Positions 1-38,387 of a DNA stretch of 38,387 nucleotides are shown here, piece by piece. Below the pieces are notes generated by a model. It worked only from the letters and a program-made list of their open reading frames with translations. It made no database searches and was not told the origin of the DNA. A program made the position numbers and the translations under genes. Positions within the stretch are counted from its first letter, which is position 1. Every line of letters starts with the position of its first letter. Source of the DNA: an uncultured Ruminococcus sp. (GTDB lineage: Bacteria; Bacillota; Clostridia; Oscillospirales; Acutalibacteraceae). Location of the stretch: contig CADBYC010000018.1 in the NCBI GenBank assembly GCA_902798755.1, positions 1-38,387 of the forward strand, read 5' to 3'.

Positions 1-75
1 GGAGACGCAGACAGGCTGGCGCCTGTCAAGGAGCCCAACAAAGCTATACGAAATATAGCGCAATAGATGATATAG
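1..75. repeat. Dispersed hairpin repeat, copy 1 (cut by window edge)
   Basis: Bases 12-30 are identical to 26427-26445. Both copies continue through a related segment into one arm of a hairpin and end in the same GCAATAGAT. The right arm here (43-60) differs from the right arm of the second copy, so the core is conserved while the arms vary. The left arm lies outside the window. It could be a MITE-like element or a structured RNA; I do not recognise a named family. Confidence 0.6.
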
Positions 76-203
76 GTTTTTATTAAGGATTAGTATAAGT
101 CATATTTTCCCTATCATATCAAATTGCCGTTGATTTGTCCATGCCTGAAAAAGAATTCGGCGATAAAACAGCGGTATGACCCGCGACACAACGACCGATT
201 CGG

Positions 204-232
204 TTGCTATTCTCCGAAAGCTATGGTAAAAT
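204..232 (+). promoter_or_regulatory. Sigma-A promoter of the carboxylesterase gene
   Basis: TTGCTA (204-209) and TAAAAT (227-232) are separated by 17 bases, 44 bases before the ATG at 277. The spacing and hexamers fit a housekeeping promoter. Confidence 0.6.
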
Positions 233-276
233 GAGGTCGTCAAATACGACGGAACTCGCATTTGGGAAGTGACGAC

Positions 277-2058
277 ATGAAAATCAAAAAAAACATCTTC
301 GTGATACTCTCGGCGCTGATATTCGCGATCATGCTCGCGGTATTGGAGCTGAACAAAAACACGGTATGGGGCTTTGTGCTGCTCCTGCTCGTGACAGCGG
401 GCTTTTACACGGCGCACCGCTTCATCGTCAAGAGAAAGAACAAGTGGTATCTGAGGCTCTGTGTATGGCTTGCGTGGCTCTCACTGTTCTGCGGGGTGTT
501 GTTCCTCACATGGCCGCCCGTGCAGGCTGTCCCCGCCGTCAGCGTAAAGAATCCCGAAAAGACGGAGATCATCACGCTCTCTCAGGGAGATTTGCAGGGC
601 GTGTACAACGCCGACAAGAGCGTAGAGGTGTTCGCGGGTATCCCCTACGCCAAGCCGCCCGTCGGAGAGCTGAGATGGAAGGAGCCGCAGGACGCTGAGC
701 CGTGGGAGGGCGTACTGCTCGCCGACCGCTTCGCACCGATGGGCATGCAGCCGAGGAACCTGCCGATCTACTACTCGCTCGCGCAGATCATCGGCTATCA
801 CGACTATAAAATCACCCTCGATGATAATTACACGGAACCTGTCAGCGAGGACTCCCTCTACCTGAATATCCGCAAGCCCGCGGGAAAACTCAGCAAAGCG
901 CCCGTGCTGGTCTACGTTCACGGCGGGTCGCTGCAGACAGGTCAGCCGTGGTACGCGGACTACAGCGGCGAGGGACTCGCCAAAGAGGGCGTGATTACCG
1001 TCAATATGGGCTATCGGCTGGGCATCTTCGGCTACTTTGCGGACGAGGAGCTCGCCGCCGAATCGGCAAACGGCACGACGGGCAACTACGGCATGCTCGA
1101 CCAGATCAAGGCGCTCGAATGGGTGCGCGATAATATCAGCGCCTTTGGCGGCGACCCCGACAACGTCACCCTCGCGGGCGAATCGGCAGGCGCGGCGAGC
1201 GTGAGCGCCCTGTGCACCTCTCCGCTTGCAAAGGGGCTGTTCCGCCGCGTGATCTTGGAAAGCTCCACCACCGCGTCCGTACACCCGCCGCACTCCTTCC
1301 GCACCCTCGACGAAGCACTCGAAACGGGCAAGGCGACCAAGGAGAAGCTCGGCTGTTCCACTGTTGCCGAGCTGCGCGCCCTCAGCGCCGAACAGCTCGT
1401 GGATGAAGCGCAGGTGCACCACCACATGACCGTGGACGGCTACGCGCTGACCGAGACACCTTACGAATCCTATCAAAAGGGTATACACAATGAAGAAGCG
1501 ATCCTGCACGGCTACAATGAGGAGGAAAGCGCGGCGTTCATCATGTTTGACCGCGCGAATATAAAAAACTATGAGCAGAAGATACGCGCGTACTTCGGCG
1601 AATACTCCGACGACCTGTTGAAGCTCTATCCCGCTTCTACCGATGAAGAAGCCGACCTGTACTGGGCAGAGATCTACGGCGCGGTATTCTTCGACTATCC
1701 GCACTACTGTCTCAACCGCCTTGCCGCACAGAACGATATCCCTGTCTATGAATACCTTTTTGCCAAAAAGAACGGCAGGATCGGCAACTGGCACAGCGGC
1801 GAGGAGGTGTACAGCTACGGCAATATCCCCGACGATTCCACCCTCTACGACAGCCGCGACCGCGAGCTGAGCGCCCAGATGCTCGGCTACTGGAAGAGCT
1901 TCTCAGAGAACGGCGACCCCAACGCGGGCGGTCTGCCCGAATGGAAAGAAAACCGCGGCAGTGACAGCGTGATGTACTTCGGCGATACGACCGAGATGAT
2001 GTCGGAGAGAGAACACGCCCTGTTTGAGATCCTCGACAAATTCGACGGCTGGAAATAG
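277..2058 (+). CDS. Membrane-anchored type B carboxylesterase
   Basis: This is a serine hydrolase of the carboxylesterase/PnbA family, which cleaves carboxylic esters; the substrate is unknown. The N-terminus has three hydrophobic segments (roughly residues 5-23, 30-45 and 62-78), so the catalytic domain should be membrane-tethered and probably extracytoplasmic. The oxyanion-hole motif HGGSLQTG is followed by the nucleophile elbow GESAG (Ser about 303). The acidic residue is likely in GYNEEES and the histidine in HSGEEV near the C-terminus. The ATG at 277 is preferred over an in-frame TTG at 262 because a GGGAAG ribosome site lies 7 bases before it. It appears to be a single-gene unit with its own promoter and terminator. 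Three membrane segments before an esterase domain is more than the usual secreted form has. Confidence 0.9.
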   Translation: MKIKKNIFVILSALIFAIMLAVLELNKNTVWGFVLLLLVTAGFYTAHRFIVKRKNKWYLRLCVWLAWLSLFCGVLFLTWPPVQAVPAVSVKNPEKTEIITLSQGDLQGVYNADKSVEVFAGIPYAKPPVGELRWKEPQDAEPWEGVLLADRFAPMGMQPRNLPIYYSLAQIIGYHDYKITLDDNYTEPVSEDSLYLNIRKPAGKLSKAPVLVYVHGGSLQTGQPWYADYSGEGLAKEGVITVNMGYRLGIFGYFADEELAAESANGTTGNYGMLDQIKALEWVRDNISAFGGDPDNVTLAGESAGAASVSALCTSPLAKGLFRRVILESSTTASVHPPHSFRTLDEALETGKATKEKLGCSTVAELRALSAEQLVDEAQVHHHMTVDGYALTETPYESYQKGIHNEEAILHGYNEEESAAFIMFDRANIKNYEQKIRAYFGEYSDDLLKLYPASTDEEADLYWAEIYGAVFFDYPHYCLNRLAAQNDIPVYEYLFAKKNGRIGNWHSGEEVYSYGNIPDDSTLYDSRDRELSAQMLGYWKSFSENGDPNAGGLPEWKENRGSDSVMYFGDTTEMMSEREHALFEILDKFDGWK

Positions 2059-2099
2059 CGTATCTTTTCGGCACGGTCAATTTCATAATACACAAAGAA

Positions 2100-2137
2100 A
2101 CGGTCAGGCAAAATCCATGCCTGACCGTTATTTATTT
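2100..2137. terminator. Bidirectional intrinsic terminator
   Basis: ACGGTCAGGC (2100-2109) pairs perfectly with GCCTGACCGT (2119-2128) and is followed by TATTTATTT. The minus strand ends in a T-rich tract as well. It separates two convergent genes. Confidence 0.85.
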
Positions 2138-2145
2138 CAGAGAGT

Positions 2146-3897
2146 TCACTTCAAGAGAGAAAGCGTTTTTTGCAGAATGATCTCGTAAGGCTTCCTGTTC
2201 ATCAGACGTTCCTTGGTCTGAGCGGAGAGCTTGACGGAATCGGTGATGATCGCATCGGCTTCGCTTGTCAGGAATTCCTCGATATCGTCCTCGTCGTTGA
2301 CCGTCCAGACGATCAGCTTCTTGCCCTTTGCATGGACGGCGGCGATGGTGTCGTCGGTGGCGATCTCTTCCTCCAGCGCCAGATAATCAAAGGGGGTATC
2401 CTCGATCTGACCGAAGGAGATGAACGCGAGATAGCCCGTCTGCATCTCGGGATATTTCTGCTCGATATATTCGAGGACGTCGAGCTTGAGCGAGATCAGT
2501 ACCGCCTGATCCTGCATGCCCTTTTCCTTGATGATCCTCACGGCGTCGTCCGCCATCTGCTCGTCGGCGGTCTCGCCCTTGAGCTCGACAAAGAGGATTA
2601 CCTTGTCCTTTGACGCGTCGAGCATTTCTTCAAGGGTCGGTACAGGCTCGCCGTCTACGCTCAGCTCTTTGACTTCGCTCAGCGTCATTTCAGAGGGCTT
2701 TTTGCTGACGCCCGCCACGCGCTCAAAATCAGCGTCGTGGTTGACAACATAGTAGCCGTCCGAGGTGCGCTGGATATCGATCTCACAGCCCTTCGCGCCC
2801 AGCTCATAGGCGACGTCGATACCCTTGACGGTGTTCTCGGGCGCTTCTACGCCGCCCGCGCGGTGACCGATGATCTCAGCGTCGATCTTTGAGGGGAAAA
2901 GGATATCAAAGAAGGTCGTGCCGCCGATCGAGAGCACGATACACAATACGACGACCAGCGCCGTGACCGTGATCATGACGGGGTGGTGCTTCTTCTCGCG
3001 CTTCTCATAAGTCCACTCGCCCTCGCTCGCGTACTTTTTGTACAGCATCGTCAGCTTGATGATCACGAACGACACCGTCTCCAGCATGGTGAACAGGACT
3101 GCGACCGTGAGCAGCAGGCTGAAGAAAACATTCAGGAAGTTCAGCACCGACTCAGCCATCGGGATAAGCTGGACAATGAACAAAGGCAGGAAGAAAACGA
3201 GCACGATCAGCGCCGCCGCCAGCAGCGACAGCACCGAATAGCAGATCACTTCAAAGAGGAAGTTCTTCCAGTTCTTTGCGACGAGCTTGCGGGAGTTGAC
3301 GCTCGCTTCTTTCATGGTCATGCCGTCCGTCAGCGCGCCGTGCAGGATAAAGCAGTAAACAAGCGCCACGATCATCAAAAACACCATGACGATGATATAG
3401 CCCGTCATGAACAGCGGGGTCGCCTGAATGACCGACATGATAAAGCGCGGGATATAGAACGTGCCGGTCAGCGAGATCGAGAAGCCCAGCCCCAGTATCG
3501 GCGCGAGGATCGCCGCGTAAATGACGATCACCAGACCGCGGAGACTCAGGTACTTTCTAAGCCCCGCAAAGCCCTCTTTGATACAGCGCCACACGGACGG
3601 AGTGTCGCCGTCGAGCAGCCTTGAGCAGTAGATCACCAAGGCGTTCAGCTCGACCGCTACATAGCAGAGCACCATCAACAGCGTCAACAGGATCATCACA
3701 TAGCCCTGCCAGTGGGTGAACAAAAAGCCCAGATCGCCGCTGGTGACAGCCGCCTTGCCCGACAACCCTAACAGCAGGCTGCACAAAAGCGACACGCCGA
3801 GCGTCACGGGCGCGAGCACCAACAGCGAGATCGCCTGGAACTTGAGCAACTGCGGGATCGCCTGATAAAACGGCAGGATACGGTTTTTCAATTTCAT
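2146..3897 (-). CDS. Membrane glycerophosphodiester phosphodiesterase
   Basis: GDPD enzymes hydrolyse glycerophosphodiesters to glycerol-3-phosphate and an alcohol. The N-terminal half (residues 1 to about 325) has around eight hydrophobic helices, matching the membrane domain found on some Firmicutes GDPDs. The C-terminal half is a GDPD TIM barrel. Its first catalytic motif is GHRAGGVEAPENT (His-Arg and Glu-Asn), followed by EIDIQRTSDGYYVVNHD (Glu, Asp and the second His), so the active site looks intact. The product is 583 residues, normal for this fused type. A GAGGTG ribosome site lies just before the ATG. The gene lies 104 bases after a DUF308 gene but a terminator separates them. The substrate may be lipid-derived or teichoic-acid-derived; the sequence does not decide this. 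Confidence 0.93.
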   Translation of the reverse strand: MKLKNRILPFYQAIPQLLKFQAISLLVLAPVTLGVSLLCSLLLGLSGKAAVTSGDLGFLFTHWQGYVMILLTLLMVLCYVAVELNALVIYCSRLLDGDTPSVWRCIKEGFAGLRKYLSLRGLVIVIYAAILAPILGLGFSISLTGTFYIPRFIMSVIQATPLFMTGYIIVMVFLMIVALVYCFILHGALTDGMTMKEASVNSRKLVAKNWKNFLFEVICYSVLSLLAAALIVLVFFLPLFIVQLIPMAESVLNFLNVFFSLLLTVAVLFTMLETVSFVIIKLTMLYKKYASEGEWTYEKREKKHHPVMITVTALVVVLCIVLSIGGTTFFDILFPSKIDAEIIGHRAGGVEAPENTVKGIDVAYELGAKGCEIDIQRTSDGYYVVNHDADFERVAGVSKKPSEMTLSEVKELSVDGEPVPTLEEMLDASKDKVILFVELKGETADEQMADDAVRIIKEKGMQDQAVLISLKLDVLEYIEQKYPEMQTGYLAFISFGQIEDTPFDYLALEEEIATDDTIAAVHAKGKKLIVWTVNDEDDIEEFLTSEADAIITDSVKLSAQTKERLMNRKPYEIILQKTLSLLK

Positions 3898-3953
3898 AAC
3901 AACACCTCATACAAAGGCTCGTTTTCAATCGGTAAGAGCCTTTTCATCTATCA

Positions 3954-3985
3954 TAAACAAAACCCTGTACCCGACGGATACAGGG
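3954..3985 (-). terminator. Intrinsic terminator after the DUF308 gene
   Basis: On the minus strand CCCTGTA (from 3985) pairs with TACAGGG and is followed by TTTTGTTT. It lies directly after the DUF308 stop codon. Confidence 0.75.
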
Positions 3986-4001
3986 CAGTGCAGGCTGATT
4001 A

Positions 4002-4505
4002 TCAATCGTTCGCGACGCCGGTGATCAGCATGGTGATACCGGTCTCGATGAAGAAAATACTGATCAGGACGCCGATCGAGATCGCCATGAACATCGGCTG
4101 GAAGAAAGAGAACAAGCCGACCAGGATCGCGAGGATACCGAAGATCAGCTCGGCGACCCACACCTTGGAGCCGCTCTTCTTCAGCATGACAGCGGCATAG
4201 ATGGTGACGATACCCATCAGGATGAACCACGCGGCGGTCAGATACAGCAGGAGACTGTCGGAAAGGAGCATCATCGACGGGAAGAACAGCACGACTACGC
4301 CGAAGATCACGCTCAGGATACTGAACGCGAAATTCACGCCGAACTTCTTGTTCGCGATGGCTCTGACGATACCGAACACACCGTAGACCAGCACGAGGAT
4401 CACGATGAAGTAGCCGGCGCTCATGAAGGTGAGCAGCGGGGTGAACAGGCAGGAGAAGCCGCACATCATCATCAGGATACCTAAAATAATGAATAATACT
4501 GACAT
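4002..4505 (-). CDS. DUF308/HdeD-like six-helix membrane protein
   Basis: The 167-residue protein is almost wholly hydrophobic with about six transmembrane helices in pairs, the pattern of the HdeD/DUF308 family. The family is linked to acid resistance in enterobacteria, but its molecular function in clostridia is unknown. The ATG is preceded by GAGGTG at a 5-base spacing. The gene is followed by its own terminator and looks monocistronic. No charged catalytic residues were seen, so an enzymatic role is unlikely. Confidence 0.85.
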   Translation of the reverse strand: MSVLFIILGILMMMCGFSCLFTPLLTFMSAGYFIVILVLVYGVFGIVRAIANKKFGVNFAFSILSVIFGVVVLFFPSMMLLSDSLLLYLTAAWFILMGIVTIYAAVMLKKSGSKVWVAELIFGILAILVGLFSFFQPMFMAISIGVLISIFFIETGITMLITGVAND

Positions 4506-4670
4506 AAAAACACCTCTTTTTATTGAGATTTCTCATTCAGCTGACAAAGCCCGACCCGCCGCAAACGGACAGCCGAACCCTCTCAGCCGATATTTCCCTT
4601 TTATTCTACAATTAAATCGCTGTCAAGTCAATATCCGTTTGCAATAATATCGGGACAAAACCTCACGCCT

Positions 4671-5663
4671 TTACAAATCCGTGAGCTTGTTGAAGGTATC
4701 GCCGATATCGCCGTCGATGCACAGCGACTGCACGGCGATCTCTTCGGGGCAATCCGCCTGTCCGAAGTTCAGGCAGGCATAGGTCGCCTTTTCATTCGCG
4801 AGCGTCATCTGCCAGAATGGATACTTGATGATGACAGGGGTATTCGCGCCTACGCCGAGCTCGAGATACAACACGCGGTCATGCTCGTGCTTTTTGAGAA
4901 AGTCATAGTACCGCGCCGAGGCTCTGTGCCAGCCCTCGTCCTCGACAAAGCTGTCGTCACTGCGCAGGTTCATCACCACATCGGAGCCGTTGTCGGGGCA
5001 CTTCGGGATCAGCTCTGAGGGGATACGCATTTTGATGTTTTTGTCCTCAGGCACTTGGAACACGCCGCTTTCATCCCTGACAAAGCCCTGCGCTTCCATC
5101 GCCTTAACCACCCATGCTTCATTGTCATAGGTCTTTTGCACTTTGCGGTCGGTCGACTGGAACAGTCCGTAGTCGCCCTGCGTATAGAACAGGCGGCTTT
5201 TGTCAAAGCCCGCGCGCTGAAATCGGTGATCGACGTTTGTCGTAATGACGAAGTACTCCTTGTCCCCCACCAGCTTCAACAGCTCCTCATAAACAGGCTT
5301 CGGCGAATCGACATAGCGGTTGAAGTAGATATGCCGCGCCCACCACGCCCAGCGGGTCTCGTCATCGGGGAACGGATAGAAGCCGCCCGAATACATATCC
5401 TTGATACCGAAACGGCGGCTGAAATCGAAGAAGTACCGCTCAAAGCGCTCGCCGCTGTAGACAAACCCCGCGGAGGTACTCAGTCCCGCGCCCGCGCCGA
5501 TCACGATCGCGTCAGCTTCATTGATCTCACGTTTGAGCCGTTCGAGCTGTTCTTCCTGTGTGCCGGACCCATAGGAAACATGGCTGAACACGCGCAGCGC
5601 GTCGAGTCCCTTTCGGATCGTTTCCTGATAGCCGTTCGGCAGATAATCGTAGTTTTTCATCAT
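4671..5663 (-). CDS. Class M-like sirtuin (SIR2-family ADP-ribosyltransferase)
   Basis: The Rossmann start GAGAGLSTSAG and the ITTNVDHRFQRAGF motif (Asn and Asp for NAD binding) place this 330-residue protein in the SIR2 superfamily. The usual catalytic histidine motif is replaced by YTQGDYG, with Gln at the His position. In the SirTM (class M) sirtuins of Staphylococcus and Streptococcus this substitution accompanies protein ADP-ribosylation rather than deacetylation. The structural zinc cysteines are not clearly complete; one is visible in PKCPDN. The segment NLRSDDSFVEDEGW is also typical of this subgroup. Usual SirTM neighbours (macrodomain, GcvH-L, LplA2) are absent. Its start overlaps the LRR gene stop by 4 bases, so it is the last gene of the Rrf2 operon. 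A transferase function is inferred, not shown. Confidence 0.85.
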   Translation of the reverse strand: MMKNYDYLPNGYQETIRKGLDALRVFSHVSYGSGTQEEQLERLKREINEADAIVIGAGAGLSTSAGFVYSGERFERYFFDFSRRFGIKDMYSGGFYPFPDDETRWAWWARHIYFNRYVDSPKPVYEELLKLVGDKEYFVITTNVDHRFQRAGFDKSRLFYTQGDYGLFQSTDRKVQKTYDNEAWVVKAMEAQGFVRDESGVFQVPEDKNIKMRIPSELIPKCPDNGSDVVMNLRSDDSFVEDEGWHRASARYYDFLKKHEHDRVLYLELGVGANTPVIIKYPFWQMTLANEKATYACLNFGQADCPEEIAVQSLCIDGDIGDTFNKLTDL

Positions 5664-6157
5664 GTGTTCAGCTCCTTTGTATCGAATGCTCTTTCACTGA
5701 CCTCGACGATCTCATTTTTGATAAGCTCCTCAAAGCTGTCGCACCCTGAGAACACCCAAGCGTATATTTTCTTCAAGCCCTTGCCGCAGGTGATTTTTCT
5801 GAGGTTCTTGCAATCCTTGAACGCGAACGGCGGGAGGGTGACGAGCTTATCGGGCAGGGTGATCTCTTCGATACCGCACCTGACAAAGGTGTAGCCCCAT
5901 AAGCACTCAAGATCGGCGGGCAGGTCGATACTGCGCAGATTCACACACCCGTCAAAGACGAACTCGCCTATATCGGTCACGGTATCGGGGATCGACACCG
6001 ATTCGATCTCCGTGTGACCGCTGAACAGCTTGTCGCCGACGATAGTGATGATCCCGCCGCCGTAGGTATCGGGGATCCTGACATTTGCTTCGTCGCCCTG
6101 ATAGCCTACCACGGCGTAGGTGCCGTTGTCGTTAGGTCTGTAGATAAATTCCTGCAT
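5660..6157 (-). CDS. Small BspA-type leucine-rich-repeat protein
   Basis: The protein carries about five LRR_5 (BspA/TpLRR) repeats of the form IPDTVTDIGEFVFDGCVNLRSIDLP. The N-terminal 30 residues are not repetitive. No signal peptide is visible, so it should be cytoplasmic, unlike most secreted BspA proteins. The start at 6157 is chosen because AAAGGAG lies 7 bases upstream; the longer reading frame overlaps the upstream gene. It overlaps the sirtuin gene by 4 bases and begins 1 base after the Rrf2 stop, so the three are translationally coupled. It may present or recognise a substrate for the sirtuin; that is inference from position only. Confidence 0.85.
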   Translation of the reverse strand: MQEFIYRPNDNGTYAVVGYQGDEANVRIPDTYGGGIITIVGDKLFSGHTEIESVSIPDTVTDIGEFVFDGCVNLRSIDLPADLECLWGYTFVRCGIEEITLPDKLVTLPPFAFKDCKNLRKITCGKGLKKIYAWVFSGCDSFEELIKNEIVEVSERAFDTKELNT

Positions 6158-6158
6158 C

Positions 6159-6599
6159 TCAATGCTCCTTTGTGATCTGCTCGCGCACATCTTGTACGAC
6201 GTCGCTGAGTTTTATCTCTTTCATCTCGTTCTCCATCGCCGTCTGCACCTGATCGAGCCGACCGTCTACGGCGGAGTGAATATTCCTGCCCACGGGGCAG
6301 TCGGGACTTGGGTGCTCATGAAAGCGGAACAGCCCCTCGTCCTTGACGCTGTCCACCGCCTTATAGATATCATAAAAGCTGATCTGATCGAGCGGTCTAT
6401 TGAGGGTAACGCCGCTTGCGCCCTGTCGGGTATTGACGATACCCGCTTCTTTGAGCTGAGAGAGCACCCCGCGGACGATGACGGGATTGACCCCTGTGCT
6501 GGCTGAGAGAAAGCCGCTGGTCACCTGATGATCGGGTGAGAAATAGTCGATACAGGTGATGATGTGTACGGCGATGGTGAATCGGCCGGTGATCTGCAT
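6159..6599 (-). CDS. Rrf2-family transcriptional regulator
   Basis: The winged-helix N-terminus (residues 1-60, with LSASTGVNPVIVRGVLSQL as recognition region) and overall length of 146 residues fit the Rrf2 family. The cysteine triad that binds an Fe-S cluster in IscR/NsrR is absent: only one Cys is present (SPDCPVG). It therefore resembles the YwnA-like branch, which senses something else. The second ATG (6599) is preferred because AAAGGA lies 7 bases upstream of it and only 1 base from the first ATG. It heads an operon with an LRR protein and a class M-like sirtuin. A palindrome inside its promoter suggests autorepression. Confidence 0.88.
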   Translation of the reverse strand: MQITGRFTIAVHIITCIDYFSPDHQVTSGFLSASTGVNPVIVRGVLSQLKEAGIVNTRQGASGVTLNRPLDQISFYDIYKAVDSVKDEGLFRFHEHPSPDCPVGRNIHSAVDGRLDQVQTAMENEMKEIKLSDVVQDVREQITKEH

Positions 6600-6628
6600 A
6601 AGCATTTCCTTTCATCTTTTCTGCTTGT

Positions 6629-6679
6629 AATATAACATATGACAAGTTACTTGTCAATAGTTTTATGACAAGTTATACA
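6629..6679 (-). promoter_or_regulatory. Promoter and palindromic operator of the Rrf2 operon
   Basis: On the minus strand TTGACA (6657-6652) and TATATT (6634-6629) are 17 bases apart. The perfect palindrome TGACAAGTTACTTGTCA (6640-6656) overlaps the -35 box and the spacer. A second, weaker TGACAAGTTATACA lies at 6666-6679. A repressor on the palindrome would block RNA polymerase, and Rrf2 itself is the obvious candidate. Confidence 0.8.
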
Positions 6680-6735
6680 ATAAACTTCCGCCGTGCAAGC
6701 GCTAATGTGTCCGCCGTACACTTTACCCTTTTTAA

Positions 6736-6786
6736 TCGGTTGAGATTGCCACAGCTCCTATAGGGCTTCGCAATGACTATTGAATA
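6736..6786. repeat. REP-like intergenic repeat, copy 1
   Basis: The segment shares GAGATTGCCACA, an inner CTCCT...AGG hairpin and TTCGCAATGAC with 30372-30424. This is the general form of the GTCATTGCGA...TGGCAATCTC repeats scattered in many bacterial genomes. It sits just upstream of the dinB promoter. Confidence 0.7.
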
Positions 6787-6796
6787 AAGCGTTCGA

Positions 6797-6825
6797 TTGA
6801 CTCGATCGCGGATTTCTGCTATCCT
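6797..6825 (+). promoter_or_regulatory. Promoter of dinB
   Basis: TTGACT (6797-6802) and TATCCT (6820-6825) are 17 bases apart, 22 bases before the start codon. I see no LexA box of the Gram-positive form GAAC-N4-GTTC nearby. Confidence 0.6.
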
Positions 6826-6847
6826 GTAGAGGAAAGGGGGCGATAGA

Positions 6848-8077
6848 ATGGATCAGATCATCATACACGTGGATATGGACGCCTTCTACGCCTCTGTCGA
6901 GATGCGGGACGACCCCTCTCTGCGCGGCAAGCCGCTGATCATCGGCTCGATGCCGAACGAGCGCGGGGTGGTGGCGACGTGCAGCTATGAAGCGCGCAAG
7001 TACGGTATCCACTCCGCCATGAACATCAAAGAGGCCTACCGCCGCTGTCCGAACGGTATCTATATGCACCCCAATTTCGACAAATACAAGGCGGTGTCGG
7101 CACAGCTGCACGAGATCTGGAGCGCCTACGCGACCGCTTCGGAGTACATTGCGCTGGACGAAGCCTATCTCGACGTGACGGAGCAGGCAAAGGACTTTGA
7201 CGGCGCGCGAAACATCGCCCGCACCATCAAACAGCGCACGCGCGACGAGGTAGGGCTGAGCTGTTCAGTCGGGGTCGCCTACTCCAAGACCGCCGCCAAG
7301 ACCGCCAGCGAGGAGAAGAAGCCCGACGGCTACTTTGAGATACCCGACCCGCAGGCGTTCATCGAGCTGATGATCGACCGCGACGTGCGCGCCCTGTACA
7401 CGGTAGGCTCCAAGACCGCCGAAAAGCTCCATCTGAGCGGGATACACACCGTCCGCGATATACAGGAACAGCAGGACACGGTGATCCGCCTGCTGGGCAA
7501 GCAGGGCTACTGGCTGACGCGGCTGGCGTTCGGCGTTGACGACCGCAAGGTGGAGCCGTATTCGCCGCAAAACGCGAAATCCATCAGCCGCGAGCTGACC
7601 TTTCAGGAGGACGTTGACAATGTAGAATTGCTCAGGGATGTGCTCTTTCTGCTGTCCTTATGCGTCGAGCACCGCGCCAAGCGCTACGGGCTGTACGGCA
7701 GGGGCGTGACCCTCAAGATCACCTTCGCGGATATGAAAAGTATCTCGCGCTCCAAGGCGACCGCAACGAGCGACTCCGCCCTCGAGATCTACCGCGAGGC
7801 GGTACAGCTATTAGAGCAGGTGCCGCGCCGCCCGATACGGCTCATCGGCGCGGGTATCTACAACCTGACGACGGAATATGAGCGGCAATTGAGCTTTGAG
7901 GATTACCTCATCGACAACAAAAGCGCACAGCAAGCCGAGATGAAAGCGATCTTCGGTCGGCTTCAAAAGCGATACGGGCTGGACTTTGAGAGACACCTCG
8001 AGGATATCTACCGCTGGGACACCCTGCACAAAACGGCGGAATACATGCGCAGGCACTTTCCGCGGGATATCGGCTAA
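6848..8077 (+). CDS. dinB: DNA polymerase IV (Y-family translesion polymerase)
   Basis: Error-prone polymerase that extends past lesions. The first metal motif is HVDMDAFYASVE (residues 6-17) and the second is YIALDEAYLDVT, with the Asp-Glu pair intact. The thumb HhH region (LYTVGSKTAEKLHLSGI) and the little-finger domain (residues about 240-350) follow. At 409 residues it is slightly longer than E. coli DinB because of a C-terminal extension. The C-terminus lacks an obvious QLSLF-type clamp-binding peptide, although RQLSFEDYL near residue 350 resembles an internal clamp motif. The ribosome site AAAGGGGG precedes the ATG. It is monocistronic, ending in a terminator. Confidence 0.95.
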   Translation: MDQIIIHVDMDAFYASVEMRDDPSLRGKPLIIGSMPNERGVVATCSYEARKYGIHSAMNIKEAYRRCPNGIYMHPNFDKYKAVSAQLHEIWSAYATASEYIALDEAYLDVTEQAKDFDGARNIARTIKQRTRDEVGLSCSVGVAYSKTAAKTASEEKKPDGYFEIPDPQAFIELMIDRDVRALYTVGSKTAEKLHLSGIHTVRDIQEQQDTVIRLLGKQGYWLTRLAFGVDDRKVEPYSPQNAKSISRELTFQEDVDNVELLRDVLFLLSLCVEHRAKRYGLYGRGVTLKITFADMKSISRSKATATSDSALEIYREAVQLLEQVPRRPIRLIGAGIYNLTTEYERQLSFEDYLIDNKSAQQAEMKAIFGRLQKRYGLDFERHLEDIYRWDTLHKTAEYMRRHFPRDIG

Positions 8078-8107
8078 GCATTCAATATTGACTCAACATA
8101 AAACAAG

Positions 8108-8140
8108 GTCAGGCACGACGCACCGTCAGCCTGACTTTTT
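8108..8140 (+). terminator. Intrinsic terminator of dinB
   Basis: GTCAGGC (8108-8114) pairs with GCCTGAC (8129-8135), followed by TTTTT. It separates dinB from a convergent gene. Confidence 0.8.
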
Positions 8141-8169
8141 CATTATATATTATACTTTCCGCGCACGGG

Positions 8170-9021
8170 TCACAGTTCCCTGCCCATCAGGATCACGCAG
8201 TTCTCCTTGGTAAAGCCGAATTCCTCATAGAATTGGGGGAGTACGCCCTCGCCCGCCGTGATCAGGTGCGCGCCGACCATGCCCTGCTCCCTGATATCGT
8301 CAAGACAGTGGGTCAGCAGTCGCCGCGCGATGCCCTGCCGCTGATACGCGGGTGCGACGGCAAGGTCGTTGATATCAAAGGTCCTGCCGTAGTGGAACAG
8401 CATAGAGGTGCCGAGGACAAAGCCCGCGACCTCACCCTTGACAAGGTATTCCAGCCCGTAGGCGGTCTTTGACTCAAGCAGTTCTCTGACATGTATCTCG
8501 GCGTTTTGCGGCTCCCACGGGTCGTTCCACGGCTCGCCCGAGAACGCCGCGGCGTATATTGCGCCGTAACGCCCGATATGCTCCATCGTCATCGGACGGA
8601 TCGCGGGCAGGACGGCGAGGAGCCGCTCTCTGAGGTACTCATACCGCTGTCGCTTCTCGTCCTTTTTGAAATGCACTTCGCGATACTGCTCGGGGCAATC
8701 GGCATAGTCGAGCTTTTTCTCCCCGAACTGCTCGCTCGTCAGATCGAACACGCAATCCCCCACCGCGTTGAAGCAGTGGAAGTTGCCGTCGCCGAGCGGC
8801 ACGCCGTACACCTTGCCGCCGAAGAGGTCCTGTATCAGGAACGCCGTGATCGAGCACTGACCGAGGGTCTTGTTCTCTGCCGTCCAGCCGCCGCGCATGC
8901 GGGGCGCGCAGGTGTCGGCGCACCAGATATCCGACAGCAGGTCATAGTGATCCCGCGGGGTCAGTCCGTTTTTATCTTTGACTGTGGCTTTCTGCCAGCC
9001 GTAAAAATGGTATTCTTTCAT
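8170..9021 (-). CDS. YunG-like domain fused to GNAT acetyltransferase
   Basis: Two parts are visible. Residues 1 to about 130 resemble the small YunG family: WTAENKTLGQCSITAF, VPLGDGNFHCFN and VFDLTSEQF are its typical blocks, with conserved Cys and His. Residues about 145-283 form a GNAT domain with the acetyl-CoA loop QRQGIARRLL and a C-terminal GFTKENC strand. GNAT proteins transfer acetyl from acetyl-CoA to an amine; the substrate is unknown. YunG has no defined biochemical role, so the fusion may be informative. AAGGA lies 7 bases before the ATG. The gene is convergent to dinB and 43 bases downstream of a same-strand DUF1349 gene, so the two may be co-transcribed. Confidence 0.85.
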   Translation of the reverse strand: MKEYHFYGWQKATVKDKNGLTPRDHYDLLSDIWCADTCAPRMRGGWTAENKTLGQCSITAFLIQDLFGGKVYGVPLGDGNFHCFNAVGDCVFDLTSEQFGEKKLDYADCPEQYREVHFKKDEKRQRYEYLRERLLAVLPAIRPMTMEHIGRYGAIYAAAFSGEPWNDPWEPQNAEIHVRELLESKTAYGLEYLVKGEVAGFVLGTSMLFHYGRTFDINDLAVAPAYQRQGIARRLLTHCLDDIREQGMVGAHLITAGEGVLPQFYEEFGFTKENCVILMGREL

Positions 9022-9064
9022 CTTGATTCCTTATGAGTATGTGTTCAGAAATGTATGCTTTATA

Positions 9065-9664
9065 TCAGTCGGGCTGTTGTCCGTCGTGCGCAAGCCACGC
9101 GCACGGAGCGACCCGCAAGTCGGTGAACGCCGCCGTAAAGCGCGAATCCTCGGGGCTGCACGCGTACACGCCGAAGCGCACCGTACCGACCGCCTTTGCC
9201 ATATGACAGATACGCATTTGACGGAACGCCTCGCCGTCGTCGGAGCACTCGATACGGAAGTCGTCCTCTCGCCTGCTGAGTCGGTACCACATGGTCCTGA
9301 CGTCGGCGGAGATCTCCGTGGTCGCCCAGTCGGAGTAGCCGCCGTTCGTGACCACGCTGCCGAGGTGCTGTATCCTGTCATTCTCATATTCGACAGAGGC
9401 CTTGAGCCAATTCTCGCTGTCGAGGTACATCACGATACCGCACTGGTCAAAGCGGTGGCAGCTACCGCTGAAATCCGTTTTGACGACAAAGGAAAAGTAC
9501 TGCTCGTCCGTTTCCGCCTGTAAGACAGGGGCGTTGTCGTTGCGAAAATGATAGTAGGTGCGCTGCCACAGATCGGTATGCGGCTCGGTCGTGATCTCGA
9601 TCCTGTCGGGGAGTATCCGATATTTCTTCGGCTCCCGCGTCCATTTCATGTTTTGTATCTGCAT
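9065..9664 (-). CDS. DUF1349 concanavalin-like beta-sandwich protein
   Basis: The 199-residue protein matches DUF1349, a concanavalin A-like beta-sandwich family that includes B. subtilis YesU. Key blocks are TDLWQRTYYHF, the FDQCGIVMYLDSENWLKAS strand and the C-terminal VRFGVYACSPEDS. No signal peptide is present, so it is probably cytoplasmic. Members are thought to bind or process carbohydrates, but no reaction is established. The ATG follows AGGAG by 6 bases. It precedes the YunG-GNAT gene on the same strand. Confidence 0.85.
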   Translation of the reverse strand: MQIQNMKWTREPKKYRILPDRIEITTEPHTDLWQRTYYHFRNDNAPVLQAETDEQYFSFVVKTDFSGSCHRFDQCGIVMYLDSENWLKASVEYENDRIQHLGSVVTNGGYSDWATTEISADVRTMWYRLSRREDDFRIECSDDGEAFRQMRICHMAKAVGTVRFGVYACSPEDSRFTAAFTDLRVAPCAWLAHDGQQPD

Positions 9665-9737
9665 GGAAAGCTCCTATAAGGGGATATGCTGAACGATTCT
9701 GCGTATTTATGGACAGATTCGCTTGAGTTTGACGATT

Positions 9738-10850
9738 TTATGATAAGCTCTGACAATCCTTGAGCAAAGAAATGATCGGCAAATGCTGGGGGCAAGCGCC
9801 CTCGCACTGACCGCACTCGATGCAGGCGGACGCCGCGCTGCCGTTTTGAGCCGCCTTGCGGTAGGCTTCTCTTGCCGCTTCCTCCTGACCGCCGACGAGC
9901 TTTTTGTTCATCGCCGCAAAGTACTCGGGGATCGCGATCCCTTTCGGGCAGCCCTTGGTGCAGTAGCCGCAGGCGGTGCAGGGAATGGCGGCGGAGCTGC
10001 CGAGGATCACCTGCGCCTGACGGATGATCTCCTGCTCCTCATCGTTCAGCGGCTCGAAGTCGCGCATATATGAAAGGTTATCCTCCATCTGCGCGATGTT
10101 CGACATGCCCGACAGAACGGTGATGATACCGGGGAGCGAGGCGACAAAGCGGATCGCCCACGAAGCGCAGGACATATCGGGGCGGTAACTTTTGAACAGC
10201 TCTTCGACCTTTTTCGGCGGAGCGGCGAGCTTGCCGCCCTTGACAGGCTCCATCACGACGATGGATTTGCCGTGCTTTCGCGCTACCTCATAATTCGCGC
10301 GCGAAGCGACCGACTTATCCTCCCAGTCGGCGTAGTTGATCTGAAGCTGGATGAAATCCACCTCGGGGTGGTCGGTCAAGAGCCGATCGAGCAGCTCGGG
10401 AGAGTCGTGATAGGAAAAGCCGAAGTGCCTGATCAGCCCCTTCTCCTTTTGCTCCTTCACAAAATCCCAGATACCGAACTTGTCATAGCGGCGGTAGTTG
10501 TTCTCCATCAAGGCATGGAGCAGGTAGTAGTCGAAGTACCCCGCGCCCGTGCGCTGTAAAGAGGTCTCAAACTGCTTTTTGACGGACTTCTCGGTAGCCG
10601 TCGGGAGCATCGCGTTGATCTTGGTGCAGATGGTGTAGCTTTCGCGCGGATAGCGGTCGACCAGCGCCTTCTTTGTCGCCGCCTCAGACCCGGGGTAGAC
10701 GAATGCCGTGTCAAAATACGTAAAGCCCGCCTGCATGAACAGATCGACCATCTTCTTGGTTTGTTCAATATCGGTGACGACCCCTTTCTTGGGCAAGCGC
10801 ATCATACCGAAGCCTAACTTCGGGACTTCTTTTCCAAACCAATCAGCCAT
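9738..10850 (-). CDS. Aldo/keto reductase with C-terminal 4Fe-4S domain
   Basis: Residues 1 to about 275 form an aldo/keto reductase TIM barrel with the catalytic Asp-Tyr-Lys-His set visible as YFDTAFVY, TKIN and YYLLHAL. Residues about 285-350 carry two cysteine clusters, CTACGYCTKGCP and CIECGQCEGACP, typical of ferredoxin-like 4Fe-4S binding. This class of fused oxidoreductase is common in clostridia and its substrates are unknown. Length is 370, normal for the family. Its start overlaps the DUF1893 stop by 8 bases, and its ribosome site AAAGGAG lies inside that gene, so the two are co-translated. Confidence 0.93.
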   Translation of the reverse strand: MADWFGKEVPKLGFGMMRLPKKGVVTDIEQTKKMVDLFMQAGFTYFDTAFVYPGSEAATKKALVDRYPRESYTICTKINAMLPTATEKSVKKQFETSLQRTGAGYFDYYLLHALMENNYRRYDKFGIWDFVKEQKEKGLIRHFGFSYHDSPELLDRLLTDHPEVDFIQLQINYADWEDKSVASRANYEVARKHGKSIVVMEPVKGGKLAAPPKKVEELFKSYRPDMSCASWAIRFVASLPGIITVLSGMSNIAQMEDNLSYMRDFEPLNDEEQEIIRQAQVILGSSAAIPCTACGYCTKGCPKGIAIPEYFAAMNKKLVGGQEEAAREAYRKAAQNGSAASACIECGQCEGACPQHLPIISLLKDCQSLS

Positions 10851-11271
10851 TGTTTGCTCCTTTCCGCAGCTCGCTCAGGCGCTTTGTCAGTGCGAGATAA
10901 CCCGCATGAGGGTCGTCGATCTGAGCGACCGTCTGCTCCATCGGGCAGATACCGTCGCCCGCGCGGTTGATGATCTTCTGTGTGAGCGTACCGTAGGTAC
11001 AGGGGATTCCATGCGCGGTGAGATAGTCATATCCCGCTTGGGACGTCACCTCGCCGTACACTTCGCGTATCCCCGCCTTGACGAACAGCATCGCCGCCGC
11101 CTTGCCGACGATGATATCGGCGACGGAGCAACCGACAAGGTCGCGCCCCTCGCCGATGAAGCGGAGCATCGGAGAAATGCCCCTGCCGTCGTCGGTAAAA
11201 TACGCGCCGTCCTTGCACAGGCAGATACTATGCCCTTTTAGATTCTCTTTCGCGATTTGGATATCCGTCAT
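10843..11271 (-). CDS. DUF1893 domain protein
   Basis: The 142-residue protein contains the DUF1893 blocks GISPMLRFIGEG, VGKAAAMLFVKAGI and RAGDGICPMEQTV. DUF1893 is restricted mainly to anaerobes, has a cytidine deaminase-like fold and has no proven function. The C-terminus (about 25 residues, ALTKRLSELRKGANNG) is a helical tail. It is the first gene of a two-gene operon with the Fe-S aldo/keto reductase. The ribosome site AGGTGA is 6 bases from the ATG. Confidence 0.88.
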   Translation of the reverse strand: MTDIQIAKENLKGHSICLCKDGAYFTDDGRGISPMLRFIGEGRDLVGCSVADIIVGKAAAMLFVKAGIREVYGEVTSQAGYDYLTAHGIPCTYGTLTQKIINRAGDGICPMEQTVAQIDDPHAGYLALTKRLSELRKGANNG

Positions 11272-11313
11272 CTACATCACCTGCGTTTCTGTTTGATAGA
11301 ATCTGTTTATTGT

Positions 11314-11341
11314 ATTATACCGTATTCCCGCAAAATTGCAA
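11314..11341 (-). promoter_or_regulatory. Promoter of the DUF1893-AKR operon
   Basis: On the minus strand TTGCAA (11341-11336) and TATAAT (11319-11314) are 16 bases apart, about 43 bases before the start codon. Confidence 0.65.
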
Positions 11342-11366
11342 CGGGAATATCCGACTTGTTCTTTTA

Positions 11367-11395
11367 TGGACAAAGGCGTTTTCATATGGTAAAAT
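11367..11395 (+). promoter_or_regulatory. Promoter of the E2-like gene
   Basis: TGGACA (11367-11372) and TAAAAT (11390-11395) are 17 bases apart, 28 bases before the ATG at 11424. Confidence 0.6.
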
Positions 11396-11423
11396 GAGTT
11401 CAATAAGGAAAGGGAGTGGCGCT

Positions 11424-12017
11424 ATGCCCCAAAACCGAAACGAACGCTTAGCGGCGGACTTTGCCGACATGCTGACGATACAAGACCGCCCGTACCTGTC
11501 GTGGATCGCGACAAAGGGCGAGCTGCCGTATGCTCAGGAGTACCTCTTGACGATCAAACTGCGCACCTACGTCCTCTCGCTGATCCGGGGCAGATACACC
11601 GTCGGCGCGGTCGACCGCTGCACCGTCAGGGTCACGCTGTGGGACTCCTACCCCGCCACAGAGCCGTACGTCAAGATGCTCGATATCCCGCCTGTTTTTC
11701 ACCCAAACTGGTATTCTAAGAGCACCTACTCGCCGTCCGTGCCGTGGCGACCCGATACCTCGCTGAAGGAGTATATCAAGGAAATGCTCCGTACCCTGCG
11801 CTACGACCCCGAGCCGATCGAGACCGAACGCCCCGCAAACTACAAGGCGCTCGACTGGTATATAAGGCGCAAAAATGACGACAGCCTCTTTCCATGTGAC
11901 AGGACAGAGCTCACCGAAAACAACGCGGAGGAAACTGCCGCCGCCGAGAAAGCCGTTCTGAGCTTAGGCGAAGTCATCGACAGCTGGCAGGCAGGCGGTC
12001 GCCGTGCGGACGAATGA
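11424..12017 (+). CDS. Stand-alone ubiquitin-E2/UBC-like protein lacking the catalytic Cys
   Basis: The protein (197 residues) follows the E2 plan: a beta-sheet with YP...EPYVKMLDIPP, then the signature FHPNWY, then a segment ending in VPWRP, then the helix SLKEYIKEMLRTLRYDP and the ending ANYKALDWYIRR. These match the YP.xPP.V, HPN, W.P..TL and pAN..A..xY landmarks of UBC folds. In active E2 enzymes a Cys follows HPN by about 8-10 residues. Here that stretch reads YSKSTYSPSV, with no Cys. It would therefore be an inactive, UEV/RWD-like version. No E1, ubiquitin-like or JAB gene lies nearby. The start at 11424 is chosen because GGAAAGGGA lies 9 bases upstream. The family call is my reading of motifs; a structural comparison would decide. 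Confidence 0.65.
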   Translation: MPQNRNERLAADFADMLTIQDRPYLSWIATKGELPYAQEYLLTIKLRTYVLSLIRGRYTVGAVDRCTVRVTLWDSYPATEPYVKMLDIPPVFHPNWYSKSTYSPSVPWRPDTSLKEYIKEMLRTLRYDPEPIETERPANYKALDWYIRRKNDDSLFPCDRTELTENNAEETAAAEKAVLSLGEVIDSWQAGGRRADE

Positions 12018-12048
12018 TAATGCCATAAAATATCAATATACAAAATCA

Positions 12049-12085
12049 GCCGATCAGGTACCTGCCCGATCGGCTGTTGCTTTAT
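12049..12085. terminator. Terminator between convergent genes
   Basis: AGCCGATC (12049-12056) pairs with GATCGGCT (12068-12075), followed by GTTGCTTTAT. It serves the E2-like gene and possibly the convergent acylphosphatase gene. Confidence 0.65.
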
Positions 12086-12093
12086 GCTGTTAA

Positions 12094-12381
12094 TCAGCGG
12101 TATCTCACGCTAAAGCCCCGCTCGTCGGGATCGACGGACAGCTCCTTTGTTTCCATATGGTCGATACGGATATAGCTGCCGCGCTGTAAAGAGGCGATCA
12201 CGTCGTCGATCTGGCGCCGGGTGCCTTGGATCTCCATGCTGACCGAGTCGTCATACTCATTGCGTACCCAGCCCGACACGCCATAAGCCTTTGCCGCCTG
12301 CGTCGCACGCCAGCGGAATCCCACCGCCTGCACCTGTCCGTAAAAGCGGATATAGCGGCGCACGATATTCTTCCTGAACAT
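12094..12381 (-). CDS. acyP: Acylphosphatase
   Basis: Small enzyme that hydrolyses acyl phosphates such as acetyl phosphate or carbamoyl phosphate. The substrate-binding loop is GQVQAVGFRW with the catalytic Arg, and the catalytic Asn is in GWVRNEYDD. At 95 residues it has the usual length. It starts 3 bases after the stop of the phospholipase C-like gene and borrows GAGGGATAAGG as ribosome site, so the two form an operon. Confidence 0.93.
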   Translation of the reverse strand: MFRKNIVRRYIRFYGQVQAVGFRWRATQAAKAYGVSGWVRNEYDDSVSMEIQGTRRQIDDVIASLQRGSYIRIDHMETKELSVDPDERGFSVRYR

Positions 12382-12384
12382 GCC

Positions 12385-13140
12385 TTATCCCTCGATGTAG
12401 GAGCGGCTGCCGATCACTTCTCTGAACGCCGCCTCGTCGATCTCGCCGCCGACGAACCGCTGAGCCGCTTCGATGTACTTTTCAGCGTCGTTCAGCGCGC
12501 GCTGGTACAGCGGCGCAAAGCCGCGCAGATCCATATTGTCGATCGCCTTGCTCTTGTAGGATACGAGCGCGAGCTTGGTGTGAGTCCTGCCGGCGATGAA
12601 GTTGAGCCTGCCCTTTTTATCCTCGACGATACGATAGAACGGCGCCATATCGCGGTGACCCACCTTGAGCTTGTCCCACGCGTCCTTCCAGCCGTAGACC
12701 TCGGTGATCGCTCCGCCGACGGAGTCCTTCATCGAATCGGGCAAAAAGGGCGGAATGGTGATCTTACCGCCGTTGAGCTTGTCGAGCTTGTGCTCGATCG
12801 CCATGTGCATGGCATAGCTGTTCTTTGCCTTACGGTTGATGTAGGGGTGGGTGTTGGAATCCAGCGCGTAGTGGCACAAAAAGCCCGCCAGATACGAAAA
12901 GACGTCGTGATCGTCCTTGGCGCGGATTGCGAGCGCGGTGAGGAAATCTCCCGTATGCTCGCGGTGCATGACGGACGAATATTTATTGACGCGGTTGCTC
13001 AGGGGCTTCATATAGAAATGATAGAACAGATACGGGTCGGGACCCAGTAATCCGAAGTTGTATACATCGTGGTTGACGTCCAGCATGAGCCTGCGGGCGA
13101 TCTTAGCTCCGAAATTGGTATGGACAACGATATCAGGCAT
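12385..13140 (-). CDS. Zinc-dependent phospholipase C-like protein
   Basis: The 251-residue protein matches the clostridial zinc_dep_PlcC family. Putative metal ligands are spread over MPDIVVHTNFG, LGPDPYLFYHF, MHREHTGDF, and FLCHYALDSNTHPYI (His and Asp). No signal peptide is present: the mature family usually starts with Trp, here Met-Pro-Asp. It is probably cytoplasmic and its real substrate is unknown. GGAGGT lies 8 bases before the ATG. It is followed directly by acylphosphatase. Confidence 0.85.
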   Translation of the reverse strand: MPDIVVHTNFGAKIARRLMLDVNHDVYNFGLLGPDPYLFYHFYMKPLSNRVNKYSSVMHREHTGDFLTALAIRAKDDHDVFSYLAGFLCHYALDSNTHPYINRKAKNSYAMHMAIEHKLDKLNGGKITIPPFLPDSMKDSVGGAITEVYGWKDAWDKLKVGHRDMAPFYRIVEDKKGRLNFIAGRTHTKLALVSYKSKAIDNMDLRGFAPLYQRALNDAEKYIEAAQRFVGGEIDEAAFREVIGSRSYIEG

Positions 13141-13263
13141 AGATCGATACCTCCGTTAATGTGACAAATATCTTTATCCAGTATAGCAGAAACAAATACA
13201 TTTGTCTATAGTTTATCTCGGCCGTTGCGATGATTTTTCGACCGATTTTTTCTCATTTTTCTA

Positions 13264-13292
13264 TTGCGCCCGCACCCGCTTTATGCTAATAT
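13264..13292 (+). promoter_or_regulatory. Promoter of the rubrerythrin gene
   Basis: TTGCGC (13264-13269) and TAATAT (13287-13292) are 17 bases apart. I see no clear PerR box. Confidence 0.5.
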
Positions 13293-13347
13293 TTAAGGAA
13301 TAAAAAATCCCGACAAGGGACACAATATCATACAAGGAGGAATCACT

Positions 13348-13887
13348 ATGGCAAACAAATACGCAGGTACACAGACCGAAAAGAACCTCGAGGCGGCGTT
13401 CTCGGGCGAGTCACAGGCAAGGAACAAATACACCTACTTCGCCTCTGTCGCGAAGAAAGAGGGCTTTGAACAGATCTCGGCGCTCTTCCTCAAGACGGCG
13501 GAGAATGAGAAGGAACACGCGAAGATGTGGTTCAAGGAGCTCGAGGGCATCGGCTCCACCGCCGACAACCTGAAGGCGGCGGCAGAGGGCGAGAACTACG
13601 AATGGACAGACATGTACGAGGGCTTCGCAAAGACCGCCGAGGAAGAGGGCTTCCCTGAGCTTGCGGCAAAATTCCGCTTGGTCGGCGAGATCGAGAAGCA
13701 CCACGAGGAGCGCTACCGCGCCCTGCTGAGCAACGTTGAGACCGCGCAGGTATTCGAGAAGAGCGAGGTCAAGGTATGGGAGTGCCGCAACTGCGGACAC
13801 ATCGTCGTCGGCACCAAGGCGCCCGACGTCTGCCCCACCTGCAACCACCCGCAGAGCTACTTTGAGATCCACGCGGAGAACTATTGA
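13348..13887 (+). CDS. rbr: Rubrerythrin
   Basis: Non-haem diiron peroxidase that reduces hydrogen peroxide in anaerobes. The N-terminal ferritin-like four-helix domain (residues 1-140) has the diiron ligands in [23 protein letters not shown] and [11 protein letters not shown]. The C-terminal rubredoxin domain carries [10 protein letters not shown] and CPTCNHP, the two Cys pairs that bind one iron. At 179 residues it is the standard two-domain form. A strong AGGAGG ribosome site precedes the ATG. It is transcribed alone and followed by a terminator. Confidence 0.96.
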
Positions 13888-14021
13888 TTACAGCATAACA
13901 TCACGCCGCGCATCGGTCACCCGACCGCGGGCATAACAAGCCTGATTTTCGCTATTTCGCGATCGCCCTGCTAACGCAACCCGCCAAAGCAGACCTATCC
14001 GATAATATCCTTACCAAAAGC

Positions 14022-14053
14022 AAAACCGCCGAAGCGATTCGGCGGCTTTCTTT
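14022..14053. terminator. Bidirectional terminator
   Basis: CCGCCGAA (14026-14033) pairs with TTCGGCGG (14038-14045). A-rich and T-rich flanks on both sides suit convergent rubrerythrin and ECF genes. Confidence 0.8.
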
Positions 14054-14105
14054 ATGCGTTTTATTGCGTGAATTTGCGTATCTTTGCGTGATATCGCTTA
14101 TCCGA

Positions 14106-14684
14106 TCAGTCTTTTTCCTTGACCATGATCGCGCGGATGGCGATGATGAGCAGCGGCACCAGTACCGCCTGGATCACAAGACCGACCCAGCCCGTCATGA
14201 TCTGACCCCAGATCATCTCGACGGTGAACGGCGCGACACTTTGGAACACAGCGACCAGACCGAGGAACGCCGCGCGACCCGCGAGCTGAGCAAGGATAAC
14301 GGCAGGGAACGCCCACAGACCGTTTGCGGCGATCTTCTTTGAAAACAGTCCCGATACGAGCGCGAACACCGCAAGCTCCGCCATCATGAACGGCAGACGC
14401 GGCAGCGCGGGCATGGGGCTGCCCATCAGCGAGGTGATCGCGAAGCTGACAAGCGGCGAGAGCACGCCGACAGAGAGCGCCCATTTCCAGCCGAGCAGAC
14501 AGCCGCCGATCAGCACGGGCAGGTACATCGGCAACAGCTGAACGCCGCCGGGCTGACCGAGGGCGAGGTGGACGATCTGAGGAAGGACTACCGCCAGCGC
14601 GATCAGTCCCGCGGACAGGACCGCGTGCAGGGTGACTTTCTTGCTAACAGTCGCCTGTCTTTGAGTCAATATAGTATCAAGCAT
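14106..14684 (-). CDS. ECF transporter S component
   Basis: Six hydrophobic helices and the LLPMYLPVLIGGCLLGWKWA segment match substrate-binding S components of energy-coupling factor transporters. The substrate cannot be read from the sequence. The second ATG (14684) is preferred: AAAGGAG lies 8 bases upstream, whereas the first ATG (14690) is only 1 base away. The gene starts 2 bases after the DUF362 stop, so the two are co-transcribed. No ATPase or EcfT gene is nearby, so the S component likely shares a common module encoded elsewhere. Confidence 0.88.
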   Translation of the reverse strand: MLDTILTQRQATVSKKVTLHAVLSAGLIALAVVLPQIVHLALGQPGGVQLLPMYLPVLIGGCLLGWKWALSVGVLSPLVSFAITSLMGSPMPALPRLPFMMAELAVFALVSGLFSKKIAANGLWAFPAVILAQLAGRAAFLGLVAVFQSVAPFTVEMIWGQIMTGWVGLVIQAVLVPLLIIAIRAIMVKEKD

Positions 14685-14686
14685 GA

Positions 14687-15697
14687 TCATTCTCCTTTCA
14701 CGAACGGCTTGAGGTCTGCGACCGCCGTCTTTTGGTCGATGTGCTTTTCGTCATTGTCGAGGTCGATGAGGATATATCTGTTGTTGCCCATGCCCATCTC
14801 TTTCATATAGCTGAGCTGTCTGTGACCGTGGCGGGTCTCGATACGCTCGACCATGTCGTGGTTCTCGTCAGGGCGCATGGCGTAGATCAGGTCGACGCAC
14901 GCCTGATCGACCGCTAAGATATCCGTCGAAGCCAAAATACCGACGTTCGGCGTGACGACGGGCATGGCGTGGATACCCTCGCAGTCGCATGATACGGACA
15001 TATTGCGCATGACGTTGACATAGGTGATGTTCTTGCCGAAGAAGTCGATGGTCGCCTTGGTGGACTCGGTGATGCGCTCCATCAGCTCTTCCATGTCGAT
15101 CGACCACATGTCCTCGCCCTCGCGCGCGTGGATCCACTTCTTGCCGATCCTGCCGTCCGCGCAGCCGATACCGATATTCTTGTTAGAGCCGCCGAAGCCG
15201 CCCATCGTATGACCCTTGAAGTGGGTCAGCACCAGCATGGAGTCGTAGTCGACCATCGTCTTGCCGTGGCACATCTCTTTCATCCACTTGCCGCCCTTGA
15301 TCGGGAGCTTCACGGTGCCCTCCGCGTCCATGATGTCCACGGGGCAGAAGGTCCAGCCGTTGACCTTGATGGTCTCTAAGTGCTGCTCTGTCGTATAGCG
15401 GTCGCCCTCGTAGTAGGTGTTGGTCTCGACGATGGACGCGTCCTTGAGCTCAGGCTCGCTTTCGATCAGCTCCTTGACCCAGTTGCGGGGAATGATGTTG
15501 GGTCCGTGCTGCTCGCCTGTATGGAGCTTGACGGCGACCTTGCCCTTCATCATGCCGTTGACCTTCTCATACACCTTTCGCAGTCCCGCTTCGGACAGGT
15601 CGCGGGTAAAGTAGACGACGCTCTCGTTGCCTGTGCGCTCCTCATAAGGCACATAGCGCTCGCCGCCCTTGCCTGCGGTTATTTTTTCATTTGGCAT
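14687..15697 (-). CDS. DUF362 domain protein
   Basis: DUF362 proteins are common in anaerobes, often as ferredoxin fusions. Here the protein has only the DUF362 core (336 residues) and no 4Fe-4S CxxCxxC cluster. Recognisable blocks are KLHTGEQHGPNIIPRNWV, THFKGHTMGGFGGSNKNIGIG and TDILAVDQACVDLIY. The molecular function is unknown. The start at 15697 (ATG) is preferred to a GTG 6 bases earlier because AGGAG is 8 bases from it. It is the first gene of an operon with an ECF S component. Confidence 0.88.
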   Translation of the reverse strand: MPNEKITAGKGGERYVPYEERTGNESVVYFTRDLSEAGLRKVYEKVNGMMKGKVAVKLHTGEQHGPNIIPRNWVKELIESEPELKDASIVETNTYYEGDRYTTEQHLETIKVNGWTFCPVDIMDAEGTVKLPIKGGKWMKEMCHGKTMVDYDSMLVLTHFKGHTMGGFGGSNKNIGIGCADGRIGKKWIHAREGEDMWSIDMEELMERITESTKATIDFFGKNITYVNVMRNMSVSCDCEGIHAMPVVTPNVGILASTDILAVDQACVDLIYAMRPDENHDMVERIETRHGHRQLSYMKEMGMGNNRYILIDLDNDEKHIDQKTAVADLKPFVKGE

Positions 15698-15730
15698 ATT
15701 CACCTCTCCTTTTCATATTTATCCAAAAAA

Positions 15731-15759
15731 ATTGTAGCATAATCCATCTCATTTGTCTA
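15731..15759 (-). promoter_or_regulatory. Promoter of the DUF362-ECF operon
   Basis: On the minus strand TAGACA (15759-15754) and TACAAT (15736-15731) are 17 bases apart. It is divergent from the promoter of the next plus-strand gene, 11 bases away. Confidence 0.6.
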
Positions 15760-15769
15760 TCAAATTATG

Positions 15770-15798
15770 TTGCATAATTTTTATGGAAATTGTATAAT
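15770..15798 (+). promoter_or_regulatory. Promoter of the seven-helix protein gene
   Basis: TTGCAT (15770-15775) and TATAAT (15793-15798) are 17 bases apart, 29 bases before the start codon. Confidence 0.7.
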
Positions 15799-15827
15799 AT
15801 TTTCATCAACAAGGAGAGTGAGCCGCG

Positions 15828-16481
15828 ATGAAATACGGAGAATCTTCATTCGACATTTTATACCTGCTGTTCGCCATCGTCAGCGGGTGCGTGATACTGT
15901 TCAGGGCAAAGACCAAAACCGATAAGCTGATGGGCACCGCGGCGCTGATCTTAGGCTGCGGCGACGCGTTCCACCTTGTCCCCCGCGTGCTCAACTACTT
16001 TGTCGATGCGGACTTCACCGTCGCCTTGGGGGTCGGCAAGCTGATCACCTCGGTCACGATGACGGTGTTCTACCTGTTGCTGTACTATATCCGGCGCGGT
16101 GTGTACGGCGAATCGCCCATACGCGGGCTGACCGCCTGCGTATGGGCGCTCTCAGCCGTTCGTATCGCCCTGTGCCTGTTCCCGCAGAACGGCTGGCTGA
16201 CCAATACCGCGCCGCTTTTGTGGAGCATTCTGCGCAATATCCCGTTCGTGATCCTCGGCGCGATCATCTGCGTGCTGTACTTCAAAAAGCGCGGGGAGAT
16301 CAAGCCCCTTCGCCCGATGTGGGTGTATATCCTGCTCTCGTTTCTGTTCTATATCCCCGTCGCGGTGGGCGCGGGCTTCGTCCCGATGCTCGGCATGCTG
16401 ATGCTGCCGAAGACCGTCTGCTATATCCTGATGATCGTCGCCTTTTTGCGCATGACAGGCAGGAAAGCCGACAAAGCATAA
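15828..16481 (+). CDS. Seven-helix integral membrane protein, unknown function
   Basis: The 217-residue protein has about seven hydrophobic helices. The best-marked internal motif is GCGDAFHLVPRVLNYF in the second/third helix, with Asp, His and Arg in or near the membrane. I do not recognise a named family. It is divergent from a DUF362-ECF operon and has its own promoter and terminator. The ribosome site AAGGAGAG lies 10 bases upstream. Buried charged residues could bind a cofactor or ion; that is speculation. Confidence 0.8.
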   Translation: MKYGESSFDILYLLFAIVSGCVILFRAKTKTDKLMGTAALILGCGDAFHLVPRVLNYFVDADFTVALGVGKLITSVTMTVFYLLLYYIRRGVYGESPIRGLTACVWALSAVRIALCLFPQNGWLTNTAPLLWSILRNIPFVILGAIICVLYFKKRGEIKPLRPMWVYILLSFLFYIPVAVGAGFVPMLGMLMLPKTVCYILMIVAFLRMTGRKADKA

Positions 16482-16505
16482 ACCATCAATTCACCCATAA
16501 ACAGC

Positions 16506-16540
16506 AACAGACCGTGTCCTCTCGGACGCGGTCTGTTTTT
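16506..16540. terminator. Terminator between convergent genes
   Basis: AACAGACCGTGTCC (16506-16519) pairs with GGACGCGGTCTGTT across a TCTC loop and runs into TTTTT on the plus strand. Confidence 0.85.
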
Positions 16541-16564
16541 ATGCGGTTGATACTTTTGTAAATC

Positions 16565-18715
16565 TTACACTCCGCGCATGGTCAGGGAGATACGTTTTTT
16601 CTTGACGTCAACGGAGAGGATCTTCACCTTGACGATATCGCCGACCTTCAATACCTCGGACGGGTGCTTGATGAACCTGTCGCAGATCTGGGAGATATGC
16701 ACCAGACCGTCCTGATGCACGCCGATATCCACGAACGCGCCGAAGTCGATGACGTTGCGCACTGTGCCCGTCAGCTCCATGCCCTCTGTCAGGTCGCTGA
16801 TGTCCAGCACGTCGGTGCGGAGCATGGGCTTGGGCATTTCGTCACGCGGGTCGCGCCCGGGCTTTGTCAGCTCCTTGATGATGTCGTCGAGGGTCGGCAA
16901 GCCGATACTGAGCTCCCCTGCGAGCTGACTCATGCCGAGCGGCTTCACCCTCGCGGGCAGGTCGCTGAACTTCGCCGCCTTGATTTCCTTGTCCGTGTAG
17001 CCGACCTTCTTCAACAGCTCCTTGGCGGTGGAGTAGCTCTCGGGGTGGACGGCGGTATTGTCGAGCGGATTGCGGCTCTCGGGCACGCGCAAAAAGCCCG
17101 CGCACTGCTCAAAGGCTTTCGGTCCCAATTTCGGCACCTTCTTCAGCTCCGCGCGCGAAGAGAACGCGCCGTTTTCCTCACGGTAGGCGACGATATTCTT
17201 GCACACGGTCGCGTTCAGACCCGACACTCTCAGCAGCAGGGCGGGAGAAGCGGTGTTCAGGTCGGCGCCGACGGAGTTGACGCAGTCCTCTACTACGCCG
17301 TCAAGAGTCTCGCCGAGGCGCTTTTGCGGCATATCGTGCTGGTACTGTCCCACGCCGATCGCCTTGGGCTCGATCTTGACAAGCTCCGCCAAAGGATCCT
17401 GCAATCTTCTGGCGATGGACACGGCGCTTCTGAGCGTCAGGTCAAGCTCGGGCAGCTCTGCGGCGGCGAGCTTCGACGCGGAGTAGACGGACGCGCCCGC
17501 CTCGCTGACGACCATGTAATAGACCGTGTGGTCGGCTTGTTTGATGGTCTCGGCGGCGAACATCTCGGTCTCCTTGCTTGCGGTGCCGTTGCCGATGGAG
17601 ATAATATCGACGTTATGCTTTTTGATCAGCTCGAGCAGTTTTTTCTTCGACTGAGCGATCTTTACTTCTGAATGGGTCGGATAGATGACCGCCGTATCCA
17701 GCACCTTGCCCGTGTCGTCGACGACCGCTACCTTACAGCCCGTGCGGTAGCCGGGGTCGAGACCGAGGACGGTCTTGCCCTTGACGGGCGGCTGCATGAG
17801 CAGCTGTTTGAGGTTGGTGGCGAACACCTTCATCGCGCTCTCGGAAGCGTTCTCGGTCAGCTCGGCGCGTATCTCGCGCTCGATCGAGGGGAAGATCAGG
17901 CGGGAGTAAGCGTCCTCGCCCGCTTCTTTGAGGATATCGGAGCACAGGGGATTCGTGCCCTTGTCGAGCGCCTGTCGGATCACGCCTAAAGGCAGGACAG
18001 GGTCGAGGGCGATACCGACCTTCAAAAAGCCCTCTTTCTCTCCGCGGTTGACGGCGAGGATCCGGTGACCCGCGATCTTCTTCACCGCCTCGGAGTAGTC
18101 ATAATAATTGGTATACACGCTGTCCTGCTCCGCGTCCGCGGCGACGGATTTGAGCAGACCGTGATTGCGGAAGATGGGGCGCAGGTGCTTGCGGATCACG
18201 GCACTGTCGGAGAGCATTTCGGCGATGATATCCATTGCGCCGCCGATCGCGTCCTCAGCAGAAAGGACTTCCTTTTCTTCATCAACGAAATCCTCTGCCG
18301 CCTTCATCGGGTCAAAGCCCTTTTCCTGCTTGATGATCAACAGCGCCAGCGGCTCTAAACCGCGCTCCTTTGCCACCGAGGCGCGGGTCTTGCGCTTAGG
18401 CTTGAAGGGGCGGTAGATGTCCTCGAGCTCGCTTAAGGTCTGCGCCTTGTCGAGTGCCGCGCCGATCTCGTCGGTCAGCTTCTCCTGCCCCCTGATCAGC
18501 TCGCGGATCTCTTCCCTGCGCTTGTCAAGCCCCCGCAGATAGTCGAGCTTTTCGCTGAACTCGCGGATGAGCTGGTCGTCCATCGAGCCGTGCATCTCCT
18601 TGCGGTAGCGCGCGATGAACGGGATCGTGTTGCCCTCGTCGAGCAGGGCGATGACGTTTTTCGCGTACTCCTCTTTGATATTGAACAGTTGTGATAATGT
18701 GATCGAATAATCCAT
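16565..18715 (-). CDS. tex: Tex family S1 RNA-binding transcription accessory protein
   Basis: Nucleic-acid-binding factor conserved across bacteria and related to eukaryotic Spt6; it affects transcription and stress survival. Order of domains: helical Tex N-terminus (1 to about 300), YqgF-like RNase H fold starting VLGLDPGYRTGCKVAVVDD, a double helix-hairpin-helix segment (LKKVPKLGPKAFEQCAGFLRV), and a C-terminal S1 domain (GTVRNVIDFGAFVDIG to the end). At 716 residues it is the usual length. AAAGGA lies 6 bases before the ATG. It lies 59 bases downstream of a same-strand membrane protein gene. Confidence 0.96.
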   Translation of the reverse strand: MDYSITLSQLFNIKEEYAKNVIALLDEGNTIPFIARYRKEMHGSMDDQLIREFSEKLDYLRGLDKRREEIRELIRGQEKLTDEIGAALDKAQTLSELEDIYRPFKPKRKTRASVAKERGLEPLALLIIKQEKGFDPMKAAEDFVDEEKEVLSAEDAIGGAMDIIAEMLSDSAVIRKHLRPIFRNHGLLKSVAADAEQDSVYTNYYDYSEAVKKIAGHRILAVNRGEKEGFLKVGIALDPVLPLGVIRQALDKGTNPLCSDILKEAGEDAYSRLIFPSIEREIRAELTENASESAMKVFATNLKQLLMQPPVKGKTVLGLDPGYRTGCKVAVVDDTGKVLDTAVIYPTHSEVKIAQSKKKLLELIKKHNVDIISIGNGTASKETEMFAAETIKQADHTVYYMVVSEAGASVYSASKLAAAELPELDLTLRSAVSIARRLQDPLAELVKIEPKAIGVGQYQHDMPQKRLGETLDGVVEDCVNSVGADLNTASPALLLRVSGLNATVCKNIVAYREENGAFSSRAELKKVPKLGPKAFEQCAGFLRVPESRNPLDNTAVHPESYSTAKELLKKVGYTDKEIKAAKFSDLPARVKPLGMSQLAGELSIGLPTLDDIIKELTKPGRDPRDEMPKPMLRTDVLDISDLTEGMELTGTVRNVIDFGAFVDIGVHQDGLVHISQICDRFIKHPSEVLKVGDIVKVKILSVDVKKKRISLTMRGV

Positions 18716-18774
18716 GATAAGTCCTTTGCGATTTGATTTCTGTTATTGTATCCATCAGCCTTTTCTGTCGGCTG

Positions 18775-19470
18775 TCACGCTCTGATCAAGCGGCGGCGCT
18801 TGAGCTTATTGATGATGACGATGTACAGCAGTCCGATACCGCAGATCAGCAAAGCTCCCGCTATCAGCCACCATACGCAGCCCATGAACGGCAGCTTATC
18901 GGAAAAGCCGAATGCGCCCGCTTCGCTCCCCCAGTTGAGGAAGAAGTAGGGGTAATTCTTACCCGGGGCGAACTCCCACCCCTGCACATAGGCGACGGCG
19001 GCATAGATGACGTACAAAAGCGGCGGCACGGTCGCGTAAGGGATATGGCTCTTTTTCAGGTCGCCGAACACGCCCGTGACGAAGAAATCGGCGATCGCGC
19101 ACAGCGGCACGATAACGTGCGTGAGGACGTTCCTGATATTCCACGCCATGTCGCCTAAAGTCGGCGCGAGCACAAAGCTGAACACCCCGCCCGTGAGCGT
19201 GATGGCGACCGTTCCGACGAATTTGACGACAAACCACCAGTTCTTCACCCAGCGTTTCACGAACAGCAACACCGCTCCGAACGCGCAGATCAGCGCGATC
19301 GCGATGTTCGACTGGATGGTGAAGTACATGAAAACTCTCTTGCCGCTCATAAAGGCAAAGATACCGTCGGTCGCGCTGAGATAGACGCCGAACGCCGCCG
19401 AAACGACGACGACGAGCTTCAGGATCAGCGATATGAGCTTTCTTCCTAATGATAATACAGGATGATCCAT
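18775..19470 (-). CDS. Pr6Pr-like integral membrane protein
   Basis: The 231-residue protein has about six transmembrane helices and the block FMYFTIQSNIAIALICAFG, typical of Pr6Pr/FAR-17a-like membrane proteins. Conserved histidines occur in NVLTHVIVPL. The function is unknown; related proteins with this topology include lipid-amide hydrolases. GGAGG lies 11 bases before the ATG, a slightly long spacing. It may be co-transcribed with tex. Confidence 0.75.
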   Translation of the reverse strand: MDHPVLSLGRKLISLILKLVVVVSAAFGVYLSATDGIFAFMSGKRVFMYFTIQSNIAIALICAFGAVLLFVKRWVKNWWFVVKFVGTVAITLTGGVFSFVLAPTLGDMAWNIRNVLTHVIVPLCAIADFFVTGVFGDLKKSHIPYATVPPLLYVIYAAVAYVQGWEFAPGKNYPYFFLNWGSEAGAFGFSDKLPFMGCVWWLIAGALLICGIGLLYIVIINKLKRRRLIRA

Positions 19471-19622
19471 TCTGTTCCGTATCCTCCGTTCTTATTGATG
19501 CTGACAGCTCCCGCGGTTGAACGATACCCGGCAAGCCTCGTTCAGGATCAAGCCTTAGCGCCCGACTCAGATGATTCGCCGAATATCTCTCAAAAAGGAC
19601 GTCGTCGCCCGGATGTCTCAGG
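19471..19622. other. Spacer at the left edge of the accessory block
   Basis: I see no gene, clear terminator or repeat in these 152 bases. Composition changes here from GC-rich on the left to visibly AT-richer on the right, so the left junction of the accessory block is probably in or near this spacer. Confidence 0.5.
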
Positions 19623-21476
19623 TTAATCAGAATTCAGCAGTGAATTAATCTCAACCATGATTTCCTTTACCGATTGGTAGCGCTCATCGGGATTTTTCTT
19701 AGTCGCTTTTTTGAATATCTCAAACAACGCCTCGCGCGTGCTTTCATCATCCCTGATGTAAGGCAATAAATCCGAAAGTATTACTCCGAATTCATAAATG
19801 TCGGACCGATAGTCAAGCACATTTCCGCGAGACCTTTCCGGACTGCGGTGTTTATCAATAATAAAAGTCTTATCTACGTATCTTGACCCGTTGTAATTTG
19901 ATTCACTGTAATCGCAAAGCCAAGGCACGTTATTTTTATCAATGATGATATTTCTCGGCGTCAGATCTCCGTAATAGATGTTTTTATCATGGAGCGCGCT
20001 TAATCCGTTTAAGATTCCGAGAGAAATCCTGAGAACAGGTCCAACAATATCGCTCCGCAGCCACGCCTTTTTGATATAATCCTCAAGAGTCTCTCCCCGG
20101 ATATATTTCATGATGAGACATGCGGGGTTGCTGAACTGTCGTTCAAAAATCGGACACAGATTGTCAGTTTGAAGCTCCTTTATATCCCAAAACAAGCCTC
20201 CGTCTGAGAATAAGGGAACATGAAAAGCATCCTGGGGCGAGTAAATTTTTATGGCTATTTCTTCAATGTTTCTGGTATCGAACGCGCGGTATACTCTGCT
20301 CAGAGAACTGTCGTCACAAAGCCGGATATCCGCGTAATGAGGATATTGTCTTTGAATATCGGCGATATAAGCGTCATCAATCGAGTCTTTTGTTTGATAA
20401 AAAAATGCAGTTTGGTCTGCGGAGGCTTTGTCATCTGTTTTATGATGTGCTGCATTCAAAGCGTTCAAAACAGGCTTGAACATCCAGCCGTAAGCTGATT
20501 TGGCTTCATAGTCCTCGTAAACGTCAAGAAGAAAGACAACGTCATCTAACCGTTTATACTTTACGGCGAGTTTTCCCAATGCTTCGGCACATGCAGCAAT
20601 CAAATAATAATCGTGCCGGCTGTCTCTTGTCAGTTTTTTCATATGCAATATCAAAAGGTCAACATCCTCGTTGGCGCCTTTTTCTGCCAGCTGCTCAAAC
20701 GCATATGCAGTCGGTTCTGTCGCGAGCTGTTCAATAGCTTCTTCGCGGTCATACGAATCGCGTATTTCTTTCTTGCTCAATATTGCCTGCAGATTATAAT
20801 CTAAACTGTTCCCTATGGAGTCAGCATCAAAAGAAACCGTTTTTTCAAAACCTTTTGACACAAAGATCAGATTGAATTTACCGAAAACATTGATTGCATT
20901 TACCTTAAAATCATTTCCGGAATTATGATCGATCCGCATCACCGGATGACTCTTGTCGTTCAGAAAAACATCGGTATTCACAGGACTCCAGACCGTGAGC
21001 ATGATATTTTTTACTTTGCTCTGAGGTGTTTCGCCTTGACCGTTTGCTCTCTCGTTGTCAGTATCAGGCTCAAATTCACCTACAAAATTTCTTATACTTG
21101 AAAGCAAGCCCTTGATTTCTCTTGTATCTTTTTCGATTTTTTGGACGGCAATCACCTGGTCGGTGCTGATATACAGCTCGAATTCATCGTTTAATACTAC
21201 ATTTTCAAGCTGGACCGGAATGATCGGTTTGCGGTAGTTTACCGCTCTTTCGACCTCTTTTGCTACCCATACGGAATTCAGCGCATCCTCCGATAGCATC
21301 AAAACAAAGCACGAGCAATTTTTGACGGCTCTGTTTATCACTTGGGCATATCTGCTTCCGGCAGGAATATCGCCCGGCGCCATCCATGTTTTTATTCCGC
21401 TTTCTTTTAACAGATCGCGCATCGCATCTGCTAAAGATTGATTTTTTGTGCTGTAACTGATAAACGCGTATCCCAT
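19623..21476 (-). CDS. TIR domain-Ser/Thr protein kinase fusion
   Basis: Three regions are visible in 617 residues. Residues 2-115 form a TIR domain: YAFISYSTKNQSLAD, WMAPGDIPAGSRYAQ, and VWVAKEVERAV with Glu74 at the NADase catalytic position (W70-xxx-E74). Residues about 150-370 have a beta-rich stretch then helical repeats (REEAIEQLATEPTAYAFEQL), resembling HEAT-like or TPR-like scaffolds. Residues about 386-615 form a Hanks-type kinase: Lys410 (AIKIY), Asp504 and Asn509 in YYGDLTPRN (HRD replaced by YGD), Asp522 in CDYSE (DFG variant), and SPER for APE. All key acidic and Lys residues remain, so kinase activity is plausible. It is last in a four-gene group, 133 bases after the vWA gene. 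Its job may be to couple phosphorylation to TIR NAD cleavage; that is inference. Confidence 0.9.
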   Translation of the reverse strand: MGYAFISYSTKNQSLADAMRDLLKESGIKTWMAPGDIPAGSRYAQVINRAVKNCSCFVLMLSEDALNSVWVAKEVERAVNYRKPIIPVQLENVVLNDEFELYISTDQVIAVQKIEKDTREIKGLLSSIRNFVGEFEPDTDNERANGQGETPQSKVKNIMLTVWSPVNTDVFLNDKSHPVMRIDHNSGNDFKVNAINVFGKFNLIFVSKGFEKTVSFDADSIGNSLDYNLQAILSKKEIRDSYDREEAIEQLATEPTAYAFEQLAEKGANEDVDLLILHMKKLTRDSRHDYYLIAACAEALGKLAVKYKRLDDVVFLLDVYEDYEAKSAYGWMFKPVLNALNAAHHKTDDKASADQTAFFYQTKDSIDDAYIADIQRQYPHYADIRLCDDSSLSRVYRAFDTRNIEEIAIKIYSPQDAFHVPLFSDGGLFWDIKELQTDNLCPIFERQFSNPACLIMKYIRGETLEDYIKKAWLRSDIVGPVLRISLGILNGLSALHDKNIYYGDLTPRNIIIDKNNVPWLCDYSESNYNGSRYVDKTFIIDKHRSPERSRGNVLDYRSDIYEFGVILSDLLPYIRDDESTREALFEIFKKATKKNPDERYQSVKEIMVEINSLLNSD

Positions 21477-21588
21477 AACCTATCCTCAACCGGTTTTGTC
21501 CTTTTTCTTATTTGACATATAACCATTTTTATTGCTGCCGGTTAGTTTCTTCCGTAACCAACATCTTCTTAGCATATTTACATCTAAT

Positions 21589-21617
21589 TATCTAATGTAT
21601 ATGATTGCATCATACAA
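21589..21617 (-). promoter_or_regulatory. Possible internal promoter before the TIR-kinase gene
   Basis: On the minus strand TTGTAT (21617-21612) and TAGATA (21594-21589) are 17 bases apart, overlapping the vWA stop codon. The 133-base gap, the largest in the group, makes separate transcription possible. The hexamers are weak. Confidence 0.35.
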
Positions 21618-22491
21618 AGCTAAAGAGATCAATATCCTCTCCGCTCTGCGTGTTATCAATCTGAGCATCGTCAAGAACCGGCGCGCTCTGCTTACTATTA
21701 CCTTCAGACACCATTACTCTCTGTTTTTCTCTTACATGACTCTTGATTTCATTAAAAATATTTCTGTAATCATCAGGATCAACCATACAGTATCTTCTGC
21801 TAAAATCCGGCGGTATCTTACCGAACGGATACATATTTCTCAATCTGGCCATATCCGCACTCTCCCCGATGCCCAACGGAAATACAAAGAGCTGCTCACT
21901 CTCAACCCTCTGACGGATTACATCAAACTCTCTGCTTGGATCATCTGTCGGTGTTCCGTCTGTCATAAAGACTAAGATCGGAGTATAGCTATCGTTTCCC
22001 GCCTCCTGCAAACGGTTCTGCATTTCATCAATCTGTGCCAGCGATGTTCTCAGACCATCTCCCATAGATGTTCTGTCTTTTTCTACGTGACACATACATG
22101 AATCCACATCCAAATACTCGCTGTCAAGGAAATCATATTTTACCCTGGCGTATTCACTGTATGTTACAATTGATACGGCAACTTTACTGCGCAGTTCCTT
22201 GTCGTTTTTTAATTCCCGCAACAGAGTCGAAAGCGCTTCATTCAACTTGTCAATTTTCTTATAGTACTTGTACCCCGGTCTAATATCTTTCAAATTAAAA
22301 AAGGATGTGTTTTCTCCGTCTCTTGCGCCTGACCCTAATGTCTTTCTAAGTCCGCCTTCTTGGATCCAGTAAGTACTCATTGAACCACTCACATCTACAC
22401 AAAAGCAGATCAAGGCACGGGGATCGCCATTATCAAGAATTCTTCTTTGCTGACGAAAATGTTCTTCTGAATAATAAGCCTCATTTGCCAT
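21610..22491 (-). CDS. TerY-like von Willebrand factor A domain protein
   Basis: Cytoplasmic vWA protein of 293 residues. The metal (MIDAS) site is complete: DVSGSM (Asp33, Ser35, Ser37), the Thr/Ser in DRTSMGDGL, and the Asp in FMTDGTPTDD. This form resembles TerY, which in tellurite-resistance-associated loci is found with a YegI-like kinase and a PP2C phosphatase. No PP2C gene is visible here. The long reading frame starts upstream, but the ATG at 22491 is preferred because of AGGAGGGGGAG before it and because it leaves a 14-base gap to the pseudokinase stop. It probably assembles a metal-dependent complex with the neighbouring kinase-like proteins (inference). Confidence 0.92.
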   Translation of the reverse strand: MANEAYYSEEHFRQQRRILDNGDPRALICFCVDVSGSMSTYWIQEGGLRKTLGSGARDGENTSFFNLKDIRPGYKYYKKIDKLNEALSTLLRELKNDKELRSKVAVSIVTYSEYARVKYDFLDSEYLDVDSCMCHVEKDRTSMGDGLRTSLAQIDEMQNRLQEAGNDSYTPILVFMTDGTPTDDPSREFDVIRQRVESEQLFVFPLGIGESADMARLRNMYPFGKIPPDFSRRYCMVDPDDYRNIFNEIKSHVREKQRVMVSEGNSKQSAPVLDDAQIDNTQSGEDIDLFSFV

Positions 22492-22505
22492 AATTCTCCC
22501 CCTCC

Positions 22506-24803
22506 TTATCTTCTGGCTCTGCAGTCTGCACACTTAGTCGGAAAATTAAAACCTTTTTTTCTATAAAACTCTGCTTCTCCGTTTGTTACCGCAAAAGACC
22601 GCCCGCAGTTTCTGCATCTTCCATATGAATATATACTGTTCTTCCAGACCTCTTGTTCTTTTTTAGCTTGATCAAGCAAACCGGCAAAACAATCATAGCA
22701 CACAGTTCTTGTCAGGTTTCGCTTTTTGTCAATGAACTCTCTCATCTGGTAAATTGGAATTTCTTTACCACAGCCGGAACACTTGGTCGTCCGTTTTTTA
22801 CACGACCTGCACCATTTTTGATTATGCCAACCAAATTCGCTCTTCCCGATTGCATGCATTATTTTTGTGCGATTAGTATAGAAATATTTTCTGTCACAGC
22901 ATTCACAGGTAAAATATACATCAGACTTATCTTCAGCGCATGGTAAACAGATCCTATACCCCATTGACCAGACATCAACTTTTTGCTTATTTACATACAT
23001 ATTCCTAAGGAAATAGAATTCCGGATGTTCTTGACCGCATATGCTGCATCTTGCAAAGACACGCTTTCCGTCTCGCCGAAATGTTTTTGGAAAAATACTA
23101 TGGCTATCATCGGAGTCGTTACCCTTCAGCTCTTTTAAGTAACCGTTAACCGCTCTCTTCCATTCATAATCATTCGGTCTTGTTCCGGGTGCGGATTTTT
23201 TTCCGTTCGCGTGGAAAGTGTTATAAAAAAGGTTGCACATCAAATAAGGCAGGTGATCCCAAGCGATTCTCCACACGCCCTGTGGACGTTCAGCATCACG
23301 CGATCGGCGCATATCACTGCCAATACCAAATGCAAACGATTTTTCAGCGATACTCTCTTCCTCGCTGTCACTCTTTCGCAGCGCATACGGGAATTTACCC
23401 GGCATCATAATCATAAAAATCAACAAAGCGATCTGATAGTTTTCCTGATCAGGTGTAAAAAACACCTGCTTTGAACCCGACTTAATCAACTCCGGAGGTG
23501 TGAATGTACGGTTTCTCGATACAGCCGGATATCCCTCGATCTGCCATGAATCGGAATCCACCAGATATGCTTCTTTGGGATTTACAATATATATCGTGGC
23601 CGGATTCAAACAGCCGAAATATATGCCGATTTTGTGCATCTGCATAACTTTAGTTAAAATCGTATCCGCTAATATACAAAGGTCTTCCCTCTTCCATTCA
23701 GGAAACACCTGGCTCATACCGGTTGCGCCGTTAAACACAGAACGAGTAAGCTGTGTTCCATGTGCTGTAGGTACAAGGATTCCGACGAATTGACCGCTTT
23801 CATTCATTAATTTATCTACGGGCCAACAAACCCCGGGTATCTGAATCCGCTCTCGGATCATACGGTCAGCCTTGTTTTCCCAAATATCGATCCCTAAATT
23901 GGCTGCAGTGTATATTTTTGCACAGTACTTCTCATCGCTTGTAGAATATGTAGCGGAATTATGATTAGACATCAACGGTTTCAAAAGACGTATCCTTGCT
24001 TTATTGCTATTTGCAATCACTGTCTCTCCTTGCCCCGGAACTCTGTTTGGTGAAGGTCTTTTAGATATCTTAACCATCTGATCCGTCCACTTAAACACTT
24101 TTTTCTCCGTATTATCCTTTGAGAAAGGTGCTTTTTCTCCTGTGGATAAGCTGCAGATACATCCATTCGCATCCAAGCCGTACCACCGCAAATTGACATT
24201 TGCTTCTCTCGCTGCCTTCTGTGCAACCAGTCCGTTTTCCATGCCGGTCGTCAAAAATAAAACCGCGCATCTCACATTACGCTCATGAAAAGACTTGAAG
24301 CATTCTTCGAACGACCTGCTATACCATTCTATATAATCTCCGGTTTTTAACAACTGTTTTTTTTCTGAGGTTAACTTTGCTTTTTCAAATCCCGGAACAA
24401 AATATACATTCCCGTTGTTGCCGGCACCTCTTCCTGCTCTCCAGCGTTCTGAAAAAACGCCAAACTTCTCACCGGAAATAAAATCCGCATCTACAAATAC
24501 TCTAATCTGACGATTACGTACTAATTCATTAATCTGAGTTCCATAGCGAGGCCAAAAAACTCTTGAGACACTATTACCGTTTCTTTTTTCAAACGTTTCT
24601 CCCTTATTGGAATCGGGAGCTTGAATCGTTCCGTTTTCTGCCTTCTTGACATCAGAGGGCGTCGCTCCCGATGTCTGTTCTGTTTTGACGCTTATTTCTT
24701 GCTTATGGACAACAGGTGTCTCGACTGTGTCTTCTGCTTTTCCTTTAGACGCCTTTTTTTCAGAATCAGAATTTGTGTTTTTGAAAAAACCAAATAATGC
24801 CAT
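22506..24803 (-). CDS. YegI-like pseudokinase with N-terminal alpha/beta domain and four zinc ribbons
   Basis: 765 residues. Residues 1-80 are a Lys/Glu/Ser-rich linker. Residues about 85-222 form an unassigned alpha/beta domain beginning RQIRVFVDADF and ending NLRWYGLDANG. Residues about 258-520 resemble the YegI-type kinase fold: Lys296 in CAKIYT, VDSDSWQ with Asp416/418, and FTPPELI. The catalytic loop is YFGCLNPATIY: Cys398 replaces the catalytic Asp and Thr the Asn, so transfer is probably lost. Residues 585-765 hold about eight paired-Cys knuckles (CSIC, CLPC, CECC, CRSC, CSGC, CYDC, CRNC, CADC), enough for four zinc ribbons that could bind nucleic acid or protein. It lies between a TIR gene (20 bases) and the vWA gene (14 bases). 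Confidence 0.85.
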   Translation of the reverse strand: MALFGFFKNTNSDSEKKASKGKAEDTVETPVVHKQEISVKTEQTSGATPSDVKKAENGTIQAPDSNKGETFEKRNGNSVSRVFWPRYGTQINELVRNRQIRVFVDADFISGEKFGVFSERWRAGRGAGNNGNVYFVPGFEKAKLTSEKKQLLKTGDYIEWYSRSFEECFKSFHERNVRCAVLFLTTGMENGLVAQKAAREANVNLRWYGLDANGCICSLSTGEKAPFSKDNTEKKVFKWTDQMVKISKRPSPNRVPGQGETVIANSNKARIRLLKPLMSNHNSATYSTSDEKYCAKIYTAANLGIDIWENKADRMIRERIQIPGVCWPVDKLMNESGQFVGILVPTAHGTQLTRSVFNGATGMSQVFPEWKREDLCILADTILTKVMQMHKIGIYFGCLNPATIYIVNPKEAYLVDSDSWQIEGYPAVSRNRTFTPPELIKSGSKQVFFTPDQENYQIALLIFMIMMPGKFPYALRKSDSEEESIAEKSFAFGIGSDMRRSRDAERPQGVWRIAWDHLPYLMCNLFYNTFHANGKKSAPGTRPNDYEWKRAVNGYLKELKGNDSDDSHSIFPKTFRRDGKRVFARCSICGQEHPEFYFLRNMYVNKQKVDVWSMGYRICLPCAEDKSDVYFTCECCDRKYFYTNRTKIMHAIGKSEFGWHNQKWCRSCKKRTTKCSGCGKEIPIYQMREFIDKKRNLTRTVCYDCFAGLLDQAKKEQEVWKNSIYSYGRCRNCGRSFAVTNGEAEFYRKKGFNFPTKCADCRARR

Positions 24804-24823
24804 AGTATACCTCCTCGATCGTC

Positions 24824-25582
24824 TTAATTGCCCAGTAATACCCGTCGTATGTATTCCAGCAAGCCATCGGTCCTTTTTTCGGTTCTGGGCATCGAAATCA
24901 TCACTTCATAAATCTCCTGTACTCTTTTTTTTGAGCTGAGATCACCGTCTTCGACTTTTTTCATATAATATACCAGCAAACTTCGACCTATCTGCTCGTC
25001 ATGATCTCTTTCCCAAAATCCCTCTGCCTCTGCTATCCATTCACCTTTCATATATTCTCTTTTGTCGGTACTTGCCAACTTATGAAGATTTCTGATCAAT
25101 TCCTGTTTTTTTATTGTATGTATCCAGTTCAACACTTCTAAGCGATCAGTAAACGCTGTCTTCCCTAAAAACATGGAGTCCAATAGCTCTGCTTCTTTAC
25201 AATCCATTTCATCGCTGATGTACACACGAGCGGCATCATCCCCACCCGCTTTATATCGTGATTGATGAAATGTGTTTACCTCTTCATAGACCTCTCTGAG
25301 TGTTCCGTTTTCTCTATACTTCGACAATTGGCCCGCTTCATTGCGCGGTATTCTTTTATCAGCTACTAAAAGGAACATAGGGGTTCTTGCCACTACTCGC
25401 GGCGTTTCTCCGTACTGTCCATACTTCTTTGTTTCCGGATGAAAGTACACTCGTATCATTCGCCCATTAACAGTTTTTTGACTGCTCAAGAAATTATAGA
25501 GATCTCTGGCAGCATTTTCCGATCCATTCTGACTGTTTCCGTAATATGCCAAAAACACATCAAACTGTTCATCGTCCAACAC
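24824..25582 (-). CDS. TIR-like domain protein, first gene of the group
   Basis: The N-terminal 130 residues resemble a TIR fold: FDVFLAYYGNSQNGSENAA, RVYFHPETKKYGQYGETP, MFLLVADKRI and LREVYEEVNTF, where a Glu could be the NADase catalytic residue. The C-terminal 120 residues are helical (EWIAEAEGFWERDHDEQIG) and end LLEYIRRVLLGN. I do not recognise the tail. The GTG at 25582 is preferred over an upstream TTG because AAAGGAGG lies 7 bases before it. It is followed after 20 bases by the pseudokinase gene. It could be the effector or a sensor of the group; Glu assignment is tentative. Confidence 0.75.
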   Translation of the reverse strand: MLDDEQFDVFLAYYGNSQNGSENAARDLYNFLSSQKTVNGRMIRVYFHPETKKYGQYGETPRVVARTPMFLLVADKRIPRNEAGQLSKYRENGTLREVYEEVNTFHQSRYKAGGDDAARVYISDEMDCKEAELLDSMFLGKTAFTDRLEVLNWIHTIKKQELIRNLHKLASTDKREYMKGEWIAEAEGFWERDHDEQIGRSLLVYYMKKVEDGDLSSKKRVQEIYEVMISMPRTEKRTDGLLEYIRRVLLGN

Positions 25583-25636
25583 AAATACTCCTCCTTTTAA
25601 CAATGCTTATATCTGTCCTTATAAGTATACTCAATC

Positions 25637-25661
25637 AAGCGCTCTCTTGGCGAGAAAGCTT
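25637..25661 (-). promoter_or_regulatory. Imperfect palindrome upstream of the TIR operon
   Basis: AAGC-GCTCTC and GAGAAAGCTT form an imperfect inverted repeat 55 bases before the GTG start. It could be an operator for the nearby XRE protein. I found no convincing -35/-10 pair, so the promoter is not located. Confidence 0.3.
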
Positions 25662-25683
25662 ACAAAACTTTTATTGACTATAA

Positions 25684-25791
25684 TCACAAATCTGCTTCTT
25701 CTCTGTTTTCACCTATGGTGAATGGATTCAAATCACAACCGCCGATAAAGATTTTTTCAGTCTTTATCTGATTATTGTCGATCGCATACCG
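25684..25791 (-). pseudogene. Possible C-terminal relic of a lost gene
   Basis: A 35-codon stop-to-stop frame reads RYAIDNNQIKTEK then IFIGGCDLNPF and ends EEADL before TGA. Amino acid use looks protein-like, but there is no start codon with a ribosome site. It may be the tail of a gene lost upstream of the TIR operon. Chance is not excluded. Confidence 0.25.
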
Positions 25792-25810
25792 TTAGAGTTA
25801 CTCCTCCTCT

Positions 25811-25961
25811 GCACCAAAAGGTCTTGAAAACAACCTCATTCTCGGTGCGTAGCGGTTTTTGTCGAGCAGATTTTTGTCTGACCGCGGCAAAACCACAGAG
25901 AATCCTGACGGGTTCGCGAAGATTTTGACAATGGACAGGCGGAAATACGTCCGTCAAAATC
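25811..25961. other. Hairpin-rich spacer, possible structured RNA
   Basis: Three separate hairpins occur in 151 bases. GCACC/GGTGC closes 25811-25848 with an inner AGGT/ACCT. GCGGT/ACCGC closes 25852-25885 with an inner CAGA/TCTG. GATTTTGAC plus GGAC (25921-25936) pairs with GTCC plus GTCAAAATC (25949-25961), 13 base pairs with a 3-base bulge. The region lies between the TIR operon and the XRE gene. It contains no supported gene. Strand, promoter and family are unknown. Confidence 0.4.
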
Positions 25962-25990
25962 ACGGTTCGGATACCTACAGTCACCCTAAA

Positions 25991-26212
25991 CTATGTGCGC
26001 TCATCCATATCATCCTGAATATACTCTACAACCTCTCCGAAATCCGTATTGAGAACAGCACATATTCTCTCAAGGACCTGCAATGTAACTTCCTGATCTT
26101 TCTTCATTCTCGTCAATGTGTTAGGAGCTATATCTGCCCTTCTACGTAGATCTGCGGGAGTCATTTTCTTATCGATCAACAGCTTCCACAGCTTATTATA
26201 TGAAACAGCCAT
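25991..26212 (-). CDS. Small XRE-family regulator
   Basis: A 73-residue Cro/C1-type helix-turn-helix protein: LWKLLIDKKMTPADLRRRA, IAPNTLTRMKKDQ as the recognition region, VLERICAVLNTDFGEVVEYI. It has no extra domain. A TTGACA/TATAAT promoter precedes it. It reads in the same direction as the TIR-pseudokinase-vWA group, with a 408-base spacer between. It is the most likely local regulator of that group, but it could act alone. Confidence 0.9.
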   Translation of the reverse strand: MAVSYNKLWKLLIDKKMTPADLRRRADIAPNTLTRMKKDQEVTLQVLERICAVLNTDFGEVVEYIQDDMDERT

Positions 26213-26243
26213 AATATCACTCCAACCATTAAGTGTTGATTAT

Positions 26244-26273
26244 ATTATATGCCCATTAATTCTCTCTTGTCAA
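26244..26273 (-). promoter_or_regulatory. Promoter of the XRE gene
   Basis: On the minus strand TTGACA (26273-26268) and TATAAT (26249-26244) are 18 bases apart, 31 bases before the start. Both hexamers match consensus. Confidence 0.75.
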
Positions 26274-26390
26274 GCTTTATTCGCATCTCGTTGCGAGTTT
26301 TTATAATTATACTATACACAGCTCTTATGATCCGATGGTGTGGATCTTCTTTCATACTAAGTAGCAATAAAAAGCTTTAAAAAGATATTA

Positions 26391-26487
26391 GCGGAGAATT
26401 TCGCATAACAAGGCGGAGGGCGCAGGCAGGCTGGCGCCTGTCAAGACTGACAACGCAGTTATGCGGAATTCTCCGCAATAGATATTA
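26391..26487. mobile_element. Dispersed hairpin repeat, copy 2 (complete)
   Basis: The 19-base arms at 26391-26409 and 26458-26476 pair with one mismatch. The core between them contains the 19 bases shared with 12-30, which can form an inner CAGGC/GCCTG stem. AGATATTA occurs directly on both sides (26383-26390 and 26480-26487), which might be a target duplication. However GCAATAGAT also ends the first copy, so part of the right flank belongs to the element. No transposase is encoded. Confidence 0.6.
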
Positions 26488-26506
26488 AAGAGTATCAGTC
26501 GGCGAA

Positions 26507-26602
26507 TCAGACCGACGCGGTGCCTGTGCAGTCCGCGAGCTGCCTGAGCTCTCCCTTGACCATATCGTAGCCGATGATCTTATCAGAGTAACTGCTAAAT
26601 AA
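26507..26602 (-). pseudogene. Possible C-terminal gene relic
   Basis: A 31-residue open stretch reads LFSSYSDKIIGYDMVKGEL, then RQLADCTGTASV, and ends in TGA. It has GC-rich, coding-like codons but no start, and it sits between two mobile hairpin elements. It may be the tail of a gene removed by insertion or deletion. I do not recognise it. Confidence 0.3.
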
Positions 26603-26615
26603 TCACCCCCTGACA

Positions 26616-26767
26616 TAAAGGGGCTGTCGCACTAAGACATCCCAAAAAACTAGATCGGGCAGCCCGAAAGGGTTGCCCGGTCAGCGCTTTCAAAGTATAA
26701 TTTAATTGCAGTAAAACCACACAGAAAGGCTGCCGCAAAAACTTCTCGTTTTGCGACAGCCCCTTTA
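26616..26767. mobile_element. Transposase-less insertion element (MITE) with IS-type ends
   Basis: TAAAGGGGCTGTCGCA (26616-26631) is a perfect inverted repeat of TGCGACAGCCCCTTTA (26752-26767). The interior is about 120 bases and encodes nothing; it includes a GGGCAGCCCGAAAGGGTTGCCC hairpin in split form near 26660-26680. The ends resemble those of IS elements common in Firmicutes (IS1182-like by memory). It is a non-autonomous copy. Confidence 0.75.
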
Positions 26768-26957
26768 TTCTTAGGATCTCTTGAAATACGAAGGCATATT
26801 CATCCGCAAAAGCAGGCGATTGTTTATCATCATCAATTTAATTTTATCATATTTGCGAAAATGATAAAATTGATATTGACAATGAATATACTGATACTTA
26901 TAATATAATTGTATCATAATAGAGCTAAATGAATAAATTGAAAAGGATTTGAGATAG
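26768..26957 (+). promoter_or_regulatory. fic promoter with long palindromic operator
   Basis: ATTTTATCAT (26841-26850) and ATGATAAAAT (26861-26870) are perfect inverted repeats around a 10-base centre. The -35 TTGACA (26876-26881) starts 6 bases further on, and TATAAT (26899-26904) follows at 17 bases. The palindrome abuts the -35, so a dimeric regulator could control the Fic gene. The Fic C-terminal winged helix is one candidate binder. The rest of this interval shows no gene. Confidence 0.75.
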
Positions 26958-28019
26958 ATGAATAAGCCGAATTATGTATCCGGTATTAAAGAGCTGTTGA
27001 AGCCTGATATCGTATCGATGCTGACAAAGATACATGAATACAAGGGACAACAAACGCTGTTTATCGAAGCGGAAAGCAATACCCTCACTCAGCTATTGGT
27101 AATCGCCAAGATACAAAGCACCGAGGCGTCTAATAAGATCGAGGGCATTTATACTACTGATCAGCGCTTGAAGAAGCTCGTTCTTGACAAGACCAACCCC
27201 CGCAACAGAAGCGAGCAGGAGATCGCCGGCTACCGCGATGTTCTCGCTACGATCCACGAAAACTATGATTATATCCCGCTCAGACCGAGTATGATTCTCC
27301 AGCTCCACCGCGACCTTTACAAATACAGCGGCAGCTCCGTCGGCGGCAGCTACAAAAATGCCGACAATGTGATCGCAGAAGAAGACGCGGAGGGTAACCG
27401 CTTTGTCAGGTTCCAACCCGTACCGGCATGGGAAACGCCCGAGGCGATCGACGACATCTGTACCGCTTACAACGAAGCATTACAGGATCCGGACGCCGAT
27501 CCTCTGCTGCTGATCCCGATGTTCATACTCGACTTCCTCTGCATTCACCCGTTCAACGACGGCAACGGCCGCATGAGCCGACTGCTCACCCTGCTTCTGC
27601 TCTATCGCAGCGGCTATATCGTCGGCAATTATATCAGTATCGAGAAGATCATCGAGCAGAGCAAGGATACCTACTATGAAGCCTTGCAGTACAGCTCCGA
27701 GAATTGGCACGATGGCAAGAACGACTATGCCCCGTTCGTACAATATCTGCTCGGCGTACTGGTATCGGCACACAGAGAGTTTGCCTCACGCGTAGAAGTA
27801 CTGTCGGCAAAGAATCTGAGCAAGCCCGAGCGTATCCGCGAGATCATCAAAGGCACCCTCGGCAGGATCACCAAATCTGAGATCATGGAGCAATGCCCCG
27901 ATATCAGCCAGGTGACGGTACAGCGCACGCTTGCCGACCTGCAAAGCAAGGGCGAGATCATCAAAATCAGCGGAGGTCGCTACACCTCCTACACATGGAA
28001 CAGGGAGAATGAAGCATGA
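26958..28019 (+). CDS. Class II Fic-domain protein with C-terminal winged helix
   Basis: Fic proteins usually transfer AMP from ATP to a hydroxyl side chain. The catalytic motif HPFNDGNGRMSRLL (His197) is intact. An inhibitory alpha-helix motif S58-NKI-E62-G63 lies N-terminal to the Fic core, the class II arrangement that keeps the enzyme off. Residues about 290-350 form a winged helix-turn-helix (RIREIIKGTLGRITKSEI, then VTVQRTLADLQSKGEI), which may bind DNA. At 353 residues it is the usual length. Its stop overlaps the ATG of an hsdM relic by 4 bases (ATGA). Fic genes embedded in type I restriction loci are known in clostridia, which fits this position. Confidence 0.93.
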   Translation: MNKPNYVSGIKELLKPDIVSMLTKIHEYKGQQTLFIEAESNTLTQLLVIAKIQSTEASNKIEGIYTTDQRLKKLVLDKTNPRNRSEQEIAGYRDVLATIHENYDYIPLRPSMILQLHRDLYKYSGSSVGGSYKNADNVIAEEDAEGNRFVRFQPVPAWETPEAIDDICTAYNEALQDPDADPLLLIPMFILDFLCIHPFNDGNGRMSRLLTLLLLYRSGYIVGNYISIEKIIEQSKDTYYEALQYSSENWHDGKNDYAPFVQYLLGVLVSAHREFASRVEVLSAKNLSKPERIREIIKGTLGRITKSEIMEQCPDISQVTVQRTLADLQSKGEIIKISGGRYTSYTWNRENEA

Positions 28020-28183
28020 TTACAGGAGAACTCACCTACCTGATGTTTATCCATGTAAATGCTTCTTCATCAAATAGTTTTATTCTTACGGCGGTTTACA
28101 TGAGCGCCGAAAAACCGCAAGAACATTTCAATAGAATCCAAAACTCTCGAAAGGATATGCGAGAAAAATATACAAGAGTGTAA
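28016..28183 (+). pseudogene. hsdM: hsdM N-terminal relic
   Basis: The ATG overlaps the Fic stop by 4 bases. The 55-residue product begins MITGEL, then TYLMFI. In HsdM methyltransferases MITGEL normally opens the protein and a block like TYLLFI comes about 25-30 residues later, so an internal deletion is suggested. The remaining residues to YTRV show no methyltransferase motif. It is not a working methylase. Identification rests on two short blocks. Confidence 0.55.
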
Positions 28184-28204
28184 GGGCTCATATTAACAAA
28201 GAAA

Positions 28205-28921
28205 ATGAAAAAACTTATAAAATCCAAAAAAGAAAATTATCAATATATTAAGAGAAAGAAATCTTGGTGTTTTCTGTCCGGAACGATAACATTAATTATT
28301 TCCGCATTGTTTATGTTTTTAACTGTTTCTACAGTTTTGGTAAAAGTTGTACCACATAATTCTTTTATTAATATTGTCAGTGGAGAGAGCATGGATCCTA
28401 CTCTTCATGATGGACAGTTTATGTTTGCCTCTGATGAAGCTGTCAAAAGGGGTGATATTGTTGTGTCACGTTTTCCTCAGAAGCTCATAGAAGAAAGACC
28501 TGAAGAAAAGTCTACGACAATTATCAAAAGAGTGATAGGACTCCCCGGTGAAACTGTTGACATTCAGAAAGACGGTACGGTTCTTATAAATAATGTTGAG
28601 CTTGATGAGTCATATCTTACCGAAGAACATAAGAAATCAACATATTTAGAGGGCAAAAATAATCATGTAGACTTAAACAGCGCACAATATTTTATTATGG
28701 GTGACAATAGGGATAATTCTTATGATTCAAGATATTTCGGAGCTGTAAATATCGGTGATATAAGAGGTGTTCAATCAACCGGTCCGACAAGTCAAACTTG
28801 GATAAAGTCAATTTATGTTATTTTATATTTATGTTTGATTCTATTAGCTTACGAACTGATTGATTTTGCGGTAGTTAAAGTATTTTATAAAATCATTTCA
28901 AAAAACAAATCGGGGTTATAA
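28205..28921 (+). CDS. lepB: Type I signal peptidase
   Basis: Membrane protease that removes signal peptides outside the membrane. Catalytic Ser62 is in SGESMDPT and Lys108 in IIKRVIGLPGE, the standard Ser/Lys dyad, and MGDNRDNSYDSRYFG is the conserved end motif. There is one N-terminal membrane helix (about residues 22-45) and a second at the C-terminus (about 203-225), which most Firmicutes enzymes lack; archaeal and eukaryotic-type relatives and some gut clostridial sortase-associated peptidases have it. The gene is visibly AT-rich compared with its neighbours, suggesting transfer. Its ribosome site is weak. It sits inside the scar of a type I restriction locus. The housekeeping or a specialised role cannot be told apart here. 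Confidence 0.93.
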   Translation: MKKLIKSKKENYQYIKRKKSWCFLSGTITLIISALFMFLTVSTVLVKVVPHNSFINIVSGESMDPTLHDGQFMFASDEAVKRGDIVVSRFPQKLIEERPEEKSTTIIKRVIGLPGETVDIQKDGTVLINNVELDESYLTEEHKKSTYLEGKNNHVDLNSAQYFIMGDNRDNSYDSRYFGAVNIGDIRGVQSTGPTSQTWIKSIYVILYLCLILLAYELIDFAVVKVFYKIISKNKSGL

Positions 28922-28926
28922 GGAAA

Positions 28927-29031
28927 ATGTCGTTGATTAAGAGAATAATCGAGCGCCACGCCGACATCGAATCGCTCGAAGCAGAGATCGCCAAAGGGCT
29001 AACAGAACCGGAGGGGATGTTGAGTGAATAA
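28927..29031 (+). pseudogene. hsdM: Possible hsdM C-terminal relic
   Basis: The 34-codon frame reads MSLIKRIIERHADIES, then LEAEIAKGLTEPEGMLSE. It resembles the helical tail of type I methyltransferases and its stop overlaps an hsdS-like start in the usual hsdM-hsdS way. It has higher GC than lepB just before it. No methylase motifs remain. Confidence 0.45.
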
Positions 29032-29092
29032 GGTTAGATTAGGGGATGTTTGCACTAAAGGTTCTTCTAATATCAAACAATCGGATATATAG
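29024..29092 (+). pseudogene. hsdS: hsdS N-terminal relic
   Basis: From a GTG overlapping the previous frame, 22 codons read MNKVRLGDVCTKGSSNIKQ then SDI before TAG. The opening xKVRLGDV(C/A)xxxxG is the common start of type I specificity subunits, before the first target-recognition domain. Everything after residue 22 is lost. Confidence 0.6.
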
Positions 29093-29359
29093 AATCGCTT
29101 TAAAGACCTACAACCGAGTGATTAGCAAAAAAGATATCACTCTATTGAAAAACAGTTGTGATTTTGCTGTTCTCGAGCAGGCTTAAGGCTGATTTGCTGT
29201 GAATAATTTAATCGTATTCTATGAACAACTGAAAAATACAACCGCCAAGCGGGATAATCTCCTGCTTGACGGCTCATTTCTTTAATTTACAACCGCTTAT
29301 AATAATGTTATGTGTGTGTAAGTGTATAATTGCTCATCGCAACTCCCGCGTCGGTAGTA
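29093..29359. other. Decayed region after hsdS with a terminator-like hairpin
   Basis: I find no supported gene. Two short protein-like stretches (SKKDITLLKNSCDFAVLEQA before TAA, about 29130-29190, and NNLIVFYEQLKNT near 29202) could be further restriction-gene debris. At 29244-29273 AAGCGGGA pairs with TCCTGCTT inside a GCC/GGC closing stem and is followed by TCATTTCTTT, consistent with a terminator. Confidence 0.4.
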
Positions 29360-29388
29360 TAGACAAATGTCTGTTTATTTGCTATAAT
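29360..29388 (+). promoter_or_regulatory. Promoter and small palindrome of an XRE gene
   Basis: TAGACA (29360-29365) and TATAAT (29383-29388) are 17 bases apart. The palindrome AGACAAATGTCT (29361-29372) overlaps the -35 box and could be an autoregulatory site. Confidence 0.65.
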
Positions 29389-29416
29389 GGACTCATCAAT
29401 CAACGGAGGGTTGAAA

Positions 29417-30256
29417 ATGAGCGTCATCGGAGAGCAAATCAAGAAATACCGCAATCAAAAGAATTATACACAGGAAAAGCTCGGCAACCTGATCGGCGTC
29501 ACGACGCAGGCGGTCTCTAAATGGGAACGAGGCGGTACTCCCGACGCAGAGATTCTGCCGAAGCTCGCCGACGCGCTTGAAGTGAGCATTGACGCGCTTT
29601 ATGGAAGAGAAGAACAGGATTTTCAGCTTGCGATCATCAAAAAGCTGAGTTCAATGCCGGGCGACGAAGCATACCGCTGCGCGTTCAATTTTTGCTGGTC
29701 GCTGATCTTAGGTCTGACGGGAGAAGAGGATTTCTCGGAGGATTTTGCCGATACCTTTGTCAGCCATTCCGACGAAAAAAGAGATCCCTGTCCGGATTAT
29801 TTTGCCAAGATGTTGAGCGACGACGGCTTAGCCTTGGCACGGATCTCAAATGATTTCCGTCATTTCTTTCTGATGACACGTCCCGGGGAAGACAGTATTC
29901 TCACGCATTTTGAAAGTGAAGAAGCTATCAGACAGGTTTTCACGCTGTTTGCGGACAAGAAGATACTGCACATCATGTATTATCTTTATACGGTGTCTGA
30001 TATACCGGTCACCGCGCCGCTCATCAGTCAGGGAACCGAGATAGAATTACAGGATGTCGAGCGCTGTATGAAGACGCTCTGTGACAAGCAGATCGTGCAT
30101 CCGATGAAGATCGCTTCCGTTGACGGAGAGATCTACTCCTATATCATTCGCTTTGAGACAAATGTACTGCCTATGCTCTGCTTTGCGGATGGGATCGCTA
30201 AAGGCTCTCCGCATCCGTTTTTCGGTATAGGCGACAGAAAAAAGCCGATTTTCTAA
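29417..30256 (+). CDS. XRE-family regulator with long C-terminal domain
   Basis: Residues 1-65 are a typical Cro/C1 helix-turn-helix (IGEQIKKYRNQKNYTQEKLG, then VTTQAVSKWERGGTPDAEI and LADALEVSIDALYG). The remaining 215 residues have no named domain I recognise. The tail contains a winged-helix-like part (VTAPLISQGTEIELQDVER) and could sense a ligand. The ATG at 29417 has ACGGAGGG 6 bases upstream. It has its own promoter. Targets are unknown. Confidence 0.88.
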   Translation: MSVIGEQIKKYRNQKNYTQEKLGNLIGVTTQAVSKWERGGTPDAEILPKLADALEVSIDALYGREEQDFQLAIIKKLSSMPGDEAYRCAFNFCWSLILGLTGEEDFSEDFADTFVSHSDEKRDPCPDYFAKMLSDDGLALARISNDFRHFFLMTRPGEDSILTHFESEEAIRQVFTLFADKKILHIMYYLYTVSDIPVTAPLISQGTEIELQDVERCMKTLCDKQIVHPMKIASVDGEIYSYIIRFETNVLPMLCFADGIAKGSPHPFFGIGDRKKPIF

Positions 30257-30371
30257 ACTACCGGTTGAATTATTCTCCTTTCTGTTGGATAGATGGTTAA
30301 ACAGTTGCTTGATACTTATCAGGCAGGTGTTTTATTATATAGATAGTAGTCAACTCGCAAATTGTTGTTGA

Positions 30372-30424
30372 TCGGTGGAGATTGCCACACCTCCTGACGG
30401 AGGTTCGCAATGACGATTGAATAT
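30372..30424. repeat. REP-like intergenic repeat, copy 2
   Basis: It matches 6736-6786 in GAGATTGCCACA, TTCGCAATGAC and ATTGAATA. The middle CCTCCTGACGGAGG is a better hairpin than in copy 1, so the stem is kept while the bases differ. It lies before the dockerin gene. Confidence 0.7.
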
Positions 30425-30444
30425 TTTACGAAAGGATGATTTAT

Positions 30445-31407
30445 ATGAAAGCTGTTTTGACAAAAGTCTTAGCTTTGATCCTCGTTATCTTTATGATGAC
30501 CTCCTGTGCTATAACCGTTGTCAGCGCACAGGACATGAACTATCAACCGCAGTGCTCCGTCGAAGAGGCGCTCGCTCAGGCGGAATCGGCGGCAGGCGAA
30601 CCTATCGCTACCAACCGTATCTACTTCCAAATGCCCCGTTTGGACAGCTGGTACAGCAAGTACGGAGTTTGTCAGGACAGGTATTACGCGGGCATTTACT
30701 GGTGGAGCGGTTCTGCTATTCCTCAGTCCTATCCCGGCTATCGCGCGTCCGTCGATCATTACGATCAGGGAGTCTACTATGCCGACGTCCCCGCCGACGT
30801 TATCAACGTGATCTGGAACAACGGCTTTTTTGCGGAGCAATCGGAGAATGCCGACGTATTTGATCAGCATTGTCAGACTAAAGAAGTCAACATCGAAGAA
30901 GCATATGCAGGCGACTATGACACTCTCCCCGAGGGCAGTCCCAACCAAAACAATATGGACGGCTGTATCTTCATCGTTGATCCCGATCCCGAGACAACCA
31001 CAAGTCAGTATATACCCAACAGACCGTACTCAGGCAACTGGTATGTTTATTACGGCGACGGCTGCTACGGAAGCTACGCGACAACGAGCAAGAGCTTTAT
31101 CTCTTATGAAGCAAACTGCCTGAACCCTGATCACTTTGATGAGAACGACAATCATATCGGCGGCGATCACATCAAAGCGCCGACCGCGTTCGTCTATGGT
31201 GACGCCGACTACGACGGTGAAGTCACGATCCTTGACGCGACCGTGATCCAGCGTGTATTGATTTATATGGAATGGGAGCCATTTAACGAAAAGGCCGCCG
31301 ACGTCAACGGAAACGGCTTGGACGTCACCGACGCAACCTTGATCCAGCGATTTGATGCGGGAATGATCGATCGCTTCCCTGTAGAAAATGAAACGGCAAA
31401 CGGATAA
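30445..31407 (+). CDS. Secreted dockerin-containing protein
   Basis: An N-terminal signal sequence (about residues 1-28) carries it out of the cell; a Cys in MMTSC might be a lipidation site but the lipobox is poor. Residues about 40-235 form a domain I do not recognise, rich in Trp, Tyr and Asp, with NRIYFQMP, WYSKYG, YYAGIYWW and SGNWYVYYGDG. That pattern resembles starch-related modules of Ruminococcus. Residues about 250-315 form a type I dockerin: two calcium loops, GDADYDGEVTILDATVIQR and ADVNGNGLDVTDATLIQR. Dockerins bind cohesins, so the protein likely joins a cellulosome- or amylosome-like complex. The start at 30445 has AAAGGA 9 bases upstream. Confidence 0.9.
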   Translation: MKAVLTKVLALILVIFMMTSCAITVVSAQDMNYQPQCSVEEALAQAESAAGEPIATNRIYFQMPRLDSWYSKYGVCQDRYYAGIYWWSGSAIPQSYPGYRASVDHYDQGVYYADVPADVINVIWNNGFFAEQSENADVFDQHCQTKEVNIEEAYAGDYDTLPEGSPNQNNMDGCIFIVDPDPETTTSQYIPNRPYSGNWYVYYGDGCYGSYATTSKSFISYEANCLNPDHFDENDNHIGGDHIKAPTAFVYGDADYDGEVTILDATVIQRVLIYMEWEPFNEKAADVNGNGLDVTDATLIQRFDAGMIDRFPVENETANG

Positions 31408-31457
31408 ACATTTTAGTTGAGGAACAGAGGAATGCGTTTTTACAGAGGGGGTATAGC

Positions 31458-32726
31458 ATGAAAAGACGCATCACCGTCATCCTGACAGCATTGATCCTGG
31501 CGCTCATGCTCGCGTCATGCGGCATGAGCGGACAGGGGAACTTCGGTGAGAGTGCAGGGGCGAAGGCGAACGGTAACAAAACTCTCCACACCCTGTACTT
31601 CAAGGATATTACCCAAAGAGAAGACGTTAGGGCAGTGTTTTATAACAGCAACACGAAAGAGACCGCAGAGATCAAAATGGCAGCCTACGGCGAGGACTCT
31701 GACGGCTTCGTCTATGCATGCGAGGGCGATACCTCTGCGTACAACATGGTATCCTTTTCCTATGATGGGCTCAGCACCACCGACGTCGCGTTCAACAACT
31801 GCGTAAGCGGATGGTACAATTCCGAGCACGGCTTTTTACCCTATACCGAGGGCGAGCCTAACCCCTACACCGACCTCGAGAAGAATACCGCAACACCTGT
31901 GGCGGACGGATTAGCCTATGATAACGTTATGTATGACGATATCAGTCTCACCTTCAACGGCTATAAAAAGACGATCCATGTCCGCACGCCGCTCGGCTAT
32001 GATCCGTCCTCTGACGAGAGGTATGCGACCGTCTACCTGCTTGACGGTCAGGCGATGGTGTACCTCGGTTTTCCGGGCGAGACGCTTCTTGACAGCGAGC
32101 ACGCCGACGTACAGGTGCAAAGCATGGCGGCGGCTGCCGGTTATCAGGCAATCGTCGTAGCGATCGAGACCTTCGGAGATGAAGCCCGCTACACCCGTTC
32201 AGATGAGCTGATCCCTGATCTGGGGGAGCTTGCCTATGATGAGGATACAAAAAAGTGCGGCAATATGTTGTCTGATTTCGTCGCCGATACCGTAGTACCC
32301 TATGTGCAGGAGCACTACAGCGTCTATGACGACGCTCTCCACACCTCGATCGCCGGCGCATCGCTCGGCGGACTTGAGGCGTTTTACATCGCGATGGAGC
32401 ACCCCGAGCTGTTCGGTACAGCCGGCGCACTTTCGCCCTCCTTCTGGACGTATGACGACGATACATGGAAAAGCTATCTGAAAGAAAAGAACTTTGACGA
32501 GCAAATGCCCTTCCTCTATTTCTACTCCGGCAACGATGAAGCGGACACCGGCAAGGAGACGCGTGAGATGGTCGAACGGCTTGCGGATATGCACTATCCC
32601 GAGAGTCGCTTTGTCTACCACCGCACCGAGCCGGGCGGCCACGAGGTTTCGTTCTGGCGCAGCGTTTTTTCCGAATTTTTAGAAGCAATGGCTTTTCGCA
32701 GTGTTAAGTCTCTGCAGCAGCCTTGA
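31458..32726 (+). CDS. Lipoprotein alpha/beta-hydrolase (esterase D-like)
   Basis: A lipoprotein signal peptide ends in LASC (Cys21). Residues about 45-140 look like a beta-sandwich, perhaps a carbohydrate-binding module (VRAVFYNSNTKET, then YNMVSFSYDGLSTTDVAF resembles CBM25/26 modules). Residues about 165-415 form the PF00756 esterase domain: VYLLDGQ, nucleophile GASLGGLEA, and the closing acid and His region ending GGHEVSFWR. Family members include enterochelin and feruloyl/acetyl xylan esterases. A starch-binding-like module plus esterase suggests plant-polymer work on the cell surface. GAGGGGG precedes the ATG. It follows the dockerin gene after 50 bases and may share its transcript. Confidence 0.88.
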   Translation: MKRRITVILTALILALMLASCGMSGQGNFGESAGAKANGNKTLHTLYFKDITQREDVRAVFYNSNTKETAEIKMAAYGEDSDGFVYACEGDTSAYNMVSFSYDGLSTTDVAFNNCVSGWYNSEHGFLPYTEGEPNPYTDLEKNTATPVADGLAYDNVMYDDISLTFNGYKKTIHVRTPLGYDPSSDERYATVYLLDGQAMVYLGFPGETLLDSEHADVQVQSMAAAAGYQAIVVAIETFGDEARYTRSDELIPDLGELAYDEDTKKCGNMLSDFVADTVVPYVQEHYSVYDDALHTSIAGASLGGLEAFYIAMEHPELFGTAGALSPSFWTYDDDTWKSYLKEKNFDEQMPFLYFYSGNDEADTGKETREMVERLADMHYPESRFVYHRTEPGGHEVSFWRSVFSEFLEAMAFRSVKSLQQP

Positions 32727-32873
32727 GTGATGGCCTGTTATAAAAGGTGCGCACCCGAGACACCGCGATCTTAGGTGAACTTTTTTACCGTACAGGAAAC
32801 TGCTTGTTTCCTATCAAGAGAATCCGCAGGCTCTGCTCAGTATCATTTTTGGAAAAGAGGTAACGAGTGTATC

Positions 32874-33047
32874 ATGAAAAGAATCATAGCGTTAGTTTTG
32901 ACTACGGTAACGGTCATGCTGTTATTGGTTGGCTGCGGCGGTACAACAGAAAGGTCTGAGAAAAAACCGCAGCCTGTTACTGATCTCCCTAAGCCCGATC
33001 TGTCGGTCGAACCGAAAGCAGACCCGGCAAAACGAAATCAAAGCTGA
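32874..33047 (+). CDS. Tiny lipoprotein, unknown
   Basis: The 57-residue product has a clear lipoprotein signal: ALVLTTVTVMLLLVGC, with Cys at residue 21. The remaining 36 residues are Pro/Lys/Glu-rich (PKPDLSVEPKADPAKR) and have no domain. It may be an intact small surface protein or the 5' fragment of a longer lipoprotein, since other frames stay open for short stretches after the stop. The ribosome site is weak (AGAGGT about 13 bases upstream). Confidence 0.6.
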   Translation: MKRIIALVLTTVTVMLLLVGCGGTTERSEKKPQPVTDLPKPDLSVEPKADPAKRNQS

Positions 33048-33133
33048 GTTATTCCGCCGGAAGCCGGTCTGACTATTCACCGGAACCATAACCGTCAATG
33101 ATCCTTTGAAGCGAACACCTAAAGGAGAACGAC

Positions 33134-34219
33134 ATGAAACAATCATTCGCTTTGGTATTGATGCTGGCAGTTTTACTATTCGTGACTTCCTGCTCGACCA
33201 CTCCTGTAACTGAGTCAAAAGAGGAAACAACCGCCGCCGTAAAAACAGACGCAGAACTTTCCGACTCCATCAACAGCAAGCTCGCGGACATCAAGTATGA
33301 CGGAGTCATCTATCTTGTACATAACGGTAACGTTGTATATCAAAGAGCGACGGGCACGGACGCGAACGGCGATCCTTTGGCAATCAATACATCCATGTAT
33401 ATCGGCTCTGTCTCCAAACAGTTCTGCGCCGCCGCTATCATGATCCTGCGCGATCAAGGCAAGCTCAGCGTTGACGATACGATCGACAAATACTTTCCCG
33501 AGTACAGCAAAGGCAAAGATATTACGATCAAGCACCTGCTGACGATGCGTTCGGGTATCCGCGATACGGTGGGCGAAGGTTTTGCGGGCACACTGCCTTA
33601 CACGAATACGGAGGAGAAGAACACCGCTTTGATCAAGGAGTGGATCTTCGGTGAGTCTCTTTTATTTGAACCCGATACCGCGTTCCGTTATTCCAACTCC
33701 AACTATATCCTGCTCGCGGACATCGTGGAACAGGCCTCGGGTCAGTATTATAACGACTTTCTGCGCGAGCATATCTTCGAGCCGCTTGATATGAAGCATA
33801 CCGGTTTGATCACCGAGATCCCGGATTCTCCCGCGTGGGCAGAGAATCTGATCGCCGATGACGATGTAGAGGAGGTCAAGATCAAGGGCGTTGCAAAGGG
33901 CGCGGGAGACATCGTCTCCAACGCTCCCGATATGGTCAAATGGATGGAGGGCTTGTCCGGCGGCAAGATCGTCGGCGCGGATACCCTTCGAGAGATGACA
34001 ACGGATCATTCACCTGATTACGGCGAAAAATACGGTTACGGTCTGACACAGATGTTTTCGGGAGGCGCGGGGCACCCGGGCGCTATTTCTGACTATTCCT
34101 CTGAGGAGTACTTCAATACTGAACAGGGATATTGCTTTTTCTGCGACAGCAACGGAAGTGATCCGGGAGGTATGGCATGGATGTTGCTCGGTGAGTTCCT
34201 ATCTGAACATAGCGGCTGA
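33134..34219 (+). CDS. Serine beta-lactamase-like lipoprotein (class C/D-Ala-D-Ala peptidase family)
   Basis: A lipoprotein signal ends in VTSC (Cys20). The catalytic SxxK is in IGSVSKQF, the YxN in RYSNSNY, and the HxG in GHPGAIS. These match the PF00144 family of class C beta-lactamases, D-alanyl-D-alanine peptidases and esterases (361 residues, normal). Surface location fits a peptidoglycan or ester substrate. Antibiotic resistance cannot be inferred from the fold alone. AAAGGAG lies 8 bases before the ATG. It follows the tiny lipoprotein by 86 bases. Confidence 0.92.
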   Translation: MKQSFALVLMLAVLLFVTSCSTTPVTESKEETTAAVKTDAELSDSINSKLADIKYDGVIYLVHNGNVVYQRATGTDANGDPLAINTSMYIGSVSKQFCAAAIMILRDQGKLSVDDTIDKYFPEYSKGKDITIKHLLTMRSGIRDTVGEGFAGTLPYTNTEEKNTALIKEWIFGESLLFEPDTAFRYSNSNYILLADIVEQASGQYYNDFLREHIFEPLDMKHTGLITEIPDSPAWAENLIADDDVEEVKIKGVAKGAGDIVSNAPDMVKWMEGLSGGKIVGADTLREMTTDHSPDYGEKYGYGLTQMFSGGAGHPGAISDYSSEEYFNTEQGYCFFCDSNGSDPGGMAWMLLGEFLSEHSG

Positions 34220-34397
34220 TGATACGAGTTATCATCAAAGGAATCAAAAATATTCAATGACAGAACAAAAAAATACAAACTAAATGTGCTGAGTGTAAAT
34301 CATTTTCATTATTACATCAATTGCAAAACGCTGCACAGGATTAGGGTTTAAGTCTTGTATTACCTTGAAAAATACAATATAACAAATCAATAACATT
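34220..34397. other. Spacer after the beta-lactamase-like gene
   Basis: AT-rich sequence with no gene or repeat that I can support. It ends in the palindromic terminator at 34398. Confidence 0.5.
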
Positions 34398-34431
34398 AGA
34401 AAAGCTGCCTTGAATTCAAGACAGCTTTTCT
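34398..34431. terminator. Palindromic bidirectional terminator
   Basis: AGAAAAGCTGCCTTGAA pairs with TTCAAGACAGCTTTTCT with one mismatch, giving a 34-base palindrome ending in T-rich sequence on both strands. Confidence 0.7.
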
Positions 34432-34634
34432 GTATCCTATTCAGTTTCATTCCGTTAAGGACATCGCCCTTTTCAGGCGGATTTCGTTTTATACAGTTTC
34501 TCTAAAAGAAGCTTTTATTGTTTTGATAGCTTATTTATATTGAAAATTTTTAATCCAAACTGTCAAAACGGAATTAATACATACAGTAGCTGTCAAATAG
34601 CTGTCAAGCCGCTTTATTTCGCTGATTTAGAGGC
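34432..34634. other. AT-rich spacer next to the tRNA array
   Basis: No supported gene. GCTGTCAA occurs twice near 34582-34602. The stretch ends where the terminator array begins. It may be debris of a mobile element that used the tRNA as target; I see no integrase. Confidence 0.35.
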
Positions 34635-34950
34635 AAAGAAAAAGGCGCCTAAACACTCCGAAAATGGCTTGTCTAAGCGGTTTCTCAATGGAGCTAGAGA
34701 TGGGACCTTTCCCTATCGAGCTATGCAAAGAAAACGGGACTGTATCTCTACAGCCCCGTGGAGCTAGACTTGGAGACATTGCCCTAGCGACCTTGATAGA
34801 TAAAGAAAACAGCACCTCATTCGAGATGCTGCGTGGAGCTAGAGATGGAGACCTTTCCCTAGCGACCTTGATAGATAAAGAAAACAGCACCTCATTCGAG
34901 ATGCTGCGTAGAGCTAGAGATGGGATTCGAACCCACGACCTGCGTCGTCG
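34635..34950 (-). repeat. Tandem array of tRNA-Thr 3'-end copies with terminators
   Basis: Read on the minus strand, each unit has a tRNA acceptor-like end (TCTAGCTCCA or TCTAGCTCTA) followed by a hairpin and TTTTCTTT. Hairpins lie at 34885-34906 and 34810-34831 (identical CAGCATCTC/GAGGTGCTG), 34735-34758 (CGGGGCTGTA/TACAGTCCCG) and 34646-34679 (CGCTTAGACA/TGTTTAGGCG). The spacing is 75 bases between the upper three units and 92 to the last. In the middle units GCTAGGGA, about 12 bases upstream, can pair with TCTCTAGC to rebuild an acceptor-like stem, with CCA after it. The stems differ in sequence but keep pairing, which suggests they are functional terminators. Origin is discussed in the findings. 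Confidence 0.75.
34909..34944 (-). pseudogene. 3' half of a tRNA-Thr (possible att scar)
   Basis: GGTCGTGGGTTCGAATCCC continues into CATCTCTAGCTCTA, nearly identical to the T-arm and acceptor 3' strand of the intact tRNA at 35126-35201. The 5' half is not tRNA-like, and the terminal CCA reads CTA. It looks like the copy left when an element integrates in or leaves a tRNA 3' end. Confidence 0.6.
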
Positions 34951-35089
34951 CGGATTGCGCTCATTGGGAGCGGTCACGCATGACCGCCCCCGTATCGCTC
35001 CATCGCTCCTCCTTCCCCCACCGCGCGGGGCGCGTTGGGGTCCCCTCTTGCAAATCAATAAACCGACAGGGTTGAGCCCAACCACTAAA
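34951..35089. other. GC-rich block between tRNA-Thr and the array
   Basis: No supported gene. It contains a GCGGTCA/TGACCGC hairpin (34980-34996) and a second GC-rich stem near 35025-35045. It lies between the intact tRNA and the first 3'-end copy, so it would be the remnant of an element bounded by that direct repeat. Confidence 0.35.
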
Positions 35090-35125
35090 CACTTAAGGGG
35101 ATACCAAATGGTATCCCCTTAAGTG
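35090..35125 (-). terminator. Hairpin directly after tRNA-Thr
   Basis: CACTTAAGGGGATACC pairs perfectly with GGTATCCCCTTAAGTG across a 4-base loop, immediately after the encoded CCA. The tail TTTAGTGG is short in T, so termination or processing are both possible. Confidence 0.6.
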
Positions 35126-35201
35126 TGGAGCTAGAGATGGGACTCGAACCCACGACCTATTGATTACGAATCAATTGCGCTACCAACTGCGCCACTCTAG
35201 C
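35126..35201 (-). tRNA. tRNA-Thr (anticodon CGT)
   Basis: The cloverleaf is complete on the minus strand in 76 bases. The acceptor stem GCTAGAG pairs with CTCTAGC, followed by discriminator T and an encoded CCA. The D arm is GCGC-AGTTGGTA-GCGC. The anticodon arm ATTGA-TTCGTAA-TCAAT gives anticodon CGT, reading ACG (Thr). The T arm contains GTGGG-TTCGAGT-CCCAT. A strong promoter lies about 155 bases upstream. Confidence 0.95.
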
Positions 35202-35363
35202 GGATATTCTGTTTGCTTTGTGAGATTATGCCTGCTTAAGTCAACGGTCGGCGAGCGCTCCGAACGCTTTGGGCTTATCTTCCGCGTCCGTATCGTCCGC
35301 GCCTTGCGTCCATCGCTCTTCTGCACAGCCGCGCAGAATGTCTTCACAAAATCGCTACACATG

Positions 35364-35392
35364 ATTATATACTACTTTGCGCAAGATTTCAA
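35364..35392 (-). promoter_or_regulatory. Strong promoter of tRNA-Thr
   Basis: On the minus strand TTGAAA (35392-35387) and TATAAT (35369-35364) are 17 bases apart. Transcription would begin near 35357 and read a 155-base leader into the tRNA and then toward the terminator array. The leader (35202-35357) has no gene; a CTGCGCGGCTGTGCAG stem is visible near 35323-35338. Confidence 0.8.
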
Positions 35393-35664
35393 GTAGTTTT
35401 TACAATCGAATCAAATAATGCGGTTTGGGGCTTATTTTTCACCGCCTGTTATCTATGTATGTCCTCGCGCGACGCCGCCGCCACAGCCCTCATGCCGTGA
35501 CGCGATCAGGCGCGGACAGCGGGCGAATACGTCGATAACAGCCGTCGGTTTTTTAGCACTGACCGATACGCCAAGCCCTGCCTGTGATACGCCGTCAAGC
35601 CTTGCCGCTCTGCCGTCGAGTCGCCCGCGTGATATCTCCCGCTTTTCGGGGCATACTGAGGTAT
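35393..35664. other. Spacer between the tRNA promoter and the XRE regulator
   Basis: GC-rich sequence with several short open frames on both strands but no ribosome site or family match. I see nothing I can name. Confidence 0.5.
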
Positions 35665-35714
35665 GTGAAAGATATTCACCGAAAAATGATTGTGAATAAT
35701 TTTCACGCTATACT
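35665..35714 (+). promoter_or_regulatory. Twin operators and -10 box of the XRE gene
   Basis: Two copies of GTGAA-N5-TTCAC lie at 35665-35679 and 35692-35706, 27 bases apart, upstream of TATACT (35709-35714). The -35 is weak. Two identical inverted repeats straddling a promoter suggest cooperative binding, most simply by the XRE protein encoded next. Confidence 0.65.
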
Positions 35715-35759
35715 CGTGACAGGATCGCTGTATCCGAATTCTGTCGAGGGAGGCGCCTT

Positions 35760-36140
35760 ATGGATTCGAAGAACAAAGAGATCGCCGAGAAGCTGAGATT
35801 CTACCGCGAGTCGTGCGCGCTGTCGCACCAGCAGGTAGCCGACGCGCTGAACATCGAGCGCTCGACCTACACCAAATACGAGTCGGGAAAGTCAACCGTC
35901 AACGTCCCGTTGCTGTTAAAGCTTTCAAAGATCTTCAACATCAATCCGACGGACCTGCTGCCCGACGAGCCTGACGACAAGCGACCCGTTCACCTGCGAG
36001 ATCCCGCGCGAGCGGACAGCCCGATCTATCAGCTGTCAAAGGATGAGCGCGGGCTGATCGCCCGTTACCGCGTGCTTTCGAAGGAAGAAAAGAAGCGGGC
36101 GCTGCTTCTGATAGGTAATTTGTCTAAAAAAGACGAGTGA
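35760..36140 (+). CDS. XRE-family regulator
   Basis: A 126-residue regulator with a Cro/C1 helix-turn-helix (KLRFYRESCALSHQQVADAL, NIERSTYTKYESGKS, then VPLLLKLSKIFNINPTDLL). The C-terminal 50 residues are charged and helical (YQLSKDERGLIARYRVLSKEEKKRALLLIGN), likely for dimerisation. GGGAGG lies 8 bases before the ATG. Twin palindromes upstream suggest autoregulation. It stands alone, before rpsO. Confidence 0.9.
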   Translation: MDSKNKEIAEKLRFYRESCALSHQQVADALNIERSTYTKYESGKSTVNVPLLLKLSKIFNINPTDLLPDEPDDKRPVHLRDPARADSPIYQLSKDERGLIARYRVLSKEEKKRALLLIGNLSKKDE

Positions 36141-36178
36141 TATCCGTTAAAATAGGAAGAAGTTCTATTCGATTTTTC

Positions 36179-36207
36179 TTTACTTTTGAGAAAAAATATG
36201 ATAAAAT
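36179..36207 (+). promoter_or_regulatory. Promoter of rpsO
   Basis: TTTACT (36179-36184) and TAAAAT (36202-36207) are 17 bases apart. The transcript would start near 36214, giving a leader of about 127 bases. Confidence 0.65.
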
Positions 36208-36213
36208 AGCTCT

Positions 36214-36325
36214 TGGTATCCGCTGAGAGAGCTCAGCGCAAACCGAGGGCGCCCGATATGGTTCAGGGGATACGCCTCTGCGAGGACTTCACCTGCCCTG
36301 TACTATGCGGAGCGCAATAAACTTA
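36214..36325 (+). promoter_or_regulatory. Structured rpsO leader, probable S15 autoregulatory site
   Basis: GCTGAG-AGAG-CTCAGC forms a hairpin (36220-36240), and GTATCC can close on GGATAC around it. A second domain is closed by CAGGG (36266-36270)/CCCTG with an inner CCTC-TGC-GAGG. A GCGG near 36307 could pair back to CCGC. S15 represses its own translation through leader structures in several bacteria, but the shapes differ between lineages, so the assignment is by position. Confidence 0.5.
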
Positions 36326-36340
36326 GAAAGGGTGAAAACA

Positions 36341-36604
36341 ATGCTGAAGGAAGAAAAGATTGCTATCATGCAGGAGTACGCCACTCACGAGGGCGACACA
36401 GGTTCTCCCGAGGTTCAGATCGCTCTGCTGACTAAGAGGATCAACGACCTCACCGAGCACCTCAAGGTCCACAAGAAGGACCACCACTCCCGCCGCGGTC
36501 TGTTCAAGATGATCGGTCAGCGCCGCGCGCTGCTCAACTACCTGACCAAGGTAGACATCGAGAGATACCGTTCCATCATCAAGAGACTGGGTATCCGTAA
36601 GTAA
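36341..36604 (+). CDS. rpsO: Ribosomal protein S15
   Basis: Small-subunit protein that binds 16S rRNA at the 20-22 helix junction. The 87 residues include the diagnostic [20 protein letters not shown] and [22 protein letters not shown]. The start at 36341 is chosen over a longer frame because [14 protein letters not shown] is the family N-terminus and AAAGGGTG lies 7 bases upstream. It is followed by a terminator-like hairpin and then a MITE before pnp, the usual rpsO-pnp order. Confidence 0.98.
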
Positions 36605-36615
36605 TCACAGCATGA

Positions 36616-36645
36616 GGGCAGACGGAGCATTCCGTTTGCCCTGCA
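36616..36645 (+). terminator. Hairpin after rpsO
   Basis: GGGCAGACGGA (36616-36626) pairs with TCCGTTTGCCC (36631-36641) over 11 base pairs with one wobble. The T-tail is poor, so it may be a partial terminator or an RNase site that allows read-through to pnp. Confidence 0.55.
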
Positions 36646-36698
36646 TTCGTATTTATACGAAATGCAAAACACATCAATAACAGGATTTTTCGCTTAAC

Positions 36699-36887
36699 TT
36701 TAGCGGTAAAACGAGAGCCTAAGCCTCCCTTTCCTAAGGGAGGTGGCACGAAGTGCCGGAGGGTTGCTCGGCAGAGCATTTCTTTTCCAAACGTGCATTG
36801 GTATACGAAGTTTTTCAACCCTCAGTCGGCTTTGCCGACAGCTCCCTTAGGAAAGGGAGCCTCTTACGCTCTGGTTTTATTGCTAAA
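36699..36887. mobile_element. Long-hairpin MITE between rpsO and pnp
   Basis: Arms of about 65-70 bases at 36699-36768 and 36822-36887 pair imperfectly. TTTAGC and GCTAAA form the ends, and CTCCCTTTCCTAAGGGAG is a palindrome inside each arm. No protein is encoded. Elements of this sequence type (GGCTCCCTTTCCTAAGGG) are common between genes in gut Firmicutes. Here it lies in the rpsO-pnp transcript, where it could act as an RNA processing or attenuation hairpin. Confidence 0.8.
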
Positions 36888-36934
36888 CCTAAGCCTGAGA
36901 TCCTGTGAAAAACCAAAATACAGGAGGTAACTCT

Positions 36935-36973
36935 ATGGCTAACAAGGCTATGACTTTTGACAAGTACAAATGA
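36935..36973 (+). pseudogene. pnp: Original pnp start, 12 codons then stop
   Basis: AGGAGGT (36922-36928) lies 6 bases before ATG 36935. The frame reads MANKAMTFDKYK and ends in TGA at 36971. MTFDKYK resembles the normal start of clostridial PNPases. The rest of the gene continues in a different frame. Confidence 0.7.
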
Positions 36974-38387
36974 CCCAGCTCGCCAACGGCGCGTGTCTGG
37001 TACGCTACGGCGAGACCGTCGTGCATGTTGCGGCTACCGCTTCGGCGAAGCCGAGGGACGGCATCGACTTCTTCCCCCTCTCCGTAGACTATGAAGAGAA
37101 GCTCTATGCCGTGGGCAGGATCCCCGGCAGCTACATGCGCCGCGAGGGTCGTCCCTCCGAGAAGGCGATCCTGACCTCCCGCGTCATCGACCGCCCGATC
37201 CGTCCGCTGTTCCCCAAGGATATGCGCAACGACGTTTCTATCGTCGCGACCGTCATGTCCGTCGATCCCGACTGCGCTCCCGAGATCACCGCGATGATCG
37301 GTACCTCGATCGCGATCTCCATCTCCGATATCCCGTGGAACGGCCCGATCTCCGGCGTTTCCGTCGGTCTTGTAGACGGCGAGATCGTCATCAACCCGAA
37401 CGCCGAGCAGCGCAAGGTATCTGATATGTCCACCACCGTCGCTTCCACTTCTGAGCGTATCGCGATGATCGAAGCAGGCGCGAACTGCGTATCTGACGAA
37501 GTGATGTACAACGCGATCATGGCGGGTCATGAAGCGAACCAGAAGATCATCGAATTCATCAAGGGCATCGTCGCTGAGATCGGCAAGCCCAAATTTGAAT
37601 ATCCCTCTAACGAGCCCGATCACGATATGTTCGAGGCGATCAAGGCATTTGCGGAAGAGGACGTCAAGGCGGCTCTCGACACCGACGACAAGACCGTCCG
37701 CGACGAGCGCTTAAAGCCCATCTATGAGGCTGTCCACGCAAAATTCGACGAGATCTATCCCGAGTCTGAAGCGAAGATCGACGAGTGTCTGTACAAGACC
37801 CAGAAGTTCATCGTCCGCCGCTGGCTGCTTGACGAGCAGAAGCGTGTTGACGGCAGAGGCATGGACGATATCCGCCCGCTCGCAAGCGAGGTCGGTATCC
37901 TGCCCCGCGTACACGGCTCAGGTCTGTTCACCCGCGGTCAGACGCAGGTTCTGACCATCGCGACCCTCGGTACTGTCGGCGACATGCAGCTGCTCGACGG
38001 CATTGACGACGAAACCGAGAAGCGCTATATGCATCACTACAACTTCCCGTCCTACTCTGTCGGCGAGACCCGTCCTTCCCGCGGTCCCGGCAGACGCGAG
38101 ATCGGCCACGGCGCACTCGCGGAAAGAGCGCTGCTGCCCGTGATCCCCTCGATGGAGGAATTCCCCTATACGTTAAGACTGGTATCCGAGGTCGTATCCT
38201 CTAACGGCTCCACCTCTCAGGGCTCTGTCTGCGGCTCCACCCTCGCGCTCATGGACGCGGGCGTTCCGATCAAGGCGCCTGTCGCGGGTATCTCCTGCGG
38301 TCTGATCACCGAGGGCGAGCGCTGGATGACCATGGTCGATATCCAGGGTCTTGAGGACTTCTTCGGCGACATGGACTTCAAGGTAGC
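36970..38387 (+). CDS. pnp: Polyribonucleotide nucleotidyltransferase, 5'-disrupted and cut by window edge
   Basis: PNPase degrades RNA from the 3' end using phosphate. From ATG 36970 the frame is open to the end of the window and gives the first RNase PH domain (GIDFFPLSVDYEEKLYAVG, SYMRREGRPSEKAILTSR, DRPIRPLF), the helical linker, and most of the second (FTRGQTQVLT, NFPSYSVGE, RRGPGRREIGHGAL-type block, VSSNGSTSQGS). In homologues about 17-20 residues with an AGR-LTVE-G strand precede QLANG; these are missing. The new ATG overlaps the stop of the upstream 12-codon frame (ATGA), so translation could restart, but the first beta-strand would be absent. Either the gene is damaged or the sequence has a small deletion error. 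Confidence 0.9.
   Translation, partial: MTQLANGACLVRYGETVVHVAATASAKPRDGIDFFPLSVDYEEKLYAVGRIPGSYMRREGRPSEKAILTSRVIDRPIRPLFPKDMRNDVSIVATVMSVDPDCAPEITAMIGTSIAISISDIPWNGPISGVSVGLVDGEIVINPNAEQRKVSDMSTTVASTSERIAMIEAGANCVSDEVMYNAIMAGHEANQKIIEFIKGIVAEIGKPKFEYPSNEPDHDMFEAIKAFAEEDVKAALDTDDKTVRDERLKPIYEAVHAKFDEIYPESEAKIDECLYKTQKFIVRRWLLDEQKRVDGRGMDDIRPLASEVGILPRVHGSGLFTRGQTQVLTIATLGTVGDMQLLDGIDDETEKRYMHHYNFPSYSVGETRPSRGPGRREIGHGALAERALLPVIPSMEEFPYTLRLVSEVVSSNGSTSQGSVCGSTLALMDAGVPIKAPVAGISCGLITEGERWMTMVDIQGLEDFFGDMDFKV

What the first reader, a model, noticed from the sequence alone, without database searches (positions are those of the whole stretch)
19623..25582. Four-gene TIR / YegI-like pseudokinase / TerY-like vWA / TIR-kinase system
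Seen: four minus-strand genes, gaps of 20, 14 and 133 bases, AT-richer than flanks, next to a regulator and a restriction scar. Two proteins have TIR folds, one is a complete-looking kinase fused to TIR, one is a kinase-like zinc protein, and one is a vWA with an intact metal site. Known: TIR domains in bacterial defence cleave or modify NAD; TerY-P triads pair vWA, kinase and PP2C. Inferred: a signalling cascade in which sensing by the zinc/pseudokinase-vWA complex activates TIR NAD depletion. I know no named defence system with this exact set.
Basis: partly seen in the sequence, partly recalled or inferred. Interest (0 to 1): 0.88.

Follow-up and report, generated by a model that had tools for sequence, protein, structure and literature searches.

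The report
Phosphatase-less pseudokinase–vWA system, swappable effectors
A bacterial genome carries a compact three-gene system, possibly anti-phage, in which a kinase that seems to have lost its activity and a von Willebrand domain protein travel with an interchangeable effector enzyme; relatives of the system carry a different enzyme in the same slot.

Summary
The four genes exist as described, but the system is not the four-gene set. In ten assemblies the same three genes occur in the same order: effector, YegI-like kinase with zinc fingers, vWA. The fourth gene (TIR-kinase) is in none of the other nine, so it is probably a neighbour. The kinase/vWA pair is related to TerY-P-like triads (kinase, vWA, PP2C phosphatase). 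The ten PP2C-free loci form one clade (100/99) in which the kinase has lost its Gly-loop and catalytic Asp (Cys, or Tyr in one); the 19 PP2C-bearing relatives compared keep both. The effector slot varies: an alpha/beta, TIR-like protein (window and two others), a calcineurin-like phosphoesterase resembling anti-phage DS-8/DS-9 proteins (two whole, three partial), or a Pfam-proven TIR (two). The phosphoesterases share only a C-terminal helical domain with the window protein. My tests did not confirm the TIR fold of the window's first gene. Best reading: a phosphorylation-independent sensor/scaffold controlling swappable effectors. Defence is inferred, not shown. Nine literature searches listed no description of it. 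New variant of a known kind.

The parts
24824..25582 (-). Effector gene, 252 aa: N-terminal alpha/beta domain of TIR-like pattern (invariant Glu101), C-terminal helical domain
   Evidence: End-to-end relatives found only in L045 and L051 (phmmer 4e-44, 3e-56). AF2 model (mean pLDDT 67.6) shows alternating strands and helices in the N-part at low confidence; aa 150-250 mostly at 80-94.
24833..25114 (-). C-terminal helical domain (aa 157-250), shared with phosphoesterase-type effectors of L043, L046, L047, L048; possible docking domain
   Evidence: phmmer domain matches 1e-16 to 3e-11 confined to query aa 157-250
22506..24803 (-). Pseudokinase-zinc protein, 765 aa: low-confidence 1-80, alpha/beta domain about 85-217, kinase fold about 256-575, zinc-finger region about 580-765
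   Evidence: catalytic-loop Asp replaced by Cys398, Gly-loop absent
21610..22491 (-). TerY-like vWA protein, 293 aa, MIDAS motif intact
   Evidence: PF00092 1.5e-10; MIDAS DxSxS, T and D visible in the alignment and in the eight relatives checked
19623..21476 (-). TIR-kinase fusion, 617 aa; neighbour, probably not part of the core system
   Evidence: TIR_2 2.2e-20 and Pkinase 5.2e-15; not found in 9 of 9 related loci; among 200 same-family genomes no match other than its own covered both TIR and kinase parts (E limit 1e-15)
25991..26212 (-). Cro/C1-type HTH regulator, 73 aa, upstream of the effector gene; link to the system not shown
   Evidence: HTH_26 2.3e-20
26244..26273 (-). Perfect sigma-70 consensus promoter TTGACA-18-TATAAT ahead of the HTH gene
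   Evidence: pattern match only; 21 promoter-like sites found in the stretch against 15.8 expected

Best explanation
A three-gene conflict system (effector, pseudokinase-zinc protein, vWA) descended from TerY-P/YegI-type kinase-vWA-PP2C triads. The ancestral phosphorylation switch was dropped: the phosphatase is gone and the kinase is dead or nearly so. The kinase fold and zinc fingers now act as sensor and scaffold with the metal-dependent vWA protein. They hold the effector, probably through its C-terminal helical domain, inactive until a trigger such as a phage product or nucleic acid is bound. The released or assembled effector then acts by its variable N-terminal enzyme: TIR-like in the window, metallophosphoesterase in relatives. 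It would stop growth or kill the infected cell. Shown here: gene set, order, absence of PP2C together with loss of kinase motifs, single clade, effector swap, shared C-terminal domain in most members. Inferred: the complex, the trigger, the enzyme activity and defence.
For: Ten PP2C-free loci share the order effector-kinase-vWA with short gaps or overlap. No PP2C profile match (E <= 1e-6) lies in the stretches held for them, against 19 PP2C-bearing relatives. Kinase motifs: catalytic Asp kept in 19 of 19 PP2C loci and 0 of 10 PP2C-free loci; Gly-loop kept in 19 of 19 and 0 of 9 readable. One clade, support 100/99, still 99/98 with motif columns removed. Kinase fold by Foldseek 2.3e-10. Effector swap: Metallophos 9.4e-12 and 7.5e-13 in L046/L047, TIR_2 1.4e-14 in L049 and 1.6e-10 in L034. 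Shared C-terminal domain. The L047 phosphoesterase matches anti-phage DS8 (1.4e-16) and DS9 (1.3e-11) models, far below their cut-offs, and a PADLOC 'Effector/Endonuclease' (4.7e-26); L046 likewise but weaker. Seven flanking genes sampled in L045, L047 and L051 are two tRNA synthetases, a pentapeptide-repeat protein, a PLP decarboxylase, a metallo-beta-lactamase-fold protein, an HD protein and a glycosidase, as expected for a cassette that sits in varied places. Three of 161 same-genus genomes have it.
Against: No defence assay exists. The absence of PP2C and the motif loss trace to one clade, so their link rests on one evolutionary event, and the loci were gathered by similarity, not at random. 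E. coli YegI itself is reported to lack conserved motifs yet autophosphorylates (a reference title and a passage seen in PMC13232886), so 'dead' is not certain. The TIR assignment of the window effector failed every test. The shared C-terminal domain was not matched in the TIR proteins of L049 and L034, so the docking idea does not cover all ten. L039 keeps the catalytic Asp with no PP2C or vWA found on its 8.7 kb contig. Viral-contig scans and effector searches in plasmids and phages found no member. The host genome has three PP2C genes over the cut-off elsewhere that could serve in trans.
Confidence: 0.5

Rival explanations
1. The kinase is atypically active and the system remains a phosphorylation switch, with phosphatase supplied in trans.
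For: E. coli YegI is reported to lack conserved motifs but to autophosphorylate, and the PP2C PphC dephosphorylates it (passage and reference title in PMC13232886). Lys296 is kept in 9 of 9 readable members and the first Asp of DxD in 9 of 10. G000 has three PP2C_2 genes over the cut-off elsewhere.
Against: The PP2C-bearing relatives nearest to this clade in the tree have a GGEG loop and a GDIN catalytic loop; this clade has lost both. PP2C was found in none of its loci.
Confidence: 0.2
2. One reading: the TIR-kinase is a component and supplies the catalytic kinase that the pseudokinase lacks.
For: Same strand, 133 bases downstream, in the same low-GC stretch. Its kinase domain matches Pfam (5.2e-15) and by eye keeps HxD-like (YGD) and DFG-like (CDY) Asp residues (sequence), though its Gly-loop looks degenerate.
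Against: Not found in 9 of 9 other loci of the system. Its TIR domain occurs in other proteins at 49-54% identity, three times in tandem in G425. In 200 same-family genomes no match other than its own covered both domains.
Confidence: 0.12
3. A stress or metal-sensing system, as proposed for Ter-linked triads, not anti-phage.
For: TerY-P triads are described as involved in tellurite resistance and as hypothesised metal-sensing switches (passage in PMC11090510). The protein is zinc-rich.
Against: Effector swapping between TIR and phosphoesterase and the resemblance to DS-8/DS-9 anti-phage models fit conflict systems better. None of the neighbours that I put to Pfam was named a Ter protein; many neighbours were not put to it.
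Confidence: 0.15

Closest known systems
TerY-P triad (vWA, PP2C, Ser/Thr kinase with zinc ribbon or OB-fold)
   Same: Adjacent kinase-Zn and TerY-like vWA genes; homologous by sequence to PP2C-bearing triads
   Different: No PP2C, kinase motifs lost, an effector gene directly upstream
E. coli YegI / PphC (YegK) / YegL
   Same: Kinase region matches YegI-annotated records at about 26% identity
   Different: No phosphatase partner in the locus; catalytic Asp replaced
MoxR-vWA ternary and GTPase-centric conflict systems (Kaur et al. 2020; passages of PMC7159879)
   Same: Variable effectors including TIR and calcineurin-type phosphoesterases; kinases with disrupted catalytic residues also reported there
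   Different: Those are centred on MoxR ATPases or GTPases; the three-gene unit here encodes neither
DS-8 / DS-9 anti-phage phosphoesterases (NCBIfam NF053861, NF053862)
   Same: Phosphoesterase domain of the swapped effector in L046 and L047
   Different: Far below the curated cut-offs; different C-terminal half; operon contexts not compared
Thoeris / SAVED-TIR type TIR effectors
   Same: TIR of the neighbour TIR-kinase matches ThsB_TIR and SAVED_TIR models
   Different: That gene is not part of the core; the window's first gene matches none of these models

Membership tests
TerY-P | TerY-like vWA protein | tested here: met
   vWA profile built from triads and clade hits the gene (2e-95; the window member is in the model); phmmer with triad vWAs hits the clade's vWAs; PADLOC TerY only 0.0081
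TerY-P | PP2C phosphatase in the operon | tested here: not met
   No PP2C profile hit in the window or in the stretches held for the nine related loci
TerY-P | Ser/Thr kinase with active-site residues | tested here: not met
   Catalytic Asp is Cys (Tyr in L045) and Gly-loop lost
TerY-P | C-terminal zinc ribbon on the kinase | tested here: met
   zf_Tbcl 6.4e-7 and conserved Cys pairs
TIR effector (24824-25582) | Recognisable TIR domain | tested here: inconclusive
   No library match; profile-profile score 15.0, below the reversed control (19.1) and the top shuffles of 100; model of beta/alpha pattern but low confidence
TIR effector (24824-25582) | Conserved Glu after the third strand | tested here: met
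   Glu101 identical in the three family members; its role is inferred from TIR enzymes in general (recalled)
Named anti-phage system | Match to PADLOC models covering the set | tested here: not met
   No model for the first two proteins, weak TerY for the third; pseudokinase proteins of L045, L049, L050 and vWA of L050 none
Anti-phage defence | Protection against phage | not testable with these tools
   needs plating assay

The most novel reading that the evidence does not exclude
A family of bacterial immune systems that abandoned phosphorylation: a TerY-P kinase turned into a pseudokinase receptor which, with a vWA partner, controls interchangeable effectors (TIR, TIR-like, metallophosphoesterase), in most members through a common C-terminal docking domain. 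This would parallel plant and animal pseudokinases that act as immune decoys or switches (recalled).
Probability: 0.45. Interest if true: 0.8.

Novelty: new variant of a known kind. Interest (0 to 1): 0.66.

Why it matters
It offers a natural case where a kinase-phosphatase switch appears to have been converted into a non-catalytic one while an effector slot became swappable. That makes the role of the vWA-kinase pair in TerY-P systems, which the paper passage I read calls hypothesised, directly testable: whatever the pair does here probably does not need phosphate transfer. It also adds a candidate defence cassette in Clostridia, several from animal guts by record title, that the 2023 PADLOC models do not detect as a system.

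Tried and rejected
Four-gene unit: rejected, since the TIR-kinase is in 0 of 9 related loci. In L045 only about 0.5 kb follows the vWA gene, but no plus-strand reading frame matching it begins there.

TIR homology of the 252-aa protein: Pfam (E up to 1 whole, up to 10 for the N-part), NCBIfam to E 10, PADLOC, PHROGs, a PDB profile search, Foldseek (best E 0.23) and hhalign all failed. The first hhalign run gave E 0.067 with a co-linear alignment. With a cleaner TIR alignment the score was 15.0, below the reversed control (19.1) and at least eight of 100 shuffles (top 21.2), so I do not count it.

PIN domain in the N-part of the pseudokinase protein: PP2C-type relatives have a PIN-like start (annotated PIN in L003). 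hhalign of the clade's version against them gave E 0.41, and L046, L047 and L051 lack that region. Left open.

Mobility: viral scans with three queries and effector searches in plasmids and phages found no member of the clade. The kinase protein hit one phage record at 25% identity and 47 plasmid records (30 listed, best listed identity 30%), of which I read three, all with PP2C; the others were not read. dN/dS between L043 and L044: too few differences to use.

Rows dropped or not read: L039 (contig-cut, no PP2C or vWA, Asp kept) was left out of the 10-versus-19 count; the tree left it unlabelled and one search left it out together with L040, L044, L082 and L083. L050 is the same contig as L034, L080 as L043 and L081 as L044; each pair is counted once. 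In one search, 218 of 391 genomes matched, most listed ones through the zinc-finger tail alone; I extended eight loci. Of ten loci of one genus (g66) there I extended four. L020 was not extended. L048's pseudokinase gene is split by a frame change; its two frames were used apart and only the second entered alignments and trees.

Full report
What is there. Four minus-strand genes lie at 24824-25582, 22506-24803, 21610-22491 and 19623-21476 with gaps of 20, 14 and 133 bases, in a stretch of 40-44% GC beside 53-61% GC. In two same-genus genomes with matching DNA, the match to the left neighbours stops at window position 19442 or 19476, so the stretch looks specific to this genome; one of those contigs ends about 2.5 kb further on, and the right-hand boundary was not found. 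An HTH regulator (HTH_26, 2.3e-20) with a perfect consensus promoter lies upstream.

Which genes belong together. A scan of the genome-contig collection (one genome for each of 84,980 species) with a two-row alignment of the kinase protein returned 12 loci; nine belong to the PP2C-free type and three are PP2C-bearing triads. One of the nine (L050) is the contig already seen as L034. The PP2C-free set is therefore ten: window, L034, L043, L044, L045, L046, L047, L048, L049, L051. In all ten the order is effector, kinase-zinc protein, vWA, with gaps of 0-30 bases or a short overlap (the effector is cut by the contig end in L043, L044 and L048). Seven flanking genes sampled in L045, L047 and L051 differ from locus to locus: two tRNA synthetases, a pentapeptide-repeat protein, a decarboxylase, a metallo-beta-lactamase-fold protein, an HD protein and a glycosidase. 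The TIR-kinase gene is in none of the other nine. Its TIR domain occurs in other proteins, and among 200 genomes of the family no match other than its own covered both domains. I therefore take the first three genes as the system and the fourth as a neighbour.

Ancestry. The kinase protein and vWA are homologous to kinase-vWA-PP2C triads: Lysinibacillus, Paenarthrobacter and Fusobacterium records and other genomes, the arrangement called TerY-P (definition read in passages of PMC11090510). I compared 19 loci that have PP2C (L002, L003, L004, L035-L038, L040, L041, L052-L054, L061-L065, L082, L083) with the ten that do not. The catalytic-loop Asp is present in 19 of 19 and in 0 of 10 (Cys in nine, Tyr in L045). 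The Gly-loop (GGEG or GAEG) is present in 19 of 19 and in 0 of the 9 readable. The ATP-binding Lys is kept in all 9 readable, and the first Asp of DxD is lost only in L034. A tree of the kinase domain places the ten in one clade (100/99, 30 rows), and still 99/98 when the motif columns, long branches and one duplicate are left out (25 rows). So the absence of phosphatase and the loss of kinase motifs go together, but as one evolutionary event, not ten, and in a sample gathered by similarity. One further locus (L039) keeps the Asp and shows neither PP2C nor vWA on a short contig; it is divergent and was not counted.

The effector slot. In the window, L045 and L051 the effector is a 252-269 aa protein (34-39% identity). 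In L046 and L047 it is a calcineurin-like phosphoesterase (PF00149, 9.4e-12 and 7.5e-13) with the expected motifs DxH, GDxxH, GNHD, GHH and HGDxH. L043 shows the later part of the same protein, including its last two motifs, and L048 and L044 only its tail. The phosphoesterases match the window protein only in the C-terminal domain, aa 157-250 (3e-11 to 1e-16 in L043, L046, L047, L048). In L049 and L034 the slot holds Pfam-proven TIR proteins (1.4e-14; 1.6e-10), in which that C-terminal domain was not matched; L034 has a RyR-domain gene upstream. The effector type changes at least three times on the kinase tree. The phosphoesterases' nearest curated models are the anti-phage DS-8 and DS-9 proteins (best 1.4e-16 and 1.3e-11, far below the models' cut-offs) and a PADLOC 'Effector/Endonuclease' (best 4.7e-26).

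Is the window effector a TIR? Undecided. The strand-helix order of a low-confidence model and an invariant Glu101 after the third strand fit, as does the slot being filled by true TIRs in L049 and L034. Every database and profile test failed. I put TIR-like at about three in four; that figure is a judgement.

Structure of the kinase protein. The AF2 model (mean pLDDT 78.4) gives an alpha/beta domain at about 85-217, a kinase fold (Foldseek best 6u2h, E 2.3e-10) and a zinc-finger tail. L046, L047 and L051 lack the first domain, so it is not needed in every member.

Mechanism. Best reading: the pseudokinase-zinc protein and the vWA (MIDAS residues conserved) form a sensor/scaffold that keeps the effector off and releases or assembles it on a trigger. 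The common C-terminal domain of most effectors is the likely dock. Everything after the anatomy is inference. The main caution is that E. coli YegI is reported to lack conserved motifs yet autophosphorylates and is dephosphorylated by the PP2C PphC (passage and reference title in PMC13232886), so an atypical activity remains possible. The host has three PP2C genes over the cut-off elsewhere.

What is known. TIR and calcineurin-type enzymes as variable effectors, and kinases with disrupted active sites, are described in other vWA- or GTPase-centred conflict systems (passages of PMC7159879; passages of PMC8195603, for the effectors). For this exact arrangement, nine literature searches (one search listed 20 of 45 papers) listed no paper that I recognised as describing it. 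Beyond listings I saw the abstract of PMC13174449, which describes another TIR-like system, and passages of PMC12839542, which do not describe it. The library holds open-licence papers only, and the original TerY-P paper was not read. Distribution of the PP2C-free type: 3 of 161 same-genus genomes, 1 of 300 same-family genomes (the window's own), and 1 of 70 in the family of G324, all at a 1e-20 limit.

Verdict. A new variant of the TerY-P kind that fails two of its defining features (PP2C, active kinase) and has a swappable effector.

Noticed in passing
window 26958-28019 (+): Fic protein (Fic 3.3e-15; PADLOC SoFic 3.7e-39) next to the low-GC stretch; the PADLOC library holds SoFic among known or candidate defence proteins.
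   Followed up: no
window 26391-26476 and 26615-26768: Two small elements bounded by inverted repeats (19 nt arms at 95%, 17 nt arms at 100%), looking like MITEs between the regulator and Fic. Copy number not counted.
   Followed up: no
G425:C185 (L085): Three TIR proteins on one contig, TIR domains 50-54% identical to that of the window's TIR-kinase.
   Followed up: no
L034 / L050 (G324:C14): A RyR-domain gene (5e-35) precedes the TIR-Sel1 / pseudokinase / vWA genes, and a 1457-aa protein precedes that.
   Followed up: partly
L049 4511-6100 and 11095-11949: An M48 peptidase with Sel1 repeats two genes upstream of the TIR gene and an FRG-domain gene downstream of the vWA gene.
   Followed up: no
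L035 and L002: PP2C-type triads preceded by a protein that by eye looks like HTH plus PIN; L035 has two vWA genes in a row.
   Followed up: no
L051 5712-5794: tRNA-Leu about 500 bases upstream of the three-gene set, a possible insertion site.
   Followed up: no
L045 5096-6901 (-): Gene upstream of the three-gene set that by eye looks like a serine recombinase (sequence; not put to a library).
   Followed up: no
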